This document shows, one piece after another, positions 1-64,000 of a stretch of DNA of 64,000 nt (position 1 is the first letter of the stretch; each line of letters begins with the position of its first letter). The DNA comes from an uncultured Phycisphaerales bacterium (GTDB taxonomy: Bacteria; Planctomycetota; Phycisphaerae; Sedimentisphaerales; Anaerobacaceae), in contig CAIODZ010000042.1 in the NCBI GenBank assembly GCA_903857265.1, positions 1 to 64,000 on the forward strand. The letters are read 5' to 3'. A program made the position numbers and the translations under genes. The notes beneath the pieces were generated by a model, which saw only the letters and a list, made by a program, of their open reading frames with translations, was not told the DNA's origin and searched no databases.

Positions 1-2728
1 AACCTCGAATACTCGTGCCGTAGTTATCCGCCCAGTTTGTCGGTCCCTGCAGTTTAGTAATCAGTTCCCTGCCTGTGGAATTGTCGGGGTAATTCACATC
101 CGAAGTTAAATCACTGACCGCTGTCCCTGATATACCTGACCACCACTCGCGGAGGATTGCTCCGGTTCCAGTGACAGGAATATTGGGTATTGCTGATATT
201 TCGCTCGAATAACCTGATTCAAGTGTGCCGGTGTCTACCGCTGTAACGACATAATAATAGGTCGTTCCGTTGGAAACATTAGAATCGTTGTAATCCGAAT
301 TGGTTAATAGCGAACTGTTCAATTTGGCATAGCCGCTGCCCGAAGTTGTCGAGCGATATACATTATAGCCGGCCAGGTCGCTTTCCCCGTTGTTGTTCCA
401 GTCAAGCGAGACAGTATGATTGCCCGCTGTTGCGGACAAACCCGTCGGCGCTGCAGGCGGTGTATTCGCCGGCGCTTTGACTACAAATCCGATAATCACC
501 TGACGGTTTAGACTGGTGTGTGTTGCGCTTGGCGTTTCAGGCGCGCCTGTCGCGTGTTTGTGTCCGGTTACGCCCGTAGCCGTCGAAGCCATTGTCTGGT
601 CGATACCTTCGGTAAAACCAGAGCCCAGTGTATATGAACCCGAGTTGCCACAAGTGGCGGCGACAATAACCATATCCCCATTGTTTGTGGAAAGCGGATT
701 GGTCTTGATAGGATTCAGTGTTGTCGTGGTATTTCCGTCACTTGCCCCGATAAGGGTTGTCTGGTTAACGTTCCTGAGGAATACACTGGCGTATCCCGGG
801 GCGCTTGGCGTTGTTGCGGGGCTCCAGGTGAGAGTAAAGGTGTTGCTGGTCGCTGCGGCAACGCCCGCCTCGTTAAGGACATACGCAGCAACGTATGCGT
901 AAGTGTTGCTGCTGCTGACTATCCTGTCAATGACCTTGGTCATCGACTGGCCGCCGTATGTCACAGCAGTTAAACTTGTCGTAGCGGTATGCTCGGCGTG
1001 CGCGATGAATACAAGGGCACGGTTGCTCCCTGATTCTTTTGCGTGAGTCAGGCCCGATGCCCACGAACCAAGAAGGTTAACATCTGTGGCGATTTGTGGT
1101 TTTGCCGAGACCTCGCTTGAGTTTGCGGACTCATTCGAAGATGTATCTACCGCTGTGACAACATAGTAATAAGTCGTGCCGTTGGAAACACTGTTGTCGG
1201 TGTAATTAGAACTGCTCAACAGCGTTCCGTTTAATCTTGTGTAGGTTCCACCTGATGTCGTTGAACGATAGATATTGTAACCGTTTATATCGGGTTCGCT
1301 GTTGATGTTCCAGCCAAGCGATACTGTGCTGTTGCCTGCTGTTGCCGTCAGACCTGTTGGCGCTGCTGGCGGTATTGTATCGGTGGGCGTGGCTGAGGCC
1401 TGGTTGGAGTTGCCCGATTCATTCAAGGATGTATCAACGGCCCTGACAACGTAGTAATAGGTTACGCCGCCGCTAACAGCGTTATCGCTGTAATTTGAGT
1501 TAACCAGCAGCGAACTATTCAGCTTGGTGTATGGGCCGCCTGAAGTTGTCGAACGATACGCGTTGTAGCCGGCCAGGTCGCTTTCGTTGTTGTCGTTCCA
1601 GTCAAGCGAAACCGTTGAGTTCCCGGCCGTAGCAGATAATCCCGTCGGTGCCGCAGGAGCTATGGTATCACCACCGCCCGGCTGGTCGCTGAATCTCTTG
1701 GCATACAGCGTATCTTTTACAAAACCGCCCATCTCACCCGGGCCGACCAAAAGGTTCCAGCTCGAATCAAACATCTGTGGTTCCCAGGAATAATCAGTGA
1801 CCCAGGCGCTGTTGCTGATTTTACGTGCTTCATAAAAGTCCATCAGCGGCTGGCCATAGTTGGCAATCGTCCCCTTTAGATTAGTCTGGGATTCGCTGCC
1901 GCGGAACCCCCATTCGGTCGCAAAAATAGGATAGCGAGTAAGACAGGTATTAATATTATTCGTAAAATAAGATTGGTTGCCGCCAAGCCAGTGACCCGGG
2001 TAAATGTGGACTACCATAACGATGTTGTTTCCATCGAGGGGACTGGCCGCCGCCGGCCCAACCTGCTGAGACCAGCTCGGCGCACCTACGAGAATCAGGT
2101 TGTTAGGTGCGGAAGCTCGGATAATATCAATCCACGTCTGCATATTAGGTTTGCACGTTGCCCAGTTGGCTGCATCCGAACCTCCGGTATTTCCCGGCTC
2201 GTTGAAAAGCTCGAAAAGAACGTGGCTGTCGCCGGCGAATTTTGGGGCTATATATGACCAGAATGCGCTTGTCTGCGAAACCTTGTCGAAGGTGTTGTTC
2301 CCGACGTAATGCCAGTCGATAATGGCATAAATATCCTTGGTCTTGCAATAATCAACAACGGGCCTGAGGAGCTGGTTATAGTAATTATCATTGCCTGGGG
2401 TGAAGGTAAAAGGACTTGAAAAATCCTCCTCGTCAGCCGGATAGACGGCAAGGCGAATGACCTTGGTGTACCAGCCCGGAGAGCTTCCCTGGGAATCACT
2501 TTTATTTGTTACCCGGTCAATCAGGCCGGTCATACCTCCACTATACCAGTTTTGGATAGCGCCTATATCAATCGTATCGACGCCACGCAGGACAACGACA
2601 TTTCCATTGGGGTCTTTTATGAGATTGGCGTCCGTGTGCAGCCAGGGGGTGTCAGCGTAAAGGGACGTGGCTAAACAGAAAAATGCAAAAACGATAACGA
2701 CTCCGGTAAATCTTCTCTTCTTCATCAT
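1..2728 (-). CDS. Secreted GH5-family glycoside hydrolase with FN3 and PA14 domains (3' end cut by window)
   Basis: An open frame of about 909 codons runs off the left edge. The signal peptide begins MMKKRRFTG and ends near residue 25. The next ~320 residues are a GH5 (cellulase/mannanase clan A) barrel with acid/base NEP (FELFNEPG, E near 177) and nucleophile in ATEWGF (near 271). Two fibronectin type III repeats (PAAPTGLSATAGN...) follow, then a ~200-residue beta-rich module with a VTYGGQSMT motif that I cannot name, a third FN3, and the start of a PA14-type domain (ILREWWSGISG) at the edge. The start is set by GAGGAG seven bases upstream of ATG 2728 (a second ATG follows at once). It is the last visible gene of the four-gene hydrolase operon, 31 bp after the GH26 gene. 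Catalysis of beta-1,4-glucan or mannan hydrolysis is inferred; substrate is unproven. Confidence 0.88.
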   Translation of the reverse strand, partial: MMKKRRFTGVVIVFAFFCLATSLYADTPWLHTDANLIKDPNGNVVVLRGVDTIDIGAIQNWYSGGMTGLIDRVTNKSDSQGSSPGWYTKVIRLAVYPADEEDFSSPFTFTPGNDNYYNQLLRPVVDYCKTKDIYAIIDWHYVGNNTFDKVSQTSAFWSYIAPKFAGDSHVLFELFNEPGNTGGSDAANWATCKPNMQTWIDIIRASAPNNLILVGAPSWSQQVGPAAASPLDGNNIVMVVHIYPGHWLGGNQSYFTNNINTCLTRYPIFATEWGFRGSESQTNLKGTIANYGQPLMDFYEARKISNSAWVTDYSWEPQMFDSSWNLLVGPGEMGGFVKDTLYAKRFSDQPGGGDTIAPAAPTGLSATAGNSTVSLDWNDNNESDLAGYNAYRSTTSGGPYTKLNSSLLVNSNYSDNAVSGGVTYYYVVRAVDTSLNESGNSNQASATPTDTIPPAAPTGLTATAGNSTVSLGWNINSEPDINGYNIYRSTTSGGTYTRLNGTLLSSSNYTDNSVSNGTTYYYVVTAVDTSSNESANSSEVSAKPQIATDVNLLGSWASGLTHAKESGSNRALVFIAHAEHTATTSLTAVTYGGQSMTKVIDRIVSSSNTYAYVAAYVLNEAGVAAATSNTFTLTWSPATTPSAPGYASVFLRNVNQTTLIGASDGNTTTTLNPIKTNPLSTNNGDMVIVAATCGNSGSYTLGSGFTEGIDQTMASTATGVTGHKHATGAPETPSATHTSLNRQVIIGFVVKAPANTPPAAPTGLSATAGNHTVSLDWNNNGESDLAGYNVYRSTTSGSGYAKLNSSLLTNSDYNDSNVSNGTTYYYVVTAVDTGTLESGYSSEISAIPNIPVTGTGAILREWWSGISGTAVSDLTSDVNYPDNSTGRELITKLQGPTNWADNYGTSIRG

Positions 2729-2759
2729 TCCAATCTCCTCATAATTTTTTATAAAAACT

Positions 2760-4751
2760 TTAAATGCCGCTGAGCCAGCTTTCAGTAAATGACTTCAGGT
2801 CGTCGAGAAGGACAGAACTGTCCTGGCTGAAGTCGAAACCGCTGCACCAGTTATTGGCTGGGCCGCAATTGGTGTGCTTCCACTGCTGGCCGAAATCGGC
2901 AAAATCCTTAAAGTCGCCTGCCCTGGGAAATTCAATCTCGATATAATCAACGTAGAACCAGCCCCAGTTATGCTGGATACGAATAGTATTGGAGCCGGCA
3001 TTCAGCGATATATTCCCGAACGCGAAACTGGCCCAGATGCTGTTTGTATTTGTGAACACAGGTGACCATATCTCAGAGCCGTTAACCAGGACTGTGTTTG
3101 TCTTGTCGCCCCAGCCGCTCGGTATCAGATATCGAATCGTCAAAGGATAATTTCGCGCTTTGCTGCAGGTGACGGTAAAATTGATTCCTGTTCCGCCGCT
3201 GCCGTTAAAATACATCGAACCGGTGCCGGAATAAGGGGGGAAGCTCGTACTGAGGGTTGGCCCGTTGACCTCCCTTGCGGTGTTTTCCGCTTCATAGCGT
3301 ACAATCTTCGTCGGCAATGGGGTCCCGACCGTTATATTAACTTCCTGAGAATCGCTCCTTAGGCCGTTGTTATCGGTGGCTACAGCCCTGAGGACATATT
3401 GCCCCGTTGGCGCATTGGTCCAGGAAAAGCTGTAAGGTGCGTTGGCGTCTTCGCCCAGTTTTACGTCGTTCTTATAAAACTCCACTTTGGTAACAGCGCC
3501 GCAGGGGTCACAGGCATCAGCGGAAATTGTGATATTGGCGCCGAAAGCAAATCCTGCGCCATCGGCGGGCTGTGTAATCGATACAATGGGAGCGCCGCCC
3601 GTAACAGGATAGTGCTTCCAGTCAATCAGCTCATCAAGGGTAATAATATCTGCGTCATTATAAACGGAACGCATAAAGTTCTGATTCACGTCTTCAATAA
3701 AGCTGCCGGCCCATACAGAAAACCAGCTCCACCATACCTTGTCGGCCCTGATTTTATTTGGGTCAGGGAGGATTCCCGATTCGGACAGCGCGACCAGCTT
3801 AACTCCCTCAAAATGACTTTGGGTGTCCAGCCAATATCCAACCATACTGGTGTTCTGGTCGCTCGGATAAATATCCATCCCCACAATATCAACGTAGTTA
3901 TCGCCCGGATACCACGCCGGGTCGCCGACGGTATAGACCCAAATCAGGTTATGCAGGTGGTGATAATTAACAAAGCGGTCGTGCATAAGTTGCCACAACT
4001 GAATAAAAGGCCCCGGCCCTTTGGCTCCCCACCAGAACCATCCGCCGGATGCCTCGTGAAGAGGCCTCCAGAGCAGGGGCAGATTCGCGTCCTGGAATTT
4101 TTTTAACTGCACTGCAATCGCGTCAAGGTCGCTAATCAGCAGTTGGTATCTTGTGCCACAGGGGTCGGCAAGGACCGCCTGGATATCAAACGTAGTGGCA
4201 TACGTGTAAAATCCGCGCCACCATTCCGCACCCGGCTGGTCAATCAAATCAGTAGGTGCGTTCCAGTGCCAGCTCGAGCTTAGAATCCCGCCGCTTGAGT
4301 TGGCCCAGTTTATGTAACTTTCGACTGTGCCGGTCGGATTAGCGCCGTGTGCGATGCGCGAGGGCGAGTAATCCATTAAATCAAGAACGCCGACGGCAGG
4401 CCATTTTCCGGTGACAGAGTGGATGTAGTTCATTTCGCCCATGTCCTGCTGGCCTGAAAGGACCTGCTGGCCATAATGGTCCACCAAAAAGGACATAAGC
4501 GATTTCGACTCGCTCGTAGCTTGCGGGTCCGTGAGCGTTTTAGGCGGACGGACAAGTCCTATCGGCCCGCTCAGCATTAAACTGCTGATGGTCAAACTGC
4601 TGCCGACCTGCATAGCAAAGACGGGTAGCGTTGTAAAGAAAAAGAATGCTAAAAGCAATGCTGCCCGGAATCGTTTCGCGAAAACATGGGGTTTCGCCAA
4701 GCAGGAAAGTGCAAAAACGATAACGACCCCGGCAAACCTTCTTTTATTCAT
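2760..4751 (-). CDS. Secreted GH26 beta-mannanase with Ig-like, CBM35/6-like and dockerin-like domains
   Basis: 663 aa from ATG 4751, which sits 8 bases after GAGGG and gives the MNKRRF signal peptide shared with its neighbours; a start 5 codons earlier is possible. The GH26 catalytic domain (about 75-390) shows the motif WRPLHEASGGWFWWG with the acid/base Glu near 231 and a nucleophile Glu in ALSESG near 323. Then come a bacterial Ig-like domain (SITQPADGAGF...), a carbohydrate-binding domain of CBM35/CBM6 type (VRYEAENT ... WGWFYVDYIEIE) and a C-terminal dockerin-like tail (from about 613) whose calcium loop is degenerate (DFSQDSSVLLDDL). GH26 enzymes are mostly endo-beta-1,4-mannanases, so mannan or galactomannan is the likely substrate. 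Third gene of the operon. Confidence 0.9.
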   Translation of the reverse strand: MNKRRFAGVVIVFALSCLAKPHVFAKRFRAALLLAFFFFTTLPVFAMQVGSSLTISSLMLSGPIGLVRPPKTLTDPQATSESKSLMSFLVDHYGQQVLSGQQDMGEMNYIHSVTGKWPAVGVLDLMDYSPSRIAHGANPTGTVESYINWANSSGGILSSSWHWNAPTDLIDQPGAEWWRGFYTYATTFDIQAVLADPCGTRYQLLISDLDAIAVQLKKFQDANLPLLWRPLHEASGGWFWWGAKGPGPFIQLWQLMHDRFVNYHHLHNLIWVYTVGDPAWYPGDNYVDIVGMDIYPSDQNTSMVGYWLDTQSHFEGVKLVALSESGILPDPNKIRADKVWWSWFSVWAGSFIEDVNQNFMRSVYNDADIITLDELIDWKHYPVTGGAPIVSITQPADGAGFAFGANITISADACDPCGAVTKVEFYKNDVKLGEDANAPYSFSWTNAPTGQYVLRAVATDNNGLRSDSQEVNITVGTPLPTKIVRYEAENTAREVNGPTLSTSFPPYSGTGSMYFNGSGGTGINFTVTCSKARNYPLTIRYLIPSGWGDKTNTVLVNGSEIWSPVFTNTNSIWASFAFGNISLNAGSNTIRIQHNWGWFYVDYIEIEFPRAGDFKDFADFGQQWKHTNCGPANNWCSGFDFSQDSSVLLDDLKSFTESWLSGI

Positions 4752-4808
4752 AACTCCAACCCTCAAAAATCAAACGGGTTTTTTTATGTCATTTTGAAAA
4801 ATTTTGTG

Positions 4809-6050
4809 CTAATTGGTTTCCAAAAGCCACCATTGGGCAAAATCCATCAGGTCATCAATCCGGACATTGCCGTCACGGTCGTAGTCGGCACCGCTGCACC
4901 AGGCATTTACCGCAGTGCAGTTAGTCCGAAGCCACTGGGTGGCGAAACCGGCGAAGTCCTCGAAGTTATTGCTTTTGATAACCTCGACATCCGACTGATG
5001 GGCGGTCCACATAGCGTCCATCTGCCCCAGCATAGAGACATGGTCGCTGTCCGTCCAGGACCACGTTAGCGCCCCGGCATAGCCGGTTGAGTAGAGGGTT
5101 TCGAATGGGGCGCTCCCGCAGTTGGTGCAACCGCCGGGTGGGAAGAACTCAGCAACAACGAGCGGTTTGTCGAGGCTCCAGTAGGAATATGGATGCTGGA
5201 ACGGTGAACGCGCCGTGCCCGCCCAGTCGTAGTAGTGGACACAATAGAAATCCAGATACCCGTTCGGGTCTCCACCGGCGGCGATGAGCCGGGCATCGGT
5301 GTAGTAGTTGTAGTTTCCGGAGCCAGCAGGTTTGTCGGTGGTGGCGTAGAAGGACCACGAACCGTTCGTTACCTTAGCATTCGGGTCGGTTCGGTGAATA
5401 GCGCCTGCGCACTGGTTGACAAAGGCCTGGATATAAGACATCGCCACGTGCTGTTCTTCCGACCAGCCGAATTCGGTGCTCATGCCCTCGGGTTCGTTGA
5501 ATATTTCCCAGGCGACGATAGCCGGATGCCCCTTGAGTGCCTGTACCATTGGAATCAGGCAGTTGTTAATATACGTCTGCCGGTAGGTGGAGTTTGTCAG
5601 TATAGCTCTTGAACGGTTGTAGATAGCGGCGCCGTTGGAGGTTTTCATCATATCAAAGGACCACAGACAACACATTACGCTCACCTTGTGAGACCAGGCA
5701 TCGTTCAAAATGGTCTGCAAATCGGCGATGGTGTTCGTCCCGGGACCGGTTACGGTATTGCCATCCCATGCCGGCGTGTTGGCGCCGGTTGTGTGCAGCC
5801 AGAGCCGCATACAGTTGCCTCCGTTGGCCTCGAACTGGTTGAAAACGTCGTCAAAATGAGCCATGTCCGGTGAGTAGGTAGCGGGCCCGATGTCGTTGGC
5901 AAAATACTGCCAGGCCAGGTTGGCGCCGTTGAGGAACAGGTCCTGATTGTTATAGTGGATGCTATTTGAGGCGGCGTATGTATAAACCGGCATCGCCAAA
6001 GACAGCATCGCGCAAACAATAATTGCTTCAATAAATCTTCTTTTCTCCAT
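4809..6050 (-). CDS. Secreted GH5-like glycoside hydrolase (mannanase type) with dockerin-like tail
   Basis: 413 aa. The signal peptide MEKRRFIEAIIVCAML ends near residue 27. A single clan A barrel follows, with acid/base E186 in EIFNEPEG and nucleophile E301 in VVAEFFPPGG; the segment FLNGANLAWQYF near 39-50 resembles fungal-type and bacterial endo-mannanases of GH5. Residues 361-413 are the dockerin-like module: a first half without a calcium loop (FEDFAGFATQWL) and a second half with DYDRDGNVRIDD. No Shine-Dalgarno sequence is visible before ATG 6050, unlike the other genes in the cluster, so translation may depend on the upstream cistron (47 bp away). Subfamily is not assignable by eye. 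Confidence 0.85.
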   Translation of the reverse strand: MEKRRFIEAIIVCAMLSLAMPVYTYAASNSIHYNNQDLFLNGANLAWQYFANDIGPATYSPDMAHFDDVFNQFEANGGNCMRLWLHTTGANTPAWDGNTVTGPGTNTIADLQTILNDAWSHKVSVMCCLWSFDMMKTSNGAAIYNRSRAILTNSTYRQTYINNCLIPMVQALKGHPAIVAWEIFNEPEGMSTEFGWSEEQHVAMSYIQAFVNQCAGAIHRTDPNAKVTNGSWSFYATTDKPAGSGNYNYYTDARLIAAGGDPNGYLDFYCVHYYDWAGTARSPFQHPYSYWSLDKPLVVAEFFPPGGCTNCGSAPFETLYSTGYAGALTWSWTDSDHVSMLGQMDAMWTAHQSDVEVIKSNNFEDFAGFATQWLRTNCTAVNAWCSGADYDRDGNVRIDDLMDFAQWWLLETN

Positions 6051-6097
6051 TATACTGACTTTCTAAAAGTCGAACGAGTTTAGTAAAAGTTTCTATG

Positions 6098-8086
6098 TTA
6101 ATTGGTTTCTAAAAGCCACCATTGGGCAAATGTCATCAGGTCATCGAGTCCGACGTTGCCGTCGCGGTCTCTATCCGCTCCATTGCACCAGGCGTTTGAC
6201 CGGTAGCAATTGGTTTTTAGCCACTGGGAAGCAAAAGTAGCGTAATCCTTGAAGTTATATAAATAGGGCGACAAGTACAAGCCGTCGATTACCTGCTGGG
6301 TTGTTACGCCCGGCCCCTGCCAGGCGACTGCTATAAGGTTGCCTCCGGTACCTTGTTTATGCAGAACTTCGATGTAATATTTTTGGCCGGCAACGAGTGA
6401 AATCAGCGATGAAGTCTGCGAAGTATATTTGGTCCACTCATATTGGCCCGTCCAGCCCGATACATAGGCAATCTGGACAGCGTGGCAGGGGTCGGCATCC
6501 GTGCTTAGCAATAACTGGCTGGAATCATCGCTTGCAATCCAGAAGGTATAATTGCCATCGGCTGGTGGATACACATACCCGCGAATTCGTGTTCCTTCAT
6601 TATCCGCATTTGACCAGTAAGTCGGCCCCTCCAGCTTTGTAATCAGATTTCTGCTGTTCGGATTATAGGGATAGTTTACGTCGGAGGTCAAATTGCTGAC
6701 CGATGAGCCGGAGATTCCGGTCCACCATTCGCGAAGAATGAAGCCGGTGGCTTCGCCGCTGGTTACGCTGATACTGACCGCCGGCGAGGTCTTTATGCCG
6801 GTGTTGTTATCGGTTGCTCTGGTGGTCAAGTTATATCGGCCCATGGTCGGGTTATGCCACGTGCAGGAGTAAGGAGCGACCGTGTCTTCGCCTATTTTTG
6901 TGTAACCGGCGAAAAACTCGACTTTGGTCACAAAGCCGTCGCTGTCGGAGGCGTTTGCCTCGACGGTTATGTCATTCCCGGCAGCGAATAAATCTCCGTT
7001 CGACGGCATCGTGATGGAGATGTTAGGCAGTGCATTGCTGCTGCCGCCTGGCTGGTTGCTGTCTTTCATTTCATAAAGTTTGTCTTTCACAAAACCGCCC
7101 ATTTCGCCTTCTCCGGTGCGGAGTGTCCAATTCGTGTTAAACATAGGCGGCCCCCAGTCGTAGCTGGCAACCCAGGCGGAGTTGCTGATTCCATATTGCT
7201 CGCGAAAGTCCATCAGCGGCTGGCCGTAGTTGGAAACCGTGCCGTTAAGCAGCGTCTCGGAGGTAGTGGTAAAACCCCACTCCGTCATCATTACGGGATA
7301 AACCGCGGCACAGGTAATAATCTGATTCTTAAAGTAATCCTGAGAACCGTAAATACTGAGCCAATGAGCTGGGTAGAGGTGAGAAACATAAACGATGTTA
7401 TCGTCGTCAATCGGATATGTGACCTGGGGGACAAGAACCGAGGAATAGCTCGGACCGCCGACGAGAATAATATTGTTCGGAGCGTAGGTGCGCACTATAT
7501 CAACCCATGTTTGCATATTGGCCCGGACGGTAAGCCATGTGTCCGTGTCCGAACTTCCTTCGTCATTCGGCTCATTGAACAGCTCAAACATTACATGGGC
7601 GTCATTTGCGAATCTCGGCGCCATATAAGTCCAGAATGCGCTTGTCGAAGCGACGTGGTCGCTGGTATGCGCGATATAATGCCAGTCGATAATGGCATAC
7701 ATATCTTTCGTGGCGCAGTAATTTACGACGGTTCTGAGAAGGTTGTATAAATCGGTGTTATTAGGATTGAAAGGATGTGGCCATCCGCTCACCGAATCAG
7801 GCGGCGTAATGTCGATTCTAACGACTTTCGGATACCAGCCGGGTGAATAACTCTGGGTATCGTTTTTATTCGTTATCCGGTCAATCATAGCGGTTGCACC
7901 GCCATACCAATCCTGAGTAACGCCCAAATCCATCATATCAATACCCCTAAGGATTACGACGTTTCCGTTGGGGTCTTTGATTTTGTTGCCATCTACGTGC
8001 AAACGGGGTATGGCGGCATAAGTGGGCGCAGCCAGACAAAACAGTGTGCAAACAATAACGGCCTCAATGAATCTTCTCTTTTTCAT
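6098..8086 (-). CDS. Secreted GH5 hydrolase with Ig-like, PA14 and dockerin-like domains (first gene of operon)
   Basis: 662 aa from ATG 8086 (MKKRRFIEAV); the frame is open for 36 codons further upstream but only this start gives a proper signal peptide. The GH5 barrel carries acid/base E172 in FELFNEPND and nucleophile E269 in MMTEWGF. Then an Ig-like domain (about 354-442), a PA14 domain (about 449-605, ILREWWTGISG ... NYTFWIASDDSSQLLL) and the dockerin-like tail (610-662, with DRDRDGNVGLDDL). Its barrel and PA14 domain are clearly paralogous to the truncated gene at 1-2728, which suggests duplication inside the cluster. PA14 domains usually bind carbohydrate. It follows the promoter at 8224-8252 after a leader of roughly 130 nt. 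Confidence 0.88.
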   Translation of the reverse strand: MKKRRFIEAVIVCTLFCLAAPTYAAIPRLHVDGNKIKDPNGNVVILRGIDMMDLGVTQDWYGGATAMIDRITNKNDTQSYSPGWYPKVVRIDITPPDSVSGWPHPFNPNNTDLYNLLRTVVNYCATKDMYAIIDWHYIAHTSDHVASTSAFWTYMAPRFANDAHVMFELFNEPNDEGSSDTDTWLTVRANMQTWVDIVRTYAPNNIILVGGPSYSSVLVPQVTYPIDDDNIVYVSHLYPAHWLSIYGSQDYFKNQIITCAAVYPVMMTEWGFTTTSETLLNGTVSNYGQPLMDFREQYGISNSAWVASYDWGPPMFNTNWTLRTGEGEMGGFVKDKLYEMKDSNQPGGSSNALPNISITMPSNGDLFAAGNDITVEANASDSDGFVTKVEFFAGYTKIGEDTVAPYSCTWHNPTMGRYNLTTRATDNNTGIKTSPAVSISVTSGEATGFILREWWTGISGSSVSNLTSDVNYPYNPNSRNLITKLEGPTYWSNADNEGTRIRGYVYPPADGNYTFWIASDDSSQLLLSTDADPCHAVQIAYVSGWTGQYEWTKYTSQTSSLISLVAGQKYYIEVLHKQGTGGNLIAVAWQGPGVTTQQVIDGLYLSPYLYNFKDYATFASQWLKTNCYRSNAWCNGADRDRDGNVGLDDLMTFAQWWLLETN

Positions 8087-8418
8087 CACTCCGGTTTCCA
8101 CGAAGGCAAAGCAACGTCCGATATGGCTAAAAAGTTTACAAAACAACCATCCTCCCTGGGGTGTGCTGATTGAATTGCAGGCACACTTTAGCATTGATTT
8201 TCAGCATTTTACCTTTCACTAATATAATATCACAAGCCGTCGGCCTAATCAAGTTTAAACCAGGTAAAAGGGGTAATTTTGGGAAAAAGGCGGTTGCTTA
8301 CGCAAGAGTGGGATTTGCGCTATCCAAACTACAATAAATCCGGCTGAATCGGTATTGCTAATTGCCGGATGATGGATTATCATTACCGTTTACTTTATTA
8401 TTAAACGGGGAAGCAGTT
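8087..8418. other. Divergent intergenic region
   Basis: This 332-bp gap separates the divergent hydrolase operon and the BamD-like gene. Besides the promoter, palindrome and leader hairpin listed separately I see no gene. It is AT-rich compared with both flanks. No clear plus-strand promoter could be fixed by eye. Confidence 0.6.
8224..8252 (-). promoter_or_regulatory. Predicted promoter of the hydrolase operon
   Basis: On the minus strand TTGATT (8252-8247), a 17-bp spacer and TATTAT (8229-8224) form a good sigma70-type promoter. A perfect palindrome GTTTAAAC (8253-8260) touches the upstream side of the -35 box and could be an operator. The predicted leader contains an inverted repeat, GTGTGC/GCACAC at 8161-8186. 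Confidence 0.5.
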
Positions 8419-9366
8419 GTGCGAAAGCTAAGTATATTGGCGATTTTGATAGCAGCGAGTTTGGTATTGCCGACGGCGCGGGTTGCCCTTTGCGCAGAAA
8501 CATTGCGATTGGATGAGCAGGGCCAGTTGCAAAAAGCGGCGGACAGCAATGATGAGCAGTACCTGCTGCGGGTCGCGGAAATAAAAAAGCTTGTTGATGC
8601 GGGTAAGCCGGACAAGGTCAAAAAGGCCGTTAAACAGCTTAAGAAGGATTTTCCCGGTGTTGCCGGCAAGGACTTCGATTCATTTATGGAAGCCGAGGTG
8701 CTTTTAGCCGGAGGCAAGCTGACCAAGGCGGTAAAGCAATACGATGATTTTCTGGACAAATACCCCATCAGTCCCCTGAAAGACGCTGCACTTAACCGGC
8801 AGTTTGAAGTCGCAACGGAGTTTTTGGCGGGCCGCAAAAAGACAATACTGATGGTATTCAGGGTCAGCGCCTTCGACGACGGCGTAAAGATAATGGAAAA
8901 AATCAGCGACCGGACAGGCACCGCGGATATAGCGAAAAATGCCCTGCTGACTGTTGCGCACAGTTACGAAAAACGTAAACAGTATAACGAAGCATACCTC
9001 AAGTGGTCGGAAATATCGACACGCTGGCCCACAGGCCAAATAGCCAAAGACGCGCTGCTGGCGATGGCGAAGAACAAATACGCGGCGTTTCGCGGGCCGG
9101 TTTATGACGGGTCGAGCTTAATCAGCGCAAAGACCTATTATGAGAATTTTAAACTGCGTTATCCCGAAGAGGCGCAGGAGCTGAAAGTAGATGATATTTT
9201 AACTCGTATCAGCGAGCAGCTGGCCGAAAAGAACCTGTTGATAGCCAAATATTATGACAGGACCGGCAGCGCCGGGCCTGCCAATATGTATTACCAGATG
9301 GTTGTCGATAACTGGCCGAATACCAAAGCGGCGCAGATGGCGAAAGAGAAAATAAGTAAAAAGTAA
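8419..9366 (+). CDS. BamD-like periplasmic tetratricopeptide protein
   Basis: 315 aa from GTG 8419, chosen because GGGGAAG lies just upstream and a signal peptide (VRKLSILAILIAASLVLP) starts there; an earlier TTG at 8362 would hide it. Mature residues form TPR-like helical pairs, including AVKQYDDFLDKYP and a final MYYQMVVDNWPNTKAAQMA of the kind seen in BamD/YfiO and YbgF. No convincing lipobox is present (VALCAE has Leu before Cys), so it may be soluble in the periplasm rather than a lipoprotein, unlike BamD of E. coli. The next gene is an LptE-like lipoprotein, pointing to outer membrane assembly. Exact partner unknown. Confidence 0.75.
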   Translation: MRKLSILAILIAASLVLPTARVALCAETLRLDEQGQLQKAADSNDEQYLLRVAEIKKLVDAGKPDKVKKAVKQLKKDFPGVAGKDFDSFMEAEVLLAGGKLTKAVKQYDDFLDKYPISPLKDAALNRQFEVATEFLAGRKKTILMVFRVSAFDDGVKIMEKISDRTGTADIAKNALLTVAHSYEKRKQYNEAYLKWSEISTRWPTGQIAKDALLAMAKNKYAAFRGPVYDGSSLISAKTYYENFKLRYPEEAQELKVDDILTRISEQLAEKNLLIAKYYDRTGSAGPANMYYQMVVDNWPNTKAAQMAKEKISKK

Positions 9367-9385
9367 ACAAGGTTAATAATTTAAA

Positions 9386-9976
9386 ATGAAGAATTCAGAA
9401 TTTAGAATTAAGAATAAAAAATCAGGAGACGGAAGATACACTCTCTCGTTCTCAATTCTCAATTCTCAATTCTTAATTAAAAGCGTGACTTATGCTCTTA
9501 CAACCTGCGTTTTTATGACGCTTGCCGGCTGCGCGGGCTACAGCAACACATCGCTGTACCCGAAAGATGTCGCGACTGTTTACGTGGAAATGTTTGATAA
9601 TCAGAGTTTCAGACGCGGCATAGAGTATGAGCTTACCGACGCCCTGGCGAAGCGTATAGAGTCGCAGACGCCCTACAAGATAGTTTCGAACCGCGACAAA
9701 GCCGACACCGTAATAAGCGGGCATATTGCGCAGGTCAAAGAGTCGGTTTTGACCACTGAACGCCAGATAGGCAGGGCGATGGAGAAAAATATCGAGCTTC
9801 GGGCCGTGGTAAGCTGGAAGAACCTGCGGACCGGAGAACTGTTGATAGATAATAAAACAGTAAGCGCGTCAGCCAGCTACTCGGAATGGCAAAGCCAGAG
9901 CTTCGCATACGGCTCGACGCTTGCGGCAAACTCGCTTGCGGTGCGAATTGTGGAACTGATGGAATCTAAATGGTAA
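9386..9976 (+). CDS. lptE: LptE-like outer membrane lipoprotein
   Basis: 196 aa. A lipobox TLAGC puts the lipidated Cys at residue 49, followed by CAGYSNTSLYP, VATVYVEMFDNQSFRRGIE and a C-terminal alpha/beta domain typical of the LptE/LPS-assembly family, which helps LptD insert lipopolysaccharide. The first 31 codons come entirely from a 7-bp-period repeat (GAATTCA units, then CTCAATT units), so the N-terminus is unusual. A GTG at 9485 would give a 15-residue signal with no basic residue; ATG 9386 gives a 48-residue signal with repeat-derived lysines but a poor ribosome-binding site. Which start is used cannot be settled from sequence. Confidence 0.7.
   Translation: MKNSEFRIKNKKSGDGRYTLSFSILNSQFLIKSVTYALTTCVFMTLAGCAGYSNTSLYPKDVATVYVEMFDNQSFRRGIEYELTDALAKRIESQTPYKIVSNRDKADTVISGHIAQVKESVLTTERQIGRAMEKNIELRAVVSWKNLRTGELLIDNKTVSASASYSEWQSQSFAYGSTLAANSLAVRIVELMESKW
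9391..9478. repeat. 7-bp-period tandem arrays in inverted arrangement
   Basis: Left arm 9391-9418: GAATTCA, GAATTTA, GAATTAA, GAATAAA. Right arm 9451-9478: CTCAATT three times, then CTTAATT. The right arm read on the other strand gives AATTGAG units, so the two arms are inverted copies of one motif family around a 32-bp centre. Confidence 0.85.
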
Positions 9977-9977
9977 C

Positions 9978-10034
9978 CACAAAGACCCGAAGTAAAAAAC
10001 AAAGTTAAAACTTAGTGTCTTGGTGTCTTCGTGG
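9978..10034. repeat. 8-bp-period inverted repeat before ftsH
   Basis: CACAAAGA/CCCGAAGT at 9978-9993 and CTTAGTGT, CTTGGTGT, CTTCGTGG at 10011-10034. The right arm reversed reads CCACGAAG/ACACCAAG, so the arms are inverted copies. The array ends directly before the AGGGA ribosome-binding site of ftsH. Confidence 0.7.
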
Positions 10035-10044
10035 CAGGGATTAT

Positions 10045-12036
10045 ATGGCAGAAAAACGAAACAGAAAAAACAACGCCGGTCGATTCGAGAAAAAAGAGTT
10101 ACCCGGGAAAAATCCGATGATGCCCCGCAACGGGCCGTTTAATCTGCTTTTGATTGCGGGCGTGATAATAACGGTAATGCTGCTGGTCCAGCAGTTGACG
10201 CCGCGAGTCGATACGCTCAGATACGACGAGTTTGTTGCGCATCTTCGCGATGGGCATATCGAAAAGGTTGTTCTCAGCGAGACCGATATCAGCGGTCAGT
10301 TCAAACAGGAGTGGGCGGCAAGCAAGGGACAAAAAGCCGCGAAAGAATTCGTCGTTACCTACAGGTCGGGCGGCGTTCTCGATGATGACCTGAAAAAGCT
10401 GCTATCTGAGCAGATTGAAAAAGGCGGCCTGAAGGTTGAGCAGAGCAAGGAGCGCGTCTGGCTTTGGAATCTGCTTGGTATGCTGTTTCCGCTTGTCCTT
10501 GTGGGCCTGTTTTTATACCTGATGTTTGCGCGTAATCTTCGCGGCGGGGCGGGCGGTATGCTGATGTCATTCGGCAGGAGTAAACACCGGCTGCACGATA
10601 AAGAAAAAGTAAAAATCACCTTCGAGGACGTTGCCGGGATAGACGAAGCCAAGGAAGAGGTTGCGGAGATAATCGAGTTTTTGAGAAATCCCAAGAAATT
10701 CCAGCGGCTCGGCGGACGCATACCTCGCGGCGTATTGCTTGTGGGGCCTCCCGGCTGCGGCAAAACGCTTTTGGCAAAAGCCATTGCGGGCGAGGCGGAT
10801 GTTCCGTTTTACAGCATATCGGGAAGCGATTTCGTTGAGATGTTCGTCGGCGTCGGCGCGTCGAGGGTGCGGGACTTATTCAAACAAGCCAAAGACAGCT
10901 CGCCATGTATCATATTTCTCGATGAAATTGACGCCGTGGGGCGCAGGCGCAGCGCAAGTTTCGCGGGCGGCGGACACGATGAACGGGAGCAGACGCTCAA
11001 CGCAATACTGGTTGAGATGGACGGGTTCGATACCGATGACCAGGTGATTGTGATGGCGGCCACGAATCGCTCAGACATACTGGATAGCGCGTTGACCAGG
11101 CCGGGGCGATTCGACAGGCAGGTAGTGGTGCCTTTGCCTGACCTAAAGGGCCGGATGGAGATACTCAGGGTTCACGCCAAGAAGGTCAAGCTCGGTCCCG
11201 ATGTGAACCTCGAACGAGCAGCTCGCGGGACGCCGATGTTCAGCGGTGCGGATTTGGCGGCGATTATCAACGAGGCGGCGCTGGCGGCGACTATGGCCAA
11301 CAAGGATTTCATCGAAGGCGCAGACCTCGAAGAGGCAAGAGACAAAGTTCGCTGGGGTCGCGCCAAGAAAAGCAGGGTAATCGACCAGAAAGAACGGGAG
11401 ATAACTGCCTTCCACGAGGCGGGACATACATTTGTGCAGTCAATATTGAAAGAGGCGGATCCGCTTCACAAAGTCAGCATTATCCCTCGCGGACCGATGG
11501 GCGGGGCGACATTTGCGCTGCCGGAAAAGGACCGCACACTGTTTACGAGAAAATATTGTATGGCGCTGCTGCAGGTTTGTTTCGGAGGCAGAATCGCCGA
11601 AGAAATGTTCTGCGAAGACATATCGAGCGGTGCTCAATCGGATATCCAGCAGGCGACCCGGATAGCCAAACAAATGGTGCTGACCTGGGGGATGAGCGAA
11701 CAACTGGGGCCTGTCAGTTACGAGGCGGATGCCGGGCTTGCGGAGACATTCTACGGGCTGCCTCCCGAGAAGGAATATTCCGAGAAGACCGCCGAGGTAA
11801 TAGATTCAGAGGTCAAGCGGATAACCGACGAGGCGTTTAACAAGGCCCGTGAGCTGATTGAACATAACAGGGACAGTGTTGAGCGTATTGCCAAAGCCCT
11901 TCTTAAGTATGAAACGCTCGACGCGGAAGACGTGAATATTATTATCGCGGGCGGCTCCCTCGATAAGCCGACGGTGGCGGATTTACTTGCGGTTGAGCAG
12001 GCGAAAGACAAAAAAACCGCCGAAGAAAAGAAATAA
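10045..12036 (+). CDS. ftsH: ATP-dependent zinc metalloprotease FtsH
   Basis: 663 aa from ATG 10045, preceded by AGGGA; an upstream TTG in frame is a repeat artefact. FtsH is a hexameric AAA+ protease in the cytoplasmic membrane that degrades misfolded and regulatory proteins. Two membrane segments (about 31-50 and 135-160) flank a periplasmic domain. The AAA module has Walker A GPPGCGKT (near 234), Walker B IIFLDEID and the second region of homology ending RPGRFDRQV. The protease has the zinc motif HEAGH at 457-461 and a third ligand Asp in [12 protein letters not shown]. The basic N-terminus ([14 protein letters not shown]) before the first membrane segment is longer than in E. coli. Confidence 0.96.
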
Positions 12037-12076
12037 AAGGCGGGCGTTTCAATATTTTTAATCCTTCGATAGGGAT

Positions 12077-13849
12077 ATGAGGATTAGAACAAGCGGAATA
12101 CTTATAGTATTTGCTTTATTGTCGACCGGCGCGATTGCCGCCGAAGTCTCGCAGCGGCAAAAAATCAATGTTGTTACCTTCTGGGCTGAGCAGCAATTCG
12201 ATACAGTATCGCCGGGAGGCAAAAGCGCAGTCGCGATTCACTTTGAATTGGAAAAGGACTGGCACTTCTATGCCTCCGCCGATTCGCCTCCGGGCGGTAT
12301 GAATCTCAAGCTCGAACCAAATGAGCAGGGGACAAAAGTTCTGTCATTTGGCAAACCGATATTTCCCAAACCCGGCTGGATTTACGATGATGCGCTGGGT
12401 AAAAAAATAGCCGTAATCGGTGACACCTTCACAGTATATCTGCCGTTTACTGTTTCGGAATCATCCGGCGAGAAGACAGTCGTTGTTGATATCGGTATTG
12501 TCGGGGCGGTCTGCTCGAATACTCAATGCCGCGTTCCTGATTTCGGCAGCGTAAAAGTTGAGGTAAAAATCAAGGTGGGAGAATCAATCCGGCCGAAGTT
12601 CACTCTCCCCGAACCGCAAAAATCACCTGCTTTAACGGACCAATGGGCGGACTATTCAGTTTGGGTGGCGCTTGTCCTGGCTTTTGTCGCGGGGCTTTCA
12701 CTGAACATTATGCCCTGTGTCTGGCCGGTATTGCCAATAATCGTAATGCGGCTGGTCGAGCAGGCGAAACAAGGCAAAAACAAGTCGATTGTAATGGGGC
12801 TTGCGTTCTGCACGGGCGTTTTGCTTTTCTTCGCGTGCTTAGCCGGCGCGAACATCGTTTTGAAACTTGTTTACAACACCACGCTTCAGTGGGGCGACCA
12901 GTTCCGCAACCCTGTGTTTGTCGCTGGGATGGCAATGCTGATGGTGGTTCTGGCGCTGTTTATGTTCGGCCTTTTTACGATTACCGTCCCCTCGTCAATA
13001 TCAGGTAAAAGCGGCTCAGGCAAAGGATTCAGCGGCGCGGTGGGGATGGGTTTTCTGGCGGCGATACTCAGCACGCCGTGCAGTTTCGCGATATTGGCGG
13101 CGGCGTTCGCCTGGGCGCAGGCACAGCCGCTGGGGCTTGCGACGGTGGCGATAATGGTAATCGGAATCGGCATGGCGACGCCCTTCGCGGTATTAACCGC
13201 GATGCCTGCGTTATTGAGTAAAACGCCAAGACCGGGCCGCTGGATGGAATTATTCAAGCAGACCATTGGCTTTGTGCTTCTCGTTATAGCAGTCAAACTT
13301 ATTGCCGCTCTTCCTGTTGACAGGCGCATAAATGTCCTGTATTTCGCGGTGGCTCTCGGGTTCTGTGTCTGGATGTGGGGGGGCTGGGTCAGTTTCGCTG
13401 CGCCTGCCTCGCGAAGATGGGCGGTCAGGATAATAGCGGTTGCGCTGGCGGTTGCGGCGGGCTTTATGTTTTTGCCCGCGCCGAAACCGTCGCTTATTAA
13501 CTGGCAAAAATATGATTCAGCTGTAATAAAGCAAGCACAGGACGCGAACAAACCTGTGCTTATGGATTTTACTGCCGACTGGTGTCTGAATTGCGTGGTG
13601 GTTGATAAAAAAGTTTACGTCCGCAAAGATATCGCGGACCTGATAAAGCAAAAAGGCGTGTTGGCGATTAAGGCCGATACTACCGTCAGCGATTATCCGG
13701 CGACGATTGCCCTGAAAGAAATTTACAACGAACCCGGTGTGCCGGTGAACATATTACTTGTGCCTGGACAGGATGAGCCAAAGCGATGGCGCGGCTTATC
13801 CTTCGGCGACGAGTTGAAATCGGCTCTTGAGCAATTAAAGAATCAATAG
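12077..13849 (+). CDS. dsbD: Thiol:disulfide interchange protein DsbD
   Basis: 590 aa. The signal peptide is followed by a DsbD-alpha-type periplasmic domain with a Cys pair (CSNTQC), then about eight membrane helices with the paired cysteines NIMPCVWP (near 214) and STPCSFA (near 334) that relay electrons, and a C-terminal thioredoxin domain with WCLNC (503-506). DsbD carries reducing power from cytoplasmic thioredoxin to periplasmic disulfide reductases and cytochrome c maturation. All three redox centres are intact and length is close to that of E. coli DsbD. It lies 40 bp after ftsH and 8 bp before nth, probably one transcript. Confidence 0.93.
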   Translation: MRIRTSGILIVFALLSTGAIAAEVSQRQKINVVTFWAEQQFDTVSPGGKSAVAIHFELEKDWHFYASADSPPGGMNLKLEPNEQGTKVLSFGKPIFPKPGWIYDDALGKKIAVIGDTFTVYLPFTVSESSGEKTVVVDIGIVGAVCSNTQCRVPDFGSVKVEVKIKVGESIRPKFTLPEPQKSPALTDQWADYSVWVALVLAFVAGLSLNIMPCVWPVLPIIVMRLVEQAKQGKNKSIVMGLAFCTGVLLFFACLAGANIVLKLVYNTTLQWGDQFRNPVFVAGMAMLMVVLALFMFGLFTITVPSSISGKSGSGKGFSGAVGMGFLAAILSTPCSFAILAAAFAWAQAQPLGLATVAIMVIGIGMATPFAVLTAMPALLSKTPRPGRWMELFKQTIGFVLLVIAVKLIAALPVDRRINVLYFAVALGFCVWMWGGWVSFAAPASRRWAVRIIAVALAVAAGFMFLPAPKPSLINWQKYDSAVIKQAQDANKPVLMDFTADWCLNCVVVDKKVYVRKDIADLIKQKGVLAIKADTTVSDYPATIALKEIYNEPGVPVNILLVPGQDEPKRWRGLSFGDELKSALEQLKNQ

Positions 13850-13857
13850 TCCTTCCT

Positions 13858-14538
13858 ATGGCAAAAAAACCGGCCACAAGTTTTACGGTTGATAAAAAAG
13901 AAGCCGCTCGGCGCGTCGGCAAAATAATGCCAATTCTGCAAAAGTGTTACCCCGGCGCATCGGTAGCGTTGCGATTCGGCAATCCGCTCGAATTACTCAT
14001 CGCCACGATACTCTCGGCCCAGTGCACCGATAAGCGGGTGAATATGATTACGCCTGCTTTGTTCGCAAAATATAAATCCGCACAGGATTGGGCTAAAGCA
14101 AAGCTTGAAACAATCGAAAATGACATACGAAGCGCCGGCTTTTACCATAATAAGGCGGTCAGTATCCAGGAGGCCTGCCGGACGATAATCGAAAAGTTTG
14201 CCGGCCGTGTGCCGGATACGATGGATGAGCTTGTTACTCTGCCCGGTGTGGGCAGGAAGACCGCTAATTGCGTTTTGGCCAACGCCTTTGGTCAGCCGGC
14301 GATAATGTGCGATACCCATGTCATACGCCTTAGCCGCCGACTGCAATTATCGGAAAATAGCGACCCTGTTAAGCTTGAGTTCGATTTGGCCGAAATAATC
14401 CCTAAGAAGGACTGGACGATATTCAGTCATACGGTTATTTTGCACGGGCGAAATACCTGCCAGGCGAGAAAGCCGGATTGCCCGAATTGTGCGATATCGA
14501 GGTATTGTCCTTCGGCAAACAACCCGGCCCTGTGGTGA
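13858..14538 (+). CDS. nth: Endonuclease III (DNA glycosylase/AP lyase)
   Basis: 226 aa. Nth removes oxidised pyrimidines and cuts at abasic sites in base excision repair. The helix-hairpin-helix LPGVGRKTANCVLANAFG contains the catalytic Lys (GRKTA), the catalytic Asp is in CDTHVIRLSRRL, and the C-terminal [4Fe-4S] loop C-x6-C-x2-C-x5-C is complete (CQARKPDCPNCAISRYC). It starts 8 bp after dsbD, so the genes are probably co-transcribed. Confidence 0.95.
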   Translation: MAKKPATSFTVDKKEAARRVGKIMPILQKCYPGASVALRFGNPLELLIATILSAQCTDKRVNMITPALFAKYKSAQDWAKAKLETIENDIRSAGFYHNKAVSIQEACRTIIEKFAGRVPDTMDELVTLPGVGRKTANCVLANAFGQPAIMCDTHVIRLSRRLQLSENSDPVKLEFDLAEIIPKKDWTIFSHTVILHGRNTCQARKPDCPNCAISRYCPSANNPALW

Positions 14539-14591
14539 AACCGGGGCAGTATAGCCGATATACGAAATACGATTTTGAAGGAGACCTTCAC

Positions 14592-15284
14592 GTGATGCCC
14601 AATGTAACAAGTCAGCCGATTGAGGATTTGTGGCGGATATTTAAGATACTGTCCGAATTCGTCGAAGGTTTTCAGGAATTATCAGTTGTCGGCCCGGCGG
14701 TATCCATTTTCGGCTCCGCGAGGTTCAACCGCGACCATCGCTATTACAAACTCGCACAGCAAACCGCATACGAAATTGCAAAGGAAGGTTTTACCGTCAT
14801 AACCGGCGGCGGCAGCGGAATTATGGAAGCGGCCAACAAAGGTGCGGCTGCCGCAGGCGGCAAAAGCGTCGGGCTTAATATCGAGCTTCCAAAAGAGCAG
14901 ATACCGAATGAGTATCAGAATATCTCAATGAGGTTCCGGTACTTTTTTGTTCGCAAGGTTATGTTCCTCAAATACGCCCATGGCTTTGTCGTTTTTCCGG
15001 GCGGCTACGGCACACTGGATGAGTTCAGCGAATCACTTGTGCTGATTCAGACGCTTCGCCAGGCGTCCTTCCCCGTCATACTGATGGGCAGGGACTACTG
15101 GAAAGGCCTCATCGACTGGATGAGCGACAAGATGCTGCAGGAAAAATGCATAGAACCGAAGGATTTGAACGTATTTTCGATGAGTGATGACCCGCAGGAA
15201 GCGGCCAAAATCATAGTTAGGTTCAGGGAAAGCGCCGTACCAGGCGGTCTGCAACTGCCCGGCGCCGTGAACGTGAAAAAGTGA
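14592..15284 (+). CDS. LOG/TIGR00730-family Rossmann protein (lysine decarboxylase-like)
   Basis: 230 aa from GTG 14592, picked because AAGGAG lies 8 bases upstream; ATG 14595 is the next codon. The open frame also extends upstream over the nth stop, so an N-terminus beginning at GTG 14532 or 14535 is possible. The Rossmann-like fold shows SIFGSAR, the GGGSGIMEAANKGA loop and the family signature PGGYGTLDE. Members are nucleoside 5'-monophosphate phosphoribohydrolases (LOG) or PpnN-like nucleosidases, though older annotation says lysine decarboxylase. Its end is 8 bp from the end of the convergent radical SAM gene. Confidence 0.88.
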   Translation: MMPNVTSQPIEDLWRIFKILSEFVEGFQELSVVGPAVSIFGSARFNRDHRYYKLAQQTAYEIAKEGFTVITGGGSGIMEAANKGAAAAGGKSVGLNIELPKEQIPNEYQNISMRFRYFFVRKVMFLKYAHGFVVFPGGYGTLDEFSESLVLIQTLRQASFPVILMGRDYWKGLIDWMSDKMLQEKCIEPKDLNVFSMSDDPQEAAKIIVRFRESAVPGGLQLPGAVNVKK

Positions 15285-15292
15285 TAATCGCA

Positions 15293-17122
15293 TCATTGCC
15301 CCGCGGCTTGCGGGATTTGTTTTGTCGTTTCGGCAAGATGCTTTAGCAGGTAATCTTTTTCCGGGCCGCCAAGGTGCTCCCAGGGCAAAATTTCATCGGT
15401 TGCGAATTGTCTTTGTGCGGCGGCATCGAGATTCATACCGTATTTTGCAAACGCATCTTCCCATATTGCCGGGTTAAATGTCTCGCTCCACAAATCGAAC
15501 TTCGCGCCGTTGCACCAGGCGTATTCAATCACCTCCGCTAATCGCCTGTCACCGCGTCCGATGGCTGATTCGAGAATCGACTGGTTTATCTGGTGGAATT
15601 TGAACTGAAGATATTTGGCGTTGATTTTTCTTTTCTCGGAGATGATGATATTTTTGGCGTTCTCGAAATACTCACGCGGCTGTTGCGCCAGCCAGCCGAA
15701 TGGCGTATGCGGCTTGGGGACAAGCCAGCTCACCGCGACGTTGACCGAGGCGGTTTTGCCGTCGAAATTCCTGCGTAGCTTCGCCAGTTTGTCCGCGAGG
15801 TGAACGATTTGTTTAATATCATCTTCGGTCTCGCCGGGCAGGCCCGTCATAAAGTAAAGTTTGATTTTCTGCCAGCCCGCCTGGTACGCAGCCGAGACGG
15901 CAGCGAAAAGGTCCTCATCTTTCAATGGCTTATTGATGATTAATCTGAGCCGTTCGGATGCCGCCTCGACCGCGATGGTCAGGCCCGATTTTCGCACCTC
16001 GTTTGCAAGCGTTGGAAGGAGTTTCAACTGCTGGTCAACGCGTAAACTGGGCAGCGACAAGCCGACGTATTTATCCGTAAAATAACTGTGCAGCAGGTCA
16101 ATCAGCTTTTCGATATCGGGATAATCGGCGGTCGATAAGCTCAATAAGCTGATTGTATCGAAGCCCGTCGCCTCGTAGGCGGATTTGGCTGTCTCGAAGA
16201 TTTTGTCGATGCTGCGGTAACGTATAGGTCTTCGGCAGAAACTTGCCTGGCAAAACCTGCACCGGCCGGGACAGCCCCGCATAATTTCGATACTGACCCG
16301 CTCGTGAATTGCCTCGGCGAACGGCACAATCGGTTTGGTCGGGACGGGCGCGTTGTCGAGGTCGTCAACGATTGCGTTTTTGAATCGTGTGGGCAAGCTT
16401 TCTTTGACAGCGGAAAATGATTTTATTTTTTCACCATCGTATTCGAATTTATAAAGTGCTGGGACATAAGCCCAGTCGAATTTTTCCGCTGCGGCAAGCA
16501 GTATGTCTTTTTTCAATGTGCCGGCCTTTTTGAGGTCGATAATCAATCGGGCCAAATCAGGGACAGCGTTTTCCGCCTCGCCGATAACAAACAGGTCGAT
16601 AAACGGTGCAATCGGCTCGCAGCAGTTCGCCATACCGCCGCCCGCGATAATAATCGGGTCGGCTTCACTTCGTTTTTCACTGCGGATAGCCAAACCCGCC
16701 AAATCCAGCATATTCAGAACGTTGGTATAGCACAACTCATTGGTCAAGCTGAAGCCGATGACGTCGAAGGAGCTTAGGGCGGCCTTCGATTCGAGCGAAA
16801 AAAGCGGGATGCCCTTTTCCCGCAGGATTGGTTCGGCGTCTAACCACGGTGCGAAAACCCGTTCCGCGGCCGTCTCGGGCATCCTGTTGAGAACCTCATA
16901 AACTACCGCCATTCCCGTATAGCTCATCCCGACCTCGTAAGTATCGGGAAAACACAACGCGACAGCGAGGGCGCAATCGGAGAGGTCCTTTTTAATCTGG
17001 TTGATTTCGCCGCCTATGTACCTGCTTGGCCTGCGGACAAAGGGCAGGAATTCACGGTCGATTCGCTCGGTCAGTATGGTTCGACTATGCTCACCACTGG
17101 TTATCGGTTCTTTTCTTTTCAC
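15293..17122 (-). CDS. TIGR03960-family B12-binding/radical SAM protein
   Basis: 609 aa from GTG 17122. The N-terminal half resembles a cobalamin-binding-like Rossmann region (ALCFPDTYEVGMSYTGMAVV). The radical SAM barrel has the cluster motif MRGCPGRCRFCQASF (C-x3-C-x2-C near 283-290). Downstream is the strand pattern VEAASERLRLIINKPL of this family. Homologues are often fused to or beside a TIGR03936/DUF2344 protein; none is here. Reaction unknown; a role in tRNA or cofactor modification has been suggested by analogy to methylthiotransferases. The 5' side runs straight into a repeat array. Confidence 0.85.
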   Translation of the reverse strand: MKRKEPITSGEHSRTILTERIDREFLPFVRRPSRYIGGEINQIKKDLSDCALAVALCFPDTYEVGMSYTGMAVVYEVLNRMPETAAERVFAPWLDAEPILREKGIPLFSLESKAALSSFDVIGFSLTNELCYTNVLNMLDLAGLAIRSEKRSEADPIIIAGGGMANCCEPIAPFIDLFVIGEAENAVPDLARLIIDLKKAGTLKKDILLAAAEKFDWAYVPALYKFEYDGEKIKSFSAVKESLPTRFKNAIVDDLDNAPVPTKPIVPFAEAIHERVSIEIMRGCPGRCRFCQASFCRRPIRYRSIDKIFETAKSAYEATGFDTISLLSLSTADYPDIEKLIDLLHSYFTDKYVGLSLPSLRVDQQLKLLPTLANEVRKSGLTIAVEAASERLRLIINKPLKDEDLFAAVSAAYQAGWQKIKLYFMTGLPGETEDDIKQIVHLADKLAKLRRNFDGKTASVNVAVSWLVPKPHTPFGWLAQQPREYFENAKNIIISEKRKINAKYLQFKFHQINQSILESAIGRGDRRLAEVIEYAWCNGAKFDLWSETFNPAIWEDAFAKYGMNLDAAAQRQFATDEILPWEHLGGPEKDYLLKHLAETTKQIPQAAGQ

Positions 17123-17148
17123 CCGCGTATTATAACGGATAAGCAGCG

Positions 17149-17220
17149 GATAGCGTATAGCGTTTAGCGGACAGTTTAAATTGCCGATTTCCGATTGCTG
17201 ATTGATGATTTGGGATGTGG
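17149..17220. repeat. Two 7-bp-period tandem arrays
   Basis: Array one, 17149-17169: GATAGCG, TATAGCG, TTTAGCG. Array two, 17186-17220: GATTTCC, GATTGCT, GATTGAT, GATTTGG, GATGTGG. The units differ in sequence between arrays but keep the same period. Confidence 0.85.
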
Positions 17221-17337
17221 AAACCGCCGGAGGCGGGGTGCAAGAAATACTAATGGTATTATTAGGAAGTTTTTAGTTGCCCCTACTTGCCCCTTGTTGC
17301 CCCAGGTTTTTGTGTGTGTCGATCGATGGGCAAGTTA

Positions 17338-17392
17338 CCCAGATTAACCCCATGAGATAGCGAAGCGGCATCTCACGGGGTGAACACAGATT
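17338..17392. repeat. Dispersed 55-bp hairpin element, copy 1
   Basis: Identical over 55 bp to 18175-18229. It contains the arms CCCCATGAGAT and ATCTCACGGGG (one mismatch) around an 11-bp loop. Confidence 0.9.
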
Positions 17393-17446
17393 GCCGAAAC
17401 GGGCTCGTCGCTTCGCTCCGTGTTTTCACCGCCGAGGACGCGGGAG

Positions 17447-17476
17447 TATATAAGTATATGCGTATATACTTATATA
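17447..17476. repeat. 30-bp near-perfect AT-rich palindrome
   Basis: TATATAAGTATAT at 17447-17459 and ATATACTTATATA at 17464-17476 are perfect inverted 13-mers around the 4-bp centre GCGT. It could be a protein-binding site or a cruciform-prone sequence. Confidence 0.8.
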
Positions 17477-17606
17477 GTGCTCCAACAGTCGAGGGCTTTA
17501 GAGCGGAGTTTTTAGACGCGGATTTTCACCCCCGTGCGCTACTCCCGTAAGGGACGCCAAACGGCGGCAGGGCTTCGCTGATTAACACTGAATTATGACC
17601 TTGTGC

Positions 17607-17963
17607 CTAACGGTCATGATGTTCAGGACCTCGGTCTCGATCTCGATTATCATATCTTTCGGGGTGACGTCTAAAGTGTTCCTCAAAGTTTCTCCGATGG
17701 CCGCCGCGATAATGGTCAAAGTGTCCATGCACAAGTTCGATGTCCACGGTCCAAAACGGGGCAATCCAAACATGAGCCGGCGTATAGTAACCCTCGATAT
17801 ACCATCCTCTGCCCGGGTCGTCATAAGGAACCTCTACTACAACAGGCGGAGGCGCTTCCACCACTACGGCGGGGCGAGTTCGTACCTCACGCCGTTCTTC
17901 TACTACACATCCTGAAAAACACAATGCTGTCAAAATACCCAACAAGCTAACCATCATCTTCAT
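17607..17963 (-). CDS. Small His/Arg-rich lipoprotein of unknown function
   Basis: 118 aa. A short lipoprotein signal ends in the lipobox CFSGC (Cys 19), with AGGAAAAG upstream of ATG 17963. The mature part has a Pro/Val-rich stretch (AVVVEAPPPVVVEVPYD), a motif GWYIEGYYTPAHVW and a very basic, His/Arg/Asp-rich tail (about 85-118). I do not recognise the family; the aromatic GYY..AHVW block is reminiscent of small YXWGXW-type envelope proteins, but this is only a resemblance. The gene lies between the two identical 55-bp elements. Its function cannot be inferred. Confidence 0.65.
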   Translation of the reverse strand: MKMMVSLLGILTALCFSGCVVEERREVRTRPAVVVEAPPPVVVEVPYDDPGRGWYIEGYYTPAHVWIAPFWTVDIELVHGHFDHYRGGHRRNFEEHFRRHPERYDNRDRDRGPEHHDR

Positions 17964-18525
17964 TTTTTCTTTTCCTTATTTTTCTTATGCAATTGACCAT
18001 TCGAATTTCAATAGTTGTTTTATTTCCTGCTTTTCCTATTTATCAGCTTGCCCAGTATAACCCGTCATCCTGACTGTGTATCTAAGCAATCTGCTGTATT
18101 GCCGTAAGGGGATTGCCTATGTACTGCGCTTGGTTCGACGGTGCTCACCACAGGTCGCTACGAGGGAAAGGTTGCCCAGATTAACCCCATGAGATAGCGA
18201 AGCGGCATCTCACGGGGTGAACACAGATTTTTAAGGGAAAAGACGGTTTGTGTGTTGATTAAAATCAACAGTGTGACAGATTCTGACACTGAGCCGTTTT
18301 TAACCACGGATTATCACGGATTTTTAAGGGAAAAAGGTTGTTTTTGGATTTGGTTTGGGGGTATAATGTCACTTTGAATTTGGAAGAGAATTACAACTTC
18401 GCCCGTCAGCTTTGCTAGTTGGAATATGCCTTTAAAAATAGTGAGGAAATAAGGGGGAATAGGATTTAGTAAATTGTTTTTATCAAGGTAGATGGTGGCT
18501 ATTACTTCCTGCTTATTGGGTGTAC
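17964..18525. other. Intergenic region before the SIR2 gene end
   Basis: This 562-bp stretch carries copy 2 of the 55-bp element (18175-18229), a 16-bp direct repeat (GATTTTTAAGGGAAAA at 18226-18241 and 18319-18334) and CACGGATTAT/CACGGATTTT at 18305-18324. A 71-codon frame (18314-18529, minus, TTG start) overlaps the SIR2 stop by 4 bp; its sequence is uninformative and I do not call it as a gene. Confidence 0.6.
18175..18229. repeat. Dispersed 55-bp hairpin element, copy 2
   Basis: Base-for-base copy of 17338-17392, same orientation, 837 bp apart, with the small lipoprotein gene between them. The identity suggests recent duplication or a mobile repeat. Confidence 0.9.
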
Positions 18526-19437
18526 TCAATCTTTTATTTCTAGTTTAGCTGCTTCTTCGCATATACCAAATAAAAATTTGGGCAAGTCTTTATCGAAATC
18601 CTTTACTGTTTTGTAAAAAATCCCTCTGGCTTCCCATCTTTTTTTAGCTATACGGTCGTTTTTATTTGAAAACGTTACACCCCAAAAAACAGTATTATCC
18701 TTTTTGCATGCGTGATTATCCACTGAGTCGATGAGCAACCTATCAAAGTTAATATCCTTCCCAGACAACCCAATAAAAAGGCATGTTTTGTGAAGCATGG
18801 TATTTAAAATTATACTTCTTCGCAGACCACCTTTTGTACTGCTAATGACGCTGTAAGACTTTTGATCAAACACTATTTCTGAGCTTCTATCCGCGCTTAA
18901 CTCAAAAGGAATGAATCCATGCGGGTGATAAACTGTAACATCACCATAGGAAGACCAATATTGATCTCTAAAAATAGATCTAACCACAAGGCCATGATAG
19001 CTAAGATATAACTCCAGTAAATTATCGAAATTAAATGTAATAACGTTCGAACTGCTTCTCCTCTGGGATGCCATTACCAAAGAGGCAATAGCAGCAAGGA
19101 GAGAGTGCTGCCTAAACTTTTCAAATCCAAAAGACGCTTTTTTATATAATACAGCATAGACAGCATCTAGAAAACCGTTTGTATCCTTTTGGTAATATGA
19201 ATTTTTAAAATTCTCGGCTAAATCTTCGAGGGAATAGTCTCCCTTCGGCAACGATTTTTTCTTATGGCGGTATAACCCATGTACTAATTCTTCCCATGTA
19301 GGTAGACCAAAATGATATGATACACCTGAACCCAACACAATAGCCAATCTTCCACCTCTTAATTGATGAGCTAAATAATCTTGAAGTTTTTCCTTGTCTT
19401 GAAAATTTTCACGGTTTGTCATAAGCGGGGCGTTCAT
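18526..19437 (-). CDS. SIR2-like domain protein (putative NADase effector)
   Basis: 303 aa. Sirtuin-fold signatures are visible: the NAD-binding loop LGSGVSYHFGLPTW (GSGVS at 36-40, PTW at 46-48), TFNFDN at 135-140 matching the TxNxD motif, and YHPHG at 171-175 with the probable catalytic His174. Proteins of this SIR2-like type in bacterial defence operons (Thoeris ThsA, DSR, SIR2-HerA, Avs5) destroy NAD+ on infection and stop growth. No transmembrane or extra sensor domain is evident, so sensing would rest with partners. It is the last gene of the four-gene AT-rich operon, 37 bp after the 224-aa gene. Function in defence is inference; NADase fold assignment is fairly strong. Confidence 0.82.
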   Translation of the reverse strand: MNAPLMTNRENFQDKEKLQDYLAHQLRGGRLAIVLGSGVSYHFGLPTWEELVHGLYRHKKKSLPKGDYSLEDLAENFKNSYYQKDTNGFLDAVYAVLYKKASFGFEKFRQHSLLAAIASLVMASQRRSSSNVITFNFDNLLELYLSYHGLVVRSIFRDQYWSSYGDVTVYHPHGFIPFELSADRSSEIVFDQKSYSVISSTKGGLRRSIILNTMLHKTCLFIGLSGKDINFDRLLIDSVDNHACKKDNTVFWGVTFSNKNDRIAKKRWEARGIFYKTVKDFDKDLPKFLFGICEEAAKLEIKD

Positions 19438-19474
19438 GATTCTATTTCTCGCAACAGCAAATTAGTGATATTTC

Positions 19475-20149
19475 CTATTTATCCAAGATGTGGGTTGAGA
19501 GGTACCCCTTCTCCCTAAGAAATGATAAGACCTCTTCTACTTCAAGAACGCGAGCAGGTGAAGTCATGTAGAATGAAATGAAACCATCTGTGCCAAGTCT
19601 AACTATTTCTGTCCCTCCCGAGGCTTTGCGCAATCCACAAACAAAGCAGGTCATATACTTGATGTTTTCGCGGAAGATCGAGGCATCTCCCAAATCATCT
19701 CCGTAAAAAGAAACCGAGCGAAGCGATGCCCCAAATGCTGGAAGGCGGGCATGAACGAAACTCAAGGCATACTCTGTTGGTTGTTGGATTGTCGTTTTGA
19801 CAAGCCGATCAACCCCAATCGTAATAAAATGTGGTCTTGGGGAGAAAATAGATAAGAAGTTGTTCGATAATATGTGTTCGACTATCTTGCGAGAAATACT
19901 CATTATAAGCATTCGTGCCCCGCTTCGACGTAAAACCAGCGGATATTTGAAAGGACCGGGAGTCAGTCTGGTATCCTCTTGATGCAAAGCATCTGGGGAA
20001 GTAAAGACGTACTCCTCCCATCGAGAATCGGGCAACTCTTCCTTAAAAGATATCCCTGGGCAATCCTCGACTTGTTTCCGGCCAATAGATTCGAAGCGAC
20101 TTTCAACCAAAAGGCCGTTCAGATTGTGAAGTTCTTCATAATACATCAT
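19475..20149 (-). CDS. Unknown 224-aa protein of the SIR2/metalloprotease operon
   Basis: The frame starts inside the last codons of the 646-aa gene (4-bp ATGA overlap), a sign of translational coupling. No domain is recognised. Visible features are a predicted alpha/beta pattern, the block PHFITIGVDRLVKTT, SVSFYGDDLGDASIF, the pair CFVCGL near 170-175 and a C-terminal helix EVEEVLSFLREKGYL. No signal peptide or membrane segment is seen. Being fused by overlap to the HExxH gene, it may form a complex with that protein, as a sensor, regulator or substrate. This is inference from gene order only. Confidence 0.75.
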   Translation of the reverse strand: MMYYEELHNLNGLLVESRFESIGRKQVEDCPGISFKEELPDSRWEEYVFTSPDALHQEDTRLTPGPFKYPLVLRRSGARMLIMSISRKIVEHILSNNFLSIFSPRPHFITIGVDRLVKTTIQQPTEYALSFVHARLPAFGASLRSVSFYGDDLGDASIFRENIKYMTCFVCGLRKASGGTEIVRLGTDGFISFYMTSPARVLEVEEVLSFLREKGYLSTHILDK

Positions 20150-22086
20150 TCATCGCGACGGACACAAAAAGCCAATGTGTAATACATCCATAGACTAAAA
20201 GCTGGGGATGGTTTTGCTAATTTTGTATATATTTCTGTAAATACGAGCGGATTACGTATTCGCTTATCTTCAATATAGCAAGGATGAAGAGTATATCCTT
20301 CAGTGTCTTTCGTTCCACCGCTTATTTCCGGTTCTCCGCGGACAATTGTAGCAATCTCTTTTGAAAATAGATAAGTGCTCACAATCTTCACAAGCTGCCG
20401 TCTTGCACGGACTTTTTTCTTGATCCGATCATCCCAATGCTCCCTTATTATCTTTAGGGCATCAATAACATAGCGTCCGCCAAAATCAGTAGAATTTAAA
20501 TTCTCGAGACAAACCTCAACGTCTTTTTTTGCAAGGTCTTCTGCCTTTAGACCGCGTCTCCACTGTGTGCTTAGAACAGCACATATCGACCTTATAATAT
20601 AATCTTCTATTCGAGATGTGACATTAGGAATAGTTCCCCAAGAAGACCAAATACCATTTATATATTTATCAACATCTTTACCATAAAAGTAGATAAAATC
20701 AAAGACGTGTACCATCGTTTCTTCAATTTGCGGTTTCCATTTCTGAAACAAAGCTTTCAACGACTCATTGTTGTGGTCATTACGAATATCTGGCGTTTCG
20801 CCGGTAGCGACTTGTTCCATCTCAAGGATAGAAAAAAGTAAAGTACGCTGGATCTCTTCAAAAAGTGTGTCTCCTGCTTTGTTTTGTTTCCATAATCTTT
20901 CGAATTTACTGAGATCCTGTGGATCGCTGAAATCTGGTGATAAATCTGAGAGTATCGCACCAATGACAATATGAGAAAACTCGTGCGTAAGTGTTAATAG
21001 AGACCATCTTAGAGAATTACAAGCAGTTATCGCAGCTAGTGGTGCACTGATTGTTGTAGTTGTACCTCGCCAGCCATCCCTACCACTAAAATATGATATT
21101 AAAGGGCATACGGGTTCATTTGCGGTTTCTCCAAGATCTACATCAGCAAGAAAATCTTTATCCGGAGGCATTTCTCGGCTCAAATCTATGGCATTTTCCT
21201 TTTTCTTACTCATTGCCCAAAATCTTTGAGGTATTCGTGCTTGTCCAAGTGTTTTTTCCAAGAAAATCTTTATGTTTCTTAAAGCAAGCGTAGCAACTCC
21301 TATGCCAAGTAAAGAGTGCGACCAAAAGTGACACTCTCTCTCAAAGATGGGCGACGTTCCAGCAAAAGTCTGTGATGCTAGTCTTGAGAGCCCCGCATTT
21401 ATGGTCAACATAAGGTCAAGTGCCCGATAAGGCATGTTTATATCTTTTTTGCTTACAGCAAGCATCTTTTCATGAAAACCACATAGTTCAATCAACTCAT
21501 CACTGAGTTCATTGCACATCTTAGCAGAAGAAGAAGAACTTCGTGTGAGTGTTGAAGCCATCAGCGGAACGTATTCAGCAATTGCCTCGCCAAGTTCTGA
21601 AGGATACTTGCCATCTCCAATACCGATAACTGCCGTTGGCAAGTTAGCAGGGGTTTTTCTTGCGGTTTGTATGGTCTGATCCAATACCACGCCATTTTGT
21701 ATGGTCCAAATTTCGAAGGCACATGGATCGTTCTTCTCTTTTTCTAACCACTTCTCGAGATTTTTCGCCTCCTTTAATGTATGCGGAATTACAAGAATGT
21801 TAAACAGGCCTAGGGACAACCAAGCTTTTGATGACTCGCTAAGTTGTGCAATAATTCTTTCTGGATGAACAGGACCAATAAAGAAAAGCTGCTTCTTACC
21901 GTTGAAGCTATATTCTTGGGGAGATTCTTTGCCAAATTCGACAATCCGAAAAATTGGCGAAATGCGAGAAAATGGCCCCCACTTCTTTAATGCAATGCTT
22001 TGGGATGGTACAATCTCGATGATACGATGTCTATCTTTAGAACGGCTATGAATAGACAAAAAAACTGGACCATCGAGTACCTTCAT
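20146..22086 (-). CDS. 646-aa putative zinc metalloprotease (HEFSH) of unknown family
   Basis: The metalloprotease motif HEFSH lies at residues 368-372 within a hydrophobic helix (LLTLTHEFSHIVIGAIL), the usual setting of an HExxH zinc helix. Candidate third ligands are E455 or E456 (QIEETMVHVFDF), in an alpha-helical region. The N-terminal ~170 residues look like a separate alpha/beta domain (QLFFIGPVHPERII, TAVIGIGDGKYPSELG), followed by a serine run near 183-187 and a helical middle. No signal peptide or membrane segment, so probably cytoplasmic. It overlaps both neighbours by 4 bp. I cannot place it in a named peptidase family. In this context a protease effector or activator acting with the SIR2 protein is plausible. 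Confidence 0.75.
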   Translation of the reverse strand: MKVLDGPVFLSIHSRSKDRHRIIEIVPSQSIALKKWGPFSRISPIFRIVEFGKESPQEYSFNGKKQLFFIGPVHPERIIAQLSESSKAWLSLGLFNILVIPHTLKEAKNLEKWLEKEKNDPCAFEIWTIQNGVVLDQTIQTARKTPANLPTAVIGIGDGKYPSELGEAIAEYVPLMASTLTRSSSSSAKMCNELSDELIELCGFHEKMLAVSKKDINMPYRALDLMLTINAGLSRLASQTFAGTSPIFERECHFWSHSLLGIGVATLALRNIKIFLEKTLGQARIPQRFWAMSKKKENAIDLSREMPPDKDFLADVDLGETANEPVCPLISYFSGRDGWRGTTTTISAPLAAITACNSLRWSLLTLTHEFSHIVIGAILSDLSPDFSDPQDLSKFERLWKQNKAGDTLFEEIQRTLLFSILEMEQVATGETPDIRNDHNNESLKALFQKWKPQIEETMVHVFDFIYFYGKDVDKYINGIWSSWGTIPNVTSRIEDYIIRSICAVLSTQWRRGLKAEDLAKKDVEVCLENLNSTDFGGRYVIDALKIIREHWDDRIKKKVRARRQLVKIVSTYLFSKEIATIVRGEPEISGGTKDTEGYTLHPCYIEDKRIRNPLVFTEIYTKLAKPSPAFSLWMYYTLAFCVRRDE

Positions 22087-22334
22087 ATGCCAGAAACTTT
22101 TTCCTGCACTATTCGGACATCACCCGTCTTAGGATCAAGTTTGTTAACGAGCCTGTATTTGCCTCCCTTGGAAGCTTTTCCACGGCCACCAGATCTCATG
22201 TGTTTAACGGAAGGTTCCTGAGTATCCCAAGGTCCTCTTAGGCCAGATTTTCCATCTAGAAGAAATCCAGGACGTAGCTCTCCCATTTGATCGTTAAGCC
22301 GCGCCATTTTAAGAATATAATTAAGTGTTAACAT
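22083..22334 (-). CDS. Small basic protein, first gene of the SIR2 operon
   Basis: 83 aa from ATG 22334 (AAGG about 9 bases upstream); GTG 22337 and ATG 22307 are alternatives. Its stop overlaps the next start in a 4-bp ATGA, which argues strongly that it is a real gene. The sequence is rich in Gly and Lys (GGRGKASKGGKYRLVNKLD) and looks like a compact nucleic-acid-binding or adaptor protein, but no family is recognised. The predicted transcription start is about 17 nt upstream. Confidence 0.7.
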   Translation of the reverse strand: MLTLNYILKMARLNDQMGELRPGFLLDGKSGLRGPWDTQEPSVKHMRSGGRGKASKGGKYRLVNKLDPKTGDVRIVQEKVSGI

Positions 22335-22357
22335 CACATTTGACCTTAAAACCTAGC

Positions 22358-22386
22358 ATTATACGATTTTGTCAATATGTTGTCAA
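22358..22386 (-). promoter_or_regulatory. Consensus promoter of the SIR2/metalloprotease operon
   Basis: On the minus strand TTGACA (22386-22381), exactly 17 bp, and TATAAT (22363-22358): both hexamers match the sigma70 consensus fully. A second TTGACA lies inside the spacer. Expression is probably strong and constitutive unless repressed. Confidence 0.75.
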
Positions 22387-22874
22387 TTAGCTTTTAAAGG
22401 ATCCCAATCCTGAATCGTTCCTATTTTATTCGGCAAATTTAATACAGTCAATATAACTGTATCCGATGGAGTCTTATATATTATACAAATAGCCTTAGAT
22501 TTGACAAGAAAATGCACCACAAAACACAATCCCGATAAGATTATCGGGCGATGTATTATAATGCCACGGTGCAATCCCTATCCAATCCCTATATTCATTT
22601 TTGCTCCCAAATTTTACCTAGCCCATCTTTTTTTTTCAACAACAAAATTATGTGAAATAAAAGTAATTTAACAATATTGGGGGGCTAACCAATTCCAAAA
22701 CAACACAAGCGATTTTGTTGACTCGCGGCGTCAATTGTTGTATAAACTACGGTCTTGACAGACCGAATTAAGAATTGAGAGTTTAGAATTTAGAGATATA
22801 GCGGATAATTCTAAATTCAGCATTCGTAATTCTAAATTTTCACATATTTATAACTGATTGAGAGGTAAGTATTT
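22387..22874. other. AT-rich intergenic region upstream of the island operon and nifJ
   Basis: With the promoter, the gap from 22335 to 22874 is 540 bp. A minus-strand frame at 22383-22574 (63 codons) ends QDWDPLKAN and could be a gene relic, but it has no ribosome-binding site or recognisable homology. The last 110 bp hold the inverted 7-bp-period arrays. No tRNA or attachment site is visible at this island edge. Confidence 0.55.
22765..22842. repeat. 7-bp-period tandem arrays in inverted arrangement
   Basis: Left arm 22765-22799: GAATTAA, GAATTGA, GAGTTTA, GAATTTA, GAGATAT. Right arm 22808-22842: ATTCTAA, ATTCAGC, ATTCGTA, ATTCTAA, ATTTTCA. It uses the same motif family as 9391-9478 and ends 32 bp before nifJ. 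Confidence 0.85.
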
Positions 22875-25800
22875 ATGGCACGGAGAATGGTAACGATAGA
22901 CGGGAATACGGCGGCGGCACACGTGGCGCACGCGACAAATGAAGTAATAGCGATATATCCGATAACGCCGAGTTCGCCGATGGGCGAGATTTCGGATGAT
23001 AAGACAGCCCGGAGCGAACGCAATATATGGGGCACGATTCCGTCGGTAACGGAAATGCAGTCGGAAGGCGGAGCGGCAGGGGCGGTTCACGGCGCACTGA
23101 CGGCTGGGGCGCTGACGACGACGTTTACGGCGTCGCAGGGGCTTCTGCTGATGATACCGGATATGTATAAAATCGCGGGCGAGTTGCTGCCTACGGTGTT
23201 TCATATAACGGCGAGGTCATTGGCGGCGCATGCGCTGTCGATTTTCGGCGACCAGGCGGACGTGATGGCGTGCAGGCAGACGGGCTGGGGGATGCTTTGC
23301 TCGTCCTCAGTGCAGGAGGTAATGGATTTCGCATTGATTTCACAATTGGCGACGCTCGAATCAAGAGTGCCGTTTTTGCATTTCTTCGACGGGTTCAGGA
23401 CGAGCCATGAGATTCAGAAGGTCGAAGAGCTGAGCTATGATGATATGCGGGCGATGATTCCGGATGAGCTGGTTGCGGCGGTGAAGGCAAGGGCGCTGTC
23501 GCCTGACAGGCCCCAGATTGCGGGAACGGCGCAGAACCCGGATGTGTATTTCCAAGGCAGGGAGGCGGCGAATAATTTTTATACGGCGACGCCTGCGATT
23601 GTGCAGAAGGCGATGGACAAGTTCGCGAAGATTGTCGGACGTCAGTATCATTTGTTCGATTACGTCGGGGCGGCGGACGCTGAGAAGGTCATCATAATTA
23701 TGGGTTCAGGCGCGGATACCGCTCACGAGACGGTTGAGTATCTCAATTCCAAGGGACAGAAAATCGGCGTATTGAAAGTACGGCTTTTCAGGCCTTTCAG
23801 CGTGCAGGATTTCATCAATGCGATTCCAAAGACCGTGACGAAAATCGCGGTATTGGACAGGACAAAGGAGTCGGGAGCGATCGGAGAGCCGTTATATATG
23901 GATATTCGTACGGCGGTCGGCGAGGCGATGGGCAGGAAGCAAAGCCCATTCAAAGATTACCCGGTGATTGTGGGAGGCAGATACGGGCTTGGGTCGAAGG
24001 AATTTACGCCTGCGATGGTCAAGGCGGTGTTCGATAATCTTGACGCGGCTGAGCCGAAGAACGGCTTCACCGTGGGCATCATCGACGACGTTTCGAATAC
24101 GAGTTTGAATTTTGACGAGAAGTTTGTGCTGCCGATGGAGGGGATTTATACGGCGATGTTCTACGGGCTGGGTTCGGACGGCACGGTTGGCGCGAACCAT
24201 AACTCGATACAGATTATCGGCCAGAAGACAGACAACAACGCGCAGGGATATTTTGTTTACGACTCGAAGAAGGCGGGCGCGATTACGATTTCGCATCTGC
24301 GGTTCGGCAAAAAGACGATTCGCAGACCGTACCTGATTACCAAGGCGGATTTCGTCGCGTGCCACAACCCGAGCTTCCTCGAAAAATACGATATGCTCTC
24401 GACCGCGAAAGAGGGAGCGACGTTCCTGATGACGAGTATGCACCCGGCGGACAAGGTTTGGGACACGCTGCCTCAGGAAGTGCAAAAGCAGATAATCGAC
24501 AAGAAGCTGAAATTTTACGTCATCGACGCGATATCGCTGGCGAAGGAAATCGGTCTTGGCGCGAGAATCAATACGATTATGCAGGTGGCGTTCTTCAAAA
24601 TCAGCGGCATTATCCCGATTGATAAAGCGATTGAGGCAATCAAGGGAGCGATACTGAAGAGCTATGGCAAGAAGGGCGAGAAAATTGTCGCGATGAATAA
24701 CGCGGCGGTTGACGGAGCTTTGGCGAGAGTATTTGAGGTCAAGGTGCCAAGCAAGGTTACGAGCAAAACGACGAAGCCCCCGGTTGTGTCGAAGGATGCG
24801 CCGAAGTTTGTGCAGGAAGTAACCGCGGAGATTATGAATCTGCGCGGGGACATGCTTCCCGTGAGCAAGCTGCCGAATGACGGCAAGTGGCCTGTGGGGA
24901 CAACGAAATTCGAGAAACGCAATATCGCGGTTGATATACCGGCTTGGGAGCCGTCGCTTTGTATTCAGTGCGGGACGTGCTCGCTGGTTTGCCCGCACGG
25001 GACAATTCGCTTGAAGGCCTACGACAAGAAATATCTCGACAAGGCGCCGAAGACGTTCAAGAACGCCGAAGCGAAGGGCAAGGAATTCGCGGGTATGGCG
25101 GCGACGATTCAGGTTGCCGCTGAGGACTGCACGGGATGCGGAGTTTGCGTGCAGATGTGCCCGGTGCAGGAAAAGGACGCGAATAAACAGCCCACGGGAC
25201 GCAAGGCGATAAATATGACTACGCAGGAGCCGTTGCGTGTGCAGGAAAGGGAAAACTTCAAATATTTCCTGTCGATTCCGAATACCGATTCTAAACTGTT
25301 CAAGCGCGAAAGCGTAAAGGGCAGCCAGTTGATTATGCCTTTGTTCGAATATTCGGGCGCGTGTGCGGGTTGCGGCGAGACGCCTTATGTGAAACTTTTA
25401 TCGCAGTTGTTCGGCGACAGGGCGATGATAGGCAACGCGACGGGCTGCTCGTCGATTTACGGCGGCAACCTTCCGACGACGCCATACACGACGCGTGAAG
25501 ATGGTCGCGGGCCTGCGTGGAGCAACAGCTTGTTCGAGGACAACGCGGAGTTCTCACTCGGTATGCGGCTGACGGTCGATAGATTCAAACAGCAGGCGGC
25601 GGAGCTGGTCGATGCGGTCGCCAAAAAGGGTTGCATTGATGCGGCGTTTGCGGGCGAAATAATCGCCGCGGTGGCTGCCAACGACCCGTCGCAGGACGCG
25701 ATTGAAACGCAAAGAGGCCGGGTTGCGAAACTAAAAGAACTGTGCAAGAAAAGCGATTGTGCCGAATGCAAACGATTGTTAACGCTGGCAGATTATCTTG

Positions 25801-26474
25801 TTCGCAAATCGGTATGGGCGCTGGGCGGCGACGGCTGGGCTTATGATATCGGCTATGGCGGACTCGACCACGTCCTGGCGAACGGCGCGGACATAAACAT
25901 ACTGGTTCTCGATACTGAGGTTTACTCGAATACGGGCGGTCAGATGTCGAAATCGACCCCAAGGGGGGCGGTTGCGAAATTCGCGGCGGGCGGAAAGCCG
26001 GGGCCGAAGAAGGATATGGGATTGCTCGCGATGACATACGGCAATATCTACGTTGCCAAAATCGCGTTGGGCGCAAATACCAATCAGGCGGTAAAGGCGT
26101 TTATCGAAGCCGAAGCATATCCGGGACCATCACTGATAATCGCTTATGCCCAGTGCATCAACCATGGCATCGATATGACAACGGGTTACGATGAGCAGAA
26201 AAAAGCGGTGGCCTGCGGGCATTGGCCTTTGTATCGGTTTGACCCGCGTCTGAAGGCGCAGGGCAAAAACCCGCTGCAGCTTGATTCGAAGGCGCCGACA
26301 ATCAGGTTCGACGAGTATGCCTATAACGAGAACCGCTATAAGTCGCTGCTGAAATCGAAACCTGAGGCGGCGGAACAACTGATGAAGCTTGCCAACAGCG
26401 ACGCGGCCCAGCGTTATTCGCTTATGGAGCAACTCGCGAAAATACAGTGCGACAAGTGCGGCGGGACAACGTGA
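22875..26474 (+). CDS. nifJ: Pyruvate:ferredoxin (flavodoxin) oxidoreductase
   Basis: 1199 aa, the usual length of the single-chain homodimeric enzyme. It converts pyruvate and CoA to acetyl-CoA, CO2 and reduced ferredoxin. In order: the pyrimidine-binding domain I (VAHATNEVIAIYPITPSSPMG), domain II with TKESGAIGEPLY, the gamma domain (GLGSDGTVGANHNS), a ferredoxin-type domain with two cluster motifs (CIQCGTCSLVCP from residue 696, CTGCGVCVQMCP from 752), the proximal cluster cysteines starting CAGCGETPY, and the thiamine-diphosphate site GDGWAYDIGYGG near 985 with NTGGQMSKST. All motifs are intact, which supports an anaerobic or fermentative host. AGAGG precedes ATG 22875. Confidence 0.96.
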   Translation: MARRMVTIDGNTAAAHVAHATNEVIAIYPITPSSPMGEISDDKTARSERNIWGTIPSVTEMQSEGGAAGAVHGALTAGALTTTFTASQGLLLMIPDMYKIAGELLPTVFHITARSLAAHALSIFGDQADVMACRQTGWGMLCSSSVQEVMDFALISQLATLESRVPFLHFFDGFRTSHEIQKVEELSYDDMRAMIPDELVAAVKARALSPDRPQIAGTAQNPDVYFQGREAANNFYTATPAIVQKAMDKFAKIVGRQYHLFDYVGAADAEKVIIIMGSGADTAHETVEYLNSKGQKIGVLKVRLFRPFSVQDFINAIPKTVTKIAVLDRTKESGAIGEPLYMDIRTAVGEAMGRKQSPFKDYPVIVGGRYGLGSKEFTPAMVKAVFDNLDAAEPKNGFTVGIIDDVSNTSLNFDEKFVLPMEGIYTAMFYGLGSDGTVGANHNSIQIIGQKTDNNAQGYFVYDSKKAGAITISHLRFGKKTIRRPYLITKADFVACHNPSFLEKYDMLSTAKEGATFLMTSMHPADKVWDTLPQEVQKQIIDKKLKFYVIDAISLAKEIGLGARINTIMQVAFFKISGIIPIDKAIEAIKGAILKSYGKKGEKIVAMNNAAVDGALARVFEVKVPSKVTSKTTKPPVVSKDAPKFVQEVTAEIMNLRGDMLPVSKLPNDGKWPVGTTKFEKRNIAVDIPAWEPSLCIQCGTCSLVCPHGTIRLKAYDKKYLDKAPKTFKNAEAKGKEFAGMAATIQVAAEDCTGCGVCVQMCPVQEKDANKQPTGRKAINMTTQEPLRVQERENFKYFLSIPNTDSKLFKRESVKGSQLIMPLFEYSGACAGCGETPYVKLLSQLFGDRAMIGNATGCSSIYGGNLPTTPYTTREDGRGPAWSNSLFEDNAEFSLGMRLTVDRFKQQAAELVDAVAKKGCIDAAFAGEIIAAVAANDPSQDAIETQRGRVAKLKELCKKSDCAECKRLLTLADYLVRKSVWALGGDGWAYDIGYGGLDHVLANGADINILVLDTEVYSNTGGQMSKSTPRGAVAKFAAGGKPGPKKDMGLLAMTYGNIYVAKIALGANTNQAVKAFIEAEAYPGPSLIIAYAQCINHGIDMTTGYDEQKKAVACGHWPLYRFDPRLKAQGKNPLQLDSKAPTIRFDEYAYNENRYKSLLKSKPEAAEQLMKLANSDAAQRYSLMEQLAKIQCDKCGGTT

Positions 26475-26539
26475 CCCGTGGCTCGACGTTCGTGACTCGA
26501 AGTACGAGGCACGAGCAACGAGGGACGAGAGACGAATAT
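26470..26539. repeat. Ten-unit 7-bp-period array filling the nifJ-purQ gap
   Basis: Ten consecutive heptamers all begin with CG: CGTGACC, CGTGGCT, CGACGTT, CGTGACT, CGAAGTA, CGAGGCA, CGAGCAA, CGAGGGA, CGAGAGA, CGAATAT. The first unit contains the nifJ TGA stop, the last contains the first two bases of the purQ ATG, and GAGGGA/GAGAGA serve as the purQ ribosome-binding site. Confidence 0.9.
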
Positions 26540-27359
26540 GAGAGATGTTAAAGCAATCGTGTTACGGGCGGCGGGGATTAACTGCGACCTTGAGACGCAG
26601 CACGCCTTCGAATTAGCAGGCGCAGAGGCGGACCGCGTTCATATAAACAGAATCATCGAGGACAAATCATTACTCGATAATTATCAGATACTTGTTATTC
26701 CGGGCGGGTTCAGCTATGGCGACGACGTCGCGGCGGGCAAAATCTTAGCCAACCAGATAAAACATCACCTCTACGAACAGGTGCGAAAATTCATCGACGC
26801 CGGCAAATTGGTCCTCGGTATCTGCAACGGGTTTCAGGTGCTCGTTAAGACGGGAATTTTGCCTTTTCCCGAAACAACCGGCCAGGCCGTGACAGTTACG
26901 TATAACGACAGCAATAAATTCGAGGACAGGTGGGTATATCTTGCTCCTGTAACCGAGCGGTGCGTATTTATCGAAAAGGGCAGGCAAATCTATTTACCGA
27001 TAGCCCACGGCGAAGGCAAGGTTGTAACAAAAGACCAACAAACTCTCGAAAAGCTCAAGGCGGATGGTTTCATTGCTTTCAAATACGTCGATGAAAATGG
27101 CAATGAGGGCGATTACCCTATCAATCCAAACGGCTCTTTTGAATCAATCGCCGGTTTAACTGATTCTACCGGACGAGTCCTGGGTCTTATGCCTCACCCT
27201 GAAAGACACGTTAGATTCACTCAGCATCCGCGATGGACGAGGTTGAAGACACAAGACCACAGACCACAGACCACAGACGCCCCTTCGGTAAGCTCAGGGC
27301 AGGGTGACGGCATCACCATTTTCAATAACGCCGTCAAATACGCTCAGGCAAATCTGTAG
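26538..27359 (+). CDS. purQ: Phosphoribosylformylglycinamidine synthase, glutaminase subunit PurQ
   Basis: 273 aa. PurQ is a class I glutamine amidotransferase feeding ammonia to PurL in purine synthesis. The oxyanion/GGFSYGDD region, nucleophile Cys96 in LGICNGFQVL and the MPHPERH motif with the catalytic His are present. Near the C-terminus, 12 codons come from a 7-bp-period array (KTQDHRPQTTD) followed by a stretch (PSVSSGQGDG) that looks like another dispersed repeat; after it the conserved end (GITIFNNAVKYAQ) resumes in frame. purL is not in this window. The ribosome-binding site is made of repeat sequence. Confidence 0.94.
   Translation: MRDVKAIVLRAAGINCDLETQHAFELAGAEADRVHINRIIEDKSLLDNYQILVIPGGFSYGDDVAAGKILANQIKHHLYEQVRKFIDAGKLVLGICNGFQVLVKTGILPFPETTGQAVTVTYNDSNKFEDRWVYLAPVTERCVFIEKGRQIYLPIAHGEGKVVTKDQQTLEKLKADGFIAFKYVDENGNEGDYPINPNGSFESIAGLTDSTGRVLGLMPHPERHVRFTQHPRWTRLKTQDHRPQTTDAPSVSSGQGDGITIFNNAVKYAQANL
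27248..27282. repeat. 7-bp-period array inside purQ
   Basis: GACACAA, GACCACA three times, GACGCCC. The array is read through in frame by purQ, between the MPHPERH motif and the conserved C-terminus. Confidence 0.88.
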
Positions 27360-27376
27360 TGTAAACTTGCGGGCAG

Positions 27377-29173
27377 TTAATCGGAACTGTCTAAGATACT
27401 CATAAAAGCATCCTGGGGGATTTGGACGGCGCCGATGTTCTTCATTCGCTTTTTGCCTTCCCTTTGTCTCTTGAGCACCTTCATTTTTCTGGTAACGTCG
27501 CCGCCATAGAGTTTGGCGGTAACGTCTTTCCTGAACGGCTTGATTGATTCTCGCGCGATGATTTTTCCGCCTATTGCGACCTGAAGCGGAATCTCGAACT
27601 GGTGACGCGGTATGGCTTTACGCAGGCGAACCAGCATTTTTCGTCCCCTGTTTTCCGCGGTGCTTCGATGCACAATCAATGACAGGGCATCGACGGGGAT
27701 TTTGTTGACTAAGATATTGATTTTAACCAGGTCGCCGACCTCGAAGCCGGTGAACTCGTAATCCATCGTAGCGTAACCGTGGCTGATTCCTTTGAGCAAA
27801 TCGTAGAAGTCATAAACTATCTCGGCTAACGGCGCTTTGTATTGCATCATCACGCGGTTCTGGCTTAGGTAATCCGTTTTAATCAGTTTGCATCGCCTGC
27901 TTTCGGACAATTGCATAATTCCGCCGATTGTGTCGGTGGTGGTGATAATTTCCAGGCGAACATAGGGCTCGCGCAATTCCTCTATCTGGGTTACGTCGGG
28001 CAGGTCTGCGGGCGAATCTATTTTCAGCGTCCGGCCGTCGGTTGTAATGACTTCATAGCTGACGGTCGGGGCGGTCTGAACGACGTCGATATCGTTTTCG
28101 CGTTCGAGCCGTTCCTGGACGATTTCCATATGCAGCAGGCCCAGGAATCCGCATCGGAAGCCGAAGCCAAGGGCAGGGGAATTTTGCGGTATGAATGAAA
28201 AGCTCGCGTCGTTGAGAGCGAGTTTCTCGAAGGCCAAACGCAGGTTAGGATAATCGGTATTGTTGCCGGGGTAAAAATCGGAGAAGACCATCTGCATCGG
28301 GGGTACATAGCCGGGCAGGGGTTTTTCGGCCGGGCTTGCGTCGTCTGTAATCGTGTCGCCTATGGTGATATCGGACAACTGGCGGACGTTGGCGATAACG
28401 TAGCCCACCTCGCCCGCGCTTAGCCGCTCAACTGGGGACATCTTAGGCGTGAACTTTCCAAGCTCCGTTATAAGGTGCGTTCTGCCCGTGCCCATAAACC
28501 TGATTTTCTGTTTTATATTCAATTCGCCCGAAAATACCCTGACGTAGCAGATAACGCCTCTATAGGCATCGCATTCGCTGTCGAAGACAAGCGCGGCAGT
28601 TGGCTTATCGCTATTATCCGGCGGCGGAGGAAGCAATGTCACCACTGCGTCAAGCAGCTCGTGGACGCCCATGCCGGTTTTTGCGCTGATGTGGAAACAA
28701 TCCTGTTTTCTGATGCCGAGGACGTGCTCGATTTCTTCTGCGGTGATATCGGGCTGCGCCGAGGGCAGGTCAACCTTGTTGATTACGCCGATAATCTCCG
28801 CGCCGGCCTCGGTCGCTAAATACGCGTTGGCGACCGTCTGCGCCTGAACGCCCTGCGTCGCGTCAACAACCAAAAGCGCGCCTTCGCAAGCGGTAAGGGC
28901 GCGCGAGACCTCGTAATGAAAATCGACGTGGCCCGGCGTGTCGATGAGATTGAGCATATAGGTTTTGCCGCCGTGCTCGTAATTCATCGTTACCGCGGAG
29001 GCCTTGATTGTAATGCCTCGCTCTCGCTCGATATCCATATCGTCGAGAAGCTGGTCCTTCTTCTCACGGTCGCTCACCGCGCCGGTAAGCTCCATTATGC
29101 GGTCAGCCAGCGTGCTTTTGCCGTGGTCGATATGCGCAATTATTGAAAAATTTCGTATTAGCTCCGTACTCAT
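27377..29173 (-). CDS. lepA: Elongation factor 4 (back-translocase LepA)
   Basis: 598 aa from ATG 29173 (MSTELIRNFSIIAHIDHGKS); a longer frame begins in hemW and is ignored. The GTPase domain has G1 AHIDHGKST, G3 DTPGHVDF, G4 NKVD. Domains II, III and V and the LepA-specific C-terminal domain (GGDVTRKMKVLKRQREGKKRM) follow. EF4 acts on stalled ribosomes. It faces purQ convergently with a 17-bp gap and no clear terminator. It lies 44 bp after hemW. Confidence 0.97.
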   Translation of the reverse strand: MSTELIRNFSIIAHIDHGKSTLADRIMELTGAVSDREKKDQLLDDMDIERERGITIKASAVTMNYEHGGKTYMLNLIDTPGHVDFHYEVSRALTACEGALLVVDATQGVQAQTVANAYLATEAGAEIIGVINKVDLPSAQPDITAEEIEHVLGIRKQDCFHISAKTGMGVHELLDAVVTLLPPPPDNSDKPTAALVFDSECDAYRGVICYVRVFSGELNIKQKIRFMGTGRTHLITELGKFTPKMSPVERLSAGEVGYVIANVRQLSDITIGDTITDDASPAEKPLPGYVPPMQMVFSDFYPGNNTDYPNLRLAFEKLALNDASFSFIPQNSPALGFGFRCGFLGLLHMEIVQERLERENDIDVVQTAPTVSYEVITTDGRTLKIDSPADLPDVTQIEELREPYVRLEIITTTDTIGGIMQLSESRRCKLIKTDYLSQNRVMMQYKAPLAEIVYDFYDLLKGISHGYATMDYEFTGFEVGDLVKINILVNKIPVDALSLIVHRSTAENRGRKMLVRLRKAIPRHQFEIPLQVAIGGKIIARESIKPFRKDVTAKLYGGDVTRKMKVLKRQREGKKRMKNIGAVQIPQDAFMSILDSSD

Positions 29174-29217
29174 AAGTTGACCAATATAGCATAGAAGGGC
29201 AGAAAAAGACACCCTTA

Positions 29218-30372
29218 TCAGGTAGTTGAAAAATCGCACAGGACCGAATCGGCGATAGGCAATGCCTTTCGTGTCAGGCATAGTCGTTTGCTTGTCGTTC
29301 GAATCAGGCCAAGTTTTTTATATCTGCCGATTGGTTCTGCGAAGAGTTTTGCGGCGTCGAAGCCGGTTTGTTTTTTGAACTCATCGAGGATTATTCCGCA
29401 TCGTCTGCGAAGGTTCAGGACGGCGGTTTCACAGGCAACCTGGATATTATCAGGAGTTTCACTTTCCGCGATCACATTTTTTCTTTGCTCGATTGCCTCG
29501 ATATATTTTTTTATGTCAGCGATGTTTAGTGTTCGCTTCCCGTTCCAGTATGACCCGGCTGCGGGGCCTATTCCGAGGTAGGGGTTGTTCGCCCAGTAAT
29601 TTAGATTGTGTCTGCATTCGAAACCCGGCTTTGAGAAGTTCGAGATTTCATATTGTTTGAAGCCGGCTTTTTCAAGCTCATCGATGGTCATATCATACAT
29701 CTGTCGGTCGGTTTCTTCATCCACCGGCTTAACCTCGCCCGCTTCAACCGCTTTTTGCAGAGGCGTTTGTTCCTCATAAGTAAGTGCGTAGGCGGATATA
29801 TGCTGGACGCCTAAATCAATCGCTGAACGTAAACTATATTTCCACGATTCCAATGTCGAGTGAGGGATTGCGAAAATCAAATCAATTCCGATATTATCAA
29901 AGCTCGCTTTTTTTGCCGACCGCACCGCCCGGCCTATATCGGCGACCGAATGTTTTCTGCCGAGGAAGGTTAACTCTTCGGAAGCGAAGGATTGTGCCCC
30001 GATTGAAATGCGGGTTACGCCCGCGGCACGTAATTGGCTCAATATGTCTTTACTGACTTGGCCCGGATTGACCTCGACTGTGAATTCTTCGGGTTTTGGA
30101 CATCTACTTGTAATTTCGCCAATTAACCTGAGCAATTGTTTTGCCGGCAGACAACTTGGGCTTCCCCCGCCGATATAAATAGTTTGGTAAGCGAAAAACG
30201 GCTCCTGCCCCCTTTTTTCGGTAAGTTCGGTGATTATCGCTGAAATGAGGCGCTGGGGGGCGTGGTTTTTTATGGGTTCGGAGTAAAAACCGCAGTATCG
30301 GCACTTGGTCTGGCAAAACGGGATATGGACATATAAGCCGGCAGGTTTGAAATCATGTTTTTTACTGTTCAT
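29218..30372 (-). CDS. hemW: HemW-like radical SAM haem chaperone
   Basis: 384 aa. The radical SAM motif C20-x3-C24-x2-C27 lies in YVHIPFCQTKCRYCGFY, followed by IYIGGGSPSCL, VEVNPGQV and the HemN C-terminal domain (VACETAVLNLRRRCGI). HemW inserts haem into respiratory enzymes; older annotation calls it oxygen-independent coproporphyrinogen oxidase, but the length and the C-x-F after the cluster fit HemW. The only start, ATG 30372, has AGGAG touching it, an unusually short spacing. Upstream of lepA on the same strand, as in many bacteria. Confidence 0.9.
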   Translation of the reverse strand: MNSKKHDFKPAGLYVHIPFCQTKCRYCGFYSEPIKNHAPQRLISAIITELTEKRGQEPFFAYQTIYIGGGSPSCLPAKQLLRLIGEITSRCPKPEEFTVEVNPGQVSKDILSQLRAAGVTRISIGAQSFASEELTFLGRKHSVADIGRAVRSAKKASFDNIGIDLIFAIPHSTLESWKYSLRSAIDLGVQHISAYALTYEEQTPLQKAVEAGEVKPVDEETDRQMYDMTIDELEKAGFKQYEISNFSKPGFECRHNLNYWANNPYLGIGPAAGSYWNGKRTLNIADIKKYIEAIEQRKNVIAESETPDNIQVACETAVLNLRRRCGIILDEFKKQTGFDAAKLFAEPIGRYKKLGLIRTTSKRLCLTRKALPIADSVLCDFSTT

Positions 30373-30506
30373 CTCCTGATTTTAGCAGAAAAGCCTGGCT
30401 ATGGGCAGATTTAACCTCGAAATGCGAATATTTACGGTCCTAAAGTGGCAGCCGACTCTAAAAATTAAAATTCTGCCTCAGCGAGGCTTTTGAGGGAGAT
30501 TTTTCG

Positions 30507-30535
30507 TTGACCAATTACCAAAAACAGTTTATCAT
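30507..30535 (+). promoter_or_regulatory. Candidate promoter before the hairpin cluster
   Basis: TTGACC (30507-30512), 17 bp, TATCAT (30530-30535). The -10 box overlaps the left arm of the outer inverted repeat at 30528-30537, so either the promoter or the transcribed outer stem is real, not both. Confidence 0.35.
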
Positions 30536-30654
30536 CTATGTGTGTTTGCCGATGCTACTGTAGAGCAGCATCGCTCCTCTGTAACCTGCCACGGCGGTCG
30601 TGGCGGACAGAGGAAAGATGATAAAGTAGCATTAGTGGAACCTTAAAGAGGTTC
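30528..30654. ncRNA. Candidate structured RNA or hairpin repeat
   Basis: Outer arms TTTATCATCT (30528-30537) and AGATGATAAA (30616-30625) pair perfectly and enclose two hairpins: GATGCT/AGCATC (30551-30556 with 30567-30572), and CCTCTGT/ACAGAGG (30576-30582 with 30607-30613) continuing into GCCACG/CGTGGC (30588-30593 with 30599-30604). A fourth hairpin GAACCT/AGGTTC follows at 30638-30654. This makes a three-way junction. It could be an RNA, a regulatory leader or a mobile palindromic repeat; no known family is recognised. Confidence 0.35.
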
Positions 30655-31084
30655 GCCCTGTATATATAATAGTAGAGGCAACTTAAGGATGATTTTAACA
30701 GGGGTGGCAAAGAGGCAGTTAAGCTACATTCAACCCCGTTTAACATCGGGGTAAAACAGAAATAGCGTGGAGAATTAATAGAAATTTGACGTTTCGCCCA
30801 GGCGTATAGTGAAATTCAGAATGCGAAAATCAGTAAGACATATCAAAAATTGCAGCGGGCACACCACGAAAAACGATTTGTGGTGCCGGCGCGGGTGTAG
30901 TATTTTGCGCAGTGAGTTTGATATTTGATTTTTAGCGTTTTTTCGCTGAAGCGAAAGTGTATTCTCCGTAGTCGCATTTCTCGGACACTGACCGATTGGT
31001 CGGGTCGTTAGCTATCCTGCCTTTTGTCCCTCTATTCAGGTTTGATTAACTGATTTTCTAACATTGTGTAGGAAGGCGAAAGAT

Positions 31085-32665
31085 ATGGATACGATTCTGA
31101 TGCAAATGGATGTCTCCGCTATCATCGCCGTAATTGCCGGTATTTTGGTGGGTGTTTCGGTAACATGGATTGCGGTCTGGCTCATCAACAAGGCCAAGAC
31201 CATGACCTTCCACGAAGACATTGAACGGCAGTTGGACGGCGCAAAGAAGGAAGCGGAGAATATAATCAAGTCCGCACAGATTGAGGCGGCGGCTGAAACA
31301 ATCAAGAAAAAAGAACAGTTTACCGTCGAAGCCAACCAGATTCGCGCGGAGCTGCGCGAAACGGAGCTTCGACTCACCAAGCGCGAAGATGTCCTGGATA
31401 AACAGGTTGAGCAAATTCACCAGAAGGAAAAGGCCATTGAGGAGCAGAACAAGGAAGTCGAACGCCGGATCAGCACTATCGACCTGAAAGACAAGCAGCT
31501 CACGGCGGTTGTAGCTCAGCAGAAAAACCAGCTTTTGAAAATGACGACTATGAGCATCGAGGATGCGAGGGAAATGCTTCTCAAGCGGCTGGAGGATGAG
31601 TGCGAACTTGAGATGTCCGCCCTGATTCAGCGCAAGGTCGAAGAAGCCGCTGAAATCGCGGGCGAAAAGAGCAGGGAGATTATCACCACGGCGATTCAAA
31701 GATACGCCGCCGAGCAGACCTGTGAGGCGACGGTTTCAACGGTTGAAATCCCCAACGATGATATGAAGGGCCGAATCATAGGAAGAGAAGGACGCAACAT
31801 AAGGGCATTCGAAAAAGCAACTGGCGTGGACGTTATTGTGGATGATACGCCGGGGACGATTATTGTAAGCGGCTTTGACCCGGTCAGGCGCGAGGTCGCC
31901 CGCCTGTCGATGGAACGGCTGATTCAGGACGGGCGAATTCACCCGTCGCGCATCGAAGAGCTTGTTGCGGTGGTGAAAAAGGAAATCAACGCCAAGGTCC
32001 TGCAGATAGGCAAGGACGCAGCGGTTGAGACAAACATTCGCGGCCTGAGTAACCGTGTCCTTAGCACCCTTGGCGCTTTGAATTACCGGACAAGTTATGG
32101 CCAGAGCGTGCTTCGTCACAGCGTCGAAGTTGCTTTTTTGGCGCAGGTTATGGCTGATGAGCTTGGTTTGGATGGCTCAATCGCACGCAGGGCGGGGCTT
32201 CTCCACGATATAGGCAAGGCGCTCGACCACGATATTGAAGGCAGTCACCCGGTCATAGGCGCAAATTTTCTGCGGAGATTCAATGAGCCGCAGACGATAC
32301 TAAATGCCGTAGAGGGCCATCACGGTGACATTCCGCCGGATAACCCATATACGCCGCTTGTTTCCGCCGCAGACGCCATCAGCGCTTCGCGGCCCGGCGC
32401 CAGAAGAGAGACGCTCGAAAGATATATCAAACGCCTTGAAAAACTCGAAGAAATTGCCAACAGCTTCCCTGGTGTCGAGAACTCATACGCGATTCAGGCG
32501 GGCCGGGAGATTCGTGTAATCGTTAACGCGGAAAAGGTGCCGGATGAGTCGGCGGCAAAAGTCGCTCGCGACATAGCCAAAAAGGTCGAGGCCGAAATGA
32601 CTTACCCGGGCGAAATACAAGTAACGTTGCTGCGAGAGCTTCGCTGCATCGAATACGCAAGATAA
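31085..32665 (+). CDS. rny: Ribonuclease Y
   Basis: 526 aa from ATG 31085, with AGGAAGG upstream; an earlier TTG in frame is discounted. An N-terminal membrane anchor (IIAVIAGILVGVSVTWIAVWLI), a long coiled coil (about 35-190), a KH domain with GRIIGREGRNIRAFE, and an HD domain with the metal-binding pair LLHDIGKALDH (H374, D375). RNase Y starts mRNA decay at the membrane. Followed after 39 bp by its usual neighbour ymdB. Confidence 0.96.
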   Translation: MDTILMQMDVSAIIAVIAGILVGVSVTWIAVWLINKAKTMTFHEDIERQLDGAKKEAENIIKSAQIEAAAETIKKKEQFTVEANQIRAELRETELRLTKREDVLDKQVEQIHQKEKAIEEQNKEVERRISTIDLKDKQLTAVVAQQKNQLLKMTTMSIEDAREMLLKRLEDECELEMSALIQRKVEEAAEIAGEKSREIITTAIQRYAAEQTCEATVSTVEIPNDDMKGRIIGREGRNIRAFEKATGVDVIVDDTPGTIIVSGFDPVRREVARLSMERLIQDGRIHPSRIEELVAVVKKEINAKVLQIGKDAAVETNIRGLSNRVLSTLGALNYRTSYGQSVLRHSVEVAFLAQVMADELGLDGSIARRAGLLHDIGKALDHDIEGSHPVIGANFLRRFNEPQTILNAVEGHHGDIPPDNPYTPLVSAADAISASRPGARRETLERYIKRLEKLEEIANSFPGVENSYAIQAGREIRVIVNAEKVPDESAAKVARDIAKKVEAEMTYPGEIQVTLLRELRCIEYAR

Positions 32666-32667
32666 TA

Positions 32668-32702
32668 AATAGCCGATAGCGTTTAGCGCGTAGTGTGCGG
32701 AT
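32668..32702. repeat. 7-bp-period array between rny and the ymdB-like gene
   Basis: AATAGCC, GATAGCG, TTTAGCG, CGTAGTG, TGCGGAT. The motif family is the same as at 17149-17169. It fills the gap from the rny stop to the next start. Confidence 0.75.
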
Positions 32703-32704
32703 TT

Positions 32705-33556
32705 ATGAAACTGAACATTTTATGTATTGGTGACATAGTGGGCAGACCGGGCAGGCGTATTCTGGCGGACAAGCTCAAACAGCTTGTTACCGAGCGCGAG
32801 ATTGACTGCGTGATAGCCAATGCAGAGAACGCTGCGGGCGGCTCAGGCCTTACGCCGCAGATATACGACAAGCTTTTGCGCTATGGCGTAAACTTAATCA
32901 CACTGGGCGACCATACCTACCGCAAAAAAGAGATAGTTACGACTCTTGAGACGCAGGAAAATATCGCCAAACCAGCCAACTGGTCGGAGCAGGCGGCAGG
33001 CAGAAGCGTGGCGATATACAAGACGGGCAAAGGCCCCGTAGTCGCCGCAATACCGTTGATTGGCCGGCTGTTTATGAAGCCCGCCGATTGTCCTTACAAC
33101 GCCATTGACAAATTGCTGCCCAAAGTGCAGCAGCAGGCGGAGATTATATTTATCGATTTTCATGCCGAAGCCACGAGCGAAAAAGTGGCGATGGGTTATC
33201 ATCTGGACGGGCGAGTGAGCTGCGTATTTGGAACTCATACCCATGTTCCGACAGCCGACGAGAAGATAATGCCCAAAGGGACAGCATACATTACCGACAT
33301 CGGTATGACCGGCTCGCACGATTCGGTGATTGGAAGAGTAACCGAAAGCGTGCTCAAATCGTTCAGGACGCGAATGCCCGTGCCGTTTGAGGTCGCCACC
33401 GGAGACGTGAAAATGAACGGCATATTAGTTACGGTGGATAGTAACACTAAAAAAGCCGAGCATATCGAGCGAATCAGGATAAACGCGGATATTGCTGATG
33501 CGGACCGATACGACAGCGATGACGGCAAGCCGGAATACTACGCCAATTTCGAGTAA
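32705..33556 (+). CDS. YmdB-family metallophosphoesterase (TIGR00282)
   Basis: 283 aa from ATG 32705 (MKLNILCIGDIVGRPG); a GTG four codons earlier lies in the repeat. Metal-binding residues are in GDIVGRPG, NAENAAGGSG, TLGDHTYRK, DFHAEATSEK, FGTHTHVPTAD and YITDIGMTG, matching the TIGR00282 dinuclear phosphodiesterases. YmdB of Bacillus hydrolyses cyclic nucleotides and affects RNase Y and biofilm; rny-ymdB linkage is widely conserved. It ends 5 bp from the convergent YfiR-like gene. Confidence 0.93.
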   Translation: MKLNILCIGDIVGRPGRRILADKLKQLVTEREIDCVIANAENAAGGSGLTPQIYDKLLRYGVNLITLGDHTYRKKEIVTTLETQENIAKPANWSEQAAGRSVAIYKTGKGPVVAAIPLIGRLFMKPADCPYNAIDKLLPKVQQQAEIIFIDFHAEATSEKVAMGYHLDGRVSCVFGTHTHVPTADEKIMPKGTAYITDIGMTGSHDSVIGRVTESVLKSFRTRMPVPFEVATGDVKMNGILVTVDSNTKKAEHIERIRINADIADADRYDSDDGKPEYYANFE

Positions 33557-33561
33557 CGCAG

Positions 33562-34182
33562 CTATTTGTTTTTGTCAGCGTCAGGGTCTTTATCTGTGAT
33601 TACTTTTCTTGCCAGCCGCAGAACTTTGGAGCTGATTTTTAGTCCTTCCTGCTCACAGACCTTTTGATTGACCTCGAAAACCGGTTTCTCGGTTCCCGGT
33701 ATGAAGGTGATGATTCCGTTGAAATCGAGGAAGTCCACGGTTTCGCCGACTGTCAGCACGCCGTAGCCCTTTACCGCGTCGATGATTGCCTTGAAATTCT
33801 CACGTTCGGAGTCGCAGATATACAGCACGTGGCATTTTCTCAACTGTTCTATATAGTTGGTTAATTCCAGTTTGCCGGCGTCGTTCTGCGGGAATGATTT
33901 ACGGAACTTCTCGAAGTTTTTGATGATTAGCCGTTTATTTTTAACGGTTTTGTTTTTTATTGGGTCGAAAGCGTCGCCGAATTCATATTCGCCAAGCAGG
34001 CCTATTGTAACCGTATTCGGCTCTACGAGTTTATCGGCGGGCCATTCCGTGAACAGAGCAAAGTTATACAAAAACGCCGCTTTTATCTGGTGTTCCCTGT
34101 TTTGTATCAGTTCATTATCTGCGCAGACGACAACCGCGAATATTAATAAGAGCAACATCAAACTGTAAACTATAATTTTCAT
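33562..34182 (-). CDS. YfiR-family periplasmic protein
   Basis: 206 aa with a signal peptide (MKIIVYSLMLLLLIFAVVVCA). The YfiR/DUF4154 core is visible: HQIKAAFLYNFALFTEWP, TVTIGLLG, a CHVLYICDSE strand, GVLTVGETVDFLDFNGIITF. YfiR proteins in Pseudomonas restrain a diguanylate cyclase from the periplasm. In many genomes relatives sit after a TonB-dependent receptor, as here (6-bp gap), and before a sensor kinase or cyclase. No such partner follows in this window, because the next gene is convergent. Confidence 0.85.
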   Translation of the reverse strand: MKIIVYSLMLLLLIFAVVVCADNELIQNREHQIKAAFLYNFALFTEWPADKLVEPNTVTIGLLGEYEFGDAFDPIKNKTVKNKRLIIKNFEKFRKSFPQNDAGKLELTNYIEQLRKCHVLYICDSERENFKAIIDAVKGYGVLTVGETVDFLDFNGIITFIPGTEKPVFEVNQKVCEQEGLKISSKVLRLARKVITDKDPDADKNK

Positions 34183-34188
34183 TATTTG

Positions 34189-36195
34189 TCAGAATCTGTA
34201 CGTCAGTTTAATTCTGAAGCTTCTGCCGTCCTGTTCGATAATATCCTGTGTGTGTTCGTTTCCGCCGGGGTAACCATAGTCAACGTCAAACAGGTTATAC
34301 ACACTTGCCGAAAGCTCAAATCCTTTGACGATATTTTCGTATGTAAGTGTAAGATTCGTAATCCAGAAACCGTTGGCATAATTATCTGTAAGCGTTTTTG
34401 CCCTGCTTGTATAAAGCACTTCGAGGCCTGCGAACAGGTTATCGTTTATCACCGGCGAGATAACGTTAAACTTGGCGAGGTGCTTTGGGGAATCGACCAA
34501 TATTGCGTTGGTTTGGCTGTCTCTTGCCTCTACAAAAGAATAACTGGCCCTGCCCTTTACGCCATTTTCCCATTTGCCCAAAAGAGCGGTCTCGATACCG
34601 TTGGCCTTGATCTCCCTGAGATTTCTGAATATGAGCAGGTTGTCTGATGGCTCCAGATACTGGTCAAGGACATCATCCATTGTGTAATGAAACGCACTGA
34701 CTGTTGTGCTGAGGTTTTTATTCAGTTTTTGTTCGAGCACGGCCTCGTATGTCTCGATTTTTTCAGGATTCAGCGAGCCAGGCGCCTTCGTAGTAGCATC
34801 GCCGTCGTTATAGTAAAGCTCATACGCATTTGGCGCCCGGAATGCCCGACCATAAAGCAGTTTTACAGTCGTGGCATCTGAGTGCTGATATATAAGGGCG
34901 AGACGCGGGTTGGTTGTCCCGCCGAATATCTCATATTCATCGTAGCGAATACCGCCTATGAATGTCCATTTGTCGAATATTTTCCATTCGTCCTGGATAT
35001 AGACGCCCCAGTTATTGCTGTGCCTGTGGTCGTCCAGATAGACGACGGAATCCCAGTTTTTCTGGTTCTGCACGGCGTTGTATCTGTCCTCAACGCCCCA
35101 TGTAAGCTTATGGTTCTCGATCGGCTTTGCGATAAACTGCAGTTCACTTTCCACCCAGCGTCCTCTGGCTCTATCCTTGTTTACATAAAGCCCATTGTCG
35201 TCATACACATAGCCCCCGTCGTAGTTGTAATTATGATAACTAACTCGTCCTCTTAAGGCGAAATCATCCGTGAAATCATGTTTGTATTCTAAGCCCACAA
35301 GTGTCATATCGTCGTTGGTTCTGGTGCGTGAGTCGCCAAAAACTGTGTCATACGGCGCGGTCGGGATTCCTTTTTCTCTCGGCAGGTAGGTCGCGATTAA
35401 ACTCAAATCTCCGGCTGTTGCCGTGCAAAACAGGTTGTAAAATTTATCATCGTCGTTTGAGACGTTGCCGTTGTGTGTTGCGGGGGTATCGAACTCTTTG
35501 AAATGCAATGTGGGGCCGTCGCTTTTGTATGAGGTTGCCGAGACAAGCAGGTTATGGGTTTCGTCGAAATTTTTGCCATAGCTGATGCGCTCTTTCTGTG
35601 TGTCGAAGCTTGCCACCTCACCTGAAACTTCCACGCCTTTGAGGGTCTTTGCGTCCTTGGTTATGACGTTAACGACTGCCAGAAATGCATTGCTTCCGTA
35701 AAGCGAAGAACCGGGGCCGCGCATGACCTCAACTTTTTCGATGAGGTCAATGTCAACAGGAAACGTCGTGCCGGTTGATACGCTGTCGTATACGTTGTCA
35801 TTGAGGCGGTGACCATTAAGCAATATCAGGATTCGCGAATCGTAGTCGCCTGGCCTGCGAAAACCACGAACGCCTATGTAGTGGTAATTGCGGTCATAGG
35901 TAATAAAAAGCCCGGGAACGCTCTCGAGAACATCTGCCATTGTTTTGTATCCGTATTTGCGAATCTCATCGGCTGTGATGATTGTTACCGAGGCAGGGGC
36001 TTCGCTGGTTTTCTGCTCGTACTTGGAGGCGCCGGAAACGGTGTAAGGTTGCTCGGCCAAATCCTCAATGGGCATTGTAAAAAGGTCCTGCGGCACATCC
36101 GCCTCACTGTGTCCCGCAAAACACAGGGGTCCCACAGCCAGCAGAATAACTGTGATGAATGCGGTTATTTTGCCGACGGATTTTATCGTGCGCAT
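34189..36195 (-). CDS. TonB-dependent outer membrane receptor
   Basis: 668 aa. Signal peptide to about residue 27, then a TonB-box-like region and plug domain (SGASKYEQKTSEAPASVTII, ESVPGLFITYDRN, GVRGFRRPGDYDSRILILL, VEVMRGPGSSLYGSNAF) and a 22-strand-type barrel ending in the outer membrane terminal signature KLTYRF. GGGGAA precedes ATG 36195. The plug resembles vitamin B12/siderophore or oligosaccharide receptors; the ligand cannot be told. Coupled to the YfiR-like gene. It may take up products of the mannan hydrolases, but that is speculation. Confidence 0.92.
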   Translation of the reverse strand: MRTIKSVGKITAFITVILLAVGPLCFAGHSEADVPQDLFTMPIEDLAEQPYTVSGASKYEQKTSEAPASVTIITADEIRKYGYKTMADVLESVPGLFITYDRNYHYIGVRGFRRPGDYDSRILILLNGHRLNDNVYDSVSTGTTFPVDIDLIEKVEVMRGPGSSLYGSNAFLAVVNVITKDAKTLKGVEVSGEVASFDTQKERISYGKNFDETHNLLVSATSYKSDGPTLHFKEFDTPATHNGNVSNDDDKFYNLFCTATAGDLSLIATYLPREKGIPTAPYDTVFGDSRTRTNDDMTLVGLEYKHDFTDDFALRGRVSYHNYNYDGGYVYDDNGLYVNKDRARGRWVESELQFIAKPIENHKLTWGVEDRYNAVQNQKNWDSVVYLDDHRHSNNWGVYIQDEWKIFDKWTFIGGIRYDEYEIFGGTTNPRLALIYQHSDATTVKLLYGRAFRAPNAYELYYNDGDATTKAPGSLNPEKIETYEAVLEQKLNKNLSTTVSAFHYTMDDVLDQYLEPSDNLLIFRNLREIKANGIETALLGKWENGVKGRASYSFVEARDSQTNAILVDSPKHLAKFNVISPVINDNLFAGLEVLYTSRAKTLTDNYANGFWITNLTLTYENIVKGFELSASVYNLFDVDYGYPGGNEHTQDIIEQDGRSFRIKLTYRF

Positions 36196-36412
36196 AATAA
36201 GTTCCCCAAAAAACGTAAATGCGACGGTTTTTCAATCCTGTTTTTCAACAACCCCCGTTGTTGTAACTAAAGAGTTATCGGCGTTATAGCAGATTCTGTT
36301 TATATAAAATAAAGTGGAGTTGCCGACGCTAAATATATGTTTATGTCGGCGTTACGAGGCGAATCTGTATGCTTATGAAGGAAATTATAGGACGCAGCGG
36401 GCTAATGGCTAA
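36196..36412. other. Intergenic region between EamA and the TonB receptor
   Basis: 217 bp, AT-rich. It contains GGCTAAT twice (36400-36413 region), too short to call an array. No riboswitch motif such as a cobalamin B12 box is visible. Confidence 0.5.
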
Positions 36413-37339
36413 TCAGGATGTGGGTGAATCGGCATCTCTTTTGGCTAAAATAGCCAATGCCGAGCCGGCCACTAATACCACGCCGAATATCAGTTGTGGA
36501 ACATTCAATTTCTCACTGAAAACGAAATATGAAATGACCACAACAATAAACGGTTGGGCAAGCTGGACAAGCGACGGCGTGGTCGCGCCAAGCCGGCGGA
36601 GCGATATGTAATAAAACACGTGACCAAGTGCGATGCCTGTAACTCCGGAAATAACGATTGCGTTCCAGCCATAAAACGACAGCTCAAGACATTTACTTGG
36701 CTGCCCCAAAAACATTGTCAGTATGAAAATCGCAATAACCGTATAAATGCTGACGACCGAAAATCCGATTCGCGAATCGATGCCGCGGAACATAACTTTT
36801 ACCGCGATTGCGTAAGAACCCCATATAATGCCGTAGAGCATAATGATTGCTATGCCTATGATTGTGTAGGAATGAGTAAAAGCGGGATGGAAAACCATAA
36901 CTCCTAACAGGCCGACAAGTGACAGGATGATGCTCAGCCGGAAAAGCCGGTTGCTGAGATGCAGCCTTTCTTCGGCGAAAAAGATAACGGATAATATTAT
37001 TACCCACAGAAACGCCGTCATGGATAACAGCGACGCGAAACCCGGGTCGATATAGTAAAATGCCGCCGCCCACAGACTTTGCCCAATAATGTTTGGTACG
37101 AATGGTAATAGCGCACGTTTCCAGACCGTTTTCGGCAGTTGCCCTTTTTTTGCGGCGATAAGCAGAAACGGCAGCCAGAACAGGCACGCAGCAGCGTAAC
37201 GGAGCAGATTTTGTGTCCACAGGTCGAGATAGCCGGTCAGATACTTGATGAAAAGCGGCGCGCTCGACCAGCAGGCGAGTGTTCCTATGCAGGCCAGTGC
37301 GCCAAGCGAAGTAAGAAGACGTGGAGTAGATTTGTGCAT
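36413..37339 (-). CDS. EamA-family (DMT) transporter
   Basis: 308 aa from ATG 37339 (a GTG precedes it directly). Ten hydrophobic helices in two five-helix EamA repeats: the first begins ACIGTLACWSSAPLFIKYLTG, the second near GIAIIMLYGIIWGSYAIAVK and ends in LAQPFIVVVISYFVFSE. Members export or import small metabolites; the substrate is unknown. It starts 8 bp after the MBL-fold gene, so they form one transcript. Confidence 0.9.
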   Translation of the reverse strand: MHKSTPRLLTSLGALACIGTLACWSSAPLFIKYLTGYLDLWTQNLLRYAAACLFWLPFLLIAAKKGQLPKTVWKRALLPFVPNIIGQSLWAAAFYYIDPGFASLLSMTAFLWVIILSVIFFAEERLHLSNRLFRLSIILSLVGLLGVMVFHPAFTHSYTIIGIAIIMLYGIIWGSYAIAVKVMFRGIDSRIGFSVVSIYTVIAIFILTMFLGQPSKCLELSFYGWNAIVISGVTGIALGHVFYYISLRRLGATTPSLVQLAQPFIVVVISYFVFSEKLNVPQLIFGVVLVAGSALAILAKRDADSPTS

Positions 37340-37347
37340 CACGGTAA

Positions 37348-37980
37348 TCAGCTTAAAAAGGGGTTGTCGGTCTTTTCTCGACCGATTGTAGTTTCGGGGC
37401 CGTGACCCGGATAAGCAATCGTGTCCTCCGGCAGCGTGAACAGTTTGAGCTTGATGCCTTTTATTAATTGTTGCATATTGCCGTTTGGGAAATCAGTCCT
37501 GCCTATAGAGCCGGCAAACAGGGTGTCGCCAACGAAGATTATATCGTCTTTTTCGGAATAGAGGCAGATGCCGCCGGGTGTATGGCCTGGCGTGTGAATG
37601 ACCCGCAACTGGATGCCTGCCTTGTTGATTGTATCCCCCTCATCAATAATGTAGTCGGCTTTGCTGGCGGTTAAGGAAGAGCCAGCCATAATCGATAAAT
37701 TTGCTGCCGCGTCGCTCAGCATTTCAGCATCGAGCTTGTGGATATAAACCTGAATCGACGGGAATTTTTTTCGCAGAGTGTCAACGCCCGCGATGTGGTC
37801 GATATGCCCGTGGGTGAGAATCACCGCGGCCGGCGTCAGCTTACCGCGTTCGAGAAATTTAAGCAGAGGCAGCACGTCCAGCCCCGTGTCGATAATAAGA
37901 CAGTCGCTCGCCTCATTGCTGCTTCTGACGATATAGCAGTTGTTCTCGAATTCTCCAAGCACCAGCCGGTCAACTTTCAT
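37348..37980 (-). CDS. MBL-fold hydrolase (glyoxalase II-like)
   Basis: 210 aa. The metallo-beta-lactamase fold has the zinc motif LTHGHIDHIAG, a second His in HTPGHTPGG, Asp in FVGDTLF and the final YPGHGPET. The size and the GRTDFPNGN motif match hydroxyacylglutathione hydrolase-like enzymes of the YcbL/GloB2 type. Substrate is probably a thioester. Head of the two-gene unit with the EamA transporter; its promoter would lie in the repeat-bearing divergent region. Confidence 0.92.
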   Translation of the reverse strand: MKVDRLVLGEFENNCYIVRSSNEASDCLIIDTGLDVLPLLKFLERGKLTPAAVILTHGHIDHIAGVDTLRKKFPSIQVYIHKLDAEMLSDAAANLSIMAGSSLTASKADYIIDEGDTINKAGIQLRVIHTPGHTPGGICLYSEKDDIIFVGDTLFAGSIGRTDFPNGNMQQLIKGIKLKLFTLPEDTIAYPGHGPETTIGREKTDNPFLS

Positions 37981-38056
37981 TCGTCTTGTCCTTTAAATGA
38001 CTCGACAGGATAACAGCCGCAGTTGTGGCAGTCAATCTCGGCCCGTGAGTAATGAT

Positions 38057-38134
38057 GATAATTGATGATTGATTATTCGCCAATGGCAGCTACAATGACC
38101 AGTTGTCAATTATCAATAATCAATTATCAATCTT
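38057..38134. repeat. 7-bp-period arrays in inverted arrangement
   Basis: Left arm 38057-38077: GATAATT, GATGATT, GATTATT. Right arm 38107-38134: CAATTAT, CAATAAT, CAATTAT, CAATCTT. The right arm on the other strand reads as ATTG-type units complementary to the left arm. Located in the divergent gap between the MBL and ABC genes. Confidence 0.82.
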
Positions 38135-38151
38135 ATGTTAAGAGGCGTTAA

Positions 38152-40287
38152 GTGAAAGAGTTTTCCCGCGTATTCAAGTATATATGGCCTCAGTGGCCGC
38201 GAATAGTCGTTGTCGTATTCAGCGCAATTATTGTTTCCGCACTTTTATCGGGGAGTTTTTTGGCTGTTATTCCTCTGGTGAAGGTAGTGATAGGACAGGA
38301 AGGATTGCGCGGCTGGTCAGACAGAAAAGTATGCCAGTTGCGGTATGGCATAGATTTTTACGTTCCAGAGAGCGTGGATTTTTCTGGAAGTAAAAGCGGC
38401 GATTACGCGAATTCGCTTCTTGTTATTTCGGTCAAGAAGAAGAGTTCGGCGAAAGATGCGGGGCTGGCCGGCGGCGACTGGGTTGTCGCGACGGGCAAGG
38501 AGCCGAAGCCCGGGATGGTGGTGAGTTATACTGATTTGCTCGAAGAAGTTGCAACGGCCGGCAAAGAAGAGATTATACTGCATATCAAGAGGGGCAATGA
38601 GGAAAAGGTTTTACGGTTTGCAGATACGCACGAAAGCGGATTGAAGGCATGGGCGATAAATCTTGCGAGGGAATCGCTGAATTATGTGCCGAAGGGACAA
38701 ACAGATGCAAGCAAGACAAAGGCAGTTGCTTTTATATTGGTCGGAGTAACTATTCTTACGATTATTCGATGCATAGCGAGGTATTATCAGCAGTATATAG
38801 CGGAAAAGGTAGTGCAGGTCGGGTTGAATCGTCTGCGGGAGGACGCCTTTGCGCATGTTATAAATATGCCTGTTGCGTATTTCGCGAAGGAAAGACCGAG
38901 TGATTCGGTGAGCCGGCTTATTCGCGATACAGGTGCCATGGGCAACGGCATCAAGATTCTGTTAGGCAAGGCGTTGCAGGAGCCGTTGAACACGCTGTTT
39001 CTGGTTGGACTGGCGGCGTGGATTGACTGGCAGTTGACGCTGATATTTTTAGGCGGAGCGCCGCCCACGCTCTGGATGATTGTTGTCCTGGGCAAAAAAA
39101 TGAAGAAGGCCTCAAAAAAGTCGCTGATGGCCTGGTCGCAAATGCTGGCTAAATTACAGGAAACAATGAACGGGCTTAAGGTTGTCAAGGTTTACAACCA
39201 GCAAAAATACGAAGAAGGTGCCTTCAGGAGCATCAACGCGAGATTGCTGAAGCAATTATTGAAGATTTCGCGGACCGATGCGGCGACCTCGCCAATACTG
39301 GAAGTTCTTGGAATGTTGGCCATTGCGGTTGCTATAGTGGTCGGGGTAAGCAGGGTTACGAGCAACAAGATGGACGGCACCGAATTTATGCTGCTTTTGG
39401 GACTTTTGGGTGCTGCGGCATCGTCGGCACGAAGGACCAGTGATGTCTGGAACAAAATTCAGGAGGCCAACGCCGCTGCGGAAAGAGTTTTCGGGATGAT
39501 GGATAAGCCGCTTGAACCCCAGCGTGCCAATGCCGCTGAATTATCGATGCTGAAGACAAAGCTGGAATTCAGGGATGTTGTTTTCACTTACCCCGGCGCG
39601 GAGTTGCCCGCATTGAACGGTATCAACCTGGCTGTAATGGCGGGGCACAGAGTGGCGATAGTAGGCCCCAACGGCTCAGGAAAAACAACGCTGGCCAACC
39701 TGATACCGAGGTTTTACGATCCCGACAGAGGACAGATTCTGGTAGATGGTAAAGACATCCGCGAGGCGACATTAGCAAGTTTGCGGGGCCAGATTGCGAT
39801 GGTTACGCAAAACGTTGTAACTTTCAATGATACTATAGCGGCCAATATCGGCTACGGCAAAGCCGGCGCGAGCAGGGAAGAGATTATCCATGCCGCCAAA
39901 CGCGCCTTTGCGCACGAATTTATCGAGCCGCTGCCGAATGGTTATGACGCAATTATCGGCGAACAGGGCTCAGGCCTGTCCGGGGGGCAGTTGCAGAGGA
40001 TTGTCATCGCAAGGGCGATTCTGAAAAACCCGGCGATTCTGATTTTCGACGAGGCAACCAGCCAGGTTGACGCCGACAGCGAAGCGAAGATTCACAGGGC
40101 CATCGAAGAAGTTATGCACGACAGGACCAGCATTGTTATCGCGCACAGGTTCAGCACGATAGTCGCCGCCGACGTAATAGTCGTTATGAATAACGGCCGG
40201 ATTATCGCGCAGGGCCAGCACGAAGAGCTGATGCGGACCTGCCGGCTTTATCAGAGCTTGTATGAAACACAACTTGTAAAAGCATAA
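38152..40287 (+). CDS. MsbA-like ABC exporter with PDZ-like insert in the first periplasmic loop
   Basis: 711 aa from GTG 38152 with AGAGG upstream. One fused subunit: TM1 (about 17-45), then a ~140-residue extracytoplasmic insert, TM2-TM6, and a nucleotide-binding domain with Walker A GPNGSGKTT (near 505), signature LSGGQLQRI, Walker B ILIFDEAT and H-loop IVIAHRF. The TM part carries family features (NMPVAYFAKERPSDSVSRLI). MsbA-type proteins flip lipid A core. Residues 88-157 look like a PDZ domain (AKDAGLAGGDWVVATG). Ordinary members are about 580 aa, so the insert explains the extra length. Substrate is inferred. Confidence 0.88.
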   Translation: MKEFSRVFKYIWPQWPRIVVVVFSAIIVSALLSGSFLAVIPLVKVVIGQEGLRGWSDRKVCQLRYGIDFYVPESVDFSGSKSGDYANSLLVISVKKKSSAKDAGLAGGDWVVATGKEPKPGMVVSYTDLLEEVATAGKEEIILHIKRGNEEKVLRFADTHESGLKAWAINLARESLNYVPKGQTDASKTKAVAFILVGVTILTIIRCIARYYQQYIAEKVVQVGLNRLREDAFAHVINMPVAYFAKERPSDSVSRLIRDTGAMGNGIKILLGKALQEPLNTLFLVGLAAWIDWQLTLIFLGGAPPTLWMIVVLGKKMKKASKKSLMAWSQMLAKLQETMNGLKVVKVYNQQKYEEGAFRSINARLLKQLLKISRTDAATSPILEVLGMLAIAVAIVVGVSRVTSNKMDGTEFMLLLGLLGAAASSARRTSDVWNKIQEANAAAERVFGMMDKPLEPQRANAAELSMLKTKLEFRDVVFTYPGAELPALNGINLAVMAGHRVAIVGPNGSGKTTLANLIPRFYDPDRGQILVDGKDIREATLASLRGQIAMVTQNVVTFNDTIAANIGYGKAGASREEIIHAAKRAFAHEFIEPLPNGYDAIIGEQGSGLSGGQLQRIVIARAILKNPAILIFDEATSQVDADSEAKIHRAIEEVMHDRTSIVIAHRFSTIVAADVIVVMNNGRIIAQGQHEELMRTCRLYQSLYETQLVKA

Positions 40288-40290
40288 CTA

Positions 40291-40311
40291 AGAATTTAGA
40301 ATTAAGAGTTC
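40291..40311. repeat. Short 7-bp-period array downstream of the ABC gene
   Basis: AGAATTT, AGAATTA, AGAGTTC; same motif family as 9391-9418 and 22765-22799, with no second arm. Confidence 0.7.
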
Positions 40312-40353
40312 AAAATCGATTATACGCCGTTTGTTTTTGAAGTGGTGATAAAT

Positions 40354-41313
40354 ATGATAGACCTTGAAAGACAAAAAAAGGCGCACGGGCTTTTCAAACG
40401 CTATGAAGGTAATCCCATATTAACGACGCGCAACTGGCCTTATGCCGTCAACGCCGTTTTTAACCCCGCTTCCGTAAGAATCAACGACGAGACGTTTTTG
40501 CTGGTTCGATGCGAGGATATGCGGGGCTTTTCGCACCTCACCGTTGCCCGTAGCCACGATGGCCTGACCAACTGGAAAATAGACCCTGCCCCGACATTCG
40601 AAGCGGAACACGATTCACGAGAAGAAAGATGGGGAGTCGAAGACCCGCGCATCATCTGGCTTGAGGAACAAAAACAGTATGCGATTACATATACCTCTTT
40701 CGGCGAAGGCGGCCCCGTCGTCTCTCTTGCCATTACCAAAAATTTCAAGAGTTTCGCCCGCTTAGGCGTGCTGCTTCCGCCCGAAGATAAAGACGCCTGC
40801 CTTTTTCCGCGAAGATTCAAAGGTCGGTTTGTGCTGATTCACCGCCCGATTGTCCGCGGCGAGGCGCACATGTGGATTAGTTTTTCGCCCGACCTCAAGC
40901 ACTGGGGCGACCATCGCGCCCTGATTATGACCCGTTCTGCCTACTGGGATTGCCATCGCGTGGGGCTTGGCTGCCAGCCGATTGAAACCGAACAGGGCTG
41001 GCTGATTTTCTACCATGGCGTGCGTATGACCGCCGCCGGTGCCGTTTACCGCGTCGGCCTTGCTCTGCTCGACCCGCACGAACCCTGGAAGGTGCTTCGC
41101 AGGAGCGATGAATGGGTTCTTGGCCCACAGGAGATGTATGAACGGGTAGGCGATGTGGGCGACGTTGTGTTCCCCACCGGAGCGGTAGTCGATAAAAAGA
41201 CCAAAGAGCTTTACCTTTATTATGGCGCCGCCGACTGTTCGGTTGCTGTCGCAATTGCGAATCTCGACGATATTATGGATTACGTGATGACCTGCCCCGA
41301 AGGCGAAAGCTGA
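40354..41313 (+). CDS. GH130-family beta-mannoside phosphorylase
   Basis: 319 aa from ATG 40354; a GTG four codons earlier is possible. GH130 enzymes use phosphate to split beta-mannosides, giving mannose 1-phosphate. The five-bladed propeller motifs are present: YEGNPILTTRNWP, FNPASVRINDETFLLVRCED, ERWGVEDPRI (acid Asp in EDPR), YHGVRMTAAGAVYRVGLALLD and PTGAVVDKKTKELYLYYGAAD. No signal peptide, so cytoplasmic. It would finish the breakdown of manno-oligosaccharides made by the secreted GH26/GH5 enzymes, though the genes are 32 kb apart. Confidence 0.92.
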   Translation: MIDLERQKKAHGLFKRYEGNPILTTRNWPYAVNAVFNPASVRINDETFLLVRCEDMRGFSHLTVARSHDGLTNWKIDPAPTFEAEHDSREERWGVEDPRIIWLEEQKQYAITYTSFGEGGPVVSLAITKNFKSFARLGVLLPPEDKDACLFPRRFKGRFVLIHRPIVRGEAHMWISFSPDLKHWGDHRALIMTRSAYWDCHRVGLGCQPIETEQGWLIFYHGVRMTAAGAVYRVGLALLDPHEPWKVLRRSDEWVLGPQEMYERVGDVGDVVFPTGAVVDKKTKELYLYYGAADCSVAVAIANLDDIMDYVMTCPEGES

Positions 41314-41364
41314 TAAACGGTCTCACTGAACATATAAAGCCAGATGCCCCCTTGCACACAAGAG

Positions 41365-41393
41365 TTGCCGGATAAACATGGAAGTGGTAAAAT
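41365..41393 (+). promoter_or_regulatory. Candidate promoter for the TPR gene
   Basis: TTGCCG (41365-41370), 17 bp, TAAAAT (41388-41393), about 65 bp before the GTG start at 41460. No transcription terminator is obvious after the GH130 gene. Confidence 0.4.
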
Positions 41394-41459
41394 TGTGCGG
41401 AAGTGTTGGGCCAAAGAAAGTTTGAAATAATAATTAGATTTTGAATAAAGGGGGCCATT

Positions 41460-42626
41460 GTGAACTGGTTGAGATTGATAATTGTTCAGGTTGTTCTGCT
41501 TTCGGCGGTGAGCTGTTTTGCGGCAGAGCCGAATGCGCAAAACGAGAAGGAAAAAACAATTGTTTCACATGAAACCGCGCAAAGTTGGATACAGGTTGGT
41601 ATTGCGCAGTCCAAAAAGGGCCTTTACGAGCAGGCGGAAAAGTCGTTTCTCGCGGCAAAGGAATATCAGGAATATCTGACTGCCGAAGAGCAAAAACAGC
41701 TCGAAAAACAAATCGCGGAGGCAAACCAGGCCGTTGTAGAAAGACAGCCCGTTCTTGAGCATATCAAAAAAGCACAAGAGCTTCTCAGTCAGGGTCAGCC
41801 GGTCAAGGCGAGGGCGCATTATGAAACGATTCGCAAAAGCCCCTATCTTACTGAACAGGAACGCAAACAAATTGAGCAGGAGATTAAGAACGTAGATAGT
41901 AGTGTTGACAAGCAGAGGAAGAAAATCACCGAGATTTACAATCGCAGCGTGCAGCTTTACCGTGCGGGCGATATAGAAAAAGCCAGGGAGGGCTTTGTGG
42001 AAGTTGCCAGATATGGCATGCTTGTTGTTCCTAAGGGCCAGACAGCCGAAGATTATTTGATTCAAATAGACAGCATACTTACTGAAAAACTTAAAGGTCA
42101 GCCGGCCGCAAACGCCTCACTGCCGCCTGCCGCATTGCCGTCGGTGAAGGAAAAATCGAACCCAAAGAGCGCCGGTCAGCCCGTGCCGTCTGAAACCGAG
42201 GCGACGCTTTTGAAGCCCGGAAGTGATAAAAATGCCTTCGAAAAACAGGATGATAAATCCTCGCGGGCGAATCAGGCACAGCAAGAGTCAGCAGAAGTGG
42301 CTGCGGCAGCTGAACCGCAGGCAGAGTCGTCTTCAGCCGACGAACAAAAAGTTGCGACTGAGAACGAAGCCAAAGCCGTACCCGATAAAGATGCGAGAGC
42401 TAAAATTGTGCAAACTTATACAAAAGCGGTCGTCGATGACGCCGCAACAAAAGTGGAATACTATATCGGCACTGGCGAATTCGATAGGGCTGTCGCGAAA
42501 GTTCGCGCGGCAACGGATGTTGTTAAGGAGAACCGGCCTTTAATTGGCGATGAATTGTTTACCCAGTACAGTATCCGCCTCAAACAGCTTGCCGACAATA
42601 TCATCCACGCCAAAAAGACATCGTGA
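41460..42626 (+). CDS. Secreted TPR-like protein, paralogue of the secretin N-terminus
   Basis: 388 aa from GTG 41460 (AGGGGG upstream). The signal peptide (LRLIIVQVVLLSAVSCFA) is followed by TPR-like helices (WIQVGIAQSKKGLYEQAEKS near 43-62), a second helical pair (VQLYRAGDIEKAREGF), a long disordered Ala/Glu/Ser/Lys-rich middle (about 215-310) and a C-terminal helical block (AVVDDAATKVEYYIGTGEFD). The first and last blocks match residues ~51-91 and ~161-237 of the following secretin. It may be a periplasmic pilotin- or scaffold-like partner of the secretin. No named family is recognised beyond TPR. Confidence 0.8.
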   Translation: MNWLRLIIVQVVLLSAVSCFAAEPNAQNEKEKTIVSHETAQSWIQVGIAQSKKGLYEQAEKSFLAAKEYQEYLTAEEQKQLEKQIAEANQAVVERQPVLEHIKKAQELLSQGQPVKARAHYETIRKSPYLTEQERKQIEQEIKNVDSSVDKQRKKITEIYNRSVQLYRAGDIEKAREGFVEVARYGMLVVPKGQTAEDYLIQIDSILTEKLKGQPAANASLPPAALPSVKEKSNPKSAGQPVPSETEATLLKPGSDKNAFEKQDDKSSRANQAQQESAEVAAAAEPQAESSSADEQKVATENEAKAVPDKDARAKIVQTYTKAVVDDAATKVEYYIGTGEFDRAVAKVRAATDVVKENRPLIGDELFTQYSIRLKQLADNIIHAKKTS

Positions 42627-43012
42627 CCAGCCAGGTGAGAAATCACTGTTTTTGCCGGGTTTTACAGGTTGACCATCCCTGTGCCCAAACAGTCAACAAA
42701 ACGGCAAAGCCCCCATTTTAACATATTATCTGCTTGCAAATTCTTCCTAATTCTGCTATATTTCTTGAATTAACATTACGGTAATAATGCTTGATTTTGG
42801 CATTGAAGTATGCAATAATATAGGACTTTAGACAATTAAATAGCGTTGAAGTCGTATGGTAAATGCCATAAACGATTTTTTTCTTGCAAAAAGGGGCGTT
42901 TTCGGATAAACTCAGTATCAGAGGTATAGCCTTTCCTGAAGCGGCGGGGTATACGGAAATTTTATGAAGCAGATATTCCTGTGAAAATCAGTTTTTTGGA
43001 GGAGGTTCAGCT
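42627..43012. other. Intergenic region upstream of the secretin
   Basis: This 386-bp gap contains the promoter at 42734-42762 and then about 250 bp of leader without an evident hairpin terminator or known riboswitch. GGAGGAGG sits 7 bp before the TTG start of the secretin. Confidence 0.55.
42734..42762 (+). promoter_or_regulatory. Candidate promoter for the secretin gene
   Basis: TTGCAA (42734-42739), 17 bp, TATATT (42757-42762). It implies a leader of about 245 nt before the TTG start. Confidence 0.45.
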
Positions 43013-45805
43013 TTGAACACGCAAAAATTGACAGCAAAGCGACTCATAGAAACCCTCATATTGGTCCTGTTAACATCGATTATGGTGGTGACAACGTCGT
43101 TGGCGGAAGATGCGCCGAAGACGGCTAAGGGGGACAAAGATAAAGTGGTCCGTCAGATAGTTGACAACTGGATTCAGATAGGGACCGAACAGTATAAAAG
43201 GGGGTTCTATGCAGCAGCGGAGAAATCCTTCATGCGGGCGAAGGATTACGAAGAATCCCTGACTGCCGAAGAAAGAGCCAAGCTCGATCAGAGCTTGCAG
43301 ATGGCGCATAAGGCGGCGGCAGAGCAGGCAGCCAAGCCGGGCACCGCTGGACCTTCGGTACCCCAGCCGGAAGCTAAGCCGGTTGTTGAGCAGCCGAAAG
43401 AACAAGTGGTGGTCGAGACGACGCCGGAAGTTGCGGTGGCACCCCCGTCAGCTCAGCCGGAACAGGAGCAGGGTTACATCGGCGTTATTAACAGGCGCAT
43501 AAGCGTAATTCGCAGCAGGGTAAAAGCTGTTGTCAATGATTCCGCAGCCAAAGCTGATGGGTTTATCGCTCAGGGACAGTTTGACAAGGCCGGAGAAGCC
43601 GTAGAGGTTGCCGAGAGGACCGTTTACGAAAATCAGCAGCAGCTTGGCGATTATCTTTTCAATCAATACTCCGGTCAGTTGAAGCAATTATCGGAAAGAA
43701 TAGCGGACGGGCAGAAAACGCAGGCCCAACAAAAAGAAGATGAAAAGCGAACAAAAGCCGAGAGTTCACAGAAGGAATATAGGGAGCAGATGTCGTCTGA
43801 ACGCGAAAAGCGAATCAGCGACCTGTTCCAGAATACGCGGAATTTCGAGAAGCAGAAGCGATACGAGGATGCGCTTAGCCAGATTGAAATGCTTCTTGCC
43901 ATAGACCCGCAAAACAATCAGGCGCTTATAGAAAAGCAGATGCTCGAGGATACCATCAGCTATCGCAAGCAGATAGATGTTGAAAAGGAAAAAAACGGCG
44001 AAAAATTCAAAACAATGATAAAAACAGGTGAGGCGACGATACCTTATGCCGAAGAGATGAATTATCCCAAGAACTGGCGAGATATAATCGCCAAACCGGC
44101 ACGTCAGCAGCCGGAAGAAGTAGTCGGCCAGGAGTCCGCAGACGCGGAAGTTGATAAGCAGCTTGATACGGTCGTTAATTTGTCGGAGCTTTCGATAGAC
44201 ATGCCGTTGCGTGAGGCAATAAATTTGATAAAAAATTCTGTTTCACCACCTCTTAATATAACGGTGCAGTGGCTTGATTTGTACAACAATGCCAACATTG
44301 AGCAGACGACCGCGATAAATATGGATCCGCTGACAAATGTTACTGTCCGCACTGCGTTGGACCTGTTGTTGCAGTCCGTATCAGGCGGTGTTTCCCGACT
44401 TGGTTATGTTGTCCAGAACGGTGTTGTTATTGTTGCGACCCAGCAGACATTGCCAACCAACATGCCAACCCGCGTTTATGATGTTACGGTGCTCCTGGGC
44501 CGTCCGGCGGATTATTACGTAAGTTCTTCTGCTAGCAGCACCGGCAGCAGCAGCAGCAGCAGCGGCGGCGGCGGCGGTGGCGGCGGCAGCGCCGGTAACA
44601 ACGGCGGTACTTATCAGGAAACTTTCGATCAACAAGGTACGGATACAGATATCGACAGGGCGACCCTTCTGAGCGATGCCATTCAACGGATGAATGATCT
44701 CATTACCCTTATTGAGGATAACGTTGATCGGCAGAGTTGGTACGATACAGGCGGCGGAGAGGCAACTATCACTGCTTACGAAACCAAAAAACTTATTATC
44801 CGCCAGACACTCAAGAATCATCATGATATAGAAGAATTGTTGAGGAATATGCGTAAAAACCTCGGCAACCAGGTTTCCATCGAAGCCAGATTCCTGGTAG
44901 TCGGTGAAAACTTCCTTGAGGAAATAGGCCTCGACGCCTATGGCAATTTGTTCCTCGGTAACACTTTAGGCACGTCTACGTGGAACTTGAATTCCTTCGA
45001 AATGGCTGAACCCCAGGCGACAGGCGTACCAGGCGGCTTTGACGTCACCAAGACCCAGGTTGCGTTTCCGACGGCTACTTCGGGGACCATATCGACAGGC
45101 GCTATTATGGGCTTTTTTGGCGGCAGGTTCGGGGGCGTGCTTGACGGCCTTGAAGCAAACTTCCTTATCAGGGCAACTCAGGCACACCGCGATTCCGAAT
45201 CGCTGATTGCTCCTAAAGTTACTGTGCTCAGCGGAGAATCGGCCACATTGCAGGTAAAACGCACTTTCCGCTTTGCATTACAGGGAGCATCAAGCGCCAC
45301 TGCCACCTCAAGCGCTACGAACTCCACCGGCAGCAGCACCTACACAGCGGCAGAATACGACGTACCAACAGGGCCTACTCTTAATATTACTCCGACTATC
45401 ACCCCGGATAAAAAGCATGTGTTGCTTAATGTAACTGCCGAACTGCAGGACTTCCTGTCGCTCGATAAATCAACGGTTCAGGCGCCGGTTTTAGGCACAA
45501 ATGGCCAGGTTACGGTTGTTGAATACCAGGTTTTCTTGCCTCAGACGGAACGCTCCCTGGTCAGAACCAGGGTCAGTGTTCCCGATGGCGGAACGCTGCT
45601 GCTCGGCGGGACGAAGAGATCTGCCTCAACGGAGACAGAAGTCGGCGTGCCTGTGCTCAGCAAGATTCCTCTTCTGGGAAGGATATTTACAAATCGCAGC
45701 AAGGTTGCTGACCAGCAAGTCCTTTTGATTCTCGTTAAGCCGACAATCATTCTTCAGGATGAGGCCGATGCGGAGGCGGTTGCGGCTATGGAGGACCAGC
45801 ATTAG
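43013..45805 (+). CDS. Type II/III secretion-type secretin with TPR-like N-terminus
   Basis: 930 aa from TTG 43013, justified by GGAGGAGG 7 bp upstream. Signal peptide to about 31, helical blocks shared with the preceding gene, another TPR-like pair (NFEKQKRYEDALSQIEMLLA), secretin N-type domains (LSIDMPLREAINLIKNSV; LIIRQTLKNHHDIEELLRNM), and the secretin pore (SLIAPKVTVLSGESATLQV near 728 to VPVLSKIPLLGRIF and VLLILVKPTII near 912). A Ser/Gly tract at about 504-531 is encoded by a trinucleotide run. Secretins form outer membrane channels. No ATPase, pseudopilin or inner-membrane gene is nearby. Confidence 0.9.
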   Translation: MNTQKLTAKRLIETLILVLLTSIMVVTTSLAEDAPKTAKGDKDKVVRQIVDNWIQIGTEQYKRGFYAAAEKSFMRAKDYEESLTAEERAKLDQSLQMAHKAAAEQAAKPGTAGPSVPQPEAKPVVEQPKEQVVVETTPEVAVAPPSAQPEQEQGYIGVINRRISVIRSRVKAVVNDSAAKADGFIAQGQFDKAGEAVEVAERTVYENQQQLGDYLFNQYSGQLKQLSERIADGQKTQAQQKEDEKRTKAESSQKEYREQMSSEREKRISDLFQNTRNFEKQKRYEDALSQIEMLLAIDPQNNQALIEKQMLEDTISYRKQIDVEKEKNGEKFKTMIKTGEATIPYAEEMNYPKNWRDIIAKPARQQPEEVVGQESADAEVDKQLDTVVNLSELSIDMPLREAINLIKNSVSPPLNITVQWLDLYNNANIEQTTAINMDPLTNVTVRTALDLLLQSVSGGVSRLGYVVQNGVVIVATQQTLPTNMPTRVYDVTVLLGRPADYYVSSSASSTGSSSSSSGGGGGGGGSAGNNGGTYQETFDQQGTDTDIDRATLLSDAIQRMNDLITLIEDNVDRQSWYDTGGGEATITAYETKKLIIRQTLKNHHDIEELLRNMRKNLGNQVSIEARFLVVGENFLEEIGLDAYGNLFLGNTLGTSTWNLNSFEMAEPQATGVPGGFDVTKTQVAFPTATSGTISTGAIMGFFGGRFGGVLDGLEANFLIRATQAHRDSESLIAPKVTVLSGESATLQVKRTFRFALQGASSATATSSATNSTGSSTYTAAEYDVPTGPTLNITPTITPDKKHVLLNVTAELQDFLSLDKSTVQAPVLGTNGQVTVVEYQVFLPQTERSLVRTRVSVPDGGTLLLGGTKRSASTETEVGVPVLSKIPLLGRIFTNRSKVADQQVLLILVKPTIILQDEADAEAVAAMEDQH
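44521..44605 (+). repeat. Trinucleotide microsatellite coding for a Ser/Gly linker
   Basis: Runs of AGC and GGC triplets encode a Ser tract followed by a Gly tract inside the secretin. Slippage would change linker length without shifting the frame. Confidence 0.85.
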
Positions 45806-46001
45806 TAGGGGGTCTATCAAAAAAACTGTCCACATACGCAGAAAAAGTGTAACGAATTACCGGGAATGTGGACTTTAATAATGGCTGGACCTGGTGGGCA
45901 GCAAGGAAAATCAGTAATAAGCTGCTATGCTATGGGGGTTCAGCTATAAAAGGTTTAATCCAGGAGCAATAACACGAGATATGGATTATGTGAGGATGGT
46001 T

Positions 46002-49000
46002 ATGAAAAGTAAGCTTGTTTTCTGTGTGTCGCTGCTTATGCTGATTCAGGCAGTGGCTTCTGCGCAAACTATTCCAGTTTCTCCTTCTTCGAGAACGTAT
46101 CCCAACATACAGCGAGGCATTGATGCTGCCCACCCCGATGATATTGTCGAAGTTGATCAGGGGGTATATACCGGTCCTGGCAATGTAAATCTCGATTTCG
46201 GTGGCAAAAGAATTACAGTCAGGAGCAAACATTTTAATCCTAATGACCCGTGCTGCTGGACTTTCGTTTCTGCAACAATAATCGACTGCTGTGGTGTTGG
46301 TTACCTTAACAGTTTTGCCGCCGGCGATGGCGCGAACGCGAACAGGGCTTTTTGGTTTCACCACAACGAGAGTACCGACAGCCAGGTAATCGGCTTTACC
46401 ATCAGGAACGGTTATGCGCGAGGCCCAAAAGCCGCTGACGCCCCGACCGGATTTGATAGTGGTCGTTGGCGGCATGTTACTGGTACGATGATTGACCTCC
46501 CGTACCCGTGGGAAACCTCTCCGGCTCATGGAGCACTCCCATCAGGAACTGACCCATGCACTTTACCGCCCGCTGCGCTTGACGGCAACGACGTCAACGG
46601 CAACGGATACGGCGGCGGAATTTTGTGCCAGAGTGGCGCCTCTCCAACGATATCGTATTGTGTTTTTGAAAACTGCACTGTTACGGGCGCTCTCGGCGGC
46701 AAAGGTGGGACTGGCTTGTCGGGCAAATGGAGTTATTATACCTGGGCGGACTTCAACTGGGCCGACGGTAATACTTTTCATATGTTATTAGCTAATGCCA
46801 CTACGAAAGATAGTGATAATGGCCAAGGCGGCGGAAGAGGTGGTAGGGGTTCGGGCAACGGGTATGGCGGCGCGATTGCTATACGTGGCGGCGGCGTCCC
46901 CGAGATTGATAACTGTCGGTTTATAAACAATTCAGCCCGGGGAGGTCAGGGCGGCGACGGCGGAAAAGGCGGAAACTGTACTCTTGTTGGTGGGTATTAT
47001 ACCGGCGGTTTGGAAGGCGGCGGCGGCAACGCCGGCGTCAGTGACGGCAACGGCATAGGCGGAGCAATTTATGGCGATAGCGGTTGTGGGCCCGCTTTTT
47101 ACAATTGTCTATTCGAGAACAATGTTGCCAAAACAGGCCCGCGAGGTCAGGCCGGCGGACGCGGTTTTGGAAACGTATATATCCTATCTGACGGTATTAC
47201 TCGAGTGTCAAGCGGCATATCGAGTGAAGTGCTCACCAGCCAATATCCTGATATCGCCGGCGGCGCAGCGTATTTTGAGAATTCCTCCAATCCATCTTTT
47301 ACTGACTGCAATTTTATCAACAACAAGGCCTATGTGGCGTTTCCTTACGATCCTTTAATCTACTATTCAACTATTGCCGGTTATCCTTATTACCTAAAAG
47401 GCGCTGCAGAAGACATCCTGGGCTATACCATAGGCGGGGCCATATATTTCGGTAATAACTGCCAACAACAAGGCACAGATCCTCTTATTAACACATGCGA
47501 CTTCATAAACAATGGCGGCGGCGCATTGTATTTCGGATCGAGTTGCACCCTTAGCATCGGTAACACTTCTGCCGTGAACAGAGGGCAGCCCGGACGCAAA
47601 AACCTGTTTCAGAGTAATAAAGCACCTGATGATGTGATAGTAGATCCACTGTACTTTGTGTCTTATACCGTGTTGTCCTCGGGCAGCGGCGGCGCGATTT
47701 ATGTGAACCCGAACTGCTCTATAGGCATCAGTAACTCTATTTTTAACAAAAACACGGCAAAAACAAATGGCGGCGCTATTGAAAGTCAAAGCAACTTAAC
47801 TATTTCGGATTGCGCTTTTTCAGACAACATCGCCCAGGGAAGCGGAGATTTCACGGGTTTCGGCGGTGCGGCGGACGTTTATTCTTATTCGGGAACTAAT
47901 CTGGCAATAACCGCTACCAATTGCAGCTTCATAAGCAATAAAAGCATCTGGGGAGGCGCACTATCCACTGAAGTATTCCATGGCAGTTTTAATAATTGCA
48001 TTTTCACCGATAATACAGCCCAGACAGGAGGCGCACTTGACCTTTCAATGGGCCAGAGTACGGTTACGATTGCCGCAAGCGTATTCAAAGATAACGTCGC
48101 GACCAGCGGGGATGGCGGCGGCATTGATTGTTTTTACACCAGCGCGGATATTAATAACTGCGAATTTTTCGACAACTCCGCTGATGGAACAACTGCTTAC
48201 GGCGGCGGTATTGATATTTACGGAGCCGCGGGGGCGGGTCACACAATCAGGAATTCTTTGTTTGTGGACAATTCGTCGAAATACAACGGCGGAGCCGTTG
48301 CCTGCGAAGGGGTCTCTGTATCACCTCTGATACAAAACTGCACCTTCAGCCAAAACACTGCGAACCAGTTCGGCGGAAGTATTTATGCGGATTGGGATGC
48401 AACGCCGCAGATTAAGGACTGCATAGTTCAAAAGAGCAATAATTACGCGATTTACAAAGAGAACGCCGGCGGAAGCGAAAGCTACTGTCTGTTCTACAAT
48501 AATCCTGACGGAAATTTAAGTGGTATTCCCGCCGGTTCCGGTAATTTGACGGGCGACCCCCTGTTTGTAACGGGCACCCTGGGCGATTATTACCTCAGTC
48601 AAGCTCCAGATCAGAATGTCAACAGCCCCGCGGTGGATAAAGGAGACGTTGATGCTTCTGCCCTTGGTCTTAATACCAAAACTACCGCTACTAATGATGC
48701 CGGTGACAGCGGTCTGGTTGACATGGGTTATCATTTCAGCAGGGCCGTTGATATGAACCAATTTCGTTTGACAATCAGTGTTGTTGGCGGAATCGGGACT
48801 ATTTCGGTTTTGCCGGCGCCTTTGCCGGACGGGAACTACTATGCGGGAACAGTTGTGACAGTTACGGCGACACCGCAGACCAACTGGATTATCAAACAAT
48901 GGACCGGAACAGATAATGACTCCGAAGTTGCCGCGACACAAAAAATTGTTATGAATTCGAACAGGGCAGTTACTGTTGAGTTCAAAATACCGACATACCT

Positions 49001-52000
49001 TTATGTGCCCTCAATCTTATACGCTAACATAAGTGCCGCTATGGCTGACGCCAACGACGGCGATATCATTGTTGTGTCTTCGGGCATTTATTACGGGCCT
49101 CAACTCCAATTCACCAAGTCCGTGGAAGTCAGGTCCGCACAACCCGAAAACCCGGATTATGTTGCCCAGACAATCATCGACTTTAACCAGATAGGCGGGT
49201 CACACGCCGGGCCGATTATTTTCTTCCCGCAGAGTGCAAACTCCGGGTGTATTTTGAATGGCTTTACCATCAGGGACTCGCATTGGTACACTGACACGGG
49301 AGACAATGGCGCGCAGCCAGGCGAGAACGGCGGTGACGGCTCCGGCGGCGAGGGCGGCGCTATCTGGATTGGTCCGGAGGCAGGCCCTGTCATTAAAAAT
49401 TGCGTTATCAGGGATAATTCAGTTCTCGGCGGCTTTGGCGGCAACGGCGCTAATGCCGACCGGCAGCATAACGCCGGTCGCGGCGGCTGGGGCGGCTGGG
49501 CCAGGGGCGGTGCCATTTATTGCAGTGAACACAGTTATCCTCAATTCATTAATTGCCAGATACTAAACAATCGGGTGGTTGGCGGCTTCGGAGGAAACGG
49601 CGGCGCCATAGCAAACCCCGGTGGTAATGCAAATTATGGCGGCAACTATAGCAGGGCAGAGTGGTTTGACTACGACCCCCGTGAGGATTACGCCGATTGG
49701 GTTCCGGGTGATTTGTGGGAGAAATGGACCGAGCAGGCACCCTATATTCCTTATACGGGTATGTTGTTCAAGGGAAGGAATAATTACGGCTGGATTGATG
49801 ATTACCAGGTGTTCCATTGGGGTTATATCGGCGACTACCGATGGTACAGCGGCTATGGCGGCGGCGTGTATGTTAATAAGGGCAGCAACGTAACGTTTAC
49901 CAATTGCGTAATCAGCAATAACCTTGCTCAGGGCGGGTTTAGCGGTCTGGGTGGAAGCGAGCCCGGCGCAGGGCCTACTCGAGTGGAGCCGTATCCCACA
50001 AAGTATGAGATACCGGCCTTTGGCGGCGGTGTATATGTAGCTGCCACGTCGAATGTTGTATTCAATGAATGTGTAATAGGTAATAATACGGCGTCTAACC
50101 CGACTTTTGACCATAGGACTGCATTAGGAAATGATGGCACTCTTTCTGGTTATATTCCGGTAAATTATGACCCGCTCAATCACTTCAGCCTTGACTCATA
50201 TCTTGGTCACGGCGGCGGCGTCTGTGCCGAAGACACGGCGAAAGTTACGTTTGTCGATTGCAATTTCACCGGTAACAACGCCTCTGTCGGCGGCGGATTG
50301 TTTGGCTCAAATGTCTCACTGATGCTGAGCGACTGCGAATTTGTGTCAAACCGTGCCTACCAGGGCGGCGGTATGTTCGGTCAAAATGGTTCGATATCGA
50401 TAAACAAAAGTATATTCAGCAGTAATACGTGTCCTGATGACGCCAATGACCCCAACGTTCTCGGCCAGGGCGGCGCTTTGAATTTCTTGTCGGTCAATGC
50501 CAATATCGTTGACACAAGCATTATCGGTAACAGCGCTGAGGAGATAGGCGGAGGCCTTTATTTGGGCGGTTCAGGTTCTACGGTGATGCATAACTGTATG
50601 GTCAGGGAAAATAGCGCGTCCCAGATGGGCGGCGCGGTTGCAACCACAGATTCTGCACAGTTGAAGGTTGCCAACTGCACGATTGTCAATAATAACTCTA
50701 ATCTGGGCGGAGGCCTTTTTGGCGATGAAGGCGGCTATATAAATGTTATAAACAGTATTATCTGGGGAAATTTTGGCAACGCAGGATCGCAACTGGCGCT
50801 AAGCATGGGGACGTTACAACCCTCTGACGCGGATGTAAGTTATAGCGATGTAGGGCCCCCTGCTGCTGATATTAACAAGGTTGTGCCTGCTCCAGCCCTG
50901 ACGGTTGTCGCTACGAATGATGCGAATGTCCTGGCAAATACCTTACTTGGCTCAGGCATCAATTTGGTTGGCAATCCTATATACACAGGAGCGATTGCCG
51001 CTTCGGGAACGTTCAAGGGCGGGCTTGCGGCCGGCATCGGAATCGAATCCGGTATTATTTTGACCACCGGTCTTGCGACTAATGCGCTGCCGCCAAATAA
51101 TAACGATGGAAAATCAACAGAGAATGGTACGCCCGGAGATCCGGACCTCAATGCCCTATTGCAGGCAAGAGGAGGTTCTTCGGCGGGATTAACCACCAAT
51201 GATGCGGCAGTTCTTGAATTTACCTTCAATTCCCAGGGTGGTAACCTGTTCTTTAACTTTGTATTTGCCTCCGAGGAGTACAACGAGTGGGTAAATTCAC
51301 AGTTTAACGACGTATTCGGGTTTTTCCTCGATAACAGGAATATCGCCCTGATTCCGGGGACTACAACGCCGGTAGCGATTAATACCGTCAACGGCGGAAA
51401 CCCGTTAGGAACAGACGCCACTAATCCGCAATATTTCCACAACAACAGTACCATCGATGGCGGCCCATTCTATTCTATTCAGTATGATGGGTTTACCAAT
51501 GTATTTACCGCTCACGCGTTGCATCTGAGCAGCGGTCCTCATACAATTAAGCTGGCAATCGCTGACACGAGTGACCAGCGACTTGACTCGGCGGTATTTA
51601 TCCAGGCGGGTTCTTTCTCTGACAAGGCGTCTTCCGACCCGATTAGCGTCGCTAAAGGTTGCACGATTGTCGGGTGGGATCCTAATGTTCGAGATTCGAA
51701 TAAGTGGGACCCGAACTTTGTTATATACCATAACATAAACACTGACCCGTGCTTTATTGACAATTACTATCTTAGCCAGATTGCCGCGGGGCAGGCCATC
51801 GACAGTCCCTGCGTGAATACCGGCAGCGCGGATGTCAATAGTCCTGATATTAATCTTGGGGGTTATTCCACCAGGACCGACAGCGGGGCCGATGTTGGTA
51901 TAGTAGATATGGGGTATCACTACTCGGCGTTTACGCCTCCGCAGTATTATCTCAATTTTACTGCTGTTAACGGCAGCGGTATTGGGCCGAATGATATCTC

Positions 52001-55000
52001 ACCGGGCAGCGGCTATTTCAGCTGGTATAAGAACATTCCGTTGCACGTAGCCGCTACTGTGCCCCCAGGCAGCGAGGTTCTCTGGACCGGCACCGATAAT
52101 AACGATGTCAACGGGCTCGATAACTCCGTGATTATGAACGCAAACAGGACGGTTACGGTTGCATTTGTAAGTAATTCCTGTCACCTGACGGTTCAGGTTG
52201 TGGGTAATCACGGCGGCACTGTTGCAATAACACCATCTTCGCCAGACGGCAATTATCCTCGTAAGACGGTCGTTACACTTACAGCGACACCTGACACTGG
52301 CTATCGAGTTGACAGTTGGCAGGGCACGAATAATGATGGTTCCTTTGCCCGAACCAACACCGTGACTATGAATGGAGACAAAATCGTCTATGTTACGTTC
52401 AGTGTGCCGCAGACACTGACTGTTCCAAGCCCATACTCTTCGATTCAGTCGGCTATCGAGGCGGCTCGGCCAGGTGACAGAGTAAGTGTCGCCAGCGGCG
52501 TATATCAAGGCAGACAGATTACAATCAACAGGGAAATCACTATAGTAAGCACAAAGCCTGACGACCCCTGCACGGTCGCAGCTACTGTTATCAGCTCCAG
52601 CGGATACGCCAACAGAGCGGTTGTTTTTGAAGCCGGCGCCACTGAGAACACCGTTCTCGATGGTTTCACTATCACCGGCGGCACATATTTTGAGCTTGCC
52701 TCGTCTGCTCCTGCGTCGACGGCGGGTCTGAATGGTATTGATGGCGACCCAATCAGTGGCGGCGCCGTATCTATCAATTCCGGCGCAAGCCCGACAATCA
52801 GGAATTGCGTCATCAGAGACACTACTATAACAGGTGGTAACGCTTCTAACGCCAACGCTGCCGATGCCACTCATACAGCAGGTCGAGGCGGCTGGGCCGG
52901 CGGCAGTTATGGCGGCGGCGTATTCATTGATGCCGGGGCGAACCCGACGTTTATCAATTGCACGGTTACCAACTGTTCGGCCATAGGAGGTAATGCCGGT
53001 AATGGCGGCGCCTCTTCTGGCACGTATCAAGGTACCGATTACCAGGATGCTAATCACGGTGGTTCGTGGAGCAACGCCGATACTTTCCCATATTGGTCGC
53101 TTATCGGCTCCAATGGCCGGCCGTATATATCTGACTATCAATTCTACACCGGACTTGGCGGCGGTGTGTTCTGCAGCGCTAACAGCAGTGCGACATTTAT
53201 CGACTGCAACATCACAAATAACACTGCGTCAGGCGGTATGAGCGGTATCGGCGGCGACAGACCCTGGACAAGACCTGACCCAGTTACCGCTTACAGAATA
53301 CCAAGCTATGGCGGCGGCGTGTTCTGCGCAAATGATGTCAAGGTTCATTTCATCGGCTGCAATATAACAGGCAACGTATCGCCCAAACCCGATGCTACCT
53401 ATCACATCGACCCATATCTGGGCCACGGCGGCGGTATTGCCTTTGTGAACGACGATCAATCAGATATCCAGCTCGAGAATTGCACTATAAGCGGCAACAC
53501 CTCGGCGGTTGGCGGCGGCGTGTTCTGGATTGGCGGGTCGCCGGCAGTGCTGAATTGCAACATAATCAATAACGTCGCATACATTGGCGGCGGTATCTAC
53601 GGGGCGGGAAGCTCCGGACAAATCAAAGGATGCTCGTTGCGAAGCAACTTTGCGGGCGTATCGACAGGCGACGTTGATGTGGTCGCGGGCCAGGGTGGAG
53701 GTATATTCGGCTCGTCGATAAACGCCGACATTATTGATTGTGTACTGATCAATAACATTTCTTCGGCGTCGGGCGCTGGAATACATATTTACGGGCCCGC
53801 GAGCACCGAAACGATTATCAGGAACTGTCTGTTGACAGATAATCAGTCAGGTAGCGACGGCGCAGGCATCTCCATCAACTGGGGCGCCATTACCGTTGTC
53901 GAGAACTGCACACTATACAATAACCAGGTCACGGGTCTGTATGGCGTTTCCGGCGACACGGGGTTTGGCGGCGGATTGTATTGCTCCTACGACGCAAGCA
54001 CCGACGTCAATAACAGTATTTTCTGGGACAACAACAGTTTATTCGGTCATGAGATTTACATAGGGCCGGACACTAACCATGAGCCGCGATGCGGCAGCGT
54101 TAGCGTTACATTCAGCGATATTCAAGGCGGACAGACAGGTGTATATGTAGGCAACATAGGTTACAGTTGTCCATTTATCTGGGGGGCGGGTAACATAAAC
54201 ATTGACCCGCAGTTTGTGAACGCCGTGGGCAACGAGTTCCACCTTAAGAATAGGGCCGCCGGACAAGAAGTTAACAGCCCCTGCATTAACGCGGGCGGAA
54301 ATCCTGCACGATTGCACGGGTTGAACAAGTATAGCACCTCTACTCTTGGGACGCCCGACATGGGAGTTGTGGATCTTGGTTACCATTACCTGATAGCGGA
54401 CTATTGCAGACGATGGGACGTGTTTGTCGATAATACGGTTAATTTCAGGGACCTGGCAATTGTCGCAAAGTCCTGGGTTGGCGAGGTTGGCAGTGAAACC
54501 TCTGGTTATAACGTAACAGACCTGGCAGATTTTACCGACTGCTGGCTGGCGGAACTGTCAACAGAGGAACTGCCAACGGATGTGACCCCACCGGTGCCGG
54601 ATCCTATGACATGGTTAATCGCGCCTCGCGTATTAAACGCCAGCTCGGTTGAGATGACAGCCAATACTGCATATGACGCCAGCGGGACGGTTTATTACCA
54701 GTTTGAAGACGTAAACGGCACTCCGACCGCCTGGCAGGTTGACCCCCACTATGTAGCTACGGGCCTCAGTCCAACAGGTGAGTATTGTTTCAGGGTCAGG
54801 GCGCGAGACGAATTTAATAACGTTACCGCCTGGTCCGATTACAACGATCAGACAGGTGTTAGCTGTGTAAATGATATCGGCGGCGCTATTACGCCGGGCG
54901 ACTTTACTGCGCCGTCGCCGGCCCCGAATATGATAGTTTTGCCGAACCCGTCAGCTACTCCCGATAACAACACCACCAGCGAACAGTTCCAGTTTCCAGG

Positions 55001-55373
55001 AGAGCTTGATTACTGGCATAAGATTGTGGTGGATGTGACCGGTATAACTGATAATGTCACCCCGGCAGGGGAGCTTGTAATTCGCTTCATCTGCGATAGC
55101 GATTCTGGCTTCAACAGCGATCACGTGATTCCTGTGACATACCGTCCGATTCGCATAGGTCACCCGATTTCTATTGGGGCGAGGATTCCAGAGGGTGTTG
55201 GTGTTCAGGAAGGCAGTTACCGGCTGACGTGGAACGGAGCCAACCAGATTGTCTATGACGTGTTTGTTAATTCGTATGGCGGCGCAGTCGGTAAAAAGTT
55301 ACACTGGCATGTGTGCGTTTACGATGCTGCCGGAAACTCAGTGTGCTCGCCGACATATTCAATTCATAACTAA
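46002..55373 (+). CDS. Giant secreted right-handed beta-helix protein (3123 aa)
   Basis: Start ATG 46002 (GAGG 6 bp upstream) gives signal peptide MKSKLVFCVSLLMLIQAVAS. Three long parallel beta-helix regions, rich in GGG/GGA turns and NC-type ladders: about 25-915, 1000-1620 and 2137-2795. Each opens with a similar module (YPNIQRGIDAAHPDDIVEV; NISAAMADANDGDIIVVSS; YSSIQSAIEAARPGDRVSV). They are separated by InlB B-like repeats (near 920, 1980 and 2060) and a choice-of-anchor L domain (about 1626-1880, FVFASEEYNEW). Near 2800-2852 is a dockerin-like segment (FRDLAIVAKSW), then an FN3-like part and a unique C-terminus. Probable surface adhesin or polysaccharide-binding scaffold. Follows the secretin by 196 bp. 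Confidence 0.88.
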   Translation: MKSKLVFCVSLLMLIQAVASAQTIPVSPSSRTYPNIQRGIDAAHPDDIVEVDQGVYTGPGNVNLDFGGKRITVRSKHFNPNDPCCWTFVSATIIDCCGVGYLNSFAAGDGANANRAFWFHHNESTDSQVIGFTIRNGYARGPKAADAPTGFDSGRWRHVTGTMIDLPYPWETSPAHGALPSGTDPCTLPPAALDGNDVNGNGYGGGILCQSGASPTISYCVFENCTVTGALGGKGGTGLSGKWSYYTWADFNWADGNTFHMLLANATTKDSDNGQGGGRGGRGSGNGYGGAIAIRGGGVPEIDNCRFINNSARGGQGGDGGKGGNCTLVGGYYTGGLEGGGGNAGVSDGNGIGGAIYGDSGCGPAFYNCLFENNVAKTGPRGQAGGRGFGNVYILSDGITRVSSGISSEVLTSQYPDIAGGAAYFENSSNPSFTDCNFINNKAYVAFPYDPLIYYSTIAGYPYYLKGAAEDILGYTIGGAIYFGNNCQQQGTDPLINTCDFINNGGGALYFGSSCTLSIGNTSAVNRGQPGRKNLFQSNKAPDDVIVDPLYFVSYTVLSSGSGGAIYVNPNCSIGISNSIFNKNTAKTNGGAIESQSNLTISDCAFSDNIAQGSGDFTGFGGAADVYSYSGTNLAITATNCSFISNKSIWGGALSTEVFHGSFNNCIFTDNTAQTGGALDLSMGQSTVTIAASVFKDNVATSGDGGGIDCFYTSADINNCEFFDNSADGTTAYGGGIDIYGAAGAGHTIRNSLFVDNSSKYNGGAVACEGVSVSPLIQNCTFSQNTANQFGGSIYADWDATPQIKDCIVQKSNNYAIYKENAGGSESYCLFYNNPDGNLSGIPAGSGNLTGDPLFVTGTLGDYYLSQAPDQNVNSPAVDKGDVDASALGLNTKTTATNDAGDSGLVDMGYHFSRAVDMNQFRLTISVVGGIGTISVLPAPLPDGNYYAGTVVTVTATPQTNWIIKQWTGTDNDSEVAATQKIVMNSNRAVTVEFKIPTYLYVPSILYANISAAMADANDGDIIVVSSGIYYGPQLQFTKSVEVRSAQPENPDYVAQTIIDFNQIGGSHAGPIIFFPQSANSGCILNGFTIRDSHWYTDTGDNGAQPGENGGDGSGGEGGAIWIGPEAGPVIKNCVIRDNSVLGGFGGNGANADRQHNAGRGGWGGWARGGAIYCSEHSYPQFINCQILNNRVVGGFGGNGGAIANPGGNANYGGNYSRAEWFDYDPREDYADWVPGDLWEKWTEQAPYIPYTGMLFKGRNNYGWIDDYQVFHWGYIGDYRWYSGYGGGVYVNKGSNVTFTNCVISNNLAQGGFSGLGGSEPGAGPTRVEPYPTKYEIPAFGGGVYVAATSNVVFNECVIGNNTASNPTFDHRTALGNDGTLSGYIPVNYDPLNHFSLDSYLGHGGGVCAEDTAKVTFVDCNFTGNNASVGGGLFGSNVSLMLSDCEFVSNRAYQGGGMFGQNGSISINKSIFSSNTCPDDANDPNVLGQGGALNFLSVNANIVDTSIIGNSAEEIGGGLYLGGSGSTVMHNCMVRENSASQMGGAVATTDSAQLKVANCTIVNNNSNLGGGLFGDEGGYINVINSIIWGNFGNAGSQLALSMGTLQPSDADVSYSDVGPPAADINKVVPAPALTVVATNDANVLANTLLGSGINLVGNPIYTGAIAASGTFKGGLAAGIGIESGIILTTGLATNALPPNNNDGKSTENGTPGDPDLNALLQARGGSSAGLTTNDAAVLEFTFNSQGGNLFFNFVFASEEYNEWVNSQFNDVFGFFLDNRNIALIPGTTTPVAINTVNGGNPLGTDATNPQYFHNNSTIDGGPFYSIQYDGFTNVFTAHALHLSSGPHTIKLAIADTSDQRLDSAVFIQAGSFSDKASSDPISVAKGCTIVGWDPNVRDSNKWDPNFVIYHNINTDPCFIDNYYLSQIAAGQAIDSPCVNTGSADVNSPDINLGGYSTRTDSGADVGIVDMGYHYSAFTPPQYYLNFTAVNGSGIGPNDISPGSGYFSWYKNIPLHVAATVPPGSEVLWTGTDNNDVNGLDNSVIMNANRTVTVAFVSNSCHLTVQVVGNHGGTVAITPSSPDGNYPRKTVVTLTATPDTGYRVDSWQGTNNDGSFARTNTVTMNGDKIVYVTFSVPQTLTVPSPYSSIQSAIEAARPGDRVSVASGVYQGRQITINREITIVSTKPDDPCTVAATVISSSGYANRAVVFEAGATENTVLDGFTITGGTYFELASSAPASTAGLNGIDGDPISGGAVSINSGASPTIRNCVIRDTTITGGNASNANAADATHTAGRGGWAGGSYGGGVFIDAGANPTFINCTVTNCSAIGGNAGNGGASSGTYQGTDYQDANHGGSWSNADTFPYWSLIGSNGRPYISDYQFYTGLGGGVFCSANSSATFIDCNITNNTASGGMSGIGGDRPWTRPDPVTAYRIPSYGGGVFCANDVKVHFIGCNITGNVSPKPDATYHIDPYLGHGGGIAFVNDDQSDIQLENCTISGNTSAVGGGVFWIGGSPAVLNCNIINNVAYIGGGIYGAGSSGQIKGCSLRSNFAGVSTGDVDVVAGQGGGIFGSSINADIIDCVLINNISSASGAGIHIYGPASTETIIRNCLLTDNQSGSDGAGISINWGAITVVENCTLYNNQVTGLYGVSGDTGFGGGLYCSYDASTDVNNSIFWDNNSLFGHEIYIGPDTNHEPRCGSVSVTFSDIQGGQTGVYVGNIGYSCPFIWGAGNINIDPQFVNAVGNEFHLKNRAAGQEVNSPCINAGGNPARLHGLNKYSTSTLGTPDMGVVDLGYHYLIADYCRRWDVFVDNTVNFRDLAIVAKSWVGEVGSETSGYNVTDLADFTDCWLAELSTEELPTDVTPPVPDPMTWLIAPRVLNASSVEMTANTAYDASGTVYYQFEDVNGTPTAWQVDPHYVATGLSPTGEYCFRVRARDEFNNVTAWSDYNDQTGVSCVNDIGGAITPGDFTAPSPAPNMIVLPNPSATPDNNTTSEQFQFPGELDYWHKIVVDVTGITDNVTPAGELVIRFICDSDSGFNSDHVIPVTYRPIRIGHPISIGARIPEGVGVQEGSYRLTWNGANQIVYDVFVNSYGGAVGKKLHWHVCVYDAAGNSVCSPTYSIHN

Positions 55374-55400
55374 CAGCGGGATGAAGTAATGAAAATGAAA

Positions 55401-55430
55401 GGCCCCGGTTAAACGGGGCCTTTTTTGTTG
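55401..55430 (+). terminator. Intrinsic terminator after the beta-helix gene
   Basis: GGCCCCG, loop GTTAAA, CGGGGCC, then TTTTTT. On the opposite strand the same stem follows aroC and precedes a T-rich tract, so it probably works in both directions. Confidence 0.92.
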
Positions 55431-55432
55431 TG

Positions 55433-56767
55433 TTATTTTGCGTAGTGCAGGTCTTTTATGTGCTGGTAGCCGAAGTGAGCAAGCAGGTGGTCGAGCAGCA
55501 CAATAGCGGTATAATTTTCCGCAACGGGCCAGATTCTGGCGGTGATTGTCGGGTCACGGCGGGTTATAGCGGCTAATTGCTTGTTTTCGAGGGTGTACTT
55601 GTCGATGGTGTGCTGCGGCTTTGCTATTGTGGGGGTGGGTTTGACTGCGAGACGGACGACTATCGGCTGACCCGTTGCCAAACCGCCGGTGATGCCGCCC
55701 GCGTTGTTAGAATCGAAAACCACTTTGCCGTTTTTGGCCTGCATCTGGTCGTTGTCCTGGAAGCCCGTCATATCTTTTACCGCCATACCTGCGCCGACCT
55801 CGACTGCCTTGACTGCGCCGATACCGAGCATCCTGCCAAGTTCGGCGTCGAGCTTGTAGAAAACCGGTTCGCCAAGTCCTGTTGGCACGCCCAGGGCGAC
55901 AACTTCCACCAGACCGCCCGCTGAGTCGCCGGCCGCGGAGATTTTATTGCAGGCGTCGGTCATTGCCTGTGCGGCGTCAACGTCGGGGCAGTTGACGATA
56001 TGGTGAACGCCGTATTTGTCTTTGACTTGTTTGGCGGTGATTTTCGGCGTTTTGTCGCGTATGGAGTCGATTTCCTTCTCGATTTGTGCGAAGATGGCTG
56101 CTTTTTCGAGAAAGCGCATATTCATATTGACCCGGCCTTTGACGTAAATTTCCTGGTAGAAGGGGTCGAGGTCGCATCGCATCTTTTTGTAATTTTCGGT
56201 TTGTTGAAACGCCTTATTGTGGTCGATATCGGGGCATCGGACGCCCGCGATTTCCTTAACATAGGCGAAGACGCTTATACCGCATTTTTTGAGGACTTTT
56301 TTTGCCACATAACCGGCGGCGACGATTGTTGAGGTGTATCGTCCGCTGAATATTCCCGCGCCGATTGAGTCGTCATCTGGGCCGTATTTGACGAATGACG
56401 CCCAGGAGGCGTGGCCGGGGCGAGGCGTGCGGTTGGTGTCCTGATATTGTTTGACGTGGACAAAGTGCCGGTCGAGGTTCGGTATCAGGATAGTCAAAGG
56501 CGTGCCATTGGTGTGGTTTTTGTTGCCCGCGTTTTCAATTGTGTCTTCAGCGTTTAACCCCGTGTAGATTATTGGTAAATCCGGCTCTTTGCGGGGGCTT
56601 GATAGCTCATCAGCGCCTGGCTTTCGCAGGAGTAAATCGCCGTAGATTTCCTGCTCTGTCAACGGCATTGCAGGCGGATGGCCTTGCAAGACAGCGGTGA
56701 GGCCTTCCTGATATGACCCGCCCGCGACCGTTACCTGAAACATTCTTCCGATATGGCAGCCAATCAT
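55433..56767 (-). CDS. aroC: Divergent chorismate synthase
   Basis: 444 aa from ATG 56767 with AAAGGAG 6 bp upstream. It would convert EPSP to chorismate with reduced flavin. The second family signature is kept (GIFSGRYTSTIVAAGYV), RPGHAS carries the second active His, and RRDPTITARIWPV matches the C-terminal signature. The first signature is altered: IGCHIG instead of the usual GESHG. At about 444 residues it is longer than typical bacterial AroC (about 360-390). It follows aroA, which supports the role in aromatic amino acid synthesis. Confidence 0.85.
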   Translation of the reverse strand: MIGCHIGRMFQVTVAGGSYQEGLTAVLQGHPPAMPLTEQEIYGDLLLRKPGADELSSPRKEPDLPIIYTGLNAEDTIENAGNKNHTNGTPLTILIPNLDRHFVHVKQYQDTNRTPRPGHASWASFVKYGPDDDSIGAGIFSGRYTSTIVAAGYVAKKVLKKCGISVFAYVKEIAGVRCPDIDHNKAFQQTENYKKMRCDLDPFYQEIYVKGRVNMNMRFLEKAAIFAQIEKEIDSIRDKTPKITAKQVKDKYGVHHIVNCPDVDAAQAMTDACNKISAAGDSAGGLVEVVALGVPTGLGEPVFYKLDAELGRMLGIGAVKAVEVGAGMAVKDMTGFQDNDQMQAKNGKVVFDSNNAGGITGGLATGQPIVVRLAVKPTPTIAKPQHTIDKYTLENKQLAAITRRDPTITARIWPVAENYTAIVLLDHLLAHFGYQHIKDLHYAK

Positions 56768-56781
56768 ATTTTTCTCCTTTA

Positions 56782-56840
56782 GCCCGTGAGATAACCAACT
56801 CACGGACTTGTCTGTTATTCCTGGATATTATCTCATGGGC
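56782..56840 (-). repeat. CCCATGAGAT hairpin element between aroA and aroC
   Basis: On the minus strand GCCCATGAGATAA and TTATCTCACGGGC (56840-56828 with 56794-56782) pair over 13 bp with one G-T wobble. An inner pair CGTGAG/CTCACG (56785-56790 with 56799-56804) would compete for the same bases. The long stem overlaps the aroA stop and ends a few bases before the aroC ribosome-binding site. Arms match the 55-bp element at 17338 and 18175; the loop differs. Confidence 0.75.
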
Positions 56841-58119
56841 TGGACATTAATTTTATATTTGCGCCCAGGTTCTGCATCAGTTTAACATATTCCGGGAAAG
56901 TTACGCTCATTGCCTCGGCGGTTCCGATTGTGCATTGGTCTTTCATTGCCATCGCGGCAATCGACAGCGCCATTACAATGCGGTGGTCGCCTCGACCATC
57001 GAGAATTGCCGGTTTTGGGTTACTGTGTTTGATTATGAGGCCATCAGGCAATTCTTCGGTATCGGCGCCGATTTTTTTGAGTTCTTCAGCCATACATTTA
57101 ATACGGTCGGTTTCTTTTGCTCGTGCCTGCGGGACGTTTACGAGACGAGTTTGTCCTTCGGCGAATGCGCCGACGACCGCCATAGCAGGCAGGGCGTCGG
57201 GCGTGGCGTTCATATCGATTTCGATGCCTTTAAGCTGTGATTGTCTGACCGTTATCGAATCTTTGCCAATCGATATGTTGGCACCCATTGCTTTTAGATA
57301 CTCGACGACGGCTTTGTCGGGCTGGCTGTCTGAAAAGTCGAGACCTTTGAGCGTTACGCCATCACCGATAAGGGCTGCTGCGCACAAAAAGAACGTTGCG
57401 CTGGAGAAATCCGCGGGCACGGCTGCATCGAAGGATTTGTATTGCTGGCCGCCCCTGATTTTGAAATTCAACAGGCCATCGTTATCGTATTTAATCGATT
57501 GCTTATCGAGCCAGTCGAGCGTCATCTGGACGTATCCCGGTTCATTGAGCAGGGTAACGTTAATATCGGTATCTTTTTCAGCAAGGGGTGTGCACATAAG
57601 CAGCGAGGTGAGATACTGGCTGCTGAAGGCGGCGATTGACGTTTTGCCGCCGATTAGCTTACCCGTTACGGTTGCGGGTGCTTTGCCGTTATTTTTCAGG
57701 CAGGCGCATTTTGCTCCCAGTTCATTTAGTGAGTCAATCAGAGGCCCGATGGGTCGCGACTGAATTTGTTCGTCGCCTGTGAAATGCGTTGTTTGACCTG
57801 CGGGCGCAAGGGCAGCGGAACCAAGAGCGATGCGCAGCGTTGTTCCTGAGTTGCCTACGTCTATGATTTCTTTTGGGGCGAGGACTTGTCCTGCGATGCC
57901 GGTAACCTTCCAGCAATCGTTATTTGAGGCGTCTATTTTTGCGCCGAGTGAGCGGTAGCAGGATACTGATGAAAGGGTATCGCCCGAGGCGAGCGGATTG
58001 CAGATTGAGCTTTCGCCTTTGGCAAGCGAGGCGATTGCCACGGCGCGAATCGTGTGTGATTTCGAGCCGGGAATGGCGACTGTGCCCTTCAACCGGGATT
58101 TTCCTGTGATAAGCTTCAT
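56833..58119 (-). CDS. aroA: 3-phosphoshikimate 1-carboxyvinyltransferase (EPSP synthase)
   Basis: 428 aa. The N-terminal PGSKSHTIRAVAIASLAKGES holds the phosphate/shikimate-binding Lys, Ser and Arg; DVGNSGTTLRIALG is the canonical NxGT loop; DYSS-type residues occur in VPADFSSATFFL; RAKETDRI and GDHRIVMALSI complete the active site. Enzyme of the shikimate pathway, cytoplasmic. aroC follows on the same strand after 65 bp. Confidence 0.96.
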   Translation of the reverse strand: MKLITGKSRLKGTVAIPGSKSHTIRAVAIASLAKGESSICNPLASGDTLSSVSCYRSLGAKIDASNNDCWKVTGIAGQVLAPKEIIDVGNSGTTLRIALGSAALAPAGQTTHFTGDEQIQSRPIGPLIDSLNELGAKCACLKNNGKAPATVTGKLIGGKTSIAAFSSQYLTSLLMCTPLAEKDTDINVTLLNEPGYVQMTLDWLDKQSIKYDNDGLLNFKIRGGQQYKSFDAAVPADFSSATFFLCAAALIGDGVTLKGLDFSDSQPDKAVVEYLKAMGANISIGKDSITVRQSQLKGIEIDMNATPDALPAMAVVGAFAEGQTRLVNVPQARAKETDRIKCMAEELKKIGADTEELPDGLIIKHSNPKPAILDGRGDHRIVMALSIAAMAMKDQCTIGTAEAMSVTFPEYVKLMQNLGANIKLMSSP

Positions 58120-58186
58120 AAGCGGGATATTTTACCCTGATGATTGCGATTTGTCCTGCAAAATCGGGAGTTTTGGGCTTGAGAGA

Positions 58187-58228
58187 CAAAATAAAACCCG
58201 CCGGCGAGTTTTAGACCAACCGGCGGGT
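58187..58228 (-). terminator. Intrinsic terminator after the lipoprotein gene
   Basis: On the minus strand ACCCGCCGG, a 15-nt loop, CCGGCGGGT, then TTTATTTTG. Located 25 bp after the lipoprotein stop and 68 bp before aroA, so aroA-aroC is likely a separate unit. Confidence 0.85.
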
Positions 58229-58252
58229 AAGATATTCAAATGTAACTAAGTT

Positions 58253-59068
58253 TTAGTTCCAGACCTTGATGCCCGGGATTTCTTTGCCGTCAGCGCCAAC
58301 GACGCGGAGCATAAACTGGTATTCACCCGTGTCCTGGTCAACTTTGATTAGGATCAGGTTTTTGCCCTTGTTGAGTTTTACCTTGTGGGTTTCCTGATCC
58401 ATTTCCATTGCGCGATAAACGTGCTGTTCGGAGATGAGCTGGTGATTTATCCAGAGCTTGTAGCCGTCGTCTGAGCCAACCCTGACTTCGACATCTTTAT
58501 CCGTGTCTGCATCGAGCCAGCAGGCACAGTAAACGAGGATTTTTTCCTGGGTGGGCTCGATGCCGAGGAAGGCGACATCGCCGAAGATGATATCGGTGCC
58601 TGTTGCGTGATACGGCTGGAATTTTGCGACTGTGCCGTCAGGCCTTTTGATTTCCATACTGCTTGTGGGCGTGAAGGCAGCTTCGCCGCCGTAGTTTTTC
58701 AGATAGTCGGTGCCGAAGCCGGTGTTATCCGGTCTTTCGCCTGGGTTGGGGAATGTGCCGCAGATAAGCCAGTTGGCGACAAATCCTTGTTCTTCTGCCC
58801 AGTTCTTTGCAAGGTTAAAGGGGCCAAGTGTCGGGCCTGCTATCGCAGCGGCTGGTTTTTCCACCGGTTTTGGTGCAGGTGCGGGTGCTGGTGCGGGTTT
58901 TGCTTCTGCTGCCGGTTTTACTGCTGCAGCGGGTTTCTCAGCGGCTGGGGTTGCCTTTACCTCTTTTGCCTTGGGGCTTGCTGCTTCTTCCTGGCATCCG
59001 GCTATTACCGCGCACAGGGCCGCAATGCACAATACTAACATCATAGTGCGAAACTGACTCTTGTTCAT
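58253..59068 (-). CDS. Lipoprotein with Ala/Pro/Lys linker and beta-sandwich domain
   Basis: 271 aa from ATG 59068 (AGGAG 7 bp upstream). The lipobox VIAGC gives lipidated Cys25, then a ~60-residue flexible linker of AAEKPAA/KPAPAPAPAPK type. The globular part (about 90-271) begins GPTLGPFNLAKNWAEEQGF and contains VEVRVGSDDGYKLWINHQL and KGKNLILIKVDQDTGEYQF, a pattern seen in beta-sandwich domains of planctomycete secreted enzymes related to PA14/NPCBM-like folds. No catalytic motif is seen. Probably tethered to the outer membrane; function unknown. Confidence 0.75.
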   Translation of the reverse strand: MNKSQFRTMMLVLCIAALCAVIAGCQEEAASPKAKEVKATPAAEKPAAAVKPAAEAKPAPAPAPAPKPVEKPAAAIAGPTLGPFNLAKNWAEEQGFVANWLICGTFPNPGERPDNTGFGTDYLKNYGGEAAFTPTSSMEIKRPDGTVAKFQPYHATGTDIIFGDVAFLGIEPTQEKILVYCACWLDADTDKDVEVRVGSDDGYKLWINHQLISEQHVYRAMEMDQETHKVKLNKGKNLILIKVDQDTGEYQFMLRVVGADGKEIPGIKVWN

Positions 59069-59199
59069 GATCCTGCTCCTTTCAAAAAAATGTCTGTAAG
59101 ATAGCTTCAATCCAACGCTATGTCGGCATCTTAACCTTTTTGCCGTGTTTGTAAGCTAACAATCGGAGGCGATTCCTGCAAGAGATTTTTTCTTTTCAT

Positions 59200-59802
59200 T
59201 CAGGCGGGTTGCAGTTGATTTTGCGCTCGAATGACAGCGGCGGCGTCGCTTAAGACGAGCTGCTTGACTAATTCGGCCGGGACGACGGGCAGGCCCAGAT
59301 TGAAAACTTTTTCTTCCACCATTGAAGCGACGGTCCTGGCTGTTTGCCTGTGCAGGCGATGCTTAGCGACTAAGTATTCTACAATCATGGATTTATCCCA
59401 TTTGCTTCGGGGCTGGTCTGAATGGTCGGCGTAAAGCTCCTCGGCGTCGGATAAACCGTCGAGCCGACCGCGGATGACTTCAACCCGGCAGCGTTTCAGC
59501 TTTCGCTCGAAATGATGCTCGCTGACTGCTATTGCCGCCTCCTCAAAACCCGTATCGGCGAGGACTGTTTTTATTATCGAGAGTATTTCGGGGGCGCTGA
59601 TGCTGATTTGTGAATCGCCGGATTGAGCTGTGCGGTAAAGAAAAAACGTTACTGCGTCCGCGATTTCCTGTGCGGCGTGTATATCGGGGTGGCCTGATGA
59701 GCCGAGGGCATTTGCGATGGTTCCGATGACCTTGGTATGAAAATACTCTTCCCTTGTGCCGTCAGCTTTAACGACCGTTAGTTTGGGCGTCCTTGTTGCC
59801 AT
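59200..59802 (-). CDS. Stand-alone ATP-cone protein
   Basis: 200 aa. Residues 7-98 are an ATP-cone (LTVVKADGTREEYFHTKVI ... FEEAAIAVSEHHFERKL), the nucleotide-sensing module of ribonucleotide reductases and NrdR. Residues ~130-195 (WDKSMIVEYLVAKHRLHR ... AELVKQLVLSDA) resemble the helical segment that follows the cone in class II/III reductases. There is no reductase catalytic domain. It lies 41 bp after nrdR on the same strand, suggesting a dATP/ATP-sensing partner of NrdR or of a reductase encoded elsewhere. AGGGAAG precedes the start. Confidence 0.82.
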   Translation of the reverse strand: MATRTPKLTVVKADGTREEYFHTKVIGTIANALGSSGHPDIHAAQEIADAVTFFLYRTAQSGDSQISISAPEILSIIKTVLADTGFEEAAIAVSEHHFERKLKRCRVEVIRGRLDGLSDAEELYADHSDQPRSKWDKSMIVEYLVAKHRLHRQTARTVASMVEEKVFNLGLPVVPAELVKQLVLSDAAAVIRAQNQLQPA

Positions 59803-59843
59803 AGTCGCTTCCCTGCACTTTGCTCGATATCACAGGAGCTTGG

Positions 59844-60332
59844 CTACTGGAAGAGCTTCGGCTGTCCTGTATTGTCGGGCTGCGATATTGCCTGAGTTAT
59901 TTCATCAATAAATTCGCCTGCGTCCTTGAAATCGCGATAGACGCTGGCGAAACGGATATACGCCACTTTATCAACGTCACGAAGATGTTTTATAACGCTT
60001 TCGCCGATGAAGGTGCTGGCGACCTCCTTATCGAAGTTTTTGAAAATGTCCTCTTCCACCTTGTCGGCAATCTGGCGAATCTGCTCTGCGGAAACGGGGC
60101 GTTTGTAACAGGCCTTCTGAAGGCCGACTATGACTTTTTCTCTGTCATAAGGGACGCGGGAGCTGTCTTTTTTGATGACGTACATTCTGAAGCTCTCGCA
60201 GGTTTTTTCGTATGTGGTGAAGCGCTTGTTGCAGGAGAGGCACTGGCGTCTGCGCCGGATGATTCGTCCGCCGTCGCTTGAGCGAGAGTCGATTACTTTA
60301 TCCTGCTCTTCCTTGCAGAAGGGACATCTCAC
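59844..60332 (-). CDS. nrdR: Transcriptional repressor NrdR
   Basis: 162 aa from GTG 60332, which gives the family's usual first residues (MRCPFC) and has AGGTGG nearby. Zinc ribbon C3-x2-C6 and C31-x2-C34 with the basic patch GGRIIRRRRQ, then an ATP-cone (about 46-136). NrdR represses ribonucleotide reductase genes when dATP is high. The next gene on the strand is another ATP-cone protein. No NrdR-box pair was identified in the window. Confidence 0.95.
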   Translation of the reverse strand: MRCPFCKEEQDKVIDSRSSDGGRIIRRRRQCLSCNKRFTTYEKTCESFRMYVIKKDSSRVPYDREKVIVGLQKACYKRPVSAEQIRQIADKVEEDIFKNFDKEVASTFIGESVIKHLRDVDKVAYIRFASVYRDFKDAGEFIDEITQAISQPDNTGQPKLFQ

Positions 60333-60600
60333 GGTGTTATCCCACCTCGCTTTCAATGAAAGTCGAACGCTTGCCGGGGGGCCATCCGATGGCCACGTAA
60401 TTGCCGGCAGGCAACAGTGGTATTGTAGGAAGCAGGGGCGGAAGATGTCAAAGAAATTCCCGTATAATCAGATTAAGCAGACCAGAACGGCGCGGATAAA
60501 TATTTGACAGGCGGTAGGCGACAATCTACAATGCCGCTTTGCCCGGCTTTCAGTATTGTTACGACGGGTTTTTGTGAGTTTTCTACGGGATGACAAGGGA
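60333..60600. other. Divergent region between nrdR and dnaB
   Basis: 268 bp. It contains a near-perfect palindrome GGCCATC-C-GATGGCC at 60381-60395. No gene is visible. Promoters for nrdR and dnaB must lie here but could not be fixed by eye. Confidence 0.5.
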
Positions 60601-62103
60601 ATGGCAGGCACGATTAGGGAAAATACGGGCAAGCCGACAAGGAAGCGTTTGGAGACGGTGTCGTCGGTTAAGGCGCCTCCTCCCGCTGTCTCACGACAGC
60701 AGGAGGCGGGAGTTGCGGCGTTGACTGGGCGAATGATGCCTGAATCTCTTGCGGCGGAGGCGGCGGTTCTTGGGTCGATGGTAATTGACCCGGTCTGCAT
60801 AGGTCAGGTTGTTGAGATGCTTAGCCGGGATTCGTTTTACCGGGTTGAGCACCAGTTGATTTACGACGCTATAATCGCACTTTACGAAAAAAACAGGGGC
60901 GAGGGTATTGACGGCGTTTTGCTTAGAGATGAGCTTGAAGGCCGTAAGCAATTAGAACAGGTGGGCGGGGTAGAATACATAGGCAAGATTCTTAACTCTG
61001 TGCCAAGTTCCGCAAACGTCGCCTATTACGCGGGCATCATAAAAGACAAGCAACTGCTTCGCGAGCTGATTCAAACAGCGACCGACATATTAAATGACGC
61101 CTACGATTCCACAAGCGAATCAATCCAGAAACTTGACGAGGCCGAGCATCGGATTTTCGCTATTACCGATAAACGTACGACCAGCCAGGTGATAGGCATA
61201 AAAGACCTTGTTACTCACGCATACGAATTAATCGAGAAGCGAGACGGCAAACACGTTACGGGCCTGGCGACCGGCTTTACGATGCTCGACCAGCTTACCT
61301 GCGGCCTGCAAAATGGCGAGATGATTATTATCGCGGGCAGACCCAGTATGGGTAAAACCGCTCTTGCCTTGAATATCGCGGAGAATATCGGCATGGTTGA
61401 AAAGACGCCCGTCGCTATTTTCTCGCTGGAAATGGGCCAGCAGCAGTTAGCGGAAAGATTTCTTTGCAGCGTAAGCCAGGTTGAGAGCCAGCTTGTGCGA
61501 AAGGGAATGCTTTCGACGGAACATTATCGTCGGCTGGTTGACGCCTGCGGGATACTTTCGGCTGCTCCAATATTTATCGACGATACATCGTCCCTTACGC
61601 CGCTGGAACTACGGGCCAAGGCAAGACGTTTGAAAAGCCAGTATGACATAAAATGCGTTTTCATAGATTATCTGCAGTTGATGCACATGGGCACCCGTGT
61701 GGAATCGCGTCAGCAGGAAATCACGACGATATCGCGGTATCTCAAGGCGCTGGCGAGGGAGCTGAGCATACCTGTTATTGTGCTGAGTCAATTAAACCGG
61801 TCGCCTGAAGGGCGGACGGACCATTTGCCGAGGATGAGCGACCTTCGTGAAAGCGGCAGTATCGAGCAGGACGCAGACGTAGTTATGCTGTTGCACCGCG
61901 AGGATTATTATCACAACGGGGACAAGGAATACGAGCCGAATAATATCGCAAACATTATAATCGCCAAACAACGAAACGGGCCGACGGGGACGGTTGACCT
62001 TACGTTCTTAGACAGGTTTACCAAGTTTGGCAATGCCTCGTTTGTGGATGACGCGTCAACAGCTTTACAGCAGGAGCCGCCCAGAGAAGAAACGCCGTTT
62101 TAA
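60601..62103 (+). CDS. dnaB: Replicative DNA helicase DnaB
   Basis: 500 aa from ATG 60601; TTG/GTG codons upstream in frame make the exact start uncertain. After a poorly conserved ~45-residue tail come the N-terminal domain (PESLAAEAAVLGSMVIDP), the linker helix and the RecA-like helicase domain with Walker A GRPSMGKT (near 246), FSLEMGQQQLAERF, VFIDYLQLM and SDLRESGSIEQDADVV. DnaB unwinds DNA at the fork. No intein. Confidence 0.95.
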   Translation: MAGTIRENTGKPTRKRLETVSSVKAPPPAVSRQQEAGVAALTGRMMPESLAAEAAVLGSMVIDPVCIGQVVEMLSRDSFYRVEHQLIYDAIIALYEKNRGEGIDGVLLRDELEGRKQLEQVGGVEYIGKILNSVPSSANVAYYAGIIKDKQLLRELIQTATDILNDAYDSTSESIQKLDEAEHRIFAITDKRTTSQVIGIKDLVTHAYELIEKRDGKHVTGLATGFTMLDQLTCGLQNGEMIIIAGRPSMGKTALALNIAENIGMVEKTPVAIFSLEMGQQQLAERFLCSVSQVESQLVRKGMLSTEHYRRLVDACGILSAAPIFIDDTSSLTPLELRAKARRLKSQYDIKCVFIDYLQLMHMGTRVESRQQEITTISRYLKALARELSIPVIVLSQLNRSPEGRTDHLPRMSDLRESGSIEQDADVVMLLHREDYYHNGDKEYEPNNIANIIIAKQRNGPTGTVDLTFLDRFTKFGNASFVDDASTALQQEPPREETPF

Positions 62104-62124
62104 CATTGGAATTGAAAGGTAAAA

Positions 62125-64000
62125 GTGAAAACATCCTGGTGTAATGTTTTTGTGTTTGTGGCTTGTGTGGCGATTTTCACACAACCTGCGCGTTCGGCTG
62201 ACGTGAATGATTCCAATCTGGCACAGCCGGTGAGTTTGGCTGATGCGAATGATTCCAATTTAACGCAGCCGGCGAGTTCGGCTGATGTGAATGATTCCAA
62301 TTTGACGCAACCGGCGCGTTTGGCTGATGCGAATGATTCCAATTTGACGCAACCGGCACGTTCGGCTGATGTGAATGATTCCAATCGGGTTATTTCGGCG
62401 ATTCGAGTCGAGGGCAACGTCAGCGTAAAGGAGCAGGACATTCTTGCCAAGGTTCGCACAAGACAAGGCGAGGTCTTCAATGCAACAATTGCGACTGAAG
62501 ACGTGAAACGAATAGCTGAGGCCAAAGGCGTTGAATACTGCTATTACAACACCAAAGCGGTTGATGGTAAAATCGAGCTGACCTTTGTTGTTGTCGAGAG
62601 GAATCTTGTAAGGTCAATTGGCTTTACAGGTAATAAAACGTTTAAAGACAAAAAGCTTATCGAGAAGCTTGGCTTCAAAGTCGGGGATTATCTTGACCCG
62701 GTCCTGGCGCATACTTACGCCACAACACTTCTTGAGTTTTACCGCCAGAGCGGTTTTCCGTATGTCGAGGTATCACTTGATACGGAGAAATTGTCCTCCG
62801 GCAAGCTGGTTTATGATATCAAGGAGGGGCCGCGAGTTAAAATCGACGATGTGAAATTCAGCGGCAATAAACACCTCGGGTCGCGCCAGTTGAAGCAAAC
62901 CATCAAGGCCCGCACCAGAACCTGGGTGTTGTTCCAGAAATACTACAACGAGGAGGAGCTTGTCGAGGATGTATCGAAGCTCCAGCGTGTGTATCAGAGG
63001 AAGGGATTTCTTAACGCAAAGATTGAGGCCCAGCGTCAGTTCAACGCCGATAAGAGCAAGATACGCATTACCTTTGCTATCGAGGAGGGGATTGCTTACA
63101 CGGTTGAAAGTACCATTTTTACCGGCAACCAGGAATATGACAGCAAGAAGCTGTATGAGCAGATGACGCTTTTGAACGGCCAGACATACAACGAGCAGAT
63201 GGCCGAAACCGATACAAGGCAAATTATTAAGCAATACAGGGGAACCGGCTTTATTGACGCAAAGGTCGAGCGCGGCATCAAGTTTGTTTCAGATAAGACG
63301 GTCGCTATCGAATACACAGTAAAAGAGTGCGAGCGTTTTCGCATAGGGCAGGTAACAATTACCGGAAATGAGCAGACCAAAGACAAAGTTGTTCGCCGGG
63401 TGCTCGACGAGTATGACTTCCAGCCGGGAAAATGGTACAACGGCGATATTGCCCGCGGAGACGGCAAGGGCGAACTCGAGAGAAACCTCCAGCAGATTGT
63501 GCTCACCGAGCGCGACGGCGCGACAATCACGCCGTCCGGCGCAACACCGGGCAAAAAGGACGCCCAGGTCAGTATTATCGAGGGTAAGACCGGTATGATT
63601 ATGCTGGGCGCGGGAGTGTCCAGCGACAGCGGCGTTATGGGCCAGCTCACTTATGAGCAGAGAAATTTCGATATCGGTGATAGGCCGAAGAGTTTGGACG
63701 ATTTTGTGTCGGGCAGAGCCCTCAAAGGCGGCGGTCAAACTTTGCGAATTTCCCTGCAGCCCGGAACGCAGCTTAGCACATATTCGGTCAGCTTTACCGA
63801 ACCATATCTCAACGACAAGCCAATCAGTTTGGATGTGGTCGGCTCGAAATGGCAAAGATTGCGGGAATGTTACGACGAGGACAGATTAAAAGGATTTGTC
63901 GGTTTAGAAAAGCGAGAAAGAGACAAATGGCATGAGAACATCGGGGTTCGCGTGGAACAGATCAACATTGGTGCCGTTAGTGACCATGCGCCCGAAGAGA
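62125..64000 (+). CDS. bamA: Outer membrane assembly factor BamA (3' end cut by window)
   Basis: About 625 codons visible from GTG 62125 (GAAAGG upstream), 21 bp after dnaB. Signal peptide ends near QPARSA, then a 14-residue tandem repeat (to residue ~85), then a series of POTRA domains (VISAIRVEGNVSVKEQDILA; LVRSIGFTGNKTFKDKKL; RVKIDDVKFSGNKHLGSRQL; AYTVESTIFTGNQEYDSKK; FRIGQVTITGNEQTKD) and the first barrel strands (LTYEQRNFDIGDRP, YSVSFTEPYLNDKPISL). BamA folds beta-barrel proteins in the outer membrane. The repeat spacer between the signal and POTRA1 is unusual. Confidence 0.93.
   Translation, partial: MKTSWCNVFVFVACVAIFTQPARSADVNDSNLAQPVSLADANDSNLTQPASSADVNDSNLTQPARLADANDSNLTQPARSADVNDSNRVISAIRVEGNVSVKEQDILAKVRTRQGEVFNATIATEDVKRIAEAKGVEYCYYNTKAVDGKIELTFVVVERNLVRSIGFTGNKTFKDKKLIEKLGFKVGDYLDPVLAHTYATTLLEFYRQSGFPYVEVSLDTEKLSSGKLVYDIKEGPRVKIDDVKFSGNKHLGSRQLKQTIKARTRTWVLFQKYYNEEELVEDVSKLQRVYQRKGFLNAKIEAQRQFNADKSKIRITFAIEEGIAYTVESTIFTGNQEYDSKKLYEQMTLLNGQTYNEQMAETDTRQIIKQYRGTGFIDAKVERGIKFVSDKTVAIEYTVKECERFRIGQVTITGNEQTKDKVVRRVLDEYDFQPGKWYNGDIARGDGKGELERNLQQIVLTERDGATITPSGATPGKKDAQVSIIEGKTGMIMLGAGVSSDSGVMGQLTYEQRNFDIGDRPKSLDDFVSGRALKGGGQTLRISLQPGTQLSTYSVSFTEPYLNDKPISLDVVGSKWQRLRECYDEDRLKGFVGLEKRERDKWHENIGVRVEQINIGAVSDHAPEE
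62192..62379 (+). repeat. 42-bp minisatellite in the bamA 5' end
   Basis: Four full 42-bp units start at 62192, 62234, 62276 and 62318, with a partial fifth from 62360. Units alternate between SADVNDSN and LADANDSN types, so there is also an 84-bp higher-order period. Each unit encodes 14 residues and stays in frame. Confidence 0.92.

What the first reader, a model, noticed from the sequence alone, without database searches (positions are those of the whole stretch)
41460..55373. Orphan secretin, TPR paralogue and giant beta-helix protein as a possible surface-display locus
The 388-aa protein and the secretin share two homologous blocks (residues 43-83 and 312-388 with 51-91 and 161-237), so they may assemble together through them. 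The next gene encodes a 3123-aa secreted beta-helix protein. No ATPase, pseudopilin or platform gene is nearby. The three genes could be a minimal outer membrane export system with a dedicated cargo.
Basis: inference. Interest (0 to 1): 0.55.

Follow-up and report, generated by a model that had tools for sequence, protein, structure and literature searches.

The report
Pilus-type secretin beside giant surface protein
In this planctomycete relative, an outer-membrane pore that probably belongs to a pilus-like machine built from genes elsewhere in the genome is kept, across a whole bacterial family, next to a gene for a giant surface protein, which makes that protein a good candidate passenger but not a proven one.

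Summary
The three genes are real and described correctly. The 388-aa protein is a stand-alone copy of the secretin's N-terminal region (43% and 39% identical blocks). The secretin is not orphan at genome level. In other classes of the phylum its homologues often lie in a cluster with a large PilM, a PilO-like and a one-TM protein (37 of 71 compared genomes outside the order within 10 kb). The window's genome has that PilM-PilO-one-TM set on contig C28, where no secretin was found. The closest described counterpart is Akkermansia's Amuc_1098-1102 pilus-like cluster. A self-sufficient minimal exporter is therefore unlikely; the secretin is probably the outer ring of a dispersed pilus-like machine. 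The beta-helix link is real and old: such a gene directly follows the secretin in 44 of 44 evaluable genomes of the family and 5 of 5 of a second, but 1 of 24 of five other families. Neighbouring tsaB and aroC are conserved too, so gene order alone does not prove cargo. The TPR gene was seen in 10 of 31 judged family genomes.

The parts
41460..42626 (+). 388-aa exported helical (TPR-like) protein; stand-alone paralogue of the secretin's N-terminal region
   Evidence: (TPR_2 28.9 bits for the whole protein, cut-off 27; no single stretch passes on its own); AlphaFold2 model all helical, pLDDT 68.8
41586..41708 (+). first shared block (residues 43-83)
   Evidence: BLASTP E 7e-14
42393..42623 (+). 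second shared block (residues 312-388)
   Evidence: BLASTP E 2e-14
43013..45805 (+). 930-aa TPR-type secretin, probable outer-membrane ring of a pilus-like machine
43163..43285 (+). secretin copy of first shared block (residues 51-91)
43493..43723 (+). secretin copy of second shared block (residues 161-237)
44534..44595 (+). triplet tandem repeats coding a Ser/Gly loop; the loop is Gly- or Gly/Met-rich in many relatives, and a number of their contigs end there
45179..45751 (+). Pfam Secretin domain (residues 723-913)
45927..55373 (+). giant secreted beta-helix protein (3148-aa ORF; signal peptide likely from 46002, by eye)
50931..51617 (+). choice-of-anchor L domain
   Evidence: NF038133 241 bits
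54576..55370 (+). two C-terminal domains, Fn3-like by my reading, of a kind found at the C-termini of beta-helix relatives in both families
55433..56803 (-). aroC, convergent conserved neighbour
56833..58119 (-). aroA, next neighbour, also conserved in many relatives

Best explanation
The secretin is the outer-membrane ring of a dispersed pilus-like (PilM-PilN/O-PilQ type) envelope machine of the PVC bacteria, in the manner of Akkermansia Amuc_1098-1102. Its inner-membrane alignment complex is encoded elsewhere in the same genome (PilM 765 aa, PilO-like 409 aa and one-TM 691-aa genes on contig C28). The 388-aa protein arose by duplication of the secretin's N-terminal helical region and probably sits in the periplasm against that region, as an accessory ring or assembly factor. 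The giant beta-helix protein is probably expressed with the secretin and most likely reaches or is held at the cell surface through this machine; it has a likely signal peptide, and no autotransporter barrel was found. Shown: the homologies, gene orders and their conservation.
For: Secretin domain E 2.7e-29. A profile of 28 orthologues matches secretin structures: best a phage virion-export secretin (7ofh, E 1.5e-19), then PilQ (3jc8, 3.5e-18; others) and GspD. In other classes the homologue lies behind a large PilM, a PilO-like and a one-TM gene, within 10 kb of the large PilM in 37 of 71 typed genomes outside the order. The own genome has the same three genes on C28; its PilM passes the generic pilM cut-off (147.5 bits, cut-off 133) and scores more with the Amuc_1101 model (239.5 bits). 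The large PilM is in 135 of 148 order genomes at E<=1e-30, own genome included. Akkermansia's secretin has N-terminal TPRs, is in the outer membrane and is encoded in the cluster Amuc_1098-1102. A beta-helix gene directly follows the secretin in 44 of 44 and 5 of 5 evaluable genomes of two families that are not sisters on the secretin tree, where the trait needs 2 changes. A relative's secretin N-terminus matches the TPR protein over 389 residues.
Against: Scores miss the Amuc equivalog cut-offs (secretin 81.4 of 750 bits; PilM 239.5 of 650), and MshL (96.1 bits) beats Amuc_1098 for the secretin. Co-occurrence in the phylum is loose: PilM matches at E<=1e-10 in 232 of 246 genomes (other PilMs included), the secretin at E<=1e-20 in 134 of 246, and seven genomes with a secretin match have no PilM match (G181, G192, G212, G220, G313, G350, G360). 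13 of 148 order genomes show no PilM match at E<=1e-30, among them G098 on one contig, which has secretin and beta-helix. Of the 71 typed genomes, 28 have the two on different contigs and 6 farther apart on one contig. No call shows an interaction. The PilO-like and one-TM proteins reach no Pfam or NCBIfam cut-off and no related solved structure. tsaB and aroC are conserved neighbours too, so synteny is a weak argument for cargo. 23 of 24 evaluable genomes of other families have the secretin without the beta-helix gene directly behind it. The genome's T2SS-type cluster (C55) could also export the beta-helix protein. The promoter/terminator scan found no more sites than shuffles and says nothing on co-transcription. 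The secretin model failed (pLDDT 32.4).
Confidence: 0.6

Rival explanations
1. One reading: the three genes are a self-sufficient minimal exporter, the secretin with its TPR helper passing the beta-helix protein without an inner-membrane machine.
For: No T2SSE or T2SSF match on the contig; pair conserved and co-directional.
Against: The secretin stands without a beta-helix gene directly behind it in 23 of 24 evaluable genomes of five other families and often lies beside PilM/PilO in other classes. The own genome has the PilM/PilO set on a contig without a secretin match. No TPR gene was seen directly upstream in 21 of 31 judged family genomes.
Confidence: 0.08
2. The beta-helix gene is only a stable neighbour: the protein leaves the cell through the genome's T2SS-type cluster (C55) and has no tie to the secretin.
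For: tsaB and aroC are conserved neighbours as well. C55 holds GspE and GspF domains and a secretin, with weak, below-cut-off T2SSK and T2SSL matches. Beta-helix proteins are common: 25 matches in the genome, 4 of them in this protein. The C-terminal domain also occurs twice in a protein on another contig.
Against: Among the widely conserved neighbours it alone is on the same strand with a short gap (-16 to 355 nt at the beta-helix-followed loci), kept in 49 of 49 evaluable genomes of two families that are not sisters on the secretin tree.
Confidence: 0.35
3. The secretin belongs to the C16 or C11:66-80 kb pseudopilin cluster as a classical T2SS/T4P, and the C28 PilM set is unrelated.
For: No secretin match lies on C16, and the nearest on C11 is about 30 kb from the 66-80 kb cluster.
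Against: In the stretches read from other classes the homologous secretin lies with the PilM set; no PilB or PilC relative was labelled beside it there, and secretin and PilM are within 10 kb in 37 of 71 typed genomes.
Confidence: 0.15

Closest known systems
Akkermansia muciniphila Amuc_1098-Amuc_1102 pilus-like cluster (PilQ = Amuc_1098; Amuc_1101 called FtsA-like in the 2017 paper, PilM-like by NCBIfam)
   Same: Secretin with an N-terminal TPR region and a C-terminal secretin domain (907 aa there, 930 aa here); partner PilM scores with the Amuc_1101 model; [quoted passage not shown] PMC5332112: passages).
   Different: Here the secretin gene is apart from the PilM set, has a stand-alone copy of its N-terminus in front and a giant beta-helix gene behind; scores are below the Amuc equivalog cut-offs.
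Type IV pilus secretins PilQ / MshL, T2SS GspD and filamentous-phage export secretin
   Same: The secretin domain aligns with their structures; NCBIfam MshL 96.1 bits, GspD 82.4, PilQ 77.3.
   Different: All NCBIfam scores are below the family cut-offs; TPR-like N-terminal region; no motor genes nearby.
Planctopirus limnophila PilQ-like genes Plim_0794, Plim_3284, Plim_3688
   Same: Several PilQ-like secretins in a planctomycete, each deleted singly without loss of viability (PMC11958385, passages).
   Different: Which of them, if any, is the orthologue was not tested here.
Chlamydial Pmp / POMP-repeat beta-helix proteins
   Same: POMP repeats and beta-helix.
   Different: No autotransporter barrel among Pfam matches at E<=0.1.

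Membership tests
Amuc_1098-type TPR-secretin pilus system | C-terminal secretin domain | tested here: met
   PF00263 E 2.7e-29, residues 723-913
Amuc_1098-type TPR-secretin pilus system | N-terminal TPR region | tested here: inconclusive
   Pfam TPR matches in the secretin are below cut-off (14.7 and 20.5 bits); the homologous region in the 388-aa paralogue reaches TPR_2 28.9 bits, cut-off 27, and models as helix pairs
Amuc_1098-type TPR-secretin pilus system | NF042912 equivalog score (750 bits) | tested here: not met
   81.4 bits
Amuc_1098-type TPR-secretin pilus system | large PilM-like partner gene in the genome | tested here: met
   G000:C28, 1.3e-96 with a class-level PilM as query; pilM cut-off passed (147.5, cut-off 133); Amuc_1101 model 239.5 bits, below its equivalog cut-off 650
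Amuc_1098-type TPR-secretin pilus system | partner genes adjacent to the secretin | tested here: not met
   different contigs here; within 10 kb in 37 of 71 typed genomes outside the order and 0 of 5 inside it
Amuc_1098-type TPR-secretin pilus system | forms pili-like structures | not testable with these tools
   needs microscopy
Type II secretion system | GspD equivalog score (351 bits) | tested here: not met
   82.4 bits
Type II secretion system | GspE and GspF in the locus | tested here: not met
   no T2SSE or T2SSF match on C42
Autotransporter / Pmp (type V) | C-terminal translocating beta-barrel | tested here: not met
   no such Pfam family at E<=0.1 in the beta-helix protein
Secretin plus beta-helix gene pair | conserved co-directional adjacency | tested here: met
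   44 of 44 and 5 of 5 evaluable genomes in two families; 1 of 24 in five others

The most novel reading that the evidence does not exclude
A pilus-like PilM-PilO-secretin machine of the PVC bacteria has become, in two lineages of this order, a dedicated surface-display system for a giant beta-helix protein co-transcribed with its outer ring, with a duplicated secretin N-terminus as a loose accessory ring: a pilus machine turned into an exporter of giant adhesins or proteases.
Probability: 0.3. Interest if true: 0.65.

Novelty: new variant of a known kind. Interest (0 to 1): 0.42.

Why it matters
It ties an apparently orphan planctomycete secretin to an inner-membrane partner set that can be named gene by gene, and connects it with the Akkermansia Amuc_1098-1102 proteins, whose machine is described but little understood. 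It also gives a testable candidate route for how these bacteria bring giant proteins to their surface.

Tried and rejected
Minimal exporter without an inner-membrane machine: dropped as the leading model after the PilM/PilO set was found. Lipoprotein/pilotin reading of the TPR protein: the window copy fits a loose lipobox by eye (pattern recalled), relatives' copies mostly do not. A general sorting signal at the C-terminus of the beta-helix protein: the profile finds only one other protein in the genome. AlphaFold2 of the secretin with a two-row alignment failed (pLDDT 32.4) and was not used. The fold search with the TPR model gave no match at E<=0.001; most of the best are TPR proteins. PDB profile searches with the PilO-like and one-TM proteins gave nothing related. 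The number of TPR duplications is not resolved: the tree needs 5 label changes, starred branches force only 1. Promoter/terminator scan: no excess over shuffles. Literature: no paper on a secretin/beta-helix pair in Planctomycetota was seen in the listings; these cover open-access text only. Opened: PMC4960237 (passages, section 18), PMC5332112, PMC11131199, PMC11958385 and PMC12057145 (passages).

Limits of the counts. Genomes for searches were chosen by me from the lists, favouring complete or contig-internal matches, and one search took genomes whose secretin C-half stood alone. One search covers 80 stretches; its beta-helix queries include proteins from 15 of those same stretches, all first picked by similarity to the window's protein. 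Not judged there: G102 and G127 (f1), G097 and G107 (f7). In one search the TPR count looks only at the ORF directly upstream; G053 and G137 could not be judged. In one search the trait was scored by family (f1 and f4 present), and G026 as absent because aroA lies between, although one search prints BH for it; the deep forks joining f1 with f7 and f4 with f2/f6 have SH-aLRT 84 and 86 only. L155 and L156 were fetched but not read. Labels given by eye or recall, not by a call: PilT, pilins and pseudopilins without a Pfam match, tsaB, GroEL, BamA/Skp/Lpx, GH10, dockerin-like, Fn3-like (one weak Pfam match in a relative), PilO-like, one-TM.
Full report
Observation. The middle one carries a Pfam Secretin domain at residues 723-913 (E 2.7e-29). 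The 388-aa protein and the secretin share two blocks (32/75 and 32/83 identical, E 2e-14 and 7e-14; 1000 shuffles reach at most 53 and 49 against scores of 155 and 124). The third ORF is 3148 aa (3123 aa from the ATG at 46002, which begins a likely signal peptide) and holds beta-helix, POMP, InlB-type and choice-of-anchor L domains. An ABC transporter and a GH130 gene lie upstream; aroC and aroA lie downstream on the other strand.

What the genome holds. The window is part of a 2.8 Mb, 70-contig genome (94% complete). The two named relatives found are Phycisphaerales MAGs labelled 'fen'. Six Secretin-domain matches occur: the window's; a 494-aa protein in a type-IV-pilus-type cluster with T2SSE, T2SSF and PilM_2 domains (C11); one in a T2SS-type cluster at a contig end (C55), and a similar one at the end of C26; a 1142-aa one on C33; and a short 205-aa protein on the window's contig at 70.5 kb. 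Further pilus-type clusters are at C11:66-80 kb and on C16; no secretin match lies on C16, and the nearest on C11 is about 30 kb away. None of the T2SSE or T2SSF matches lies on the window's contig.

Spread of the secretin. A match at E<=0.001 occurs in 148 of 148 genomes of the order, own genome included, but 15 of these are weaker than 1e-35 and may be other secretins, leaving 133 of 148. In a phylum sample 134 of 246 genomes match at E<=1e-20. In the 60 stretches the usual order is tsaB (divergent; label by eye), optional TPR gene, secretin, then either a giant beta-helix gene and aroC, or aroC directly. In the window's own genus tsaB is not the neighbour; an ABC transporter, a GH130 or other genes stand there. 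A TPR gene directly upstream was seen in 10 of 31 judged genomes of the window's family (33 fetched) and 0 of 26 of other families.

The beta-helix link. A check that does not depend on ORF calling, on 80 stretches, gives by genome: window's family 44 of 44 evaluable with a beta-helix gene directly after the secretin (2 more not evaluable); f4 5 of 5; f2, f3, f5 and f6 together 0 of 7; f7 1 of 17 evaluable, that one with aroA in between. In five f7 genomes a beta-helix gene lies 3.5-8.2 kb further on the same strand. The secretin tree follows the families; f1 joins f7 and f4 joins f2 and f6 (SH-aLRT 84 and 86), and the trait needs two changes (quick tree). That could be two gains, or an ancestral arrangement lost elsewhere; the similar C-terminal make-up of f1 and f4 proteins (dockerin-like stretch, then Fn3-like domains, by eye) favours one old family. 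Domain content varies: one relative carries a subtilase domain. Since tsaB and aroC are also conserved neighbours, adjacency is not proof of function; what sets the beta-helix gene apart is same strand and short gap (-16 to 355 nt). Co-transcription is inferred; the consensus scan is uninformative.

The partner machine. In other classes of the phylum the homologous secretin lies behind a large PilM, a PilO-like and a one-TM gene on the same strand (L135-L138, L142, L144; gene order, with PilM partly or wholly placed by the coordinates in L135, L137, L138 and L144). In family f9 of the window's class the PilM is 3.5-4.4 kb from the secretin. Of the genome pairs typed from the listings, 37 of 71 outside the order have secretin and large PilM within 10 kb, 6 lie farther apart on one contig, 28 on different contigs; inside the order 0 of 5 are near. 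Co-occurrence is not tight: PilM matches at E<=1e-10 in 232 of 246 genomes, other PilMs included, and seven genomes have a secretin match without a PilM match. A search of the window's genome with the f9 PilM finds C28:37666-39270 at 1.3e-96. The stretch reads PilM 765 aa, PilO-like 409 aa, one-TM 691 aa; no secretin match lies on C28. This PilM scores 239.5 bits with the Amuc_1101 model (cut-off 650) and 147.5 with pilM (cut-off 133). The large PilM occurs in 135 of 148 order genomes at E<=1e-30. The PilO-like and one-TM labels rest on position, size, a hydrophobic N-terminal stretch seen by eye and alignment with their counterparts at 15-26% identity, not on a family match.

The TPR protein. 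It aligns with the N-terminus of relatives' secretins over nearly its whole length (31% over 389 alignment columns in L067). A tree of both groups puts the window's copy in a supported clade of five TPR proteins but does not settle the number of duplications. The model is all helical, three long-helix/short-helix pairs and a C-terminal helical part, with a low-confidence middle (pLDDT 68.8). A role as accessory ring or assembly factor is inference.

Reading. The secretin is most likely the outer ring of a dispersed PVC pilus-like machine of which Akkermansia's Amuc_1098-1102 is the described case: there the secretin has 907 residues, an N-terminal part with three TPRs and a secretin domain, and was localised to the outer membrane (PMC4960237, passages and section 18; PMC5332112, passages). 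By the NCBIfam cut-offs the window's secretin and the C28 PilM are not equivalogs of the Akkermansia proteins, so this is filed as a related variant, not a member. The beta-helix protein is a candidate client.

Noticed in passing
L135, L137, L138, L144, L136 (other classes of the phylum): PilM-PilO-secretin clusters are followed by ExbD-type genes in L135, L137, L138 and L144 (ExbB-type in the first three), TPR genes (Pfam in L136, L137) and a second related secretin in L136, L137, L138 and L144. A pilus alignment set in one cluster with a proton-channel motor looks unusual.
   Followed up: partly
window 44534-44595 and the same place in relatives: Triplet tandem repeats code a Ser/Gly loop in the secretin; in many relatives the loop is long and Gly- or Gly/Met-rich, and contigs end there, splitting the gene.
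   Followed up: partly
L028 3986-10955 (G000:C33): A second secretin on a contig without T2SSE or T2SSF matches: 1142 aa with repeats in front, behind a 569-aa protein with no Pfam match (chaperone-like by eye) and a 157-aa small exported protein.
   Followed up: no
L026 6301-6918 (contig C42, about 6 kb past the window): 205-aa exported protein matching positions 4-121 of the 169-position secretin model (31.6 bits), in a stretch whose genes look by eye like BamA, Skp, LpxD, LpxC and LpxA.
   Followed up: no
L029 13696-15117 and L030 minus strand from 1: Two similar GspD-like secretins at two contig ends, perhaps paralogues.
   Followed up: no
L102 6390-13979: A beta-helix relative next to the secretin carries a subtilase domain (E 3.4e-41), so at least one member may be a protease.
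   Followed up: no
L154 4346-7456 (G000:C70): A 1036-aa protein (GH10-like by eye) holds two copies of the domain found at the C-terminus of the window's beta-helix protein.
   Followed up: partly
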